A DNA stretch of 43,178 bases. Source: a virus. Positions 1-43,178 of this stretch are shown in pieces (the first letter of the stretch is position 1; every line of letters begins with the position of its first letter). The notes under the pieces were generated by a model. The model made no database searches, was not told the origin of the DNA, and saw only the letters and a list, made by a program, of their open reading frames with translations. The position numbers and the translations under genes are program-made. The stretch covers positions 1 through 43,178 of the IMG/VR virus record IMGVR_UViG_3300035191_000022, one strand, 5' to 3'.

Positions 1-126
1 ACTTATTTTCTTTTCAACATGAAGATCAAAAGGAATTCCGCTAACCGTACCTGCTGATTCAAGTACTCTTTTAAATTGTTTTTTCATAGACGGAATACTT
101 GATTCTTTCCCCTTTGTGTTCAGCCT
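1..126. repeat. Terminal direct repeat, left copy (circular overlap)
   Basis: These 126 bases are identical to 43032-43157. One open reading frame runs through the junction when the ends are joined, so the repeat is best read as assembly overlap of a circular or terminally redundant genome, not as two biological repeats. Confidence 0.95.
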
Positions 127-576
127 CCATAGTCCGGCTATTTTTATTCTTGGTATCAAGAATGTTATTGATAATAATGTGACCCATTGACCATTCACCT
201 TTTTATGTAATGACTCAATCAATTCCTTGTCGTCTATTTTATTCTTATCAACATACTTTTCTTTGCCTTCGTCCCATATCATAAATTCCGTGCCGTCACC
301 GAATGCCCACCGTCTGCCGTCTTTTCCCCACAGCTCATATCGTTCCCAGAAAGATTCGAAGAAATCATCAGAACAAAAAGTAATCTCAATTGAATTCGGA
401 TTGTCTCCAAAGGCTTCTGTAAAATAATTCTGATAACGTCCGGTAGCCTTAAAATAATCATAGCTTTCCGGAATGGTTACAGTTTTTCCGTTTTTAGTTA
501 TCTCTTTAGTGCCGCCTATTTTGATATATCCTATAGGGGAGTCTTGTTCTTTACTGTCCGGTATTATTCCCTGCAT
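1..576 (-). CDS. Recombination-directionality-factor-like protein (5' part, continues at 43031-42804)
   Basis: The gene starts at ATG 576 and runs off the left edge. Through the circular junction it continues from 43031 to a stop at 42804, giving 267 aa in all. The N-terminus carries IGYIKIGGTKE, then NGKTVTIPESYDYF, a layout I associate with the Gp3-like recombination directionality factor family (also annotated 'hydrolase or metal-binding protein'). A conserved tract ELWGKDGRRWAFGDGTEF follows near residue 100. It overlaps the upstream nuclease gene by 26 bp, so the two are probably co-translated. With no integrase in the genome, a single-strand binding or recombination-partner role for the nuclease is as likely as excision control. 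The family call is from memory of its motif order. Confidence 0.7.
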   Translation of the reverse strand, partial: MQGIIPDSKEQDSPIGYIKIGGTKEITKNGKTVTIPESYDYFKATGRYQNYFTEAFGDNPNSIEITFCSDDFFESFWERYELWGKDGRRWAFGDGTEFMIWDEGKEKYVDKNKIDDKELIESLHKKVNGQWVTLLSITFLIPRIKIAGLWRLNTKGKESSIPSMKKQFKRVLESAGTVSGIPFDLHVEKKIS

Positions 577-1501
577 CGATTTCCTCCAAAAATTCAAGTG
601 GATCAACTTCTTTAATTAGCTCTTTCACATCAGATTCAATGTTAATAGTTGTATCAATAATTTCAGCTTTCTTCTCAAATTTAATTTCTGGATTTTCATT
701 AACATACATTTCAAGATAATGATTCCATCTTGCCTGAACTGGATTGTCTGTCTGCTCTTTAAATCTATAGGGTGTTACGGTTTTGCCTATTGGCAATCTG
801 TAATCTTTACACCCGTAATTAAAAACTCTTTCAATCTGATAATCAGGATATTTTTCATTCCATAGTTGCCGATAGCTTTCAAGCTGTATAATATATTCAT
901 CATAAAATTCATTCTGCCGTCCGGTTTTCCAATCAACTATCGCGTTAAATACTTCATCTTTATATTTCATTCTGCAAACAAGATCAATTGTGCCGGAATA
1001 CTTTTCACCTATTATTGAAGTCTCAATAGCTATTGGATCAACTTTGTAATCCTGTACCCACTGAATAAATCCTATCAAGTCTTGTTTAATTTTAGGATGC
1101 CATTCTTTAAAATTATATTCAAACCTTATATCCTCTTTCCGACAATATTCATAAAGTTCTTCCATTAGTGCTAATTCTGGTAAATCAATATTATATTTAA
1201 GAAGTAATTTAGCCCACAAAATATGAAGAAATGTACCGTACATGGATTTTTCTTTCAGAATTTCCCTTGATTGTTTATATCCATTATCACACCACCACTG
1301 TAAAAGAAATGGAGACATTGGTATATGCTTGCCTATTATAGTTGTAGTAGAGCTTTTAATTACAGGTTTGCCTTCTTCATCAAATTTAAAGTAGCACCTG
1401 TCACCTTTAATATTTGTACGGTATATTATTTCATCTTGAGGAATTATAAAAACATCATCAAGATAAGTTGCTTTGAGTATTTCTATTTCTTTATTCTCCA
1501 T
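551..1501 (-). CDS. PD-(D/E)XK exonuclease, RecB/Cas4-like
   Basis: A 316-aa protein with the RecB-type nuclease motifs in order: GTFLH (His93), AIET (Glu160), GTID (Asp173), VDWKTG (Asp190, Lys192) and QLESY (Gln206, Tyr210). These residues bind metal and cut DNA in phage exonucleases and Cas4. There is no helicase part and no obvious iron-sulfur cysteine cluster, so a stand-alone 5'-3' phage exonuclease is likely. It starts at ATG 1501 behind GAGGAAATA and overlaps the preceding zinc-ribbon gene as TAATG. The next gene is the RDF-like protein, so the pair may form a recombination module. Confidence 0.85.
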   Translation of the reverse strand: MENKEIEILKATYLDDVFIIPQDEIIYRTNIKGDRCYFKFDEEGKPVIKSSTTTIIGKHIPMSPFLLQWWCDNGYKQSREILKEKSMYGTFLHILWAKLLLKYNIDLPELALMEELYEYCRKEDIRFEYNFKEWHPKIKQDLIGFIQWVQDYKVDPIAIETSIIGEKYSGTIDLVCRMKYKDEVFNAIVDWKTGRQNEFYDEYIIQLESYRQLWNEKYPDYQIERVFNYGCKDYRLPIGKTVTPYRFKEQTDNPVQARWNHYLEMYVNENPEIKFEKKAEIIDTTINIESDVKELIKEVDPLEFLEEIDAGNNTGQ

Positions 1502-1656
1502 TATTTCCTCTCTATCTTTATTTTTTTACCGCAAAACGGACAAAATTCAAATTTACTGTCATAGAAATTATTTTCATTCATGAATTGAGTATGAAAGCAT
1601 GATGTATTAAAATATGAAAGATGCTCTATATAAGTCCAAATACATTTATTCTCCAT
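1501..1656 (-). CDS. Small zinc-ribbon protein (51 aa)
   Basis: A 51-aa ORF with SD AAGGAAA before ATG 1656. It ends with FCPFCGKKIK, half of a zinc ribbon, and has two more cysteines in the N-terminal half (Cys5, Cys20). Its stop overlaps the start of the nuclease gene (TAATG), so it is probably coupled to it. The same CPFCGKK tail recurs in the protein at 2323-2544. Function unknown. Confidence 0.7.
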   Translation of the reverse strand: MENKCIWTYIEHLSYFNTSCFHTQFMNENNFYDSKFEFCPFCGKKIKIERK

Positions 1657-1795
1657 TATTTTTTCCTTGTCTTTTATAATTATAAACAGAATATACTATG
1701 TAAGTGGATAAACAATACTTACAAATATATTTTTCTTTATCTTTATGTATGATTTCTATTTTAATCATTTCATGTCCACAATCTTTACATTTCAT
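1646..1795 (-). CDS. Small double-CxxC zinc-ribbon protein (49 aa)
   Basis: A 49-aa ORF with CKDC at residues 3-6 and CKYC at 25-28, the four ligands of a classic zinc ribbon. The lysine-rich C-terminus overlaps the next gene by 11 bp. A GAGGA stretch lies about 10 nt before ATG 1795. Function unknown; possibly nucleic-acid or protein binding. Confidence 0.65.
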   Translation of the reverse strand: MKCKDCGHEMIKIEIIHKDKEKYICKYCLSTYIVYSVYNYKRQGKNNGE

Positions 1796-1813
1796 CTTAA
1801 TGTATCCTCGGTT

Positions 1814-2017
1814 TTAATATGTTTTCGCATATCTTCCATGGCATTTATTTCTATCACAAGTACAACCATTACAAGGGTCTTTTCCTTCATTTATTAATCC
1901 CATTACTGGTTGTCCACCAAGTAGGCATGATTGTGGAACATAACCTTGTTTAATTGCCATTTTTAACATAAAATCATCATTATCGGCTATATCTTGTTCA
2001 AAATAATGTACTTTCAT
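1814..2017 (-). CDS. Small cysteine-cluster protein (67 aa)
   Basis: A 67-aa protein with a C-terminal cysteine cluster, CNGCTCDRNKCHG, plus Cys31. The cluster suggests a bound metal. The start at 2017 has a strong SD (TAGGAGG). I do not recognise the family. Confidence 0.75.
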   Translation of the reverse strand: MKVHYFEQDIADNDDFMLKMAIKQGYVPQSCLLGGQPVMGLINEGKDPCNGCTCDRNKCHGRYAKTY

Positions 2018-2045
2018 ACAATCCTCCTAATGTATTTTTATTGTT

Positions 2046-2216
2046 TTATTTATCACCCTCTTCGACATCAGGCCATATTTCCGATTCTTCCTGTTGCCTT
2101 AGCCATTCTTCGTAATAACCATCTTTACCATGAGAAGGATCACCATAACACATTGAACATGTTTTTGATCCTTGATTTTCTGGTATCCAACTACCACACA
2201 TTACACAATTTGCCAT
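2046..2216 (-). CDS. Small zinc-finger protein (56 aa)
   Basis: A 56-aa ORF with two CxxC pairs, CVMC at 4-7 and CSMC at 20-23, followed by an acidic tail. AGGAGA precedes ATG 2216. It belongs to the run of zinc-ribbon genes at the start of the early block. Confidence 0.7.
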   Translation of the reverse strand: MANCVMCGSWIPENQGSKTCSMCYGDPSHGKDGYYEEWLRQQEESEIWPDVEEGDK

Positions 2217-2225
2217 CTCATTCTC

Positions 2226-2330
2226 CTATAAATGTAGTATCAACAATAAAATATCTTCATCTTGTGTTAAAAAAAACTGTAATAATAACTGACGTAATAT
2301 TTCATCACGGATTTGTTGCTGCTTAGTCAT
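2226..2330 (-). CDS. Possible very small ORF (34 aa)
   Basis: A 34-aa frame that overlaps the upstream stop by 8 bp and ends 9 bp before the next start, filling an otherwise empty gap. The sequence is rich in Gln and Leu. Only a weak GGGA motif lies upstream. Chance is a real alternative. Confidence 0.35.
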   Translation of the reverse strand: MTKQQQIRDEILRQLLLQFFLTQDEDILLLILHL

Positions 2331-2544
2331 ATTTTTTCCCACAAAATGGACAATATATTGGTACAATTGGAAAAGATTTATAATTTTTACTTTTCTCTGT
2401 TTTTTTATATAAAATCTCAATACGTGGATAATATTTTGGTTTACCTTTTGAATCAAAAACTATATTAAATGATAATTGTGGATCTATTAAATTTGGATGG
2501 ATGTCTTTTATTTCTTCATCAATTTTATCAATACAATTACACAT
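2323..2544 (-). CDS. Hypothetical protein with C-terminal CPFCGKK (73 aa)
   Basis: A 73-aa protein starting MCNCIDKIDEE and ending in YCPFCGKKYD. CxC and CxxC at opposite ends could together hold one zinc ion. The GAGGGTGAG stretch before ATG 2544 serves as SD. It resembles the 51-aa protein at 1501-1656 in its tail only. Confidence 0.7.
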   Translation of the reverse strand: MCNCIDKIDEEIKDIHPNLIDPQLSFNIVFDSKGKPKYYPRIEILYKKTEKSKNYKSFPIVPIYCPFCGKKYD

Positions 2545-2571
2545 ACTCTCACCCTCACATAAATTATTTTA

Positions 2572-2847
2572 CTAACAGTTCTTCATCGCTTCTTCTAATT
2601 CTTCCATTGTTTCCATCTTTCCTTCCCACCAAACTATGCGTTTACCTGCTATAAATTTTAATTTATTGTCATCAAGAGTAATCGCTTCATAACCAAGAAC
2701 TCCACTATGATGCTGAACAAGATTACTTTTAATTATTGCTTCTATTATTTCTCCGGTTAATAATTCATATTTTACTTTTTCATCAATTTCCAGTTTGATT
2801 TTATCCCCCTTTACTCCCGGTGTAAATCTTGACCGATATATCATCAT
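2572..2847 (-). CDS. Hypothetical early protein (91 aa)
   Basis: A 91-aa mixed alpha/beta protein with no cysteine cluster until its final residue. It has two adjacent ATGs (2847 and 2844); AGGAG lies 8 nt from the first, which I prefer. The acidic C-terminal helix METMEELEEAMKNC could be a protein-interaction tail. Family not recognised. Confidence 0.7.
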   Translation of the reverse strand: MMIYRSRFTPGVKGDKIKLEIDEKVKYELLTGEIIEAIIKSNLVQHHSGVLGYEAITLDDNKLKFIAGKRIVWWEGKMETMEELEEAMKNC

Positions 2848-2892
2848 GCTTTTTCTCCTATCTTCACATAAATTATTTTATTGTCCTGCTTA

Positions 2893-3138
2893 CTATTTCC
2901 CACAATCCTTTTTAATATGTTTTATATCTTCAAGTATTGTATTTAGATTGCCGACTTCTCTGTTTGTCATAGTTGGAGAGAACATTTTATTTATGCGTTC
3001 TTCCAATCTTGCCAGTCTGTAATTGATGTCGCTGCGGTGTTCTTCTGCGTAGTCCAACTGTGCGTTGAATTCTTTCCAAAAGTCATCTTCAGAAGTAAAT
3101 AGTTTATCGGTTGGTTCTTGACCTATTATTCCCATCAT
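2893..3138 (-). CDS. Hypothetical coiled-coil protein (81 aa)
   Basis: An 81-aa protein whose middle (about residues 27-55) has the heptad look of a coiled coil, including LARLEERINKMF. AAGGAGAAT sits before ATG 3138. Its start overlaps the stop of the 44-aa gene upstream (ATGA), so the two are coupled. Confidence 0.7.
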   Translation of the reverse strand: MMGIIGQEPTDKLFTSEDDFWKEFNAQLDYAEEHRSDINYRLARLEERINKMFSPTMTNREVGNLNTILEDIKHIKKDCGK

Positions 3139-3269
3139 ATTCTCCTTACCTCGTACCAGTCAGGATTAAGATTTGCTTTCCATGCTCTTTCAAGTATATC
3201 GAGCTTCTCTTTAGGAGCTATCCAGCCGTAAACAGGAATGCCGGTTTGTTTATCTATTATGGTTATCAT
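3135..3269 (-). CDS. Small hypothetical protein (44 aa)
   Basis: A 44-aa ORF with composition like its neighbours (GIPVYGWIAPKEKLDILERA). It overlaps the following start by ATGA. Upstream SD is weak (AAAG), so expression may rely on coupling to the 111-aa gene that ends 11 bp before it. Confidence 0.55.
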   Translation of the reverse strand: MITIIDKQTGIPVYGWIAPKEKLDILERAWKANLNPDWYEVRRI

Positions 3270-3280
3270 TCTTTATAACA

Positions 3281-3616
3281 TTATCCATTATCGATAATAT
3301 ATTGCCTGACTAATTTAGCGTATTTAATGGCTGTTTTGTATGTCTTAGCATGTTTCATTTTTAACCATAAACCATTACAGCAGTATATTTCAGAAATAAT
3401 TATAAGATTTTTTTTGGTAGGATTCAATCTACACCCTATACAAAGATTAATATCAAGATATTCTTTGCAATAAGGACAACTTGAAGACCCTATAGAAACT
3501 CCAATTTCTTTACTCATCTTATCATAATCTGGTTCCATCCTTAATGGTTGTTTTTCCATCCATTTTATTTTTTTGTCATAACTTTTAATTGTCTGTTGTT
3601 TAATTGATATTGACAT
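3281..3616 (-). CDS. Zinc-binding hypothetical protein (111 aa)
   Basis: A 111-aa basic protein with CPYC at 47-50 and CIGC at 59-62, followed by IYCCNG. Two closely spaced CxxC pairs point to a zinc knuckle. The Lys/Tyr-rich C-terminal helix could bind nucleic acid. SD AAAGGAT precedes ATG 3616. Confidence 0.7.
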   Translation of the reverse strand: MSISIKQQTIKSYDKKIKWMEKQPLRMEPDYDKMSKEIGVSIGSSSCPYCKEYLDINLCIGCRLNPTKKNLIIISEIYCCNGLWLKMKHAKTYKTAIKYAKLVRQYIIDNG

Positions 3617-3632
3617 ATTATTTATCCTTTAT

Positions 3633-3809
3633 CTATTTATTCCAGCTATCATAGTAAGTTACATACCTGATTATTGCACGTTCTACAATTTCAGATCGTG
3701 TAATATTCTTAAAAGGATTTTTATTGTTTTCCTTTTCAACTATTTCTTTCAGTTTAGTTATTAAATCTGGATGGACTCTAATTCCAAAGGCTTCTTTTTG
3801 TTGTTTCAT
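3633..3809 (-). CDS. Ribbon-helix-helix (CopG/Arc-type) regulator
   Basis: A 58-aa protein with a strand (AFGIRVHPDLITKLKEI) and two helices ending in TRSEIVERAIIRYV, the ribbon-helix-helix fold of small dimeric repressors. The frame stays open to a TTG at 3848, but that TTG is inside a promoter -35 box, so ATG 3809 is the start. No SD is present and the -10 box ends 6 nt before the ATG, which implies a leaderless mRNA. A dyad operator overlaps the -10 box, so autoregulation is likely. It is the first gene of the leftward early block. Confidence 0.8.
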   Translation of the reverse strand: MKQQKEAFGIRVHPDLITKLKEIVEKENNKNPFKNITRSEIVERAIIRYVTYYDSWNK

Positions 3810-3815
3810 ATTAAC

Positions 3816-3844
3816 AATGTACACAATAGTATACAGCAAGTCAA
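3816..3844 (-). promoter_or_regulatory. Early leftward sigma70-type promoter
   Basis: TTGACT (3844-3839), a 17-bp spacer and TACATT (3821-3816), ending 6 nt before ATG 3809. An alternative -10 is TATACT inside the spacer. It lies just downstream of the late terminator and drives the regulator and the early block. Confidence 0.6.
3818..3835. promoter_or_regulatory. Dyad operator over the early promoter
   Basis: TGTACACAATAGTATACA is an inverted repeat (arms TGTACAC/GTATACA, one mismatch) covering part of the -10 and spacer. A repressor bound here would block polymerase. The adjacent ribbon-helix-helix protein is the obvious candidate. Confidence 0.5.
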
Positions 3845-3894
3845 GCAATAATTAATATTTTTATATGGATTTGTTAACTTTTTTTAAATTATTT

Positions 3895-3924
3895 TAAAAA
3901 GAAAGCTCTTAGAAATAAGAGCTT
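3895..3924 (-). terminator. Late-block intrinsic terminator
   Basis: A perfect 9-bp stem AAGCTCTTA/TAAGAGCTT with a 4-nt loop (3903-3924). On the minus strand it is followed by TTTCTTTTT. It sits 70 bp past the last late gene and before the early promoter, separating the two leftward units. Confidence 0.8.
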
Positions 3925-3993
3925 AAAAAACAGAGCGTCTTCACATTGCATGATAGGTAAGTCTCTGTTATTGAAGGATTGTATGATAGTATG

Positions 3994-4407
3994 TTAAATC
4001 TGAGATAATGACTTTGTTAAGAATTTTTTACTTTTATTACCAATTTCTAAGTATTCATATTTGAATCCAAGACTTTTTAATCCCCTATAATAAACTCTTT
4101 GCCTTCTATTGTCACCCCAATGAACAACGATTTTTTTATTCTTAATATTTTCTTGAATTAAAAAATCAATAAATAATTCCATTCCCAATTTTGCCAATAT
4201 TAAAGATTTAATCCCTACGTGACCGGTTGTATCAAAATCGGTATAATTAGATTTTCTTTTTGAATAAATTCTTAAACAAGTAAAAAATCCATAAAAATCT
4301 TCATAAAATTTAAGTTCAAGCGTTTGATTATTGGATAGTTTTTCTTTGAATAAATAATAATATTCATTTTCATTATTATCTTGTACATATTCAAATATTC
4401 TTTTCAT
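3994..4407 (-). CDS. Hypothetical protein, possibly GNAT-like (137 aa)
   Basis: A 137-aa protein. The frame is open further upstream, but ATG 4407 overlaps the preceding stop as ATGA, so I take that start. The C-terminal half has VYYRGLKSLGFKYEYLE, which resembles the last strand-helix-strand of GNAT acetyltransferases, but no clear acetyl-CoA loop is visible. It is the last gene of the late block. Function uncertain. Confidence 0.7.
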   Translation of the reverse strand: MKRIFEYVQDNNENEYYYLFKEKLSNNQTLELKFYEDFYGFFTCLRIYSKRKSNYTDFDTTGHVGIKSLILAKLGMELFIDFLIQENIKNKKIVVHWGDNRRQRVYYRGLKSLGFKYEYLEIGNKSKKFLTKSLSQI

Positions 4408-4778
4408 TTTAATGCCATTATTGTAACTGCTGTTAATGCTGCTGCTCCTGCTAAATACATTGTCCAATTATTCTTTGTGCCGATCTTATATTTAACTTCT
4501 GCTGATTTACAGTTGTCTTGAGCCACTACATGAAGATAATCGCTTTCCGTATAATCTCGAAAAGTGATAGGACTATTGTAACAAGTAAGAAGATCATTAA
4601 AATTATCAAGATTATACTCAGGCTCATCTTTAAGATGAATATACTTAGTTTTATACTCAGTCTTATAAACAACTTTGTCAACGATTTTAATTTCTTGCGT
4701 TGAGAAATAATATTTGCCACAAATAGCTCCCCCTGTAAAGAGGACTACGGCTATTATTACCCCAATTAAATATCTCAT
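4404..4778 (-). CDS. Lysis-cassette membrane protein (spanin- or holin-like, 124 aa)
   Basis: A 124-aa protein with an N-terminal membrane segment (about residues 4-22), a charged middle containing two cysteines (about 67 and 90), and a second hydrophobic segment at the C-terminus (YLAGAAALTAVTIMAL). Position next to two other small membrane proteins and a DUF5675 protein suggests a lysis role. It starts at ATGA overlap with the upstream gene. Spanin and holin cannot be told apart from sequence alone. Confidence 0.65.
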   Translation of the reverse strand: MRYLIGVIIAVVLFTGGAICGKYYFSTQEIKIVDKVVYKTEYKTKYIHLKDEPEYNLDNFNDLLTCYNSPITFRDYTESDYLHVVAQDNCKSAEVKYKIGTKNNWTMYLAGAAALTAVTIMALK

Positions 4779-4990
4779 TCTTCACGCCTGCGGTTCTTTG
4801 CGTAATTAACTGCCGCCTGCCCACCCCATACAATACCAAGTACGCCCGTCTGAGCATATATGATCATTGCAAGATCATCAACTTTTGCAGTATCTTTACC
4901 TACTTTATAAAATACAATTATTGCAGATATACAAATAATTATTTCTACAAGTATAAATGCGATTAATCCGATTTTCTTTGCTGTTGTCAT
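4775..4990 (-). CDS. Putative holin (two membrane segments, 71 aa)
   Basis: A 71-aa protein with two hydrophobic stretches (about 7-29 and 41-58) and a basic tail NRRREE, the usual outline of a class II holin. SD AGGAAATAA precedes ATG 4990. It lies within the lysis cassette and overlaps the next gene by ATGA. Confidence 0.6.
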   Translation of the reverse strand: MTTAKKIGLIAFILVEIIICISAIIVFYKVGKDTAKVDDLAMIIYAQTGVLGIVWGGQAAVNYAKNRRREE

Positions 4991-5013
4991 TTTATTATTT
5001 CCTTTCCGTCGAA

Positions 5014-5232
5014 TTATGATTCTTTTTTGCTATTGTCCAGGCCTTGATGGTATTGCATATGTCCCGTTATTATAGAATGTAAATTGTCGGTCTCTGTATC
5101 CAGTTCCCGATATTTTTCAAATAACAAATCATGATCTTTGAAAAGCCGTCTTGTTATAATACTAATAAGTGCTGTAATAACAGTAATAGCAAGAGTAATC
5201 CAGATGCGAGTGTCACTGAATATGCTGTCCAT
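5014..5232 (-). CDS. Small membrane protein, holin- or Rz-like (72 aa)
   Basis: One membrane segment near the N-terminus (about 10-28) followed by RRLFKDHD and a helical charged region. This is the layout of i-spanin or accessory holin proteins. AGGAAA lies about 10 nt before ATG 5232. Assigned to lysis by neighbourhood. Confidence 0.6.
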   Translation of the reverse strand: MDSIFSDTRIWITLAITVITALISIITRRLFKDHDLLFEKYRELDTETDNLHSIITGHMQYHQGLDNSKKES

Positions 5233-5263
5233 ATTGGTAATTTCCTGTTATATTTTCTTCTGT

Positions 5264-5800
5264 TCATACGATTATCGTTTCTGTATTCATGAACTGGTCT
5301 ATTACATTTCTATCCTGATCTATGATAGATATAAATGCCCTGCTTCCTCTTTCTATAGCAGAGAATAACATAGATGCAAATATTACATAAGCATTAGTAC
5401 TTTCCGCAATCCACCCTTCTTTATTGCTGTTGTTGTCTGCTCTATTCCCCATTAATACACAAGCATCTGTATCATCTTCATCATTTCCTATGTGAGCGAG
5501 AACATATTTAAAATTCGGAACATTCATCAACTCAATTACGCCATATTTTCTCGTTAAGGCTCTGACTGCTGCATTCTTATGATTATAATAACTATTATAA
5601 ACACCACCTTCTTTTCTTATTCTTAATTCGTATTTCCCCGCAGGGATTCGCGTTTCGCCATGTACTTTAACTACACGATATTCATCTTCAAGTGTAAACA
5701 CATAACGTACGTTCTGCTGCATGTCTTTAAAATACAGCATACCTAACGTATCATGATGATTGTCGTACATTCGGATTAATAATGTATTGTAATCATTCAT
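5264..5800 (-). CDS. DUF5675-family protein (candidate lysis or peptidoglycan enzyme)
   Basis: A 178-aa protein matching my memory of the DUF5675 layout: IPAGKYELRIRKEGG, then VIELMNVPNFKYVLAHIGN and ACVLMGNRADNNS. The family often lies beside phage holins and may be a cell-wall enzyme, but no reaction is established here. SD GAGGGATTAA precedes ATG 5800, which overlaps the preceding stop. As the only soluble protein in the cassette, it is the leading endolysin candidate. Confidence 0.7.
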   Translation of the reverse strand: MNDYNTLLIRMYDNHHDTLGMLYFKDMQQNVRYVFTLEDEYRVVKVHGETRIPAGKYELRIRKEGGVYNSYYNHKNAAVRALTRKYGVIELMNVPNFKYVLAHIGNDEDDTDACVLMGNRADNNSNKEGWIAESTNAYVIFASMLFSAIERGSRAFISIIDQDRNVIDQFMNTETIIV

Positions 5801-5981
5801 TTAATCCCTCTAACAATTTTTTTCTGAACACTTCTCCATCCCCATTACAGGGGAACGTAAATTCGATTCCATCATCAATTGCCTTTCTGAGATAATCTCT
5901 CGCAATCTCCGGTTTGCGTTGATAGTCATATAAAAACGTTTTAACCGCAACTTCCAGATACGCAACACTTTTAAAATCCAC
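5793..5981 (-). CDS. Small hypothetical late protein (62 aa, GTG start)
   Basis: A 62-aa mostly helical protein. The start is GTG 5981, with GAGGAG 7 nt upstream. An ATG two bases upstream is out of frame. It links the 936-aa protein gene to the lysis genes and overlaps the DUF5675 gene by 8 bp. Family not recognised. Confidence 0.65.
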   Translation of the reverse strand: MDFKSVAYLEVAVKTFLYDYQRKPEIARDYLRKAIDDGIEFTFPCNGDGEVFRKKLLEGLNE

Positions 5982-5985
5982 ATAG

Positions 5986-8796
5986 CTACTCCTCGTTTAA
6001 TTTCTTCATATCTTCCTGAGATAATGCTATCCCTTTGTACTTATTCAAAAGCTGACTTCTTATTTTAGTAAATGCCTGATCTATAATTTTACGCTTAATT
6101 TCATCGTCTGCATTTTGAAATCCTTCGCTTTCACATATTTGTGTCAAAACCTGCTTTCCGAGCCGTCCTGATTCTTTTACATAATCTCTATATTCAGTAT
6201 CTGTAAATTCTATAGTTCTCATACCAATCTTGGATTTCTGCTGTGGTAGTGCGGGATAATAACCTATATCTTCAAGAGTAAGTTCTACTATATCGTCAGT
6301 TTGGGTAGCCCATTTATAAGGCAACCATTGTCTGAAGAAATTTCCGGGTATAGTTATATCCTCTCCCCATACGTCCAATCTTGGTTCTTTATGTTTATAA
6401 AGTCCGGGAATAACCTGAGAAAATGCTCCAAGAAAATCTTTAGTTTCTCTTACTTTCGCATCACCTTCTCCGTATGCTTCTACTGCCCTGTTTATCGATC
6501 TCCAAAATCCGCTAAAAGGTACGAGAGACGTTAACTTGCGTACTCCTGCCGATTCCCAACTTTGATTGACATTAAGTAAGTCCTGTATGCCCTGCATATA
6601 GGTAGAATCAATAAGATTCATCACAACCCCCTGAGAGGCTTTCATAAACTTTTCAGTAATGTTTTTGTCATCATTTTCTTCTATCATATTATTGTAAAAC
6701 TGCGAAACACTCGCAAGTACAGTATTAAACGGCTCTATTCTGCGATATTGTACCCAGTTATCCCCTACCTTAACAGACCACGGAAGTTTTCCCTGTCGAT
6801 AAAATGCTTCTCTTTCAGATTTCTTTTGAGGAGCTTCCCCTGTAATTTCTCCGTTAGCCATTTTATTGGCAAGTATAAACGTAATAACCGAACCTTCAAT
6901 TTGTTTTGCCACGACCTCTGCCGGAGTTTGACCTTTTCTCAATGCTAACCCTAATCCCGGCGTCATTTCCACACCACGTTTAGTCAAGTTACTTATAGTA
7001 CTTACAAATGGTACAATTAATCTTGATCCCGGAATTGCTTCTCTTAACTCTAAAAATTTCTTGGCTATCTTTCCCGGCTCATCCTGAAACGTAGCATATC
7101 TGGCAAACTCCGCAGCTTCCTGCATCATTTCTTTTGACGGATTCTGTAAAAATTGTCGCCTAAAATTATCTGCTATTTCTCCTGTAATCCCCTTTTGCTT
7201 AATAGTCCGCTCTACTATAGCCCCAAGTTCCATTTCATAAGCCATAGCATTAGCCCATATGTCCATTGCCTGCAATGCCCTGCTAGGCCCGGTTATTACG
7301 TTAATAACTTTCTTTCCCACTTTAGTCTTGTAAAATTCAGACCGTTCCATTGCGGAAAGAATGCCATTTCCAATATCTCTGTTAAACTTAGACCTGAACT
7401 CTAAGGCTTCCCCGGTTCGCATCATTTCTGCCGCACCCTGAGCACCTTTTTTAAGTCCTTTTGGAATGCCTGCCATCATAGGCACTATTTCAGACATAAA
7501 ATAATTACGCTGTTTTTTGCTGAATTTTGATATAACTTTATCTACTCCTGCCGTTAATGCCCTGTGCGGTAATTGAAACGCCCCCCATAAAGCATTTGAA
7601 GCTACATTAACTACGTGTGTAGGTATACCAGAAAGGATAGAATTATACCAATATTCATAAAAATAATCTCTAAGTTTAGGATCGGGAAGTCTTTCAACGA
7701 ATCTTTGAACAGAATAAGGATCATCAAAATCTATTTCTGAAAGTTCTTTAATTTGGCGTTTATTAAGTCCCTTTTCAAGTTTTGCTACTGCTTTAAAAGC
7801 CCTGTTCTTGCCTACTTGAATATTATACATTTGAAGTCTGCGACCTGCTTCAGAGGCCATTGGATTAACCACGTTAAGTTGAATATCTCTTACCTGCTCC
7901 TGAAGTATATTAAAGTCTTCAACGCTGATCTCACCATTTGCAGCTTTTCTGGCAGCTTCAGCAAGATTATCCTGATTGGTAGCATTTATTACCCTATGAG
8001 CAAGCTCCTCAGCCGTAGTTGGCGTTTGTCCGGATTTAATCGCCTGAATTCGGGTTTCATAAAATTTAGGATCAGATTTAAATTTAGTAAGTATGCGATC
8101 TGCTTTTTCTATTGTTTCTTTATTGGTTACTTTATAGGTTTCTCCAAATTCTTTAAATGTATCTAATTCAAGCTGCTTGGCTATGTCGGTTATTTGCTGT
8201 CTGTGAAGATTTATGCTCCCTGCATATTTAGGTGGATCAATCTTGTTAAGATGATTATCAAGCATCTTAACAAATGCTTTAGATTCTTCAGCTTTGCTGA
8301 TTTTTTTAATCGCGCCTTTGACTATTTTAGGAACATCTTTTGCTCCTAATGTTATCTCACTTACTATTTCCTCGGCAACCGGTTTAATTAATTTAGCTCC
8401 TTTTAGTCCTGCCTTTAAACCGGTTTTTAACCCAAATCCGGTTCCCATTGTTACTGCTTCTACCGGATCAATTAAAGGAGTATCAAGCTCTCCCGTATAC
8501 TTTACATCTTCAGGCTGCCTTAATTCTTGCAATGTCTTTTGGTGAGCTTGTTTTTGTTGCCTGCCAAACATTCCCAATACAGCTTCGTCCAATTCTCTAC
8601 CAGCCTGTCTTAATTCGTCCAGAGAAAATATAGGAAATCCTTTTTTATCAGGTTTTATATTGTCTTTAAACCGTTCCTCAAGAGATGCAACGTTATCAAA
8701 TCTATCTTCCAGAGACTCAGGTTCGTCCGCAACTTTTTTAAATCGCTCTTCCAGAGAAACCCTGTTAAATCTTTCTTCTAAACTATCTGTAGCCAT
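5986..8796 (-). CDS. Large ejection / polyvalent-type virion protein (936 aa)
   Basis: A 936-aa protein, the largest here and last of three consecutive candidate ejection genes. The N-terminus repeats SLE[ED]RF four times (residues 5-10, 14-19, 28-33, 38-43). Near residue 390 lies YEYWYNSILSGIPTHVVNV, a signature I associate with the large polyvalent-protein-associated region of phage ejection proteins. The body is helical with several amphipathic stretches. P22-like phages eject three proteins into the cell with their DNA; size and order fit the largest of these. No lysozyme or transglycosylase motif was seen. Confidence 0.7.
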   Translation of the reverse strand: MATDSLEERFNRVSLEERFKKVADEPESLEDRFDNVASLEERFKDNIKPDKKGFPIFSLDELRQAGRELDEAVLGMFGRQQKQAHQKTLQELRQPEDVKYTGELDTPLIDPVEAVTMGTGFGLKTGLKAGLKGAKLIKPVAEEIVSEITLGAKDVPKIVKGAIKKISKAEESKAFVKMLDNHLNKIDPPKYAGSINLHRQQITDIAKQLELDTFKEFGETYKVTNKETIEKADRILTKFKSDPKFYETRIQAIKSGQTPTTAEELAHRVINATNQDNLAEAARKAANGEISVEDFNILQEQVRDIQLNVVNPMASEAGRRLQMYNIQVGKNRAFKAVAKLEKGLNKRQIKELSEIDFDDPYSVQRFVERLPDPKLRDYFYEYWYNSILSGIPTHVVNVASNALWGAFQLPHRALTAGVDKVISKFSKKQRNYFMSEIVPMMAGIPKGLKKGAQGAAEMMRTGEALEFRSKFNRDIGNGILSAMERSEFYKTKVGKKVINVITGPSRALQAMDIWANAMAYEMELGAIVERTIKQKGITGEIADNFRRQFLQNPSKEMMQEAAEFARYATFQDEPGKIAKKFLELREAIPGSRLIVPFVSTISNLTKRGVEMTPGLGLALRKGQTPAEVVAKQIEGSVITFILANKMANGEITGEAPQKKSEREAFYRQGKLPWSVKVGDNWVQYRRIEPFNTVLASVSQFYNNMIEENDDKNITEKFMKASQGVVMNLIDSTYMQGIQDLLNVNQSWESAGVRKLTSLVPFSGFWRSINRAVEAYGEGDAKVRETKDFLGAFSQVIPGLYKHKEPRLDVWGEDITIPGNFFRQWLPYKWATQTDDIVELTLEDIGYYPALPQQKSKIGMRTIEFTDTEYRDYVKESGRLGKQVLTQICESEGFQNADDEIKRKIIDQAFTKIRSQLLNKYKGIALSQEDMKKLNEE

Positions 8797-9814
8797 CTTC
8801 TTTTAATTTCTGTAATGCTTTGTCCTTGCCGTATTTTTTTATATATTGCTGGATTATTTCATCGGTTGCTACTCCACCTTTGGATTCTTTTTTAATCTGC
8901 TGATTTACGTTAAATCCACCGCCCATAGCTCCATACATAAAAGTTTCTCGTTCACTTTGTCGAACCGTACTTGGAACTACTTCAGGATGTGCTCTCATAA
9001 AACCCTGTGCCGTAGAATGTGTGCCTACTACTCTGCGTTTATCTTTTGTAAAGCCTGAAAATTCTACCTGCCTTGGTTTATAGCCTGCTCGTTTAGCTTC
9101 CCGTTCTTCCAGGTATTTTTTAGCCCATTCAGGATCAAGCTGAGAAAGCTCCTTAATATATTCAGGCCATTTCTTAACTACTCCTAAGGTCTGAGGATCA
9201 CTTATGCCGGATTTCCCCTGATATTGCTTAGGATTATCCAGATATTGATCTATATTTCGGAGAGTACCTTTAAGAATTATTTTACGCTGTTCATTCAACT
9301 TATTCTGTGTTTCTTCAATTTCAGCTAATTTTGTTTTAACCGCACCCCCACCTACACTTGTTTCACCGCCCAAACGAGTTACCAGCATTTCAATATCAAA
9401 CGCACTCGAAGGCTGATTACTCTTAATTGATTTCATAATATTAACTACTTCTTCAGGCTCTATAAGATCATCGTTAAGAACTATTGATTGTACTATTGGT
9501 GTCTTAATAATTCCCGATTGAACAGCTCTTTGCATAAGTTTTTGTCGTTGTTCAGGTGTAATGTTTTTAATTTTCTTGATCTTTTTATTAATATCTTCAT
9601 ACCTGAGAACATCTTCATATTCTGCCTGTAGCATATTTGAAGCATTAGCCTGTGGTTTTTCTCCCGGATCGGGAATAGCAGCATCACTCGCAGGTTCCGG
9701 CTGTTCAGGTTTTCCGCGTTGTCTCATACCCCCTAACTGCATTCCCGTAGCAATGCCCTGTTGTAACCGACTAAACGGATTATACGCTTCTGGACTTGGA
9801 TAATTTATAGGCAT
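8783..9814 (-). CDS. Putative DNA-ejection protein (343 aa)
   Basis: A 343-aa protein with a Pro/Gly/Gln-rich N-terminus, a helical middle and a basic C-terminal helix. It overlaps the 936-aa gene by 14 bp and follows the S74-type protein, the middle place of three in the ejection block. Assigned by position and composition; the sequence itself is not recognisable. Confidence 0.6.
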   Translation of the reverse strand: MPINYPSPEAYNPFSRLQQGIATGMQLGGMRQRGKPEQPEPASDAAIPDPGEKPQANASNMLQAEYEDVLRYEDINKKIKKIKNITPEQRQKLMQRAVQSGIIKTPIVQSIVLNDDLIEPEEVVNIMKSIKSNQPSSAFDIEMLVTRLGGETSVGGGAVKTKLAEIEETQNKLNEQRKIILKGTLRNIDQYLDNPKQYQGKSGISDPQTLGVVKKWPEYIKELSQLDPEWAKKYLEEREAKRAGYKPRQVEFSGFTKDKRRVVGTHSTAQGFMRAHPEVVPSTVRQSERETFMYGAMGGGFNVNQQIKKESKGGVATDEIIQQYIKKYGKDKALQKLKEDGYR

Positions 9815-9823
9815 AATAACCTC

Positions 9824-11062
9824 CTATGACGCTTTTTCTAATTTTTCTACCTTGCGTGCAAGACTTTTTAATCCCATGCTCACAAGTTCAAGTTTATCCG
9901 GTATGAAAATACCGTTCTTTTCTTCCATTGTAATCTCATCGGGAGATTCTTCTGCTATGCCACCGAGATATTCCCTGTCTATCTTTCCAAGATTATCTTT
10001 GTATTTGTAAGAATAAGACTTGGTTTTTCGTATAGATGTAAGAGCTTTATCTTCGTCTTTTTTCGTTTTCTCTTTGATGTTCTTTTTATACTTTTTACTA
10101 GAAATAGCCGCAGCTCCCAGCATACCGCCAAGCCCTATCAAAGAAGCCCATCCCTGATTCTGAATAGCTTGATTCTGCGCTTGCGCCTGATAACCCATTT
10201 GAGTATATGCCTGATATGGAGCAAGTAACGATTGATAGGCTCCTACATTTCCACCCAAAATTCCACCTGTCCCTGATATATTAGATATATCCTGAGTAGC
10301 CATTCCTGTAGTTAATCCTGAAGTAGCTATGGCTGTTTGCGCACCACTTGTAAGTGTTCCATATCGTTCGGCTTCTTCTACCGTAGCCCATCGTTTTTTA
10401 AATTCACTGAGATTTTGAAGTCCAATAGTATCTGTTCCCGTAGCAGTTTCCCATGTATCACCCTGAATAGTAGGAAACGCCGATTTAAGCTGTTCAAATT
10501 CCTGTTGTTTCTGTTGTTGTAAAGTTTCCGAGAGAGGCAATTCCCCGGCTATGGCTTTATTATAACGATCCAATGCCCCTACATAAGCATCCCACTCAGC
10601 ACGTTCGGCGTCTGTAGTATTAGGATCATTATACCATTCCTCATCAGTCATTTTAACCCATTGCTGAGAACTCTGTCCCTCGTAAGTTCCTATTTTTTCC
10701 TGAAGATTATCATATGCTGTTTGATATTTGGCTACCTGTTCTTTTGCTTTTTCAATTTTAGGGCCGTATTTTAACCATTGAGAAGCAGAGTTCGGCATAT
10801 CTTTAATAGAGTTCCATTTATCCTGCAATGCTTGAAGTTTTGCCTGTGCGTTTTCATAATTTCCGGCAAGAGCCTGTTCATCTTCTGTCATTTCATAAGG
10901 CGTTGCTTCACCTTCGACTATCTTATAATGCATTTCATGAGCAATACTTGGCATCATCATTTGATAATATGCCTGTTGCTGGTTTATAAGATTATATATC
11001 TCACTATAAAGTTGAGTCTCCTGCTGACTTGGTTGTGGTGTATCAACTGAAGGAAAACACAT
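9824..11062 (-). CDS. Virion/ejection protein with C-terminal S74-type autoprocessing domain (412 aa)
   Basis: A 412-aa protein. Residues 15-235 are long helices rich in Gln, Glu and Tyr; 260-320 are Gly/Ala-rich. From residue 321 it matches the S74 intramolecular chaperone domain: SSKKYKKNI, then YLGGIAEESPDEI, then LVSMGLKSLARKVEKLE. In known S74 domains a Ser and a Lys five residues later cut the chain. Here Ser321 and Lys326 keep that spacing, with Ser in place of the usual Asp. Cleavage would release about 92 residues. S74 is usual on fibres, so its place on a helical protein in the ejection block is odd. Confidence 0.7.
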   Translation of the reverse strand: MCFPSVDTPQPSQQETQLYSEIYNLINQQQAYYQMMMPSIAHEMHYKIVEGEATPYEMTEDEQALAGNYENAQAKLQALQDKWNSIKDMPNSASQWLKYGPKIEKAKEQVAKYQTAYDNLQEKIGTYEGQSSQQWVKMTDEEWYNDPNTTDAERAEWDAYVGALDRYNKAIAGELPLSETLQQQKQQEFEQLKSAFPTIQGDTWETATGTDTIGLQNLSEFKKRWATVEEAERYGTLTSGAQTAIATSGLTTGMATQDISNISGTGGILGGNVGAYQSLLAPYQAYTQMGYQAQAQNQAIQNQGWASLIGLGGMLGAAAISSKKYKKNIKEKTKKDEDKALTSIRKTKSYSYKYKDNLGKIDREYLGGIAEESPDEITMEEKNGIFIPDKLELVSMGLKSLARKVEKLEKAS

Positions 11063-11063
11063 A

Positions 11064-11447
11064 TCACACCTCCTGAAAATAAAATTTAATTCCGTCTTTT
11101 TCCGTATATGGCTTCATTTTAAAATACCATTCCAATAATTTAATCAACGTCTTGTCTCCTGCTGAAAAAAAAGATTTATTATATCCTACCTTTTTAATAG
11201 TATTTAAATATTCCCTCATCAATTTACAGGCATTTCCTAAACCCCTGTGTTTTCTGTCAAGACAAAAATGCTTTAAACTTGGATAATCGTGTTCCATTCT
11301 GTAACCGAAAAACCCTATTATATCATTATCTTCCATGACATAAGTCTCAGCCTTAATAACATAAGGATATTCATCTTCTGCGTGTTCTTTTCTAAGCATT
11401 TCCTTTATTATAAGATAATCTTTTTCTTCTAATTTTCTTACTCTCAT
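11064..11447 (-). CDS. GNAT-family N-acetyltransferase-like protein (127 aa)
   Basis: A 127-aa protein with the GNAT acetyl-CoA loop HRGLGNA (67-73), preceded by strands around FGYRMEHD and followed by a WYFKMKPY segment. GNAT-like proteins are often encoded beside internal virion proteins in short-tailed phages, and this lies directly before three candidate ejection genes. It may modify or help assemble an internal protein; the substrate is unknown. Confidence 0.75.
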   Translation of the reverse strand: MRVRKLEEKDYLIIKEMLRKEHAEDEYPYVIKAETYVMEDNDIIGFFGYRMEHDYPSLKHFCLDRKHRGLGNACKLMREYLNTIKKVGYNKSFFSAGDKTLIKLLEWYFKMKPYTEKDGIKFYFQEV

Positions 11448-11476
11448 TTGACGTTTTTTAAAATCTTTTATACTTT
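11448..11476 (+). promoter_or_regulatory. Promoter of the rightward moron gene
   Basis: TTGACG (11448-11453), a 17-bp spacer and TACTTT (11471-11476), ending 10 nt before ATG 11487. Transcription would start about 4 nt before the ATG. It opposes the late transcript. Confidence 0.55.
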
Positions 11477-11486
11477 CTTAATTACC

Positions 11487-11855
11487 ATGAAATATATATT
11501 AATATTACTTTTTATTCCCTCAACACTCTTTGCCGAGTGGACAACTCAGGATACTGTTTTTGAATTGACTTCATTATCTTTAATATCAATTGACGCTTGG
11601 CAAACATATACTTTTCTTTATACGGGAAACTATAAACAAAAAGGGCATCATGAAGATAATCCCATTCTTGGGAAATACCCAGCTAAACAAAAATTTTTTA
11701 CTTACTGGACTACCTGTATTATCGGACATTCTATTGTTTCCTATATTCTCCCTAAGCCCTATCGTTCTTTTTGGCAATTCTTCTGGATCGGAGCTGAACT
11801 TAAAACTATTCATCATAATTACCAAATGGGAGTTCGATTAAAATTACCACGCTAA
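11487..11855 (+). CDS. Secreted moron-like protein (122 aa)
   Basis: The only rightward gene inside the late block. It begins MKYILILLFIPSTLFAEW, a signal peptide with likely cleavage after FA. The mature part has DAWQTY, HHEDNPILGKYP, YILPKPYRSFWQF and a C-terminal HNYQMGVRLKL, motifs I have seen in uncharacterised phage and prophage envelope proteins. The frame opens earlier with TTG at 11448, but that is the -35 box. No SD is visible, so the mRNA is probably leaderless. An own promoter, opposite strand and export signal are typical of a moron acting on the host envelope, possibly in superinfection exclusion. Confidence 0.75.
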   Translation: MKYILILLFIPSTLFAEWTTQDTVFELTSLSLISIDAWQTYTFLYTGNYKQKGHHEDNPILGKYPAKQKFFTYWTTCIIGHSIVSYILPKPYRSFWQFFWIGAELKTIHHNYQMGVRLKLPR

Positions 11856-11909
11856 GCTAATATTAGATACAATAGTACTTGATCCATCTATTAATGTTAA
11901 ATAATTCAT
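11844..11909 (-). pseudogene. Orphan C-terminal fragment of a fibre-like protein
   Basis: A 21-residue frame (MNYLTLIDGSSTIVSNISLAW) that aligns without gaps to the last residues of the fibre-like protein just upstream (…FVNGDSSVIYTIAMSW), sharing the T, G, S, I and final W. It overlaps the end of the moron gene. It looks like the leftover tip of a duplicated or replaced fibre gene. The rest of 11910-11972 holds no gene. Confidence 0.4.
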
Positions 11910-11972
11910 AGTTATTCATTTATCCAAGTCCTCTGATCTGTTATTCATTATTATGATAATATATATTGATAA

Positions 11973-12545
11973 TTACCACGACATCGCAATGGTATAAATA
12001 ACAGAAGAATCCCCATTTACAAAAGTCCATTGGTAGATTCCTCCATTTAATGCATTAATACAATCAATACTTATAGTTGTTGCATTTGTTCTTGTCGCTT
12101 TTGATACTATAAAAACATTTGTGCCACTGGCATTAGTAAATACACCACTTACAATTATTTCATCATTCGTATTTGGTATATAGGGAGAAAGAGTATCAAA
12201 AATTGCATTCTCTGTTGTATTATTATCATATATACTATTAGTAGGCTTCCTTCCTTTTCCTGCATATATTTCATCACCCGTATAAAGCGATTTTTCAATC
12301 CCTACCCCACCCTCTACAATTAAACATCCCGTGTCTTTAGATGTTGAATCTGTTGTATCAGCATTAGTAACAACCCCGTTTATATCTAAATTACCAGTAA
12401 TATCTAAATTACCAGTATAGCCGTCTAAAAGAGAAAGTATTTGTGCAACTGTTAATTTCTTAGTTATACCGCCCTGATCGCATCCTAAAACATCCGTAGT
12501 TGCCGGAGTTACTACCGCTGGAAATTCTGTTACTTCTTTAGCCAT
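11973..12545 (-). CDS. Fibre-like appendage protein (190 aa)
   Basis: A 190-aa protein. The N-terminus (MAKEVTEFPAVVTPATTDVLG then GGITKKLTVAQIL) is of a type seen on phage fibres. The middle has DSTSKDTGCLIVEGGVGIEKS, a beta-repeat motif common in fibre shafts. The C-terminus is beta-rich and ends in MSW. It follows the gp10-like tail gene, fitting a short tail appendage. A fragment similar to its tip lies downstream. Confidence 0.65.
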   Translation of the reverse strand: MAKEVTEFPAVVTPATTDVLGCDQGGITKKLTVAQILSLLDGYTGNLDITGNLDINGVVTNADTTDSTSKDTGCLIVEGGVGIEKSLYTGDEIYAGKGRKPTNSIYDNNTTENAIFDTLSPYIPNTNDEIIVSGVFTNASGTNVFIVSKATRTNATTISIDCINALNGGIYQWTFVNGDSSVIYTIAMSW

Positions 12546-12546
12546 A

Positions 12547-14439
12547 TTAAGCCCCCTGTCCTAATTCTGTCACATCCGCAAGGATTTGACTTATAAAATA
12601 ATCGTCTCCGTCCTCATTGGAAACGTCAATTTGTATCCTCGAACCCGTCACACCCAAAGGCACGCCGTAATTTTTCAGGATATTTTCCGCTCCTGCTGTC
12701 GTTATGGTATAATCAGTAGTTAAAGTCCTGTCATCTACTGATACTTCCAAGTGCATTGTCTCAGTGCCTTTCGGTTTCATAACCAGCCATATTTTATCAT
12801 ACCGTTTTTTCATGCGTGAATTACCGAACGCTAATGGAGGTGTTTTAAAATTTGAATCATAAGCAACCCCTGCATCCTCAAGAGTCTCATACTCAAGAGC
12901 GTAAAGAGTTCCGCCGTCGTCACCTGTGAAAATTTTCCATACCGGCACGGAAGTTCTTACAACCGCGCTTGAAACAAAATTTATATCAAATGTATGTTTT
13001 GTCCAGAGTCCTCTATCTATCTGGTAGCATAACCCACAAGTAGGTAAAGTCTCTCCGTTAAGAACTACGAAAATCTTAACCATTCTTAAATCAGGATCGT
13101 ATCTCATGTGAAACTTCTCATATTGAGTAAGGTCTACGTTATCCTCAATCCATTTATGCAAGAAAACAGGTCTAACTACTGAAGCTAACTCAAAATCTCC
13201 ATATTGCTGTGTTGCCCTTACTGATGCCAAGTTGCCGTCGTCCGACATTACCATTACATCAGTAGGCGTCTTGACCCATAGATTCTGACTTGCTGCCGCG
13301 CCCTTAAACGGCAAAGCGTAGTAACCCCAATTCGCAACCGTAAGAGCTTCATCATTTATTAAGTATGTCTGTCCTAAATTATCGCATACAAATAAATACT
13401 CACCAAATTCAAAAGCCGAAACTATAGCAGAAACCATTAAACGTATTGTCGTTACATTGTCGTCCCCGAAATCAGCCTGTCCGCTTGTAGAAACATAAAG
13501 TACATTCGGAGTAGTCGAACATCCGAAAGCCCATAGCCTTTTATTAACTCCCCGTCCGTGTTTTATGAAATACTTGGGAGGGTTATCAATCCAGTCACTT
13601 GGACAAAAAGCCAGATTAGTTAACGGAATTTCCGCACCTAATCCTGCATCTGCCGTATCGTCTTCATAAGTTGTGGTAGTATTATCAGCAATAGTGTCTA
13701 ATAGTTTATAAGTAGAGCCCCCTGCTTCCGTGCGATAAAGTTTGCGTGAAGTAGTTCCGCTTGGCCCGGTAGGAATAGCCGTAAGATCAACTTTTCCGTC
13801 CGTCCCCTGATCTGCTACCGTTAAAGCATTACTCGCCTTGTTGCCTGAAGATTCACCGCTTGAAGTCACGTAAGTTACCTTGTAATAGTGTACCCCATCA
13901 TCAACGTTTCCCGCTCCATCGCCTGCAAGAGCCGCTACACATGCCGTTTCGGGTGTTCCAATGTCCCATGTATCAACCCCGCTTTGCCATACCTGCGGAG
14001 TATCTACCCCGTTGGAGATGAACAACTGATCGTAAAAAGTCTCAAAGAACGTATATCTGAAATTGGTAAGTCCTGATTTAAGTTCTGTTGTGTAGTCTCT
14101 GTAGACTTTCCCGTCTGAAGTAGCTTTAATCAATGCTGCTTTATTCGTACCCCATTCGTTTCCAAGATTATCCACCCATGTCTCCGCACTGTCATCTACC
14201 CATGTATCCCCGTTAAGAGAACCGTCCTCACGGATAAACTGGTAAATTCCCATAATATCAGGTGAATCGGTTATCGGAGTGGAATTGAGTTCTTCACACC
14301 CTCCTCTCGGCTGACGGCCTCCGTTATGGACATTAACATTATCTACATCAACCATAGATTCCTGCGGAACTTCATCATAATTGTCATTTCCGTTCCAGCT
14401 TCCGGTACATGGTATTTGATATGTTTTACCTGTATACAT
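12547..14439 (-). CDS. P22 gp10-like tail / DNA-stabilisation protein (630 aa)
   Basis: A 630-aa beta-rich protein beginning with YQIPCTGSWNGNDNYDEVP and an N-terminal RQPRGGCEEL motif. It has a fibronectin-like insert around residues 180-270 (TYVTSSGESSGN, SRKLYRTEAGGSTYKLLDT). The order gp4-like then gp10-like gene, overlapping by one base, copies P22, where gp10 seals the portal vertex. It is longer than P22 gp10 (472 aa), mostly through the insert. Confidence 0.75.
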   Translation of the reverse strand: MYTGKTYQIPCTGSWNGNDNYDEVPQESMVDVDNVNVHNGGRQPRGGCEELNSTPITDSPDIMGIYQFIREDGSLNGDTWVDDSAETWVDNLGNEWGTNKAALIKATSDGKVYRDYTTELKSGLTNFRYTFFETFYDQLFISNGVDTPQVWQSGVDTWDIGTPETACVAALAGDGAGNVDDGVHYYKVTYVTSSGESSGNKASNALTVADQGTDGKVDLTAIPTGPSGTTSRKLYRTEAGGSTYKLLDTIADNTTTTYEDDTADAGLGAEIPLTNLAFCPSDWIDNPPKYFIKHGRGVNKRLWAFGCSTTPNVLYVSTSGQADFGDDNVTTIRLMVSAIVSAFEFGEYLFVCDNLGQTYLINDEALTVANWGYYALPFKGAAASQNLWVKTPTDVMVMSDDGNLASVRATQQYGDFELASVVRPVFLHKWIEDNVDLTQYEKFHMRYDPDLRMVKIFVVLNGETLPTCGLCYQIDRGLWTKHTFDINFVSSAVVRTSVPVWKIFTGDDGGTLYALEYETLEDAGVAYDSNFKTPPLAFGNSRMKKRYDKIWLVMKPKGTETMHLEVSVDDRTLTTDYTITTAGAENILKNYGVPLGVTGSRIQIDVSNEDGDDYFISQILADVTELGQGA

Positions 14440-15143
14440 TAATAACTTCCCGTATTTATATTAAAAGAAGCCGACCTGCGTCCTATTCTCCGTAACGCAG
14501 GGTCTACTTTAGCTGAAGGCACAAGCCTTGAATTACGTCTTGCTATGTCGTTCTTCAGGATAACAGATTTTTCAATAACCGTATTCAGTAAACTCACGTT
14601 ATGTTCTGGAGCTATCGTAATGGCAAAATTATATCTTAATGCGTCTTCATATTCGATAGGTTCTAAGAGTGTATCCGTAAGAGCAGAATAAGCCGGATAA
14701 GGTTTAATTGAACTTATATACAAAGTTTCTGCCGCATCAGGAGCTTTATTAAAATAGAGAATCCCAAGTGTATTTTCAGGAGCGTAGTAAAGAGCGTCCG
14801 GTCTGCCAGAGATGTCTTTATCGTATATCTCGTCATATTCTCTTTTTGACAGAATCACATTGACAGAATGGTCATATCCGTCCGAATCACGTATAAAAGC
14901 CGATTCGATTCTCATAGGTCTGGTGGTATCAAGGTCTCCCCCTGAGCCTATAGTATAAGATTCCGTACCTGCGGTAAGAGTAAGAGTTTCTTCAGCAGGG
15001 GCATAATGATGAATTTCTTCCCATGAGGCTATCATTTCATTAAAAGCAGTCAAAGCCTCTGCCAGTTGAGTTGTCGTCAGCGTGTCATACCTGATTCCAC
15101 AAAGCCTTAAACCGCCGTATACTATATCACTCACTATTGCCAT
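14439..15143 (-). CDS. P22 gp4-like head completion / tail accessory protein (234 aa)
   Basis: A 234-aa protein that starts IVSDIVYGGLRLCGI and has ALTAFNEMIASWEE and PIEYEDALRYNFAI, the conserved segments of the P22 gp4 tail-accessory family, which forms the first ring below the portal. A long C-terminal tail ends in RRSASFNINTGSY. It directly precedes the gp10-like gene. P22 gp4 has lytic activity; I cannot judge that here. Confidence 0.75.
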   Translation of the reverse strand: MAIVSDIVYGGLRLCGIRYDTLTTTQLAEALTAFNEMIASWEEIHHYAPAEETLTLTAGTESYTIGSGGDLDTTRPMRIESAFIRDSDGYDHSVNVILSKREYDEIYDKDISGRPDALYYAPENTLGILYFNKAPDAAETLYISSIKPYPAYSALTDTLLEPIEYEDALRYNFAITIAPEHNVSLLNTVIEKSVILKNDIARRNSRLVPSAKVDPALRRIGRRSASFNINTGSY

Positions 15144-15152
15144 TATACCCTC

Positions 15153-16328
15153 CTATAACTCAACCCACCAAATTGATCCAACGGTATTTACATTCCCGAA
15201 TATTTCATTAACGGCTTTTACCACTCCGCTGTAATTTTCCACATAATCATGTCCGCAAATTAATTTTCTGCATTTTGGAAGCCATGATTCAATATCAGCC
15301 TTACATTCTTCATAAGTATGTCCGGCATCTATAAAAACAGTATCTACTTTATCATTAAAATTTTCTGCAATTGCCGTAGAATACCCTCTTAACACTTTAA
15401 GGTTATCATAAAACCCCACATTACTTATAAACTCATCATAAACATTTAATCCGAATTTTGCCAAAATTGAATTATCACTTTCCGTACCGTTCCAATGATC
15501 TACTGCATATACGGTTCCTTTACAATTCTCCAGAAATACCTTAGTGCTTCTTCCCTTCCAGCTTCCAATTTCAACTATGCTGTCAGATTTTTTGGCTATC
15601 TCTTTTAAATATTCCAATTCATAATCAGCCATCCATCCTTTTATTCCACTTTCTACCGCATCCATAATTTCTACTCTGCGCCCCATTAAAAATTCATGCA
15701 GATTTCCCTTAAATTCCTGTGTCCCTATATGAATAAAAGTTATATCAGGTGCTACAAATATTTCACCTTTCATGTCTGTCCATTTTTTACAGAAAGCTAC
15801 ATCTTCTCCATACCAATTATTGTCATTTTCAAAAATCATTCCAGTTTCAAAAAATGAATAAATGTCTCTTTCGTCCGGTTTCATATTATAATGAGAAATC
15901 ATTCTTTCAAACACTCTTCTGTTTATCCTCATTAGTCCGGTTGGTGCTCTTTCTACGTATACTAACCCGGTAGACTCTTCTTTACAATTATTGTTTCTGC
16001 TGAAATCTAATGTAACAGTGTATTCTTCTATGGATTTTTTATAGCGGTAAGCTCCGGCTATTATATCTTTATCAAATTCAATTAATTTTAATAGCGCGTC
16101 ATCCTGAAAACTCAAATCAGAATCTATAAAAATTATATCATCACAATTTGATTTTAAGAATAAATTAACACAAAAATTTCTGGATCGTTCTATATAAAGA
16201 TCACTATTGTAAAGGGGCATAACAGTATGCCCCTTTGACATTAGTGACAAAGAATTTTTTAATATCGATTCAGAACATTTTCCATGTATCTGATCGTTAT
16301 AAAGGGTTATTCCTAAGAATAAATTCAT
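15153..16328 (-). CDS. Glycosyltransferase - SAM methyltransferase fusion (391 aa)
   Basis: Two enzymes in one chain. Residues 1-218 look like a GT-A glycosyltransferase, with the metal-binding IFIDSDLSF (66-74), AGAYRYKK (91-98) and YGEDVAFCKKW (173-183). Residues 219-391 look like a class I methyltransferase of the Methyltransf_24 type: VEIGSWKGRST (252-262) binds SAM, then VFIDAGHTYEEC (331-342) and CGHDY (358-362). It sits among coat and tail genes, so it may add and methylate a sugar on a virion or host surface. Substrate unknown; no nucleotide-sugar synthesis genes were seen. Confidence 0.8.
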   Translation of the reverse strand: MNLFLGITLYNDQIHGKCSESILKNSLSLMSKGHTVMPLYNSDLYIERSRNFCVNLFLKSNCDDIIFIDSDLSFQDDALLKLIEFDKDIIAGAYRYKKSIEEYTVTLDFSRNNNCKEESTGLVYVERAPTGLMRINRRVFERMISHYNMKPDERDIYSFFETGMIFENDNNWYGEDVAFCKKWTDMKGEIFVAPDITFIHIGTQEFKGNLHEFLMGRRVEIMDAVESGIKGWMADYELEYLKEIAKKSDSIVEIGSWKGRSTKVFLENCKGTVYAVDHWNGTESDNSILAKFGLNVYDEFISNVGFYDNLKVLRGYSTAIAENFNDKVDTVFIDAGHTYEECKADIESWLPKCRKLICGHDYVENYSGVVKAVNEIFGNVNTVGSIWWVEL

Positions 16329-16342
16329 AGTTATTTCCCTTG

Positions 16343-16549
16343 TTATGCAACAGTTATCAAACCGAGGTTTGATAATGCTGTAGCAATAGCTAAAACATCA
16401 GCTTTCAATAGTGTAGTTGTTGTTCCAGCTCCCAATGTGACAGTCGCTTTTACTATCGGCGTAGTAAGACCGTAAAATCCTATCTTACCATCACTTCTAC
16501 CAAAAACAGTGCCATCATCATTTCCATTGTCTAAATATTCTTTAGCCAT
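16343..16549 (-). CDS. Small conserved virion-associated protein (68 aa)
   Basis: A 68-aa protein with an N-terminal YLDNGNDDGTVFGRSDGKIGFYG and a hydrophobic C-terminal half ending ALSNLGLITVA. I have seen this pattern beside coat genes in other short-tailed phages, without a known role. It starts at ATG 16549 after AGGAGGT. A minor capsid, decoration or trimeric appendage subunit is plausible. Confidence 0.65.
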   Translation of the reverse strand: MAKEYLDNGNDDGTVFGRSDGKIGFYGLTTPIVKATVTLGAGTTTTLLKADVLAIATALSNLGLITVA

Positions 16550-16558
16550 GATAACCTC

Positions 16559-17782
16559 CTATGACGAAATTCTGCAAGCCCATTCGGGACGAATACATTT
16601 CTGACCGAAAAGTACATCAATCCTGCATGGGAATTTGTCATTAACTATATCATACTGACGAACAAGCCTCATAGAGATATTGTCCATATTGGCACGATAA
16701 GCAAAGTCAACGCCTTTCGGCATTTCCAAATCCGCAAATACTACAGTAAAAGCGTCCTTATGATAAGCAAGCGAGTTAGTATAAGCAGTAGACGCTGTAC
16801 CGGAGCTTCCGGCAAGGTCAACTACAGTAGCGGCACTTGCTTCCGTCCAGTCAGCACAATAAGCGTTTTGTTTCGCACCGTCCTTGTAGATAGGCCACGT
16901 TATTGTACAGTCTGCGGCTGAACCTGTTCCGGTATAAGCAGTCGCAACTGTAAACTGTTTCAGAGTAGGAAGAGCTACTTTAGTTTCGGGATTCACGTCA
17001 TAAACGCCTGCTACCGTGATAACATCGCCTACGTTAAATACTTCAGCATTTGTCTGAGTAAGTGAAAGTGTAGTATCGCCATTAGAAAGTCCGCTTAAAT
17101 TACAAGTACCTGCTGTTGTTCTTGATCCGTTAGTATGTACGGGTGTCATTTCCGATTCATAGTGTTTGAATGAGTATAACATACCCATTAATCCCATGGT
17201 ATACTGTCTGGAAATTTCACTTGCCGGATTATACAGCCCCTGACCGTCAGTTATGATACCGTTAGCCGCCAGCGCATCAGTCAAAAGATACCTGTTAGCC
17301 ATAGGCGCGAGTCCCTGCTGGATAAGCCCTCTTGCCGCAATTACATCGTCAAGAGTAGGAACTGTGCCAAAAGTCGTATTTTCTAGCTTATACACGTAAG
17401 GATATACTGCATCAATTACAGTCTTTTCAACTTCCGCAGCCAGTCTGGACATTGCCGGTTCTAGAATTCTTTCTGAAAAATCGTCCAGTGACAGAGTAAG
17501 TTCTACAGAACTGAAATTAATATCCACGCCTTTCTGGGTAGCTACAGTCATAGTCTGCGTTGATTCAGTTAAATCCTGAGTATCAAGCGTAGCACCCGTT
17601 CTGACTACAAATTGGTTCGGTTCCCTGATTAATAGTTCTCCGCCGTTCTTAGCTCCTGATGTGGCGAATCTGTCATCAAACTGCTTATTGATGGTATTAC
17701 AGAAAACCAGATTGTTGTGAAGTATCTGTAGGCTCTTTCGGGTAATATCGCCCGCAGATAAAGTTTTCAAAGTATGTGACAT
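16559..17782 (-). CDS. Major capsid protein, P22 coat family
   Basis: A 407-aa protein with the P22 gp5 layout: helical N-arm (MSHTLKTLSAGDITRKSLQI), NQFDDRF-like segment, LLIREPNQF, DINFSSVELTLSLDDFSERI, a central beta insert (about residues 220-330, the I-domain position), and the C-terminal DNISMRLVRQYDIVNDKFPCRIDVL. HK97-fold coat proteins of this family average about 430 aa. It follows the scaffold gene with a 3-bp gap. Confidence 0.85.
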   Translation of the reverse strand: MSHTLKTLSAGDITRKSLQILHNNLVFCNTINKQFDDRFATSGAKNGGELLIREPNQFVVRTGATLDTQDLTESTQTMTVATQKGVDINFSSVELTLSLDDFSERILEPAMSRLAAEVEKTVIDAVYPYVYKLENTTFGTVPTLDDVIAARGLIQQGLAPMANRYLLTDALAANGIITDGQGLYNPASEISRQYTMGLMGMLYSFKHYESEMTPVHTNGSRTTAGTCNLSGLSNGDTTLSLTQTNAEVFNVGDVITVAGVYDVNPETKVALPTLKQFTVATAYTGTGSAADCTITWPIYKDGAKQNAYCADWTEASAATVVDLAGSSGTASTAYTNSLAYHKDAFTVVFADLEMPKGVDFAYRANMDNISMRLVRQYDIVNDKFPCRIDVLFGQKCIRPEWACRISS

Positions 17783-17785
17783 AAT

Positions 17786-18529
17786 TTACTCCAATTGTCG
17801 TTTTAGTTTATCGAACCTCTTCTTCTCTTCCTTTTCAAACCATTCCTGGTCGTTCTTTGGAGTTTTCTCCACAGTTCCGACTTCCGGTTCTACCGGGTTG
17901 ATCGGAGGAGGCGCGGAGGAAGATTTTTTCTGAAAAGTCTTTTCGATCTTTTCCAGTTCTTCCATAATGGTTTCCGGTGAATTTTGAGTAATTTTATTGA
18001 GTCTCATAGCAAGAGCCTTGTTTTTTCCTATATGGTAAGCCAAGATTCCTGAATTTTCGCTGTCAAGTATCGCGTCAGCCAGCATCGGAGAAAAAACCTT
18101 ATTCTCATCACTTACGACTTCATATACATCCGGGTATTGTTCGGACAAATTCGCAACCTGTTCGTCAAAAAGCTGTAACCGTTCATTATAATGATCTTCC
18201 GGTTCTTCTTTTTGTCCTTCTCTCCAGTTATAGAAATCTTTGTGATACTGCCCCATTGCCTTGTCGTAGTCTTCGTAATTAACCTCGCCTGTTTCATCAA
18301 CAAACGTTTTAAGGCTTGGCATTTTCGGTTCTCCGGAACCTTTGAGTTGTTCTTTGAGTTTCTTATTCTCCTCAAGAACAGAATGATACTTGGCAGTTAC
18401 CTTGCCAATTCTCCGCTTAACCTTGTTGGTGTACTCAATATCACCCGGTTGAGGAATTTCCTGCTTTTCCTCGATCTCAGTTTGTTCAACTGGTTCTTCC
18501 TGAATTTCCGTGTCTTGCACGTTTTCCAT
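17786..18529 (-). CDS. Scaffolding protein
   Basis: A 247-aa, highly charged, mostly helical protein rich in Glu, Lys and Gln, with no cysteines. An acidic, proline-containing N-terminus leads into a coiled-coil region (about 33-60), and the C-terminus is a basic helix (EEKKRFDKLKRQLE), as used by P22-type scaffolds to bind coat protein. Its position directly before the coat gene supports the call. Confidence 0.8.
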   Translation of the reverse strand: MENVQDTEIQEEPVEQTEIEEKQEIPQPGDIEYTNKVKRRIGKVTAKYHSVLEENKKLKEQLKGSGEPKMPSLKTFVDETGEVNYEDYDKAMGQYHKDFYNWREGQKEEPEDHYNERLQLFDEQVANLSEQYPDVYEVVSDENKVFSPMLADAILDSENSGILAYHIGKNKALAMRLNKITQNSPETIMEELEKIEKTFQKKSSSAPPPINPVEPEVGTVEKTPKNDQEWFEKEEKKRFDKLKRQLE

Positions 18530-18538
18530 CTTTTCCTC

Positions 18539-19375
18539 CTAACTTTTCAAAAAAGTTAATAGTTTTGATTGTATTATATTACCAAAAGCATCCGTGCTAA
18601 CCTGACTTGCAATCTCGGTTATTGCAGCAGAGCTTATTGTTGCAGGAACTTCACCTGTCATTTCATCAGCTTCTATGTCGCCATCTGCATTTGCCGTACC
18701 CGTTAAGTAATCCTTAGACGGCAACTTGGCTATGATTTGATCTATTAATCCGTCAATCGTATCGATTTTGTCATTAAGAGTAGTCCCGGTATCTGTTAAA
18801 ATATTATCCACTATGCCGTCAATAACGTCTATTTTATCATTAAGAGTAGTCCCGGTATCTGTAAGAATAGCCGCTATATTGGCCGTATGATCTGCCGTTT
18901 GCGGAGTATGCCCTGTAAGAGTAGTAACGGTAGGAATAACGTTATTAGTTCCTGCGTATCCCGTTCCGTCAAAAAATGCTTCTGCGTTATCTGCCGCTGT
19001 TTCATCTTCAGAGATTGCTTTAATGTTGACATCCATGTATCCGTCGTCTTTAGCCGTGAACAAAGAATCATAAGCAGCTTCAGCAAGCACCATACATTCC
19101 ATCTTAACTTGTAACGCCCCCGATTCATGAACGATTATATCAAGCTGTCCTTCGGTATTAGTATCAGTAGTGTCAAGAGGACAATTATAATAACCAAGCT
19201 CATCATGCGTACAGGCATTAGCGTCGTTTTTCTGGGCCATATTCTGACCATTCTTACTGAGTCTTACATCTGCCTGTGAAATAGTAAGTCCGGTCTCATC
19301 TGTATTGCCGTCTGTACTGTCCACGAAAGGGCCTATTAAAACATCAACTGCCGTATTTGCTCTTAATAATTTCAT
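18539..19375 (-). CDS. Repeat-containing appendage protein (278 aa)
   Basis: A 278-aa protein. The N-terminal 110 residues are a beta domain (MKLLRANTAVDVLIGPFVD). Residues about 165-215 contain two copies of a 22-residue unit, ILTDTGTTLNDKIDxIDGxxD, encoded by a 66-bp DNA repeat; it should form a trimeric coiled-coil shaft. The last part (ISSAAITEIASQVSTDAFG) is helical. I expect a fibre or spike placed on the head or portal region. It overlaps the LamG gene by ATGA. Confidence 0.6.
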   Translation of the reverse strand: MKLLRANTAVDVLIGPFVDSTDGNTDETGLTISQADVRLSKNGQNMAQKNDANACTHDELGYYNCPLDTTDTNTEGQLDIIVHESGALQVKMECMVLAEAAYDSLFTAKDDGYMDVNIKAISEDETAADNAEAFFDGTGYAGTNNVIPTVTTLTGHTPQTADHTANIAAILTDTGTTLNDKIDVIDGIVDNILTDTGTTLNDKIDTIDGLIDQIIAKLPSKDYLTGTANADGDIEADEMTGEVPATISSAAITEIASQVSTDAFGNIIQSKLLTFLKS

Positions 19376-20160
19376 GTTAAATTCCTTAAATGGTGCATAA
19401 CTACAGGTATTGAAATACCTCCGACAGTTTCCACATACATAAATTGAAACATGTCATCTTCTTCAAACATCGCATAAGGATTATTAGTTATATTAAATAT
19501 TTCATCTGCTGATTTTGCTTTATCATAAATATATAGCCATTCAAAAATTCCACCCGCGTAGCGATCGTCCGAATCTGTACGACCCCCAATATTTATCAAA
19601 GCAGTTGAATTTGGAAAATCTACACTTGAACTGGTATCGTCCTCTCCAATATAAATTCCATCTATATATAATTTAAAATTAATATTCCCGTTATCTTCCC
19701 ATGTTATAGCAAAAACACTCCCATTAAAAAAAATAGCTTCAGCAATTGTAATTTCTGCCGGACTTCCATCGACTACAATTCGTAACCCACCTGCGGTAAC
19801 AGAATAGTAAGCCATAAAAACAGAAGTATCATCTCCAACAACAAAAAAATAATAATATCCACTTGAAGGGACATTTGTTTTTTTAAACTTAAATATTATC
19901 GTACCATTACTTCCGGCTGGTAATATACTATTACATACAGGCCCGTTTATATGTTCCCTATCATCATTAAATTCAACTCCCTTTCTGTCAGTTCCGGCAT
20001 ATCCCCAGTCCGGTGTATATGTTCCATCAAAAGCATATCTTTGTTCAGACACATGATCCCAGATACCCTGTCCGGTATACTCGTTCATAAGGGAACAGAA
20101 CACAAGGTCTCTTGCATAGGGATGATTTAAATTTAATCTTTCACCTTTTAATGGTTTCAT
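19372..20160 (-). CDS. LamG/concanavalin-like protein (262 aa)
   Basis: A 262-aa protein that opens with LNLNHPYARDLVFCSLMNEYTG and contains FKLYIDGIYIGEDDTS, INIGGRTDSDDRYAGGIFEWLYIYDKA and SADEIFNITNNPY. These are marks of the LamG/concanavalin jelly-roll, which binds sugars in many phage tail proteins. Its overlaps with both neighbours suggest the 278-, 262- and 140-aa proteins are made together, perhaps as one virion appendage. Confidence 0.75.
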   Translation of the reverse strand: MKPLKGERLNLNHPYARDLVFCSLMNEYTGQGIWDHVSEQRYAFDGTYTPDWGYAGTDRKGVEFNDDREHINGPVCNSILPAGSNGTIIFKFKKTNVPSSGYYYFFVVGDDTSVFMAYYSVTAGGLRIVVDGSPAEITIAEAIFFNGSVFAITWEDNGNINFKLYIDGIYIGEDDTSSSVDFPNSTALINIGGRTDSDDRYAGGIFEWLYIYDKAKSADEIFNITNNPYAMFEEDDMFQFMYVETVGGISIPVVMHHLRNLT

Positions 20161-20579
20161 GATGTCGCTATCTCATACCTGTAAGTTCTCATTTCCACAT
20201 CTATATCAAAAGTATCTGTTGCTCCTTCCGACTGCATGCTGAATCTGTAATGTCCCGGCCCTTTAAGATGATAACTGAAAATATCTTCACTCCCATCGTT
20301 GGAGACAGTAATTGTATCTATTGCTATTTCATCCCCGTCCCATGATGAATCCCTGCGCCGGAACAACTTTAACACTAAATCATCAGTCGAACCGCTTCCG
20401 GTAAATTTAAAATCAACAATAGCTCCCACATTTTGAGTAAGATCAATATTTGACGTATAGCCGTCCGTATCATCTACCGGCGCGGTATTATCCAGGTCCG
20501 AATCAGAACCAGTATATAGATTAGTTTTATAAAGTTCGGTATCACTTCCCGCATATTCATATTCCGGATAATTAGCCAT
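20157..20579 (-). CDS. Beta-rich virion-associated protein (140 aa)
   Basis: A 140-aa, acidic, Thr/Ser/Asp-rich protein with alternating strands (VDFKFTGSGSTDDLVLKLF, HYRFSMQSEGATDTFDIDV), typical of a jelly-roll or Ig-like virion protein. ATGA overlap with the LamG gene. No family recognised. Confidence 0.65.
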   Translation of the reverse strand: MANYPEYEYAGSDTELYKTNLYTGSDSDLDNTAPVDDTDGYTSNIDLTQNVGAIVDFKFTGSGSTDDLVLKLFRRRDSSWDGDEIAIDTITVSNDGSEDIFSYHLKGPGHYRFSMQSEGATDTFDIDVEMRTYRYEIATS

Positions 20580-20586
20580 TATTACC

Positions 20587-20952
20587 TCATGTTACATCAC
20601 GGTCTAAACCGTAGTATTTGTAAATATTCTGTAAATATGTTACTCCTGCCGTAGAAAGTACGGTATAACGGGCATCAATAATGTTCCGCTTATCCCCTAC
20701 CGACAAATCAGCATTAACTTTTATAATTTCCATCCATTCATAGACTTCACCATTCTGTATAGCTGCATACTCCGTAGGATTTCCGGTTTCCAGCCACGGT
20801 ACATCTGATGTGTTTTCCTTTACGTCGTCTTTAACGGCGGTTCTTAAATTATATCCAACCGCATTAGTTTCATCAGGAACCTGTATATGAAACACTACGT
20901 TTATTTCATGGAGTTTGTTACTGCATTTTAGTATGTGATAATTTGCCATCAT
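20587..20952 (-). CDS. Hypothetical virion-associated protein (121 aa)
   Basis: A 121-aa protein with a beta N-terminus (INVVFHIQVPDETNAVGYN) and a helical end (YLQNIYKYYGLDRDV). Similar proteins occur in other phages between portal and coat genes, with unknown role. It has two adjacent ATGs; the first (20952) overlaps the upstream stop as ATGA. Confidence 0.65.
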   Translation of the reverse strand: MMANYHILKCSNKLHEINVVFHIQVPDETNAVGYNLRTAVKDDVKENTSDVPWLETGNPTEYAAIQNGEVYEWMEIIKVNADLSVGDKRNIIDARYTVLSTAGVTYLQNIYKYYGLDRDVT

Positions 20953-21200
20953 TTACCTTCTTTCTTTTTTCTGTGAGCATAAGCCTTGCCCGAAGAATCA
21001 TAAAGACCGGGATTTTTCGATTGTACTTTCAGTTTATGCGCCGTATTGCTGATTTTTACAGACAAATCAGACCCATGAGATACGGACCCTTTTTTCTGTT
21101 TATACTTAAACTTAACAGGCGGTTTTTTCCCGGATTCTCTTTTCGCAAGGTCTCTCTTAATATCAGTTAAAGACATACTCAGATACTTTTCCTTTTTCAT
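20949..21200 (-). CDS. Basic hypothetical protein (83 aa)
   Basis: An 83-aa protein with about one third Lys/Arg, including KKPPVKFKYKQKKGS and a basic tail AYAHRKKKEGK. Such charge suggests DNA or RNA contact, or flexible packaging inside the head. Overlaps both neighbours by 4 bp. Confidence 0.6.
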   Translation of the reverse strand: MKKEKYLSMSLTDIKRDLAKRESGKKPPVKFKYKQKKGSVSHGSDLSVKISNTAHKLKVQSKNPGLYDSSGKAYAHRKKKEGK

Positions 21201-21421
21201 ATAAACCTCGGTAATTTATATTCTTTAAGTCCTTTTATGATTTTATACTTCCGGTACTTTTCAATATCTACCAGTTTAGGTTTAAACCATCCCTGAACCA
21301 ATACGTACTCGGTACTGCCGCCCAACGTTCCGACCCATAACGCCAGTCTTCGCCCAAACCACCTGTGAATCACCAGAAAATCCCTTCTTACAGGCTTCTC
21401 TCTGGCTTCTTTTTTGGTCAT
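21197..21421 (-). CDS. Basic hypothetical protein (74 aa)
   Basis: A 74-aa basic protein (VRRDFLVIHRWFGRRLALW, then a Lys/Tyr-rich tail). I start it at ATG 21421, just after the upstream stop; the frame continues to a TTG at 21463 inside the previous gene, with no SD. Coupling to upstream translation is likely. The WFGRRLALW core may fold as a small SH3-like barrel; this is a guess. Confidence 0.6.
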   Translation of the reverse strand: MTKKEAREKPVRRDFLVIHRWFGRRLALWVGTLGGSTEYVLVQGWFKPKLVDIEKYRKYKIIKGLKEYKLPRFI

Positions 21422-21425
21422 TATT

Positions 21426-21626
21426 TTAAGCAAAATACGTAGCCCTGTCTGTCCATGATCCAAACGCGATTTGTTTCTTGGTCAATGTATCAGCGTCTTC
21501 CCATGTAAATTTAGTAATTTCCCAATCCAGCGCGTCATCACTTGGGTTGGTTTTAAGATTTTGCCCTATATAGCTGGGATTATCATTTTCATCAAATTCA
21601 TATTGAAAACATCTTGCTCCATCCAT
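21426..21626 (-). CDS. Small hypothetical protein (66 aa)
   Basis: A 66-aa acidic protein (FQYEFDENDNPSYIG, WEITKFTWEDADTL) starting one base after the portal gene stop. Composition matches the structural block. Unknown function; a head-assembly accessory is possible by position. Confidence 0.65.
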   Translation of the reverse strand: MDGARCFQYEFDENDNPSYIGQNLKTNPSDDALDWEITKFTWEDADTLTKKQIAFGSWTDRATYFA

Positions 21627-21627
21627 T

Positions 21628-23316
21628 TTATATTCCTAATTCCGGTATTTTTCCTTCTTTCATTGCCTGCTCCTGCTGCATCTGGGCAGACTTTTGACGT
21701 ATCGCTCCCAGAATCTCGTCCGATCCCGGCGCGTCTAAGAACTGCATCAAAAGTTCCAAAAGAACTGGAGCGTAATCAGGCGCGTACTGCATGGCCTGAA
21801 TGATATTCTGAGCTATCTGCTCACGTCTGGAAGGATTATTCTGAATGCTTACTCTTACGTCATAGCGTCCTTTAGACAGGTCGTTAAGTATTATTTCATT
21901 TCCTTCCGCGTCAACTGTCGGCAGATTGATATTTACCGTTTCCTCGCCGCGTATTCGTATGACTCTCTGGTTGTCGTAAATTTTAGGTATCAAATCCAGC
22001 AGTATCTTCTTGGTCTGAACTTTGGCTCTCCGCAGGTTATCGGGAAAGTTAAAAGTCATCAGGTCGCTTCTGGCGCTACGCGCGACTATGGCCTTGCCTG
22101 ATCTTTCGTTGGACTGCATTCCCAGAGAACTTTCGTACATTCCAAGCACGTCTTTGATGTTGGCGTCGCACAGGTTCAACATAATCATAGCCCCCTGATC
22201 AATCTCAGGAGTTTGTGCTCTTTGAGGCGCACCCGCGCTTGTATAGTTATAGAGCAAATAAGGCAGATTGTCGGTATTCGCCGTGTCCCACAAGTCTTCA
22301 TAGCCGTTGATCTGATCTTTCGTGAGAATATAAGGAGCTTTTGGAGTGAGAGCGACCTTCTCGGTCATTGAGGTGAACCAGTAATCGTAAGCCTGATTCA
22401 TGTCCTTCGCATCCCAAATCAGGCTCAATTTGTGAGTTTTGCCCTCTAAGTGAACTTCATGTCCGGCTACTTCCACTATAGGAATGTACTTACCCGGCCA
22501 TTCCTGACGCTCCAGAACCTCATGCCCGGTGATTTTGTACCACATTATCTTATAAGACTTTCGCGTATCTCTGCGCTGAACGTTTAATTTAGACAGGCCT
22601 TTCCTGTTTTCGTCGGTTTCTTCGTAAACCCTTACTTCGTTGTTCTCAATGACTTCAACTATCGTCTTATCGTAGGGTTCTTTACGAAAATACTCAGCGA
22701 TGAACAACTTGTCGTCTTCAAACCAAAGCTCATCGTCCTCGGCAGGTTTAAAGTCGGACTTTTCGGCTTTCGGGTAGCTCTGTTTGAATTCTTCCCACGG
22801 AACTCCCTCACGTATGAACGCGAAATTGCCTCTTGGGTCTATGTCTACGTTAAGAGGATTCTTGATCTTCTTTAAACGAATTTCCTGATCGAAACAGTCA
22901 TCCATGTACTCGGTGATGACCCTCCAGTATCCAAACCCTCCGCCTACCGCATGTTCCCCTGAAAGAGTATATACCTGATCCGCTTCGCTCTGATACTCGA
23001 TGTCCGAAATAAGATCGTTATAAACTTTGGCTATCGCCGGGTCTCCCTTATCGTCTACAGGAATAATGTCGTCCCTGTCGGGGATGCCTCTTTCGGAGTT
23101 TACCACCTGACGGACAAACTTGGCCATCTTGTTGACGGTAAGATGAGGCCTTCCCTTTTTGTCGCGGTCTGCGACATCGGAAGAATCCCAGTGGCCTTCC
23201 TCTATGTTAAAAGCAAACTTCATGCTCTCCTTGAATCGTTCCTTGTTCTCAAAGTTATTCTTGTCTATCTTTTCATAACGCTCGCGCGCTTCAAGGATTA
23301 ACTGTTCGTCTTTCAT
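21628..23316 (-). CDS. Portal protein, P22 family
   Basis: A 562-aa protein with P22-type portal motifs: helical N-terminus with FNIEEGHWDS (about 33-42), VNSERGIPDRDDIIPVDDKG, GGFGYWRV, DIDPRGNFAF, and the wing/stem segment LGMYESSLGMQSNERSGKAI near residue 400, followed by DNLRRAKVQTKKILLDLIP. P22 portal is 725 aa; the difference is mainly the missing long C-terminal barrel. It overlaps TerL by ATGA. Confidence 0.85.
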   Translation of the reverse strand: MKDEQLILEARERYEKIDKNNFENKERFKESMKFAFNIEEGHWDSSDVADRDKKGRPHLTVNKMAKFVRQVVNSERGIPDRDDIIPVDDKGDPAIAKVYNDLISDIEYQSEADQVYTLSGEHAVGGGFGYWRVITEYMDDCFDQEIRLKKIKNPLNVDIDPRGNFAFIREGVPWEEFKQSYPKAEKSDFKPAEDDELWFEDDKLFIAEYFRKEPYDKTIVEVIENNEVRVYEETDENRKGLSKLNVQRRDTRKSYKIMWYKITGHEVLERQEWPGKYIPIVEVAGHEVHLEGKTHKLSLIWDAKDMNQAYDYWFTSMTEKVALTPKAPYILTKDQINGYEDLWDTANTDNLPYLLYNYTSAGAPQRAQTPEIDQGAMIMLNLCDANIKDVLGMYESSLGMQSNERSGKAIVARSARSDLMTFNFPDNLRRAKVQTKKILLDLIPKIYDNQRVIRIRGEETVNINLPTVDAEGNEIILNDLSKGRYDVRVSIQNNPSRREQIAQNIIQAMQYAPDYAPVLLELLMQFLDAPGSDEILGAIRQKSAQMQQEQAMKEGKIPELGI

Positions 23317-24791
23317 CCTCTCATCCAGCTCCCTTTAAAATTCCGCATAAGCCGTTCCGCGGTAAACTTCCGGCTTACCATCGTATCCGCCCGGTAGTAA
23401 AGAATAGCCAGGGCATCAGCCTCGTCAGGAGAACGACCAAGTTCTTTCTTAATATCGTGTTTTTCCATAATTACCGTTTTGCCGGACTTGTCGGGTTTAT
23501 ACTTGATCACGGAAAGTTGGCTCTTGAGGTCATCATCGTCCGGTATTGAAATCGTGCCTTTTTCGAAGCACTCCCGTAAATTCCAGTACATTTCGGCTCT
23601 CTTATTGACAAACCGTTCCTTGTTGTCAGCAGACCTTCTTACATCAGCAGCCTCGACTATCGCGCCTTTTTTGTTCCGCAGGTCTCCCTCAACGTGCCAC
23701 CCCAGACCGATAGTATCCACTCTTACACAATCGGGGCTTCGAGTGTCAATCTCGTGTCCTATCCAGTTCACCAGCTCTACCGAATCGTTGGATTTCTTCC
23801 TCATAAAATCGTAAACCTGATTGCCTCTCCGGCTGGCTATGATAGACATGTCGCCTCCGCCTCCACAGTCTACCCCAAACACTAACGGAAGTTCCGGCGG
23901 CACGAATAACTCACGGTCTACAGCAGCCTGAATCCACTCCCAGTTTATCAGGGTATTTTCGTCAAATAACGGCGGCAGCCCCAGAACATTCATGCGGTAC
24001 GGGTTAGAGTCACGACCGTATTTCGCTTCGATTCTTCTGTTATTCTCCTGATTAACAATCTCGCTGTCCTCTGAACTCCAGTGTAAAGTTATCCAGTTTT
24101 TTTTGTCTTTGTACTGGGTGTCAAGAGCGTACCCTTTGGCGTGCATCGGGTTGAAAATGATCAACATTAAATTACAGTACCCGGTCATATTTTTCTCAAG
24201 AGTTTCATAGACCGGGTTTAAAACGCCCGATCCCTCGTCTACTATCTGAAGCATATAGTCCGCATGCTGACCCGCAAGAGTCTCTACCTGTTCATCCGGT
24301 GATGACTTGGGATTGGCGGCCTTGGTAAAAGCAAACCACTCACGACCTCTCACGTTTTCCTCAACGTCCTTGTAAAAAAGCTTATCGCTCTGCTGCACGA
24401 AGTAGTCCCTTACCGCGGAATGTTTAAGCCATTTGGTAATCTCAGACCAGAGAACCTTATTAAGCTGATCCGCGCTGACGCTCACACAGGGTATCTTGGG
24501 AAACGGAAAACAAAACATGAACCACTGAATGATCCACGCCGTTACAGCATCCTTGCCCGTACCCTTTCCGCTCATAACACTCACACCCAGAATATCCTGA
24601 GCCTTTCCCCGGCACTTATCGTCCACCAGCTTCGCTACCGCCAAGAGAGCTTCCTTCTGCTGACGAGTCACGAAATAGTTACTTCCGGTTTCCTTATTAT
24701 AAGGTCTTAGGACACATTCCTCTACAAAATCCAGAATGTGAGTTCTGTACCGGATTATCAGGTCTTCCTTCTGTTTCTGAGTTATTTTCAT
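23313..24791 (-). CDS. terL: Terminase large subunit
   Basis: A 492-aa packaging motor. The ATPase has Walker A SGKGTGKD (74-81), Walker B LQIVDE (181-186) and the coupling segment LIIFNP (210-215). The RNase H-like nuclease shows acidic residues Asp308 (FGVDCGGGGD), Asp359 (RVDT) and Asp456/Asp459 (SPDEADA). It binds procapsids through the portal, whose gene overlaps its stop. The gene before it is a tail-collar protein, not the small terminase, which is an unusual order. Confidence 0.9.
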   Translation of the reverse strand: MKITQKQKEDLIIRYRTHILDFVEECVLRPYNKETGSNYFVTRQQKEALLAVAKLVDDKCRGKAQDILGVSVMSGKGTGKDAVTAWIIQWFMFCFPFPKIPCVSVSADQLNKVLWSEITKWLKHSAVRDYFVQQSDKLFYKDVEENVRGREWFAFTKAANPKSSPDEQVETLAGQHADYMLQIVDEGSGVLNPVYETLEKNMTGYCNLMLIIFNPMHAKGYALDTQYKDKKNWITLHWSSEDSEIVNQENNRRIEAKYGRDSNPYRMNVLGLPPLFDENTLINWEWIQAAVDRELFVPPELPLVFGVDCGGGGDMSIIASRRGNQVYDFMRKKSNDSVELVNWIGHEIDTRSPDCVRVDTIGLGWHVEGDLRNKKGAIVEAADVRRSADNKERFVNKRAEMYWNLRECFEKGTISIPDDDDLKSQLSVIKYKPDKSGKTVIMEKHDIKKELGRSPDEADALAILYYRADTMVSRKFTAERLMRNFKGSWMRG

Positions 24792-25306
24792 ATCTTAATT
24801 ATATACTTTATCCCTGCTGCAAAAGGTCTCGTTTCATCGCCTTGTCTTGGAGTTCCGTCTGCGCCATCGGATATTGGATCACCTATATAATCTGTAGATG
24901 TATTTACAAGCGAAGAACCGGAGGCAGGTGATCCTACATCTGTTCCTACAGACACATTATTAACACTTGATCTTATTCCTCCATGTCTATGCCCCTGCAT
25001 CTGATCATTCTCAAAACTTCCTACACTCGGCCCTGCAAAAGGATTACCGTCAGCCATTGTCTCCGATCCATGAGAACCAATACCACGTAAGAAAGCCCCT
25101 CTCAAATCCGGTAAGTTAAATGTTGTTGATCCATTACCAACTCCCCATGTTGTGCCTATCTTCGAAAAAAGTGTGGCATAACGAACCCTGCTAACTGCCG
25201 AACCATCACAATATAAAAAATCATCAGGAATTACACTACCTGCAAAAGGAAAAATCATTCCTGAAAATAAATCAGATATTACATTTCTTATCCCTTCTGC
25301 TTTCAT
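24788..25306 (-). CDS. Tail-collar-domain protein (172 aa)
   Basis: A 172-aa protein whose first 90 residues match the phage tail collar domain: PFAGSVIPDDFLYCDGSAVS, TTWGVGNGSTTFNLPDLRGA and FLRGIGSHG. The second half is Gly/Ser-rich with GHRHGG and ends RPFAAGIKYIIKI, the usual microcystin-dependent-protein-like tail. Such domains form fibre heads. It lies directly upstream of TerL with ATGA overlap, far from the other tail genes. SD is weak (AAAAGG only 2 nt away). Confidence 0.8.
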   Translation of the reverse strand: MKAEGIRNVISDLFSGMIFPFAGSVIPDDFLYCDGSAVSRVRYATLFSKIGTTWGVGNGSTTFNLPDLRGAFLRGIGSHGSETMADGNPFAGPSVGSFENDQMQGHRHGGIRSSVNNVSVGTDVGSPASGSSLVNTSTDYIGDPISDGADGTPRQGDETRPFAAGIKYIIKI

Positions 25307-25440
25307 GGCCTTTTATTTCATTTGTGGGTAATTGAGACTGAACACACATGCTCCCTCTCGCTGTGACCCATACCCCCCATCAATTATATACTGCATTATA
25401 TCTCATAATCTCATGTGTTCCCGGCCTGTACCCTGCTTAA

Positions 25441-25469
25441 TCTATACATATCGTTATAATTACACTCAA
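25441..25469 (-). promoter_or_regulatory. Candidate promoter before the collar-TerL operon
   Basis: TTGAGT (25469-25464), a 17-bp spacer and TATAGA (25446-25441) in the only sizeable gap of the late block. It could boost packaging and structural genes. The rest of 25307-25529 shows no gene. Confidence 0.45.
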
Positions 25470-25529
25470 TATCTATTCTAATTAGTATAAACACACATTG
25501 AGTCGAGTGTCAGTTATTTATACATACTC

Positions 25530-25700
25530 CTAATAAGTACTATTTTGATATGCCTTTCTGCTGCTTTCCGCTTTATCCTCAAGCATCTTCTTGATGCTCT
25601 TATCCTTAGTATCATCAGAATCTATAACAGTATCATATAAATCACTGTCTTCTTGACTTAAATATGCCCATTTGTGTGAATACATCAGGTCTAATTCCAT
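25530..25700 (-). CDS. Small hypothetical protein (56 aa)
   Basis: A 56-aa acidic protein (MELDLMYSHKWAYLSQEDS). I start it at ATG 25700, which has AAGGG 7 nt upstream; a frame extension to 25730 lacks any SD. Function unknown. Confidence 0.6.
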   Translation of the reverse strand: MELDLMYSHKWAYLSQEDSDLYDTVIDSDDTKDKSIKKMLEDKAESSRKAYQNSTY

Positions 25701-25781
25701 ACATTTACCCTTAATCCTTGCATTTTGCAATACTTTTTTGATTTAGATTGGAGTTGTATAAATCTACTATTCAAAATCAAA

Positions 25782-25961
25782 TTATTGATCAAAACTATCA
25801 TTAGAAATACTATTGTTTTGTTCATAATCTTTCAATAATTTCTGTAATATTATATTATTAATTTTGTTAGCTAATTTCCTTGCTGCTTTATCTATAGCTT
25901 GATTATAAATTCTTTTAAATCTCTTTCTATAATACCAACTTTTAATAATCTTAATAAACAT
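25782..25961 (-). CDS. Small basic helical protein (59 aa)
   Basis: A 59-aa protein rich in Lys, Arg, Ile and Asn (MFIKIIKSWYYRKRFKRIY). Start ATG 25961 follows the upstream stop by 4 bp; a longer frame to 26000 would overlap the previous gene. It may contact membrane or nucleic acid. Unknown family. Confidence 0.55.
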   Translation of the reverse strand: MFIKIIKSWYYRKRFKRIYNQAIDKAARKLANKINNIILQKLLKDYEQNNSISNDSFDQ

Positions 25962-25965
25962 ACAT

Positions 25966-26166
25966 TTACACTTCACATTTATATCTCTCAGGCAATCCAT
26001 TTCTACTTAGTTTCATAGCTTCTTTAACTACATATTCTATATCTGATAATTCTCTATGATTTATTGTTATTTCTATATTCTTGTATTCTATAATAATCCG
26101 TATTGGATATCCATCATCATAAACAGTTAACTTAAATTTACCTATTACTTTACTATTCATAATCAT
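25966..26166 (-). CDS. Small hypothetical protein (66 aa)
   Basis: A 66-aa protein predicted as a beta sheet followed by a helix (FKLTVYDDGYPIRIIIEYKN, then SDIEYVVKEAMKL). GTGGAAAT lies before ATG 26166. Overlaps the upstream membrane peptide gene by 14 bp. Unknown. Confidence 0.6.
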   Translation of the reverse strand: MIMNSKVIGKFKLTVYDDGYPIRIIIEYKNIEITINHRELSDIEYVVKEAMKLSRNGLPERYKCEV

Positions 26167-26284
26167 ATTTCCACTTATTATTAAATAAGCTTCCTAAAGC
26201 ACAGAATATAAAAGTTACAACAATAAACACAAATAATAAAATGAAGTACGGGATAAATACTATTGCTTTAATTACTTTATTCAT
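26153..26284 (-). CDS. Single-pass membrane peptide (43 aa)
   Basis: A 43-aa ORF dominated by one hydrophobic segment (about residues 7-30, AIVFIPYFILLFVFIVVTFI) with a basic N-terminus. AGGA lies 4 nt before ATG 26284. It overlaps both neighbours. A host-membrane role is possible. Confidence 0.6.
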   Translation of the reverse strand: MNKVIKAIVFIPYFILLFVFIVVTFIFCALGSLFNNKWKYDYE

Positions 26285-26400
26285 AGTCCTAAACTGTTTA
26301 ATAATACTTGCTGATGCTTTGCAAAATATCTAATAATCTCCTGACTCTTTATTGCAAACTTAATTTCTTTCCATGCTTGCTTTGTTAATATTTCATTCAT
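26281..26400 (-). CDS. Small helical protein (39 aa)
   Basis: A 39-aa helical peptide (MNEILTKQAWKEIKFAIKSQ) with AGGGAAAT before ATG 26400 and ATGA overlap with the membrane peptide gene. Unknown function. Confidence 0.55.
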   Translation of the reverse strand: MNEILTKQAWKEIKFAIKSQEIIRYFAKHQQVLLNSLGL

Positions 26401-26533
26401 TATTTCCCTGCTTGTCTTTTAATATAAGGATAAGATATTCTATTTGCTTTATATTCTCGATATTTCCCGTCATATTATAATAATATTTTTCAACTTCTTT
26501 CTCTAATAATTTAATTTTATCTTTTATATTCAT
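26393..26533 (-). CDS. Small coiled-coil protein (46 aa)
   Basis: A 46-aa lysine-rich helical protein (MNIKDKIKLLEKEVEKYYYN). A strong AGGGGGG SD lies before ATG 26533. Overlaps the next gene by 8 bp. Unknown. Confidence 0.6.
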   Translation of the reverse strand: MNIKDKIKLLEKEVEKYYYNMTGNIENIKQIEYLILILKDKQGNNE

Positions 26534-26607
26534 TATTTCCCCCCTTGTCTTTGTATCTTGTTAGTATTTAAAACTCTGTGTCGTTGATTCTGTGCAGTCT
26601 GATTCAT
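26533..26607 (-). CDS. Possible very small ORF (24 aa)
   Basis: A 24-aa frame fitted exactly between two genes: its ATG overlaps the upstream stop (ATGA) and its stop overlaps the next start (TAATG). Sequence is Gln/Asn/Arg-rich. It may mainly carry ribosomes onward, or may be chance. Confidence 0.4.
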   Translation of the reverse strand: MNQTAQNQRHRVLNTNKIQRQGGK

Positions 26608-26774
26608 GGTTTCTTGACCTTTTCGATCTTATCCATAACATTTGATGCTGTTTTCTTGTCCTTGGTGTTGATCACCAGAGCTATTTGTCCTGGTGTTGCC
26701 TGTATTGTTGTCTTGCAGTCTGTTTGAAGTAATAAGTAAATAGCTGATAATATTTTCTGTTCTTTGTCAGTCAT
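26604..26774 (-). CDS. Small hypothetical protein (56 aa)
   Basis: A 56-aa protein (MTDKEQKILSAIYLLLQTD … QIALVINTKDKKTASNVMDK) with helix-turn-helix-like spacing. GGTGAT precedes ATG 26774, which overlaps the TerS-like gene by 8 bp. Possible DNA-binding partner in packaging; not recognised. Confidence 0.6.
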   Translation of the reverse strand: MTDKEQKILSAIYLLLQTDCKTTIQATPGQIALVINTKDKKTASNVMDKIEKVKKP

Positions 26775-27234
26775 GGATCACCACGTCTGCTGTAATGTCT
26801 TTGACTTCTTCCTGTTTGATCTTCTGTCTGTATTCCTTGTCTGTTTTCTCTACTAATGCAGATAGTGCTGTGTTCTGTGTTGATAATCCACGTTCTAAAC
26901 GTTCCTTGTCATATATTATTCCAAAACTGACTGTCTTATCTCTTAGTGATACTTTATCAAAATCCTCATTCGCTATGCTTTCCAACATCTTATCCTGAAC
27001 ACCTGCCAGAAGATCAGCTCTGTAATCTTTGAAACTTTCCAGCTTTTTCCGATCTACATTATATCTTTGTAACGTTCTTAATATAGTGGATTTATCCCTG
27101 CCAACGATCTTTCCAATTTCTACCATAGTCATGTTTGGATTCTGAGTCTTTAATCTAATAACTTCTTTTACTATCTTTTTATTGGCTGCTGTTGCGCCCT
27201 TTCTGGTTGTATTAGTTGTATTATTTTCAGTCAT
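26767..27234 (-). CDS. Terminase small subunit-like HTH protein (155 aa)
   Basis: A 155-aa protein. Residues 20-60 form a helix-turn-helix (MTMVEIGKIVGRDKSTILRT). The rest is helical with VSLRDKTVSFGIIYDKERLE and RGLSTQNT, a pattern I associate with small terminases of the HTH type, which recognise the packaging site. It lies about 2 kb before TerL with small genes in between. A transcription regulator is the alternative. Confidence 0.65.
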   Translation of the reverse strand: MTENNTTNTTRKGATAANKKIVKEVIRLKTQNPNMTMVEIGKIVGRDKSTILRTLQRYNVDRKKLESFKDYRADLLAGVQDKMLESIANEDFDKVSLRDKTVSFGIIYDKERLERGLSTQNTALSALVEKTDKEYRQKIKQEEVKDITADVVIHD

Positions 27235-27236
27235 TT

Positions 27237-27407
27237 TTACAACTTATTTTCCCGGTTTTTTTGATACTGGTTATATACTTGATTCTGCTGATTTAAGTAA
27301 TAGTGTAGGTTACGGTTCTGGCAATCTCTGATTGTCTTATGTCCATTATATGTGCAACTCTGGCAAGCCTCAATTTGTATCTGTCTATTTAGTTTTATGC
27401 AGTACAT
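27237..27407 (-). CDS. Small Cys-rich protein (56 aa)
   Basis: A 56-aa protein with CQSCTYNGHKTIRDC (residues 15-29), possibly a single zinc knuckle, and a Gln/Asn/Tyr-rich tail. ATG 27407 overlaps the preceding gene by 13 bp and has no SD, so coupling is expected. Confidence 0.6.
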   Translation of the reverse strand: MYCIKLNRQIQIEACQSCTYNGHKTIRDCQNRNLHYYLNQQNQVYNQYQKNRENKL

Positions 27408-27583
27408 AGATTTATTAAATTATTATATTCCTCTTGTAATTTCTGCATCTGTAATTGATATTGTAAAGTATATCGTGATTTATCTTGTATAGAATTATAT
27501 TTAGCAAGCTCGTAAAATTTTTCATTCCCTTGTAATTTATTTAATCGATTTAATTGCTGTTTACTTATTTTTATTATTCTCAT
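27395..27583 (-). CDS. Small helical protein, first gene of the late block (62 aa)
   Basis: A 62-aa basic, Gln-rich helical protein (MRIIKISKQQLNRLNKLQGN). ATG 27583 lies 7 nt past a -10 box and has no SD, so translation is probably leaderless. Function unknown; by position it could be a late regulator. Confidence 0.6.
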   Translation of the reverse strand: MRIIKISKQQLNRLNKLQGNEKFYELAKYNSIQDKSRYTLQYQLQMQKLQEEYNNLINLCTA

Positions 27584-27590
27584 ATATACA

Positions 27591-27619
27591 AATATAATTA
27601 TTACAGGACATTATTACAA
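27591..27619 (-). promoter_or_regulatory. Leftward promoter of the late block
   Basis: TTGTAA (27619-27614), 17-bp spacer, TATATT (27596-27591), 7 nt before ATG 27583. Predicted transcript start is at or next to the ATG. Divergent from the rightward promoter about 75 bp away. Confidence 0.5.
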
Positions 27620-27693
27620 GCACTTTTTCAATTATGTCGTATTAAAAAAATTTAACTTTTTTTATTTTTTTTCTCTTTTTTCTAATAAATGTC

Positions 27694-27722
27694 TTGACAA
27701 ATACCGACATGTATAGTACTAT
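27694..27722 (+). promoter_or_regulatory. Strong rightward sigma70-type promoter with palindromes
   Basis: TTGACA (27694-27699), 17-bp spacer, TACTAT (27717-27722), after an A/T-rich tract that could act as UP element. ATAGTACTAT (27713-27722) is a perfect palindrome over the -10, overlapping ACTATGATAGT, so repression at this site is likely. Confidence 0.65.
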
Positions 27723-27808
27723 GATAGTAGTTATCATTGATCTTTCAAATTCCCCGATGTCGAGCTTATCAATAAATACAAGAGTTCCCAAAGATTGACG
27801 AGACATCC

Positions 27809-27869
27809 AACTCCTGTTTCTTTTTATATCCCTGAGCTTATCAGAGATATAAAATAAAATACAGGAGTT
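27809..27869 (+). promoter_or_regulatory. 61-nt 5'UTR hairpin burying the RBS
   Basis: AACTCCTGT (27809-27817) pairs with ACAGGAGTT (27861-27869), which contains the SD for ATG 27876. Inside, ATATCCCTGA (27826-27835) pairs with TCAGAGATAT (27841-27850, one mismatch) around a 5-nt loop. The T-rich and A-rich stretches between also pair. The result is a nearly continuous stem of about 26 bp hiding the RBS. Confidence 0.7.
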
Positions 27870-27875
27870 AAAAAA

Positions 27876-28058
27876 ATGCCAAACAACAATCAAGTAAACA
27901 AACTTCTAAAAAAGTATCACAATTCAGATTGCACAGTTCTTCAGATTGCCCGAATTGCCGGCAACTGGCAGGCAGTACTAACCAAAAAGCCGGACAGCTT
28001 TACAGAATCATTCTTAAATAGAATGTTTTCTAATATCTCTATATCATGGGAGGTTTAA
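27876..28058 (+). CDS. First rightward-operon protein (60 aa)
   Basis: A 60-aa protein (MPNNNQVNKLLKKYHNSD … NWQAVLTKKPDSF) of unknown family. ACAGGAG is its SD, 7 nt from ATG 27876, and lies inside the hairpin described above, so translation is probably regulated. An immediate-early host-takeover role would fit its promoter and control, but this is inference. Confidence 0.65.
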   Translation: MPNNNQVNKLLKKYHNSDCTVLQIARIAGNWQAVLTKKPDSFTESFLNRMFSNISISWEV

Positions 28059-28059
28059 C

Positions 28060-28281
28060 ATGAAATTCTCAAGCCATGGTTGCGGACACGGATTAAATGA
28101 TCTTTATGTTAATTATGAAACGCCAAAAGAAGAACAACTTATTAAAGAATTTTTAACTAAAAATAATATCTATTCATGGAATTATTTTTACGATAAAGTT
28201 GAAAAAAAACAAGCTATTGAAATCCCATTTGGCGAAGGCTGGAAGAACGATCTTTCAAAATTCGTTTCCAATAATCTTTAA
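28060..28281 (+). CDS. Rightward-operon hypothetical protein (73 aa)
   Basis: A 73-aa protein with an N-terminal SSHGCGHGLNDLYVNYETP and a helical middle. GGGAGG lies before ATG 28060, overlapping the end of the first gene. Not recognised. The 78-bp gap after it holds an AAGGCT/AGCCTT hairpin without a U-tract. Confidence 0.65.
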   Translation: MKFSSHGCGHGLNDLYVNYETPKEEQLIKEFLTKNNIYSWNYFYDKVEKKQAIEIPFGEGWKNDLSKFVSNNL

Positions 28282-28359
28282 TATCTTTCCTCTTGCTCTC
28301 ATAGAGGGCAGGAGAAAGGCTATTAAAGCCTTAAATAAATAAATGGAGGATTTAAAATT

Positions 28360-28752
28360 ATGAGTACACGCTGTCAAGTAGTCGTAAAAGATTCTTTTAA
28401 TGATGAAATTTGGTTTTATCGTCATTCAGACGGATACCCAGAAGGCGTCAAAGAATCTCTTGAAACATTTCTTTCATGGGTTAAAGAAAAACGTATAAGA
28501 GATAACGCCGAACAATCCGCAGGTTGGTTAATAATTATTGGCCATCAAGATTATAATGTTCCAGACATTCCTAAAAAAAATTTTGGCGGCAATATAAATG
28601 ATGGAATGCATGATTGGAAAGTCGGAGCATATGAACCTTGCAGCCCTGAAGAACACGGCGATATTGAATATCTCTATACAATTGATCTTACAAAAAAACA
28701 AATTTTCGTCAAGGATATTTACAAAAAAACAGAAACATTATTTCTTGAATAA
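28360..28752 (+). CDS. Conserved phage protein (MSTR…YRHSDGYP family, 130 aa)
   Basis: A 130-aa protein beginning MSTRCQVVVKDSF, then WFYRHSDGYPEGV, GWLIIIGHQDY, DWKVGAYEPCS and DIEYLYTIDL. I recognise this order from many phage genomes, where it is annotated only as hypothetical. GGAGGAT precedes ATG 28360. The conserved His/Asp/Tyr residues in HSDGYP could be catalytic or ligand binding; no function is known to me. Confidence 0.75.
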   Translation: MSTRCQVVVKDSFNDEIWFYRHSDGYPEGVKESLETFLSWVKEKRIRDNAEQSAGWLIIIGHQDYNVPDIPKKNFGGNINDGMHDWKVGAYEPCSPEEHGDIEYLYTIDLTKKQIFVKDIYKKTETLFLE

Positions 28753-28789
28753 TTAAAAAACAAGGCGGTCATTAAAAATCTTATATTTT

Positions 28790-28832
28790 CCGGGAAGTTT
28801 ATTCCCGGTCTTTATAAGACTTTTAAGTCTTA
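28790..28832 (+). terminator. Tandem hairpins, possible attenuator
   Basis: CCGGGAA/TTCCCGG (28790-28808, 5-nt loop) followed by TCTTT, then TAAGACTT/AAGTCTTA (28815-28832). Both lie between two rightward genes, the second just before a strong SD. The first may end some transcripts or protect the 3' end. Confidence 0.5.
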
Positions 28833-28855
28833 AATATAATATAGGAGGTGATAAG

Positions 28856-29098
28856 ATGAATTATTTAGATTGCGGCTATTCAAAACCTACTGCTAAATCT
28901 ATGATTATTATTCAAGATATAATAGAACATGCAGAAGGACATCCAGGAAAAAGTTTAATCCCATGGAATGTCCGGATCAACTCCGAAATAGCTAAACAAT
29001 TACAAGAAAATATTTATATCTGCAATGCAACAACTTTACACAGAGTAGCAAATAAATATTTATCTTTAAAAAGCAAGGCGGTCATTGCGACCGCCTAA
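28856..29098 (+). CDS. Rightward-operon hypothetical protein (80 aa)
   Basis: An 80-aa protein (MNYLDCGYSKPTAKSMIIIQ … PWNVRINSEIAKQL) with a near-perfect SD, AGGAGGTGAT, before ATG 28856. Its last nine residues (SKAVIATA) are encoded by a GC-rich hairpin, so the C-terminus may be extended by that element. Unknown function. Confidence 0.65.
   Translation: MNYLDCGYSKPTAKSMIIIQDIIEHAEGHPGKSLIPWNVRINSEIAKQLQENIYICNATTLHRVANKYLSLKSKAVIATA
29076..29096 (+). terminator. GC-rich hairpin at the end of the 80-aa gene
   Basis: AGGCGGTC (29076-29083) and GACCGCCT (29089-29096) form an 8-bp stem with a 5-nt loop that includes the end of the coding region. No U-tract follows. Its left arm (CAAGGCGGTCATT) also occurs alone at 28761-28773. 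Confidence 0.5.
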
Positions 29099-29154
29099 AC
29101 AATCAAGTAAAATAAGATTCAATTTAAATATAATAAAATAACAGGAGGATGTCA

Positions 29155-29247
29155 ATGTCTGATTTATCGTGGAAAGAACTTTTTATTTGTTGGTTAATTG
29201 CCAGTATTATCTGGCTTGCAGGATCAATATTTATAGGAGGTCTCTAA
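29155..29247 (+). CDS. Single-pass membrane peptide (30 aa)
   Basis: A 30-aa ORF with one hydrophobic segment (LFICWLIASIIWLAGSIFIG). AGGAGGATGTCA precedes ATG 29155, and its stop overlaps the next start (TAATG). A small membrane effector or holin-like toxin are possibilities. Confidence 0.65.
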   Translation: MSDLSWKELFICWLIASIIWLAGSIFIGGL

Positions 29248-29435
29248 TGGGAAGATATGATTATAATTTCAGGACTGGCAGCAAAGAAAAGCATGAACTA
29301 CTAAAAGAAAAACTTGACCTTTTAAGACGTGTAACCGGGAAAGATACCTACTCAGTTATAATGGCCGGACTTGGATATATTGAAAAGATCAACCAGGTTA
29401 TAGCCGACAAACTCAAAGAAATCGACAATCCCTGA
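29247..29435 (+). CDS. Possible ribbon-helix-helix protein (62 aa)
   Basis: A 62-aa protein: short strand YDYNFRTG, then two helices (KHELLKEKLDLLRRVTG, TYSVIMAGLGYIEKI), an outline like Arc/MetJ repressors. ATG 29247 has AGGAGG upstream; an open frame back to 29169 covers the membrane peptide in another frame and is rejected. Last gene of the rightward operon. Confidence 0.65.
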   Translation: MGRYDYNFRTGSKEKHELLKEKLDLLRRVTGKDTYSVIMAGLGYIEKINQVIADKLKEIDNP

Positions 29436-29452
29436 GCTAAGTGGCCAAGACA

Positions 29453-29614
29453 TTATTTTCCTGAGTTGGATATAATATATTCCGGCTCAGGAATTTTTAT
29501 TTCTATTTTAATCAAGAATTCTTTTGGATTTGTTTTTATAGAAACATAGCAATCTGTGTTTACTAATTTTAAAATACAATCTTTTATTGTATTCATTCTT
29601 TCTATTCCATCCAT
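29453..29614 (-). CDS. Small hypothetical protein, last of the early block (53 aa)
   Basis: A 53-aa protein (MDGIERMNTIKDCILKLVN … EIKIPEPEYIISNSG). GGAGGAATAAA is its SD. It ends 18 bp from the convergent rightward gene, and its last codons lie in the shared terminator hairpin. Unknown. Confidence 0.65.
   Translation of the reverse strand: MDGIERMNTIKDCILKLVNTDCYVSIKTNPKEFLIKIEIKIPEPEYIISNSGK
29458..29498. terminator. Hairpin terminator between convergent operons
   Basis: TTCCTGAG (29458-29465) pairs with CTCAGGAA (29486-29493) across a 20-nt loop, followed on the plus strand by TTTTTATTT. It ends the rightward operon. On the minus strand TTCC is preceded by few T residues, so leftward termination is less clear. 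Confidence 0.6.
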
Positions 29615-29615
29615 T

Positions 29616-29834
29616 TTATTCCTCCGGTCGCACTATTCTTTCTTCTTGCACATTATTATTATCAAGATACATATCCCCAAAATACTTTTTATGTAGTTCT
29701 TCTGTGCGTTCAAGCCCCCGGAGATCAGAATGTAAACTTATATAATTGATATCATGCCTTTCATATTCTTCCATTTCATCTTCTAATTTCTCTCGTAATT
29801 GCTGACAAGCTCCTGAAAATTCATTTGGATTCAT
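29616..29834 (-). CDS. Hypothetical acidic helical protein (72 aa)
   Basis: A 72-aa Glu-rich helical protein (QLREKLEDEMEEYERHD). Starts with ATGA overlap at 29834; its stop is one base from the next ATG. Not recognised. Confidence 0.65.
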   Translation of the reverse strand: MNPNEFSGACQQLREKLEDEMEEYERHDINYISLHSDLRGLERTEELHKKYFGDMYLDNNNVQEERIVRPEE

Positions 29835-30109
29835 TTAATCCCCCATAATTCTTTTACTGTTTTTCTAATCTCACTAAGTACCATATACGCATCTTTATTC
29901 TTTCTGCAAAACATTCTATACATCTGTAACTCATGTAATAATTGCTTTATTCTCTTATCTTCAATGTTTATTTCTTCAGTTTCTATTATGTTATTGTTTA
30001 TTATTTGAATACATTTCCGACAATAAATATCACAAAGAGTAGAATTTGATTTTTCTATTTTTTCTTCTATCTCTCTTATAGCTTTTGTATATCTGAATTT
30101 CTTTGTCAT
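29831..30109 (-). CDS. Hypothetical helical protein with CxxC (92 aa)
   Basis: A 92-aa Lys/Glu-rich helical protein with C26-x3-C30-x2-C33 (CDIYCRKC), which may bind zinc. Flanked by ATGA overlaps on both sides. Unknown. Confidence 0.65.
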   Translation of the reverse strand: MTKKFRYTKAIREIEEKIEKSNSTLCDIYCRKCIQIINNNIIETEEINIEDKRIKQLLHELQMYRMFCRKNKDAYMVLSEIRKTVKELWGIK

Positions 30110-30441
30110 TCTTTCTCCTTGTGTTTATTTAAAATATCCCGAAGTAAATTATTTTCTATATTCCACCATCTTCTCATCGCATTATTTTTAGCATACTGTA
30201 ATTTCCTTTCTAAATCATTAAGAGCATCTTCCAAAGCCTCAACCAGTTCTTTCTTTGCTTGACGTTCTTGAAAAATAATATCTATAGCCTTAGAAGTATC
30301 AACAAACACACCTCCAGCAATTCTTCCGCAACCTTCACACGGATGTGTAGTATGACATAAACAACCAGTATGTTCTTTGCATGGCTGTCCAATCCTATAC
30401 CCATTTAACAATTCTCTCTCTATATTCTCTTTCTCGTTCAT
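30106..30441 (-). CDS. Zinc-cluster protein, paralogue of the 80-aa protein at 34575 (111 aa)
   Basis: A 111-aa protein. Residues 21-38 hold CKEHTGCLCHTTHPCEGC, a dense Cys/His cluster. From residue 57 on, QERQAKKELVEALEDALNDLE is a coiled coil. Its start (MNEKE), the QERQAKKEL segment and the end (NKHKEKE) are shared with the protein at 34575-34817, which lacks the cysteine cluster. The two probably arose by duplication. Confidence 0.7.
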   Translation of the reverse strand: MNEKENIERELLNGYRIGQPCKEHTGCLCHTTHPCEGCGRIAGGVFVDTSKAIDIIFQERQAKKELVEALEDALNDLERKLQYAKNNAMRRWWNIENNLLRDILNKHKEKE

Positions 30442-30821
30442 TTGTTATCCTCCAATTGTTTTTTCTCTCCAATCATACTTAATAATTCCTGTGTACCGTC
30501 AACCTGCTCTTTCATAATTTCATAAAGTCTGTCCCGCAACATGTCTTTGTATTTTTCAAGGTTATAGATTTCTGATCGCAACTGACTTTCACGCTTCTTC
30601 AAATCGCTTTCTTTTTTAAGGTCAACTTCATGTTGTGCTTTCCATGTTTTAATTTGCAGATTAAGTCGCGTTATTTCAAAATCTCGTTTGCTTAATTCCG
30701 CTTCATAATAGTTCCGCTGATCTTCCAGCTTACCCTTATATTCTTCTGTAGTTTCTCGGCTACCTTCCAGTTTGCCGTCTTGAAATATTTTATCTTCTTT
30801 TTTTCTGTTGAATGGATTCAT
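30438..30821 (-). CDS. Coiled-coil protein (127 aa)
   Basis: A 127-aa protein that is almost entirely predicted coiled coil (about residues 25-115), rich in Glu, Lys and Arg, with an N-terminal basic MNPFNRKK. A structural or scaffold role in an early complex is likely. ATGA overlap with the zinc-cluster gene. Confidence 0.7.
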   Translation of the reverse strand: MNPFNRKKEDKIFQDGKLEGSRETTEEYKGKLEDQRNYYEAELSKRDFEITRLNLQIKTWKAQHEVDLKKESDLKKRESQLRSEIYNLEKYKDMLRDRLYEIMKEQVDGTQELLSMIGEKKQLEDNK

Positions 30822-30827
30822 TAAAAA

Positions 30828-31589
30828 TCACCCTTCTTCTGTTTCTAAATATTTTTCTATATAATTCCTATCTTGAGTAAAAATTGAAATTTCATTATCT
30901 ACAAACCATTCACCATCTTCATTTTTTTTTACACATCGTCCTCGTTTCAAATCCATTCTTAAATCATTCCAATTCTTTCCTTTTTGAAAACACATTTCCT
31001 GAAGTTCTGAATTATTTTTTTTATGCAATTCTTTATGAGAATAAAGAGATTGTGCTAACATTTGAATACTATTCCTTTCCCAGTCTTTTTGTCTCCAAAT
31101 AAAATAATTACATACTTCTGCTTCCGGCAATACAAAGCAACGAGAATCGAATTGAATGTAAATATTGTTTGGTTGAACATATCCATCTCTTGTTGCAATC
31201 ATTTCACTATTGAAATTATCATTATATTTTATAGTAAAATAACTACTTGCCATTCCAGCACTAATACTACATATTTTTTGAATTTCATTGTTAAACCATG
31301 ATTGAGTATTTAATCTTTTATAATTATGAAGCAATAAAGAAATTTCATCTGACTGAATATAAGCTAACTGACAGGTATCAATATTCTTGCAAAGATATTT
31401 CACTGTATTATCCATTAAAGTTATAAATACAGAATCAAAAGGTTTTTCTGCTTTTTTAGTTAATGTATGAAAAGCTCTGCCATCAAGCCTTATGATCACA
31501 GGCATTCTTTCGGGAAGTTTATATTTAAAGATTTCTTCATAATTTTGTTTCATCCTTCCGCCTATGCTATTTTTATTATTATATTTCAT
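30828..31589 (-). CDS. Thg1-like 3'-5' RNA polymerase (tRNA-His guanylyltransferase family)
   Basis: A 253-aa protein of the Thg1 superfamily, which adds nucleotides to RNA 5' ends. RLDGRAFH (34-41) and QSDEIS (79-84) hold the metal-binding Asp36 and Asp81. FDSRCF (147-152) and YFIWRQKDWERNSI (162-175) follow, then SLYSHKELHKKN. The HINNLYNT motif of eukaryotic Thg1 is absent, so it groups with Thg1-like proteins (TLPs), which repair 5'-truncated tRNAs. It ends a four-gene overlapping cassette with an RlmN-like enzyme, so tRNA repair against host anticodon or tRNA nucleases is a reasonable inference. Confidence 0.85.
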   Translation of the reverse strand: MKYNNKNSIGGRMKQNYEEIFKYKLPERMPVIIRLDGRAFHTLTKKAEKPFDSVFITLMDNTVKYLCKNIDTCQLAYIQSDEISLLLHNYKRLNTQSWFNNEIQKICSISAGMASSYFTIKYNDNFNSEMIATRDGYVQPNNIYIQFDSRCFVLPEAEVCNYFIWRQKDWERNSIQMLAQSLYSHKELHKKNNSELQEMCFQKGKNWNDLRMDLKRGRCVKKNEDGEWFVDNEISIFTQDRNYIEKYLETEEG

Positions 31590-31840
31590 TCTTCTATATC
31601 CTCACAGTTAATCTCGAACCAGATTAAGCCATCCGCACTTTCAAGACATTCAACGCACAAAGTAAAATCACCGTATACCAGCCGTCTTTTCTCTCCTTCA
31701 TTGCTGCATGGCTCGCCGACATATTCAGGTGGTTCGTTTACATAGGTATTGTCGTAATCAAAAGAACAAGAACAAATACCAGCCAACAAAGTAATTATCA
31801 AAGCCAATGGAATGGCAATTATAAATGCTTCCCTACTCAT
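31586..31840 (-). CDS. Lipoprotein-like secreted protein (84 aa)
   Basis: An 84-aa protein with MSREA, a hydrophobic segment (IIAIPLALIITLLAGI) and CSC at about 23-25, an imperfect lipobox. The rest is acidic with four cysteines (CSNEG, CVEC, INCED) and may form disulfides outside the cell. It lies between the HNH-like and Thg1-like genes and overlaps both. Its presence in an RNA-processing cassette is unexplained. Confidence 0.65.
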   Translation of the reverse strand: MSREAFIIAIPLALIITLLAGICSCSFDYDNTYVNEPPEYVGEPCSNEGEKRRLVYGDFTLCVECLESADGLIWFEINCEDIEE

Positions 31841-32234
31841 TCTTTAACCTCCTTAATTCATTTTTTAATATTATCTCAACATCACTTAAATTTATGCCGG
31901 TGTTGTTTTTCTGCATTGCAAATATATCGAATATGTTATCACCTTCACGCAGTTTAATATATGTATTAACCTGTTCGTGATAATAACCAGAAATTGACGG
32001 ATCTGGATTGTGTATGCCGTAAATATGTTCTTTCTTCGCAAGTGCTATACCGTTCCTTAAATCATAACGTAAAGCATTTGTTTTTTTTCCATAAACATGA
32101 TGAGCCTGTATAACGTCCCCATGCCACTCGCCGGATAATTCACTTTTCCCATCTGCCCTTAATTTAATTATCTGGCTCCACAATTTATCAAGTCTTTCTA
32201 TTCTTAATGTCTTATCTGATTTCTTGCGTTTCAT
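31833..32234 (-). CDS. HNH / NinG-like protein (133 aa)
   Basis: A 133-aa protein with IQAHHVYGKKTNALRYDLRNG (His45, His46, Asn62) and KKEHIYGIHNP, an HNH-type metal site most like that of lambda NinG/Rap recombination proteins. The CxxC zinc pair of typical NinG is missing, replaced by Ser/Glu residues. It overlaps the RlmN-like gene by 23 bp. It may cut DNA or, given its neighbours, RNA. Confidence 0.7.
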   Translation of the reverse strand: MKRKKSDKTLRIERLDKLWSQIIKLRADGKSELSGEWHGDVIQAHHVYGKKTNALRYDLRNGIALAKKEHIYGIHNPDPSISGYYHEQVNTYIKLREGDNIFDIFAMQKNNTGINLSDVEIILKNELRRLKNE

Positions 32235-33060
32235 TTAATTTTTCCTGAACATATAACAACTGACCACAACCACCACCAATAGTATCCTGTCCAGCAGGAT
32301 CAAAAATTTTTAACGATTGTTTTGGATTTATTTTTATTATTATATTGTACAATCTTTCGGCTTTTTTTATGTCTCCATTATTAAATCCATTTTTATCACA
32401 CAATACCGATATTGTTATATGATTATTTTTAACTATATTTAAAATTTGTTCTATTTCATATAATGTCTCATTTCCAGTAGAGATATAATTAAAATAAGCT
32501 AATCTTCCAGTTATTATTCTAAAAGAATTTGCCAATGCTTTTATACTGTCAATATCAAGCAATTCAGAATAATTCCCTAATAGTTTTTTACGTTTTTTGT
32601 CTTCATAATGATGTAAAGAAAACTGTAACCCAAATTTTTCATACCTCCTTCCTAGGTCAAAAATTTCAGTGTATAAATCACAATTTAATCCTACTGTGCT
32701 TATAAAAAAATGTTTACCTATATATAAATATTCACAAGCTACACGATAAACCGGTTCCCAATTATCCAGTGGCTCCCCCATACTCATTGCCATTATTTGT
32801 ATCTTATTGAAATTATTTACCTCTTTTAATAAAATATCTATTTGTAATTTCATTTCATTTATATTTAAATTTCTAATAAATCTTTTACCTGTTCCACAAA
32901 AACAACATCCAACCCGACATCCACTTTGAACAGAAAAACATATAACCGCTCTGTCGTCATATTTATATAAAACACTTTCTACAATTGCAGTCTCATCTTC
33001 AAATATAAATTTTGAAACAATACCATTTGGATCATTTATTCTTTTGGTAAGAGTTATCAT
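32212..33060 (-). CDS. RlmN/Cfr-like radical SAM enzyme (282 aa)
   Basis: Radical SAM cluster C48-x3-C52-x2-C55 (SGCRVGCCFC), followed by MSMGEPLDN (92-100), STVG (121-124), SLHH (148-151) and, near the end, GGCGQL with Cys265. These match RlmN, in which the C-terminal cysteine is methylated and passes a methyl group to C2 of adenosine in 23S rRNA and tRNA. It lacks the first 60-80 residues of RlmN (family about 350-380 aa), where the HhH-like RNA domain lies. First gene of the coupled cassette ending in the Thg1-like polymerase. A tRNA or rRNA adenosine is the likely target. Confidence 0.85.
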   Translation of the reverse strand: MITLTKRINDPNGIVSKFIFEDETAIVESVLYKYDDRAVICFSVQSGCRVGCCFCGTGKRFIRNLNINEMKLQIDILLKEVNNFNKIQIMAMSMGEPLDNWEPVYRVACEYLYIGKHFFISTVGLNCDLYTEIFDLGRRYEKFGLQFSLHHYEDKKRKKLLGNYSELLDIDSIKALANSFRIITGRLAYFNYISTGNETLYEIEQILNIVKNNHITISVLCDKNGFNNGDIKKAERLYNIIIKINPKQSLKIFDPAGQDTIGGGCGQLLYVQEKLNETQEIR

Positions 33061-33077
33061 TCTTCACTCCTTGTGTT

Positions 33078-33281
33078 TCATTTAACTTTATCTTTAAAAT
33101 CTAAAGGATCAACCCTTGTAATTGACCCGCCGTATAACATTTGATCTACTGCTTGTTGCATAATAAATGCTTTCCACTCTGGATTATCTGGATATATTTT
33201 TCTTCCAATATTAATTATTATATTTGATAATTTCCATCTTACATTATACCATTTTGGTTTTTCTTTAGATTCTAAATTCAT
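33078..33281 (-). CDS. Hypothetical protein (67 aa)
   Basis: A 67-aa protein (WYNVRWKLSNIIINIGRKIYP … QAVDQMLYGGSITRVDPLDF). It lies directly before the RlmN-like gene with a 17-bp gap. I do not recognise it. Confidence 0.6.
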   Translation of the reverse strand: MNLESKEKPKWYNVRWKLSNIIINIGRKIYPDNPEWKAFIMQQAVDQMLYGGSITRVDPLDFKDKVK

Positions 33282-33291
33282 AACTTACTCC

Positions 33292-33639
33292 TCACTGATA
33301 AAATATTATATTATCGTTTAACCTGTGTTCAGGCGGTGCTCTAATCAAAAATGGTTTATAAAAATAAATTAACTTCCATATTGGCAATTGATAAATTATT
33401 AAAATATAATATTCTTGCCCTCCTTCCAGTAAATCCCTTAGCCATTCTAATAAGTATAAATATTTATCAAAATTGAATATTAAATAATAACTTGGTACTG
33501 ACGCATAAGCCCATGCAATTACATATATTTTTGAACAGTCTCCTGTTTGCGTCAAACATGTTGATTCAGTAGTATCATCTGCATAGCAATCCTCAAAAGT
33601 AATTGTATTCGCACATGTCCCATCTGTTGTTAATACCAT
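33292..33639 (-). CDS. Hypothetical protein with hydrophobic middle (115 aa)
   Basis: A 115-aa protein with a Cys/Thr-rich N-terminus and hydrophobic aromatic stretches (VIAWAYASVPSYYLIF, YILIIYQLPIWKLIYFY). It could be membrane associated. It ends close to the next start. Alternative: a partly chance frame, although no other gene fits here. Confidence 0.5.
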   Translation of the reverse strand: MVLTTDGTCANTITFEDCYADDTTESTCLTQTGDCSKIYVIAWAYASVPSYYLIFNFDKYLYLLEWLRDLLEGGQEYYILIIYQLPIWKLIYFYKPFLIRAPPEHRLNDNIIFYQ

Positions 33640-33652
33640 ATTATATTATCGT

Positions 33653-34012
33653 TTAATCCAATTTACTCTTTTCATGCTCAATATATTTTTCCATCCGGTA
33701 ACGATAGAAGCTGTCAAATTCTTTCATACCTTCGTCATTCTGTTCCCATCTGCGATAAAGTACAGCTCTTAACCTTTGTGCAGGAGTTTTCTTTTCATCG
33801 GTCGGTTTAAGCTCTGGTAAATCTTTAACATCCTCAACTTCTATTTGATGAATACTAAATGTAAACCAACCCGGTTGACCTTCTATATCTATCAACTGAG
33901 CAACCTTTGTTGAATCGCTTTCCCCTGTTTCAACAATAAACTGGCGACCACTGGCAAGACCTTTATCTCTTACTATTACAGCTGGAACCTGAAATATCAT
34001 TTTATCGTTCAT
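33653..34012 (-). CDS. Conserved phage protein (119 aa)
   Basis: A 119-aa protein: beta N-terminus (QVPAVIVRDKGLASGRQFIV), linker DEKKTPAQRLRAVLYRRWEQ and helical C-terminus ending YRMEKYIEHEKSKLD. I have seen the TPAQRLRAVLYR segment in other phages, without a function. A replication or ssDNA-binding accessory is possible. Confidence 0.7.
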   Translation of the reverse strand: MNDKMIFQVPAVIVRDKGLASGRQFIVETGESDSTKVAQLIDIEGQPGWFTFSIHQIEVEDVKDLPELKPTDEKKTPAQRLRAVLYRRWEQNDEGMKEFDSFYRYRMEKYIEHEKSKLD

Positions 34013-34042
34013 ATCAAATCTCCTTTAATGTCTTTCCATATT

Positions 34043-34324
34043 TCAATTTTCATTTATCCCTCTTTCTGATAATAGTTTATTTATAATTTTCATTGACAAT
34101 TCTTCAATGCAAGAATCAACATTATCATAAAAATCTTTAGCAAATTCCCTTATTGCTTCTTTCTTTGCCTGTTCTATCATTTCTTTTTCTTGAAATATTA
34201 TTTCATCTAAAAAAAAAGTTAAAGCACTATATTTTTCTGAAATAGGATAACTTTTATTTATAAAATCATAATTTTCTTTTGTTTCTAATAATTTTCTTAT
34301 TTCTTCTCGTCTTTTATCCCACAT
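34043..34324 (-). CDS. Hypothetical helical protein (93 aa)
   Basis: A 93-aa helical protein with IFQEKEMIEQAKKEAIREFA, which resembles the QERQAKKEL segment of the paralogues at 30106 and 34575. It overlaps the upstream gene as TAATG. Unknown. Confidence 0.65.
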   Translation of the reverse strand: MWDKRREEIRKLLETKENYDFINKSYPISEKYSALTFFLDEIIFQEKEMIEQAKKEAIREFAKDFYDNVDSCIEELSMKIINKLLSERGINEN

Positions 34325-34575
34325 TATTCTTTCTCCTGTATTTCTTTAATTGCTTTTTCATATAATTCAACACAATGTTTAACTCTATCGTCTTTATAAC
34401 TATCTATATATTCCATAACATGTTGTACATATTTTCTTGCTTCTTCAAGTGCTGTCTTTTTAATCCAACCGTCTTTTTTTGCCTGAGTAATAATCTGTTC
34501 AGGGAATAATGTTATATACTTATGAAGTATATACCCCATTATATTCCTAAATTCTTCTTCTGTTAATTGTATCAT
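34324..34575 (-). CDS. Hypothetical helical protein (83 aa)
   Basis: An 83-aa protein (MIQLTEEEFRNIMGYILHKY … QAKKDGWIKKTALEEARKYV). Starts and stops overlap neighbours by one base. Unknown. Confidence 0.65.
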   Translation of the reverse strand: MIQLTEEEFRNIMGYILHKYITLFPEQIITQAKKDGWIKKTALEEARKYVQHVMEYIDSYKDDRVKHCVELYEKAIKEIQEKE

Positions 34576-34817
34576 TATTCTTTCTCCTTGTGTTTGTTGA
34601 TGAGATGTTTGTTTATATTATATTGTTCAACATCTTCTTTATAATTCATAAATGGTCTTTGCCTTTCTAAATAATTATTTGTAGTATTTACCAATGCTTT
34701 GAATAATTCTTTCTTTGCTTGGCGTTCTTGATTGGCTATTTTCAAAGTTTCATCTAAAGCTTTTTTTGCTATATCGAGAGCTTTGCATACTTCTTCTAAA
34801 GTCTCTTTCTCGTTCAT
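34575..34817 (-). CDS. Coiled-coil protein, paralogue of 30106-30441 (80 aa)
   Basis: An 80-aa protein beginning MNEKETLEEV, with NQERQAKKELFKAL in the middle and NKHKEKE at the end, the same three blocks as the 111-aa zinc-cluster protein about 4.4 kb downstream in the same unit. The cysteine cluster is absent here. Confidence 0.65.
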   Translation of the reverse strand: MNEKETLEEVCKALDIAKKALDETLKIANQERQAKKELFKALVNTTNNYLERQRPFMNYKEDVEQYNINKHLINKHKEKE

Positions 34818-34829
34818 TGCTTAACTCCT

Positions 34830-34976
34830 TTATAACCAAAATTTATTTTTTTTAGTTTTTAACAATTCATATAAAATCCCTACTTGATCTTTTAATTCTT
34901 TAATAATTTCATATTGAATTTTAAGTTTTTCTTTTAAAATATTAATTTCATTTTCTTTTATACATTTATTGCACAT
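34830..34976 (-). CDS. Small CxxC coiled-coil protein (48 aa)
   Basis: A 48-aa ORF with MCNKC and a Lys/Glu-rich helix. AAGGAG lies before ATG 34976. A pair of such proteins could share a zinc ion. Unknown. Confidence 0.6.
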   Translation of the reverse strand: MCNKCIKENEINILKEKLKIQYEIIKELKDQVGILYELLKTKKNKFWL

Positions 34977-34980
34977 TGCT

Positions 34981-35067
34981 TTACTCCTTAAAAGTAGAAT
35001 TATTCAGCAAAAAATAATTATCTACATAATAATTTAAATCAATATAAATAGTTGTAAATATGATCAT
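34981..35067 (-). CDS. Very small ORF (28 aa)
   Basis: A 28-aa frame (MIIFTTIYIDLNYYVDNYFL) with AAGGAGTAAAGCA before ATG 35067. Its end (AAGGAGTAA) supplies the SD for the next gene. Tight fit supports it, but it is short. Confidence 0.5.
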   Translation of the reverse strand: MIIFTTIYIDLNYYVDNYFLLNNSTFKE

Positions 35068-35071
35068 TGCT

Positions 35072-35284
35072 TTACTCCTTAATGTATTTATCATATTTTT
35101 CAATTGCTAATTCTATTCTTTTCACAAGCAACTCAGCAGATTTATTTTTAGTTTCAGACACAAATGATTTAAGATATGGCATTGTAGTTTTTAAAGCATC
35201 AACAGCAGCTTCTATAACTTCATCTTTTTGTTTAAGTTGTTCTTCCAAGCGTGCTATTTTTGTAAATAATTCTTCTGTAATCAT
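35072..35284 (-). CDS. Coiled-coil protein (70 aa)
   Basis: A 70-aa helical protein (IARLEEQLKQKDEVIEAAVD) with GGAGAATAAGCA before ATG 35284. The preceding gene's end overlaps it by 53 bp in another frame. Unknown. Confidence 0.65.
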   Translation of the reverse strand: MITEELFTKIARLEEQLKQKDEVIEAAVDALKTTMPYLKSFVSETKNKSAELLVKRIELAIEKYDKYIKE

Positions 35285-35438
35285 TGCTTATTCTCCTGCT
35301 TTTATTTATCTCACAATTAGGCTCTGAACAATGTCGTCCATTGCTATCCCACCATACAACGTGATGTCTTGATCCTTCTTTGACAATATGTTTTTCCGTA
35401 CCGTTTTTATTGTATTCAGGAAGTTGATATTCTTTCAT
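35232..35438 (-). CDS. Hypothetical protein (68 aa)
   Basis: A 68-aa protein with HHVVWWDSNGRHCSEPNCE near residues 25-43 and a basic C-terminus. The 53-bp overlap with the next gene is the longest in the early block. SD AGGAGAATAAGAC precedes ATG 35438. Confidence 0.6.
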   Translation of the reverse strand: MKEYQLPEYNKNGTEKHIVKEGSRHHVVWWDSNGRHCSEPNCEINKSRRISNDYRRIIYKNSTLGRTT

Positions 35439-35458
35439 TGTCTTATTCTCCTGTTAAA

Positions 35459-35797
35459 TTAAACATCAATAAAAACAAGAATTGCTTTTTTAATTTCACC
35501 TATTTCTTCCAATCGCTTAAATTCTTCTTGTAATATTTTCTCTTGTTCTTCATCAGATAAATCTTCAAATTCCGGTTCAGATTCCATATCATAATTTATT
35601 TGATCAATTATATCTGCTTCCCCGATATAAAAACATTCTGGGAACCAGCATAAATCTGTTTCAATTTTTGAAATATTACCCATCCACCATCGATATGAAT
35701 CTGCGTCTGCAACTACATCTGAATTTACTATAAATTTAATTTTAAGCTCTGGGTTCTCTTTTGCTAATTGTATTAATTTTTCAATGTGTTTATTCAC
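35459..35797 (-). CDS. Hypothetical protein, GTG start (112 aa)
   Basis: A 112-aa protein with a beta N-terminal half (LKIKFIVNSDVVADADSYRWW) and acidic helices (EFEDLSDEEQEKIL). It starts at GTG 35797, with AGGAGG 6 nt upstream. The same AGGAGGTATAGTGTG block precedes the next gene upstream. Unknown. Confidence 0.65.
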   Translation of the reverse strand: MNKHIEKLIQLAKENPELKIKFIVNSDVVADADSYRWWMGNISKIETDLCWFPECFYIGEADIIDQINYDMESEPEFEDLSDEEQEKILQEEFKRLEEIGEIKKAILVFIDV

Positions 35798-35815
35798 ACT
35801 ATACCTCCTGTTGAT

Positions 35816-35989
35816 TTAGGAATTATTTAACTTTTCATTTTCTTTTGAATATCTATCTAATATTTCTTGCGCATCCATCATTTCTATATGACAATGATCT
35901 GCCATGCAATCATATCTATCTGGATTGTTAGATAAAATGTCCCATTGTTTTAAACAAAATCTTAATAAATCTATTTCCCATTCTTTCAC
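35816..35989 (-). CDS. Small His/Cys-containing protein, GTG start (57 aa)
   Basis: A 57-aa protein with DCMADHCHIEMMD (28-40), a possible metal site. GTG 35989 with AGGAGG 6 nt upstream is the start; the nearby ATG is in another frame and soon meets a stop. Unknown. Confidence 0.65.
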   Translation of the reverse strand: MKEWEIDLLRFCLKQWDILSNNPDRYDCMADHCHIEMMDAQEILDRYSKENEKLNNS

Positions 35990-36002
35990 ACTATACCTCC
36001 TA

Positions 36003-36015
36003 TATGTGTAGTGTT
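36003..36015 (-). repeat. Intergenic ACTACACA motif, copy 1
   Basis: Minus strand AACACTACACATA, just upstream of the AGGAGG of the 57-aa gene. Shares AACACTACACA with the copy at 36213-36227. Confidence 0.45.
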
Positions 36016-36018
36016 AAA

Positions 36019-36201
36019 TTAAAATTTATCTAAATCGTCCCAATCTACAGTAAATGGATTTGGTTCTAATAGTGTTCTATGTAATGGATTTGTTGTTTTC
36101 ATTCGTCCATTTGCATTTAGCTCAAATTCAAGCCATTCTGTAATATCGTCATCAGAAATATTATCAGGTATTTCAAGTTCAAATTCAACTTTAATTCTCA
36201 T
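36019..36201 (-). CDS. Small acidic protein (60 aa)
   Basis: A 60-aa protein (MRIKVEFELEIPDNISDDDI, WLEFELNANGRM) with a ferredoxin-like outline seen in many short phage proteins. GGAGAGGTGAT precedes ATG 36201. Unknown. Confidence 0.65.
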   Translation of the reverse strand: MRIKVEFELEIPDNISDDDITEWLEFELNANGRMKTTNPLHRTLLEPNPFTVDWDDLDKF

Positions 36202-36212
36202 ATCACCTCTCC

Positions 36213-36227
36213 AACGTGTGTAGTGTT
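36213..36227 (-). repeat. Intergenic ACTACACACGTT motif, copy 2
   Basis: Minus strand AACACTACACACGTT, 12 nt before ATG 36201 and directly followed by its SD. The 36202-36253 gap holds only this. Confidence 0.5.
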
Positions 36228-36253
36228 TACCGTGACAAAATATTACTTATGTC

Positions 36254-36589
36254 CTATGAATCATGATTATAAAATGATATGAAAAACTTATTAGAGCTTA
36301 ATCCTAATAAAGAAATTGAAACAAAAGGATTTCCACCTTTTTTTGTAAAATAAGATAATCGTATTGCAGACAATTTTATTACAAAAGTCCCTGAATAATC
36401 ACTGCCGAAAATATCTCCATTCTTCAATTCATCTGAATCTTTTAATATTTCAAATCCAGTATCTTTCCCTTTACTATTTACAATTCTATAGTAATTACAA
36501 CCGCAGTGCCTCATATCCCATCCAATGCGGTTTAATGTTTCTTTTAATTGATCAAGAGTTGGAGATTTTATTATTTCTTTTTTTTTCAT
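36254..36589 (-). CDS. Hypothetical protein (111 aa)
   Basis: A 111-aa protein: basic start (MKKKEIIKSPTLDQLKETLN), CGCNYYRIVNSKG, and a beta-rich C-terminus. AAAGGAGAG precedes ATG 36589. Not recognised. Confidence 0.65.
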   Translation of the reverse strand: MKKKEIIKSPTLDQLKETLNRIGWDMRHCGCNYYRIVNSKGKDTGFEILKDSDELKNGDIFGSDYSGTFVIKLSAIRLSYFTKKGGNPFVSISLLGLSSNKFFISFYNHDS

Positions 36590-36637
36590 CTTTCTCTCCT
36601 TTACGACATAATCTGTATTTTGTCATATCACATCCTT

Positions 36638-36649
36638 AACGTGTGTAGT
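36638..36649 (-). repeat. Intergenic ACTACACACGTT motif, copy 3
   Basis: Minus strand ACTACACACGTT in the 36590-36692 gap, which otherwise holds only a doubtful 24-codon frame. Confidence 0.5.
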
Positions 36650-36692
36650 CTTTCCTATTCTTTTGTATTCAATAGTATTCTCTAATACTTTC

Positions 36693-36914
36693 TTAAATTT
36701 CATTCTCTAAACAATGACTGCATGGATTATCATTGCAATTACACCTCATATTGCAATTCGGACATTCATGGAAACACTTTGGATCATAATTATACTCCGT
36801 CAATTGCTTTACTTTCTCAATCTCATCTGTAAGCCGGTTTTCTAAGTATTCCTGATAAGTAATATTACTGCCTGTTTTATTGCGTTCTGTTCTGTAGTCT
36901 TTAATGTAGTCCAT
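36693..36914 (-). CDS. Zinc-cluster protein (73 aa)
   Basis: A 73-aa protein with a C-terminal cluster CFHECPNCNMRCNCNDNPC and CSHC (residues about 47-68), up to eight ligands for two zinc ions. The N-terminus is helical and charged. It follows the primase-helicase gene in transcription order. Confidence 0.7.
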   Translation of the reverse strand: MDYIKDYRTERNKTGSNITYQEYLENRLTDEIEKVKQLTEYNYDPKCFHECPNCNMRCNCNDNPCSHCLENEI

Positions 36915-36958
36915 ATCTCCCCCTAAACTATCTTACAGAATTGTTTGTGAAATATAAT

Positions 36959-38614
36959 TCAAAATTCTATCTCCCTAAATGTTTTAGTATCGCCATTGAA
37001 CCAAAAACCAACTTCCCCTTCCAGCCCCCATTCCCGATTTTTTTTAACATAAAGAATTGAATCTGCTGAGTCATCACCATTAGCCATATTATTCTTTTTT
37101 TCTTCAGCAGTTAATCGATAAAGTATAAGTACATTATCGGCAAGATTAACAATGTCGCCAGAGCCCGAAACATCAACTTTATCCGGTTTATCTGTATCTT
37201 TAAATCCCTTCCGGGGATGTGATACTAAATGCACGTGCCCTCCAAAGATTTTGGCAATTTTATCTATAAGATAATTACAAAACCCTTTTTGCTCCTCATA
37301 CTTATCATATCCAGTCAGATTAACTTTCATCAGCGAATCTAAAATAAAATGTTTTACTCCGTACTTCCGGGCGGCAAAAATAAATACATCAAATAATTCA
37401 CTTGCATTTACATTTCCGGCCAAATTCATCACAAATAGATTATCAAGTTCAGAAATACTTTCCCGCACTTCTTCCCGGTTTAATATCTTTTTCTGTTTAA
37501 TATGAGTAAGCATCCATTTGAGATATTTCCGGGGCATCATTTCAAGAGAAGCAATTATAACTTTCTCACCTTTTTTTAACAATGAATACACAACATCATT
37601 TAACATGGTTGACTTACCTGCACTTGATCTTCCCGACCAAACCGTTAATTCTCCTTCCCGCCATCCTTTTAATAATTCCGTAAGTCCTTTCCAGGGAGTC
37701 GATATACCGTACATTTTTTCAGGATGTTCAAACATATCTATAATTTCATCTTCGAAATCTTTTGCTTTTAATAATGTAGCTGGATCAAAATTTTTTGCAT
37801 TATCAATACATTCCTGAATTTTCTCAGGAGTTATATCATTCATCAAACATTCATTCATATCTTTATAAGGCAGAATAACATTATAGCATCGCCATTCCCC
37901 AAGCCTCTTTACTATCTCATCAATATTTTTTTGACCAGCATCATCGTTATCCAATGCTAAATAAATCTTTTGAAATTGATTAAGAAAATCCCATTCATGT
38001 TCAAGCCATCGCAAATCACTTGCTCCACTTGGAACACTCACGGCATCTAATCCGCATTGTGAAAAAGACAGTGTATCAATTTCACCTTCACAAATTATAA
38101 TATAATCTTTATCGCAAAAATCCCTACCGAATAATACCGGCTCTGCATTCTTCTCCTGCCTAAATTTTTTTTCTTTCATTGATCTATATTTGACATTTAC
38201 GATTTCGCCATTTTTAAAATATGGAAACATTATTTCGTTCTGCTGCTGACCGATTTTATACTGCTTGGTTATGGCTTCCCATATTCCCCGGCTCTGTAAC
38301 CATTTAATAGCTTCATTTGTTTTCCCGGATTTAACTACAGGTTTTTCATATTTTACAGGCATTCTGTATATATATTCATCATTATCTAATCGTTGAGGAG
38401 TATCTCCTAATTCCTGTTGCAATTGCCACCAACTGCCCTTTTTCCCGCATTTATTTATATGCAAACATGACCACGCACCATCAACAAGACTAATTGCAAA
38501 TTTATGTTCTTTATCATCACAAAAAGGACAATTTAAAATTGCTGTTAATCCTTTAGGCCGTTTTACTTCTTTCCAATTCCAGCCTTTTGATTGCATGTAA
38601 TTTCTAACATCCAT
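36959..38614 (-). CDS. Primase-helicase, T7 gp4-like (551 aa)
   Basis: A bifunctional replication protein. The N-terminal zinc finger uses Cys29, Cys32, Cys50 and Cys56 (NCPFC … CLHINKC). The TOPRIM primase core has CEGEID (Glu176) and LALDNDDAG (Asp222, Asp224). The RecA-like helicase has Walker A SGRSSAGKST (327-336), FILDS Walker B (about 430) and HLVSHPRKG. T7 gp4 has the same domain order and is 566 aa. It unwinds DNA and primes lagging strands. No phage DNA polymerase is encoded, so it probably works with the host replisome. Confidence 0.9.
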   Translation of the reverse strand: MDVRNYMQSKGWNWKEVKRPKGLTAILNCPFCDDKEHKFAISLVDGAWSCLHINKCGKKGSWWQLQQELGDTPQRLDNDEYIYRMPVKYEKPVVKSGKTNEAIKWLQSRGIWEAITKQYKIGQQQNEIMFPYFKNGEIVNVKYRSMKEKKFRQEKNAEPVLFGRDFCDKDYIIICEGEIDTLSFSQCGLDAVSVPSGASDLRWLEHEWDFLNQFQKIYLALDNDDAGQKNIDEIVKRLGEWRCYNVILPYKDMNECLMNDITPEKIQECIDNAKNFDPATLLKAKDFEDEIIDMFEHPEKMYGISTPWKGLTELLKGWREGELTVWSGRSSAGKSTMLNDVVYSLLKKGEKVIIASLEMMPRKYLKWMLTHIKQKKILNREEVRESISELDNLFVMNLAGNVNASELFDVFIFAARKYGVKHFILDSLMKVNLTGYDKYEEQKGFCNYLIDKIAKIFGGHVHLVSHPRKGFKDTDKPDKVDVSGSGDIVNLADNVLILYRLTAEEKKNNMANGDDSADSILYVKKNREWGLEGEVGFWFNGDTKTFREIEF

Positions 38615-38678
38615 TTACATTTTTTCCAGTTTAAATATTCTGAATAATCCAGATATTATATGTTTTAATATCGTATTG

Positions 38679-39473
38679 TTATGATTCAGATATTGATTGA
38701 TTAGCTTTTTCTTTAATGCCTTTCGGAATAGCTCCGACTGAAGTTTTAGGTTTATCATTTTTGTTTTCCATTTGCAATTTTAATGTATCGAATTTTTCTC
38801 TAAATTTTTTTGTTGATAATATATTACTTTTCCAAAAATTATCTTTCATTGCCCATATCCAGACTTTATGCATTGTGTCATAATCTATTACTTTATTTAA
38901 TATTTTTAACTCTTCAGACCATTTATTTAAATTAGGCTTATTGTTTTTATATCGTGTTAAATTATTATATGTCATTAAATCATCATAAAATATTTTTGTA
39001 TAAAATAAAGCATCTTTATCTATTTCTTTTATCTTTTCTTTCTTCTCTTCTCTCTTCTCTGTGTTACATGTGTTACCGTCTGTTACAAGAATGTTACTTT
39101 GTAACAATTTCTTCTTTTCTCTATGCTTTCTTACTCTTTCCGCTACTTGTGTTTCACTCCCTATTAAATGTTGTAATAAATTAAGGTATATAGTTTCATC
39201 GTCCCATATTTCTATTGTTCCCATGTTCTCAAGAGCTTTCAAAGTTAATTTGATTATGTTTATATCTTCATCTAAAAACAAAGCCAATTCTTCTTCTTTA
39301 GATGGCATTATTTTTTCAAATTTTAATATTCCTTCTGTCTTTAAAGACTTTAATTGCATTTTCAAATAAACTATTACTAATTGATCTCCATCTGGTAATT
39401 TTCTTAATGCCCTGATATGTTTTTCTTCAAAAAAATCATCTTTTAATTTTAACCAATAGTAACGTTTTTCCAT
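38679..39473 (-). CDS. Replisome organizer / replication initiation protein (264 aa)
   Basis: A 264-aa protein with the N-terminal replisome-organizer domain: YYWLKLKDDFFEEKHIRALR, LVIVYLKMQLKSLKTEG, LALFLDEDINIIKLTLKALE, EIWDDETIYL. This winged-helix domain binds origin DNA in phages of Gram-positive bacteria and some others. The C-terminus is Lys/Asn-rich. The frame is open to 39608, but the family start is MEKRYYW and ATG 39473 has GGAG 7 nt upstream; the longer frame covers a structured RNA leader. It probably loads the downstream primase-helicase. Confidence 0.85.
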   Translation of the reverse strand: MEKRYYWLKLKDDFFEEKHIRALRKLPDGDQLVIVYLKMQLKSLKTEGILKFEKIMPSKEEELALFLDEDINIIKLTLKALENMGTIEIWDDETIYLNLLQHLIGSETQVAERVRKHREKKKLLQSNILVTDGNTCNTEKREEKKEKIKEIDKDALFYTKIFYDDLMTYNNLTRYKNNKPNLNKWSEELKILNKVIDYDTMHKVWIWAMKDNFWKSNILSTKKFREKFDTLKLQMENKNDKPKTSVGAIPKGIKEKANQSISES

Positions 39474-39490
39474 TCTTTGCTCCAATAAAA

Positions 39491-39583
39491 AAAGCCGCTC
39501 TCTCTGGTGGCTCCCCAAGAGGAAGACGTCAATGCGACTTCCTGCCACCAGACAAAACGGCTTTGATTTTTCGACCTTGGGGA
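39491..39583 (-). ncRNA. Pseudoknot leader RNA with intrinsic terminator
   Basis: On the minus strand the 5' leader of the replisome-organizer gene holds four paired elements. CTTGGGGA at 39576-39583 pairs with 39512-39519. CGGCTTT at 39558-39564 pairs with AAAGCCG at 39491-39497. GCCACCAGA at 39544-39552 pairs with TCTGGTGGC at 39503-39511. CTTCCT at 39538-39543 pairs with AGGAAG at 39520-39525. The first pairing crosses the next two, making a pseudoknot. In the transcript the outer stem ends in CGGC followed by seven U residues, 10 nt before the SD. This is the outline of a riboswitch or attenuator; no known class was recognised. Confidence 0.75.
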
Positions 39584-39606
39584 AAGTCTTATTTAAATTT
39601 ATCATC

Positions 39607-39635
39607 ACATTAACCTATAGTGATTTACTTGTCAA
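39607..39635 (-). promoter_or_regulatory. Promoter before the pseudoknot leader
   Basis: TTGACA (39635-39630), 17-bp spacer and TAATGT (39612-39607). The transcript would start near 39600, giving a leader of about 127 nt that contains the whole pseudoknot. The -35 overlaps the end of the upstream small gene. Confidence 0.5.
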
Positions 39636-39769
39636 TTATTTTTTTCAACATCATTGCGTAATTTTCTTGACTGCTGGTTATATTTTCTGTCAAATTCTTT
39701 CCAGGTCATTACTGACAGCTCTGGTTTTTTGTTTATCCAGTTAAATAATTTAAGTAATAAGCATTTCAT
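39632..39769 (-). CDS. Small basic protein (45 aa)
   Basis: A 45-aa ORF (MKCLLLKLFNWINKKPELSV, MTWKEFDRKYNQQ). AGGAGG lies 8 nt before ATG 39769. The second half resembles a short DNA-binding helix pair. Last gene before the replication promoter. Confidence 0.6.
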   Translation of the reverse strand: MKCLLLKLFNWINKKPELSVMTWKEFDRKYNQQSRKLRNDVEKNN

Positions 39770-39788
39770 ATCTTACTCCTCCTGTTAA

Positions 39789-40007
39789 TTATTTAATAAA
39801 TTTAATATTCTCAACCGGAATATTTTTTACTGTTCCATCAGATAACTCAATAATAGCAGTTGAAAAATTACCTACTCCCATGTTTATTTCCTCATAATCT
39901 ACACCAAATGCTAAAAATTTAGCTTTGCCTTTTAGAACTTTATCGTAAAAACTTTTGTTATCTTCGATTTTATGCTCATATTCGAACCATTCTACTTTTC
40001 TATTCAT
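39789..40007 (-). CDS. Hypothetical protein (72 aa)
   Basis: A 72-aa protein with AFGVDYEEINMGVGNFSTAI and VKNIPVENIKFI, a small beta barrel outline. Similar proteins are common in phages with no assigned function. SD AAGGAGTAAGAT precedes ATG 40007; the same spacer block precedes the genes at 39769, 40520 and 40897. Confidence 0.65.
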   Translation of the reverse strand: MNRKVEWFEYEHKIEDNKSFYDKVLKGKAKFLAFGVDYEEINMGVGNFSTAIIELSDGTVKNIPVENIKFIK

Positions 40008-40028
40008 ATCTTACTCCTTATTTATTAT

Positions 40029-40520
40029 TTAAATTTTATTCAAAATTTTAATATTATTTATTTCTTTGATTTTATCGGTTTTTATTTTTTGTTGCCAGTC
40101 GCAACGATTATTCCATGTTTTTTGACTTTGGGGATTATTATAACATTCTTCGTAAGTAGCATATAAATCATCTTCATTACGCCCAGTAAATCCATTAACC
40201 CCACTCGGAACTCCTATATCATAACTATACTGATGCGCAGGGGGGCAATATGACATATTTTTAATTTTTATTTTTAAAATTGAGTCTTCATATTTTCCAT
40301 ATTTATCAAGATTTGTAGAATCAAAATAATAAACAATATCATCTATATTATATTTATTAATATTTTTTTGAATAAATTGATTTTTTAATCCTTCATCTAA
40401 AATACAATTATACCCCTCTAAAAAAGGCCCATAATGATCATCACTACGATATTCTCGCAAAGAACATTCATTCTTTGATTCATTCCAATTCTCACATTCA
40501 TTTTGAGGACATTTATTCAT
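40029..40520 (-). CDS. Cysteine-rich hypothetical protein (163 aa)
   Basis: A 163-aa protein starting MNKCPQNECENWNESKNECS, a cysteine-rich start often seen as a zinc site, then NCILDEG, CPPAHQYSYDIGV and ATYEECYNN. Unknown function. Confidence 0.65.
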   Translation of the reverse strand: MNKCPQNECENWNESKNECSLREYRSDDHYGPFLEGYNCILDEGLKNQFIQKNINKYNIDDIVYYFDSTNLDKYGKYEDSILKIKIKNMSYCPPAHQYSYDIGVPSGVNGFTGRNEDDLYATYEECYNNPQSQKTWNNRCDWQQKIKTDKIKEINNIKILNKI

Positions 40521-40534
40521 ATCTTACTCCTTAT

Positions 40535-40897
40535 TTAATTATAATAATCTTTATCATTATATTTATTTTCACAATTACCTCTTAATACTTTTTGTCCATA
40601 TTCACCAAATCCCACTTCAATAAAATCAAATGGATTTGAGCCATCTTCATAATTAAAAGATTTCAATAAATTATAAAAAGAATCTCTCAATTGTTCGATT
40701 CTATCAGCAATATCCCATCCCTTTTTACTTCCATCAGGCGCAAGAATTATTGTAGTTTTGTGATTAACTAATGCTGGAATAAAACAGAATAATGATTTTT
40801 CATCATCAGACAATGTTTTAATCCATTTCTTTATGTGATTTACAGATTGCTCATCCCATGTAGTCGCTATTATACATTCATTATTTTCTACTCCCAT
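40535..40897 (-). CDS. Hypothetical protein (120 aa)
   Basis: A 120-aa protein, MGVENNECIIATTWDEQSVN, FIPALVNHKTTIILAPDG, YNLLKSFNYEDGSNPFDF. I recognise similar sequences in phages without a function. Alpha/beta fold likely. Confidence 0.65.
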   Translation of the reverse strand: MGVENNECIIATTWDEQSVNHIKKWIKTLSDDEKSLFCFIPALVNHKTTIILAPDGSKKGWDIADRIEQLRDSFYNLLKSFNYEDGSNPFDFIEVGFGEYGQKVLRGNCENKYNDKDYYN

Positions 40898-40900
40898 ATC

Positions 40901-41206
40901 TTATTCCTTATTGTTTATCATTCCTCTCACTCTTGGTGTTTTGCCGATAAGTTTTATCATTTCTTCAGCAGCTGCCTGAGTCTTTTGTATTGATTCTTTG
41001 GCTTTTGAGATAGTTTCAAAAAAATGATATACTTCTCCATTACGCTGTAATCCAAACCATATAGTTCCACCATAATAAACTACAGGGAAGTAATGAGCTC
41101 CACTTTCCCAAATTCGTAGAGTGTCTTCAAACGAAACTTCAGGAACATCTCCCTCACACTTCATTGATACTTTAGTGCCTTTACGTCTTAATGTTATTCT
41201 TATCAT
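40901..41206 (-). CDS. Hypothetical protein (101 aa)
   Basis: A 101-aa protein with a basic N-terminus (MIRITLRRKGTKVSMKCEGD), aromatic strands (YFPVVYYGGTIWFGLQ) and a helical end. ATGA overlap with the upstream zinc protein. Unknown. Confidence 0.65.
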   Translation of the reverse strand: MIRITLRRKGTKVSMKCEGDVPEVSFEDTLRIWESGAHYFPVVYYGGTIWFGLQRNGEVYHFFETISKAKESIQKTQAAAEEMIKLIGKTPRVRGMINNKE

Positions 41207-41412
41207 TTGTTTCTCCTGTAATATTCATAATTATATTTACTGACCCATGCTTTATTGGCTTTATTCCAGTCTATTTTGTCAGCTTTACGACATTCTTTGC
41301 AATCTGATCTGTGATAAACATATAAAATACGGCCATACTTTCTGCTGGTCATTAAAAATAACGTGATGAACTTCCAGTGACCGCAGTTTGTGCATTGCTT
41401 ATAGGTTATCAC
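41203..41412 (-). CDS. Zinc-ribbon protein (69 aa)
   Basis: A 69-aa protein with CTNCGHW (7-13) and CKECRKAD (38-45), two CxxC pairs of a zinc ribbon, similar to the small HNH-like or ribosomal-type ribbons of phages. Basic C-terminus (NYEYYRRNK). No HNH triad is complete. Confidence 0.7.
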   Translation of the reverse strand: MITYKQCTNCGHWKFITLFLMTSRKYGRILYVYHRSDCKECRKADKIDWNKANKAWVSKYNYEYYRRNK

Positions 41413-41618
41413 CCTAAAATTTCCATTGAGACTATCCAGTATAATATCGAAACAAGAAGTATAACTAACGCAGCAGCCAAGATTTTTAGTATTCGATTAA
41501 ATCTTCTTTGCATCTTTGCCCTGTATTCGGCTTCTGATTCAATGGCGTTATTGCCGGGAGTGTTGCGTAGTTCCCATTCTTTACGGAGATAATCATATTC
41601 TTTTTTTGTGCCTTTCAT
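41409..41618 (-). CDS. Tail-anchored membrane protein (69 aa)
   Basis: A 69-aa protein with a charged helical N-terminus and one C-terminal membrane segment (ILKILAAALVILLVSILYWIV). A cytoplasmic helix anchored in the inner membrane. ATGA overlap with the zinc ribbon gene. Confidence 0.65.
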   Translation of the reverse strand: MKGTKKEYDYLRKEWELRNTPGNNAIESEAEYRAKMQRRFNRILKILAAALVILLVSILYWIVSMEILG

Positions 41619-41619
41619 A

Positions 41620-41841
41620 TCAATCCTCCTTTGGTGGTTCTGGTCGTGGCATCCAGTGAGTTACAAAATCTAAACCATAAATTCTATCTCGATATGTATC
41701 ATAAAAATGTAAATCATCTGGATCATCATATTTAGATGGATCAACAAACATACAATCTGGAAACCTACCTCCGCTTTTATGAAAAATATCAACTATTTGC
41801 TCATGTTCCGGCAATCTATCTTTAATAATTATCCATTTCAT
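41620..41841 (-). CDS. DUF551-family protein (73 aa)
   Basis: A 73-aa protein starting MKWIIIKDRLPEHEQIVDIF and ending FVTHWMPRPEPP, the signature of DUF551, common in phages and prophages. Function unknown. GGAGGAT precedes its ATG 41841. Confidence 0.8.
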   Translation of the reverse strand: MKWIIIKDRLPEHEQIVDIFHKSGGRFPDCMFVDPSKYDDPDDLHFYDTYRDRIYGLDFVTHWMPRPEPPKED

Positions 41842-41867
41842 ATCAATCCTCCTGTTGTATTTTATTG

Positions 41868-42023
41868 TTAAGTTAATTTTCTATTTTGCCAAGACAATTC
41901 ATCAATTTTATCATTCAATTTATCAAGAATATTGAGAATTTGATTTATATTTGCTTCAATAGCTTCAGATGACCTTGCATCTATTCTAAACTGTTGAATC
42001 ATTTCATGTATTTGATCTTTCAT
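41868..42023 (-). CDS. Small coiled-coil protein (51 aa)
   Basis: A 51-aa ORF with a heptad pattern (INQILNILDKLNDKIDEL). AGGAGG lies 5 nt before ATG 42023. It is the first gene after the structured island, so that island may be its leader. Confidence 0.65.
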   Translation of the reverse strand: MKDQIHEMIQQFRIDARSSEAIEANINQILNILDKLNDKIDELSWQNRKLT

Positions 42024-42050
42024 ATGTCCTCCTATTATAAATAATGCCGT

Positions 42051-42116
42051 GCCGGTCTTTGCAAGATTTAATACGTCTAACTTAAATATTTAGTCTAAGC
42101 TCTCACAAAGACCGGC
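42051..42116 (-). ncRNA. 66-nt stem-loop with 11-bp perfect stem
   Basis: GCCGGTCTTTG (minus, 42116-42106) pairs exactly with CAAAGACCGGC (42061-42051). The 44-nt interior is AT-rich and includes the palindrome TAAATATTTA. It lies 28 bp before the ATG of the 51-aa gene. Confidence 0.55.
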
Positions 42117-42184
42117 TTCTCCGTTTCCGCACCCTGTATCATTAGACGTCAGGCTGACCAACGATTTAGGCCATTCACCGGATT

Positions 42185-42240
42185 TGGCCTGTCCCGAATC
42201 GAACCGGGAATAAACATCAACCGCATCAACGTTCAGGCCA
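42185..42240 (-). ncRNA. Compact tRNA-like element lacking a D-arm (56 nt)
   Basis: Read on the minus strand. A 7-bp acceptor-like stem TGGCCTG/CAGGCCA encloses two arms. The first (42233-42213) has a 7-bp stem with three G-U pairs and a 7-nt loop ATGCGGT. The second (42209-42192) is TCCCG-GTTCGATT-CGGGA, with the TTCGA of T-loops. The parts sum exactly to 56 nt (7+21+3+18+7). No D-arm and no encoded CCA. The T-stem looks one C short of canonical CCGGG. A decayed tRNA or a regulatory mimic are alternatives. Confidence 0.4.
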
Positions 42241-42323
42241 CCATACCCTTAGCAATCATATACTTATGCGTTTATCTGGCCGCCGCCTGTATTTAATAAG
42301 CCCTCTATTGAGTGGCGTTATTA

Positions 42324-42659
42324 TCAATATCGCTCCCCAATCTTTATGAAACCATATTCAGTTATTTTTTGTGTAACCTTATTAACTGTTTCATTTGCAA
42401 TAGTAGTAACACAAGTTAATAAAGTATCTTTCATCTGAGAAGAAATATTATTAATAAATTCTTGTTCTTCAATAACTATTTTATCAAATACAGCTTGAAC
42501 TATTTTATCAAGAAATTCATTCTCCTCTAATTTAGATAAAAGTTTATCAGAAACAGCTTTTGTAATATTCCAATAATAAGAATCCTTCATTTGCTCTTGA
42601 ATTTTAATTCCAATAGTTTCCGATATATCATTTGGTAATTTTACAATCAATTCTTCCAT
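42324..42659 (-). CDS. Helical hypothetical protein (111 aa)
   Basis: A 111-aa acidic protein of repeated amphipathic helices (VSDKLLSKLEENEFLDKIVQ, VQAVFDKIVIEEQEFINNI). It has the outline of small phage proteins with paired coiled coils. AAGGAGGAT precedes ATG 42659. Unknown. Confidence 0.65.
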   Translation of the reverse strand: MEELIVKLPNDISETIGIKIQEQMKDSYYWNITKAVSDKLLSKLEENEFLDKIVQAVFDKIVIEEQEFINNISSQMKDTLLTCVTTIANETVNKVTQKITEYGFIKIGERY

Positions 42660-42673
42660 ACATCCTCCTTTAA

Positions 42674-42814
42674 TTATTTATTTTTCTCCGACTTTAATAC
42701 TTTGCCGCATTCAGGACATTTTACTTCTTTATTGATATGTTTAAAGTCTGTGTTGATTTCTTTAATATAACCGCATTTGCATTTATATGTTAGCTGTTGT
42801 AGTTTAGGTTTCAT
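42674..42814 (-). CDS. Small zinc-ribbon protein (46 aa)
   Basis: A 46-aa protein with CKCG (11-14) and CPECGK (33-38), a zinc ribbon. I start it at ATG 42814, with AAGGACAAA upstream; a longer frame to 42862 has no SD and lies inside the RDF-like gene. Overlaps that gene by 11 bp. Confidence 0.7.
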   Translation of the reverse strand: MKPKLQQLTYKCKCGYIKEINTDFKHINKEVKCPECGKVLKSEKNK

Positions 42815-43157
42815 TTTGTCCTTCCAATTCAAGCTGGTATTCAGCATCAATTGTGTTTTCAACTTCTTCCGGTATTTCGGGTATTTGTTTTAGTGATTCA
42901 ATTTTTTCTTCCGTTAGCAATCCGATAAATTTTTTATCAGGAAGAAGTTCTTTTATCATTTCTATATGTGGTTGACTTAAATTCGGTGTGAGATGTAGCA
43001 CAGGAAATTTATTTTTTGACCCTGGCTTATAACTTATTTTCTTTTCAACATGAAGATCAAAAGGAATTCCGCTAACCGTACCTGCTGATTCAAGTACTCT
43101 TTTAAATTGTTTTTTCATAGACGGAATACTTGATTCTTTCCCCTTTGTGTTCAGCCT
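42804..43157 (-). CDS. Recombination-directionality-factor-like protein (3' part; joins 576-1)
   Basis: C-terminal part of the protein that starts at 576; 43032-43157 duplicates bases 1-126. The unique part (43031-42804) encodes the acidic C-terminus, including NLSQPHIEMIKELLPDKKF and EIPEEVENTIDAEYQ. Residues read upstream of 43157 are created by the fold-back at the contig end and are not real. Confidence 0.7.
   Translation of the reverse strand, partial: RLNTKGKESSIPSMKKQFKRVLESAGTVSGIPFDLHVEKKISYKPGSKNKFPVLHLTPNLSQPHIEMIKELLPDKKFIGLLTEEKIESLKQIPEIPEEVENTIDAEYQLELEGQNET
43032..43157. repeat. Terminal direct repeat, right copy
   Basis: Exact copy of 1-126. Joining the copies closes a 43,031-bp circle and restores one intact gene. 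Confidence 0.95.
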
Positions 43158-43178
43158 ATGAAAAAACAATTTAAAAGA
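43156..43178. repeat. Fold-back inverted repeat at contig end
   Basis: These 23 bases are the reverse complement of 43098-43120. At the left copy the sequence continues differently after base 126, so this is most likely a chimeric read end. Confidence 0.8.

What the first reader, a model, noticed from the sequence alone, without database searches (positions are those of the whole stretch)
39491..39635. Pseudoknot leader with built-in terminator controlling the replisome-organizer gene
Between a sigma70-type promoter and the SD of the replication initiator, four complementary blocks form nested stems crossed by an 8-bp pairing (TCCCCAAG/CTTGGGGA). The outer stem ends in seven U residues only 10 nt before the SD, so folding would stop transcription or hide the start. 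That is the form of a riboswitch, attenuator or antisense-RNA target that sets replication timing. I recognise no known riboswitch class. It could also act as DNA, as an origin element bound by the initiator.
Basis: partly seen in the sequence, partly recalled or inferred. Interest (0 to 1): 0.8.

Follow-up and report, generated by a model that had tools for sequence, protein, structure and literature searches.

The report
Pseudoknotted terminator leader before phage initiator
A stretch of DNA just before a phage's replication-initiator gene very probably makes a folded RNA that can stop transcription; unrelated phages carry RNAs of the same shape but different sequence there, so it looks like a switch that controls when the phage copies its DNA.

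Summary
On the minus strand of this phage, a perfect -35 (weak -10), a small hairpin H1, a long hairpin H2 ending in seven U's, and an SD lie directly before a PF09681 replisome-organizer gene. An 8-bp helix S1:S1' (UCCCCAAG/CUUGGGGA, 10 bp with flanks) joins the H1 loop to a bulge in H2. Folding z is -5.2; the S1:S1' match has P 0.001-0.005 against shuffles. No Rfam family matches. The window has no close relative, but about eight other lineages of initiator leaders show the same plan with unrelated sequences: H1, then H2 (usually a terminator), with complementary loops. Terminators elsewhere in the same DNA rarely do (4.8% at P<=0.03). In Fusobacterium prophages the helix exists in four sequence types with compensatory changes, independent of the downstream gene. 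This argues for an RNA element and against initiator DNA sites, coding sequence, or a conserved ligand aptamer. No antisense promoter was found. Best explanation: a cis-acting transcription attenuator for the initiator gene, whose terminator is tied by a pseudoknot to the 5' hairpin. The input signal is unknown. A trans-acting, immunity-like use of the same pairing (compare phage P4) is possible but unproven. Nothing was tested experimentally.

The parts
39630..39635 (-). -35 element TTGACA
   Evidence: sequence; best sense promoter-like site in 330 nt, P 0.05 vs shuffles
39607..39612 (-). -10-like element TAATGT (weak, 3 of 6), spacer 17; ends 133 nt before ATG
   Evidence: not listed by the stricter consensus scan
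39573..39588 (-). hairpin H1 GACUUUCCCCAAGGUC, shows S1 in its loop
   Evidence: fold of the segment, -4.1 kcal/mol
39576..39583 (-). S1, 5' strand of the crossing helix, TCCCCAAG
   Evidence: P 0.001-0.005 vs shuffled upstream RNA
39491..39564 (-). hairpin H2 (terminator stem; outer 11 bp + inner 9 bp + apical hairpin), -43.4 kcal/mol
39512..39519 (-). S1', 3' strand of the crossing helix, CTTGGGGA; the 8-nt bulge of H2, abutting the 3' arm of the inner stem
39487..39493 (-). U7 tract of the intrinsic terminator
   Evidence: sequence
39480..39483 (-). Shine-Dalgarno GGAG
   Evidence: sequence
38679..39473 (-). replisome-organizer (replication initiator) gene, 264 aa, PF09681 / TIGR01714
36959..38614 (-). 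downstream primase/helicase of the same replication module

Best explanation
A cis-acting RNA attenuator of the replication-initiator gene. Transcription starts just upstream (or reads in from the operon), H1 forms, then H2 emerges. S1' in H2 can pair with S1 in H1 before the 3' arm of H2 has been made. Whether the full H2 stem plus U7 then forms decides between a ~120-nt terminated leader RNA and read-through into the initiator gene, so the S1:S1' helix ties the 5' hairpin to the terminator and is the control point. Shown: the elements, their more-than-chance pairing, and the recurrence of the plan. Inferred: that H2 terminates, that S1:S1' forms, that it changes termination, and which way. 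The input (protein, RNA from other genome copies, transcription or translation state) is unknown.
For: Leader fold z -5.2; S1:S1' P 0.001-0.005; sense fold -48.8 vs antisense -42.5 kcal/mol. When terminators before initiator genes are found first and loop complementarity tested afterwards, the window, L234, L053, L281, L273 (P<=0.03) and L213/L114 (0.025/0.045) pass; of 334 terminator-like hairpins elsewhere in the same DNA only 16 do at P<=0.03 (4.8%). Sense promoters end 132-178 nt before ATG in eight such leaders and 272 nt before in a ninth. L053 (62% identical initiator N-terminus) has promoter end, S1 and S1' at -132, -119, -45; the window at -133, -110, -46; no sequence similarity. L273 against L114: UGACGG/CCGUCA against UGGCGG/CCGCCA, compensatory. 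Fusobacterium leaders: H1 99.5% of cells paired with five double-sided pairs; S1:S1' in four types.
Against: The window's leader has no close relative, so S1:S1' has no covariation test in its own lineage. The long H2 stem can form with S1' simply bulged, so S1:S1' need not affect termination. The -10 is weak. Most initiator genes of this family have no such leader. The Fusobacterium leaders, which give the best covariation, lack a U-tract, so their output step must differ. The Lachnospiraceae (P 0.03-0.38) and L221 (0.23) cases are weak one by one.
Confidence: 0.55

Rival explanations
1. RNA-based replication immunity or copy-number control: the terminated leader is a stable small RNA whose S1 (or S1') pairs in trans with the nascent leader of other genome copies and enforces termination or blocks translation, as phage P4 CI RNA does on the leader of its replication operon. 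S1/S1' would be the specificity determinant.
For: The helix differs in every lineage while the plan stays. In Fusobacterium prophages its four types are decoupled from the downstream gene: same gene with different types (L332/L335, L337/L338, L130/L131, L330/L333), same type before unrelated genes (L072 PF09681, L130 HTH_36). Two hosts with two such prophages each carry different types. P4 and IsrK precedents are described in PMC4825925.
Against: Only two double-lysogen hosts; both differing has a chance of about 0.4 from the type frequencies. S1 and S1' also pair in cis, so a trans effect is not required. No integrase or repressor was recognised among the window proteins scanned, so the window phage may not be temperate. 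One S1 can pair with a neighbouring type through G-U (B' with B).
Confidence: 0.2
2. A separate small RNA with a function in trans unrelated to the initiator gene, which merely sits before it and ends in a terminator.
For: Own promoter and terminator give a discrete compact RNA of about 120 nt.
Against: The plan recurs directly before replication initiators in many phages, mostly 17-33 nt before ATG for the terminator-type leaders, and no other promoter fits between H2 and the gene, so all initiator mRNA must pass H2.
Confidence: 0.1
3. A DNA element: S1/S1' are inverted binding sites of the initiator, or the strand forms an origin hairpin.
For: The single strand also folds as DNA (z -4.4); origins near initiator genes are common (general knowledge).
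Against: No excess of the motif in the genome (20 near-matches, 22 expected); sense strand more stable than antisense in 15 of 16 leaders; U-tract and SD placement; in Fusobacterium prophages the DNA-binding domain is 93% identical where S1 differs and unrelated where S1 is the same.
Confidence: 0.07
4. Ordinary operon terminator plus chance complementarity, without regulation.
Against: The unbiased test over other initiator leaders and the control terminators, and Fusobacterium covariation.
Confidence: 0.08

Closest known systems
Phage P4 immunity (CI RNA, seqA/seqC; described in PMC4825925)
   Same: Untranslated leader of a replication operon, premature transcription termination, short complementary sequences within one leader.
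   Different: P4 CI RNA is a processed antisense RNA that pairs with two target sites; here one complementary pair is seen, in cis, with an intrinsic terminator directly before the SD. No trans action is shown.
IsrK of prophage Gifsy-1 (PMC4825925)
   Same: Promoter and terminator give a short RNA, read-through gives an mRNA.
   Different: IsrK controls an antiterminator locus, not a replication initiator; short IsrK activates translation.
c4 antisense RNA (RF01695; listed in PMC2864571)
   Same: Phage regulatory RNA; by own knowledge it lies 5' of its target on the same transcript.
   Different: No Rfam match here.
Cobalamin riboswitch L5-L13 kissing loop (PMC10907184)
   Same: A 5' hairpin loop kisses the loop of the expression-platform hairpin.
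   Different: No cobalamin aptamer, no conserved core.
Antisense-controlled attenuation of plasmid rep genes (pT181, pIP501; own knowledge)
   Same: Terminator in the leader of an initiator gene.
   Different: No antisense promoter found; S1' lies in a bulge of H2, not in a terminator arm.
IncI-alpha/IncB repZ activator pseudoknot (own knowledge)
   Same: Long-range loop pairing just before the initiator RBS; closest to the Fusobacterium leaders, where CUCUCC could pair with the SD.
   Different: No leader-peptide or antisense gene seen; window form ends in a terminator.
STAXI motif (PMC2864571)
   Same: Pseudoknot near DNA-handling genes of mobile elements.
   Different: STAXI is repeated two or three times and often has UUCG loops; this is a single unit.

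Membership tests
Intrinsic-terminator attenuator | GC-rich hairpin followed by a U-tract in the 5' leader | tested here: met
   H2 -43.4 kcal/mol + U7, 17 nt before ATG
Intrinsic-terminator attenuator | an alternative, mutually exclusive antiterminator fold | tested here: inconclusive
   S1:S1' pairs with a bulge, not an arm, of H2; geometry and kinetics not testable here. H1 in L114, L281, L221, L234 looks bistable by eye; not seen for the window
Intrinsic-terminator attenuator | regulated termination in vitro or in vivo | not testable with these tools
   no expression data
Known riboswitch classes (Rfam 15) | match to a covariance model at gathering score | tested here: not met
   0 matches; best riboswitch below threshold is SAM-SAH at 16.3 bits vs 40
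c4 antisense RNA (RF01695) | match to the family model | tested here: not met
pT181/pIP501-type antisense attenuation | countertranscript promoter over the leader | tested here: not met
   best antisense site in the window P 0.17 vs shuffles, and it reads away from H2 at the 5' end of the leader
P4-type RNA immunity | RNA that acts in trans on the nascent leader | not testable with these tools
   needs expression of the leader RNA in trans
P4-type RNA immunity | two target sites complementary to one RNA segment | tested here: not met
   one S1/S1' pair in the leader; only other exact copy at 37896 in the primase gene
Iteron origin | several copies of the binding site near the initiator gene | tested here: not met
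   no excess of the motif in the window

The most novel reading that the evidence does not exclude
A widespread, so far undescribed RNA control system of phage replication in Bacillota and Fusobacteriota phages: a hypervariable kissing helix between a 5' hairpin and the hairpin before the initiator RBS works as an exchangeable, sequence-specific immunity or copy-number determinant, independent of the initiator protein it controls.
Probability: 0.2. Interest if true: 0.85.

Novelty: new variant of a known kind. Interest (0 to 1): 0.62.

Why it matters
Initiator expression is the step that commits a phage to replication. A shared RNA plan with freely changing pairing sequence, moved between unrelated initiator genes, would be a new regulatory layer in phages of anaerobic Gram-positives and Fusobacterium, would explain superinfection exclusion without a protein repressor if it acts in trans, and can be tested with short synthetic leaders.

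Tried and rejected
Exact-pattern search for the window's leader in IMG/VR gave four chance hits. Close relatives by P0001 or the primase: none. BLASTN of the leader against phages: chance hits only. Streptococcal and most clostridial relatives have no leader because the gene follows another gene directly; plasmid relatives likewise or with other hairpins. The ORF that is open through the leader from GTG 39608 was rejected as an N-terminal extension: relatives start at the same M as the ATG with SD. Antisense RNA: no promoter. 'Three places' in phage Funu2 were the two strands of the same hairpin. The automatic pair count for the Fusobacterium S1 helix is off register between types because of an indel, so it was recounted by hand-anchored pairs. 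The specificity matrix is partly selected for the non-Fusobacterium rows, because their S1/S1' were chosen as best pairs.

Full report
What is there. On the minus strand, between a small ORF ending at 39632 and the replisome-organizer gene (ATG 39473; PF09681 E 2.1e-24; TIGR01714), lie TTGACA/TAATGT, hairpin H1, hairpin H2 with a U7 tail, and GGAG. The MFE leaves exactly the eight bases CTTGGGGA of H2 unpaired as a bulge; TCCCCAAG, 56 nt upstream, is their perfect complement. The leader folds much better than shuffles (z -5.2), the crossing helix is rare by chance (P 0.005; 0.001-0.004), and the transcribed strand is the more stable one (-48.8 vs -42.5). H1+H2 has 50% G+C in a 35% G+C genome. 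The consensus terminator scan does not list H2; its rules allow a loop of at most 8 nt with an uninterrupted stem, which H2 does not have.

The window. It is an IMG/VR phage record with a 126-bp direct terminal repeat, P22-like portal and a primase/helicase behind the initiator. It has no close relative of this region in the collections searched, so relatives of the initiator protein were used instead: 80 viral loci, 80 genome loci, 80 more viral loci.

Same plan elsewhere. Most initiator genes of the family have no leader. Where a terminator-like hairpin precedes the gene, its loop is usually complementary to an upstream hairpin loop: L234 GUCACGG/CCGUGAC, L281 GUGGUUG/CAACCAC, L053 ACAAGUUGAG/UUCAACUUGU, L114 and L213 UGGCGGUU/AGCCGCCA, L063 UGGCGGU/GCCGCCA, L273 UGACGGU/GCCGUCA, L221 GUGGUUC/GAGCCAC, the Lachnospiraceae group UUCCCA/UGGGAA. 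The test found terminators first and only then asked for complementarity. Taking lineages, five of nine real non-coding terminators have P<=0.03 (window, L234, L053, L281, L273) and the L114 group has 0.025, 0.045 and 0.119; L135 has none. Among 334 terminator-like hairpins elsewhere in the same loci 16 (4.8%) reach 0.03. Sense promoters stand at matching distance (132-178 nt, L063 272 nt) and no antisense promoter stands out except a site at the 5' end of L273. L053, whose initiator N-terminus is 62% identical to the window's, has nearly the same layout position by position without sequence similarity.

Covariation. The L114 group changes G-C to A-U in the kissing helix (L273). The clearest case is the Fusobacterium prophages: invariant GCTCTCCAARTAYAYAGGAGG before the gene (this was the search pattern, so its invariance there is by construction; L131 and L072 were found independently), H1 with 99.5% of cells paired and five pairs changed on both sides, and S1:S1' in four types: GCCUGUC/GACAGGC, GCUUUGGCAG/CUGCCGAAGC, GCUUUGGUAG/CUACCAAGGC, GCUUGU/GCAAGC. 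Types do not follow the downstream gene: Funu2 and FNU4 share 93% of the HTH_36 region but differ in type; L072 and Funu2 share type and C-terminus but have unrelated DNA-binding domains; L330 and L333 have an HNH-like gene and differ in type. For that lineage this speaks strongly against S1/S1' being binding sites of the initiator. Those leaders have no U-tract; CUCUCC may instead pair with the SD (inference).

How it works. H2 must be crossed by every transcript into the initiator gene, because only 17 nt lie between H2 and ATG. S1' is transcribed before the 3' arm of H2, so S1:S1' can form first and influence whether the terminator closes. The direction of the effect is not known from sequence. 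A ligand-sensing riboswitch is unlikely because nothing but the pairing is shared. The same pairing in trans would give immunity or copy-number control as in phage P4 (PMC4825925). The decoupled, hypervariable types and the two double-lysogen hosts with different types fit this, but the latter has a chance of about 0.4, and the window shows no recognised lysogeny gene among the proteins scanned.

Known systems. No Rfam 15 match. Literature searches in the open-access library for replisome organizer with kissing or with small RNA and terminator returned nothing, and wider searches showed no title or abstract describing this leader; subscription journals are not covered. I therefore call it a new variant of a known kind (leader attenuator/antisense-like RNA control of an initiator), with a more novel reading left open.

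Limits. No experiment; the window itself lacks homologues for covariation; the lineages may be convergent rather than homologous; the first examples were seen by eye before the systematic scan; the Lachnospiraceae and L221 cases are weak alone.

Noticed in passing
window 30828-31589 (-): Phage-encoded Thg1-like tRNA-His guanylyltransferase (PF04446, 1.4e-31), unusual in a phage.
   Followed up: no
window 32212-33060 (-): RlmN/Cfr-like radical SAM protein, well below the NCBIfam cut-offs (TIGR00048 75 bits vs 290), so a divergent RNA-methyltransferase relative.
   Followed up: partly
window 1-126 and 43032-43157: 126-bp direct terminal repeat: the record is probably a complete circularly assembled genome.
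   Followed up: no
window 18735-18866: Two tandem 66-nt units, 79% alike, inside a virion-region ORF.
   Followed up: no
window 15153-16328 (-): 391-aa protein with a Methyltransf_24 domain in the virion gene region (PF13578, 1.9e-17).
   Followed up: no
L131:1980-2110 and L072 about 1420-1530: Conserved structured-looking stretch (CTAAGGCTAGTCCTTAGACACATAGCC...TGTGGCTATCTGTGT) in the long intergenic region upstream of the Fusobacterium initiator leader; no Rfam match.
   Followed up: no
L114, L213, L063, L281, L221, L234 leaders: H1 looks bistable by eye: its 5' arm can pair with a near or a far partner, the near pairing giving a small loop that shows S1 (sequences).
   Followed up: no
L325:720-775, L304, L309, L310: Another group of initiator genes (Anaerococcus plasmid pAPRE01 and relatives) preceded by short repeats of the type TTCCGAAAATCGGAA, possibly protein-binding repeats.
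   Followed up: no
L313, L314 upstream of the gene: A different long hairpin leader (TTAGAGGGC...GGCCCTCTAA) before the initiator gene.
   Followed up: no
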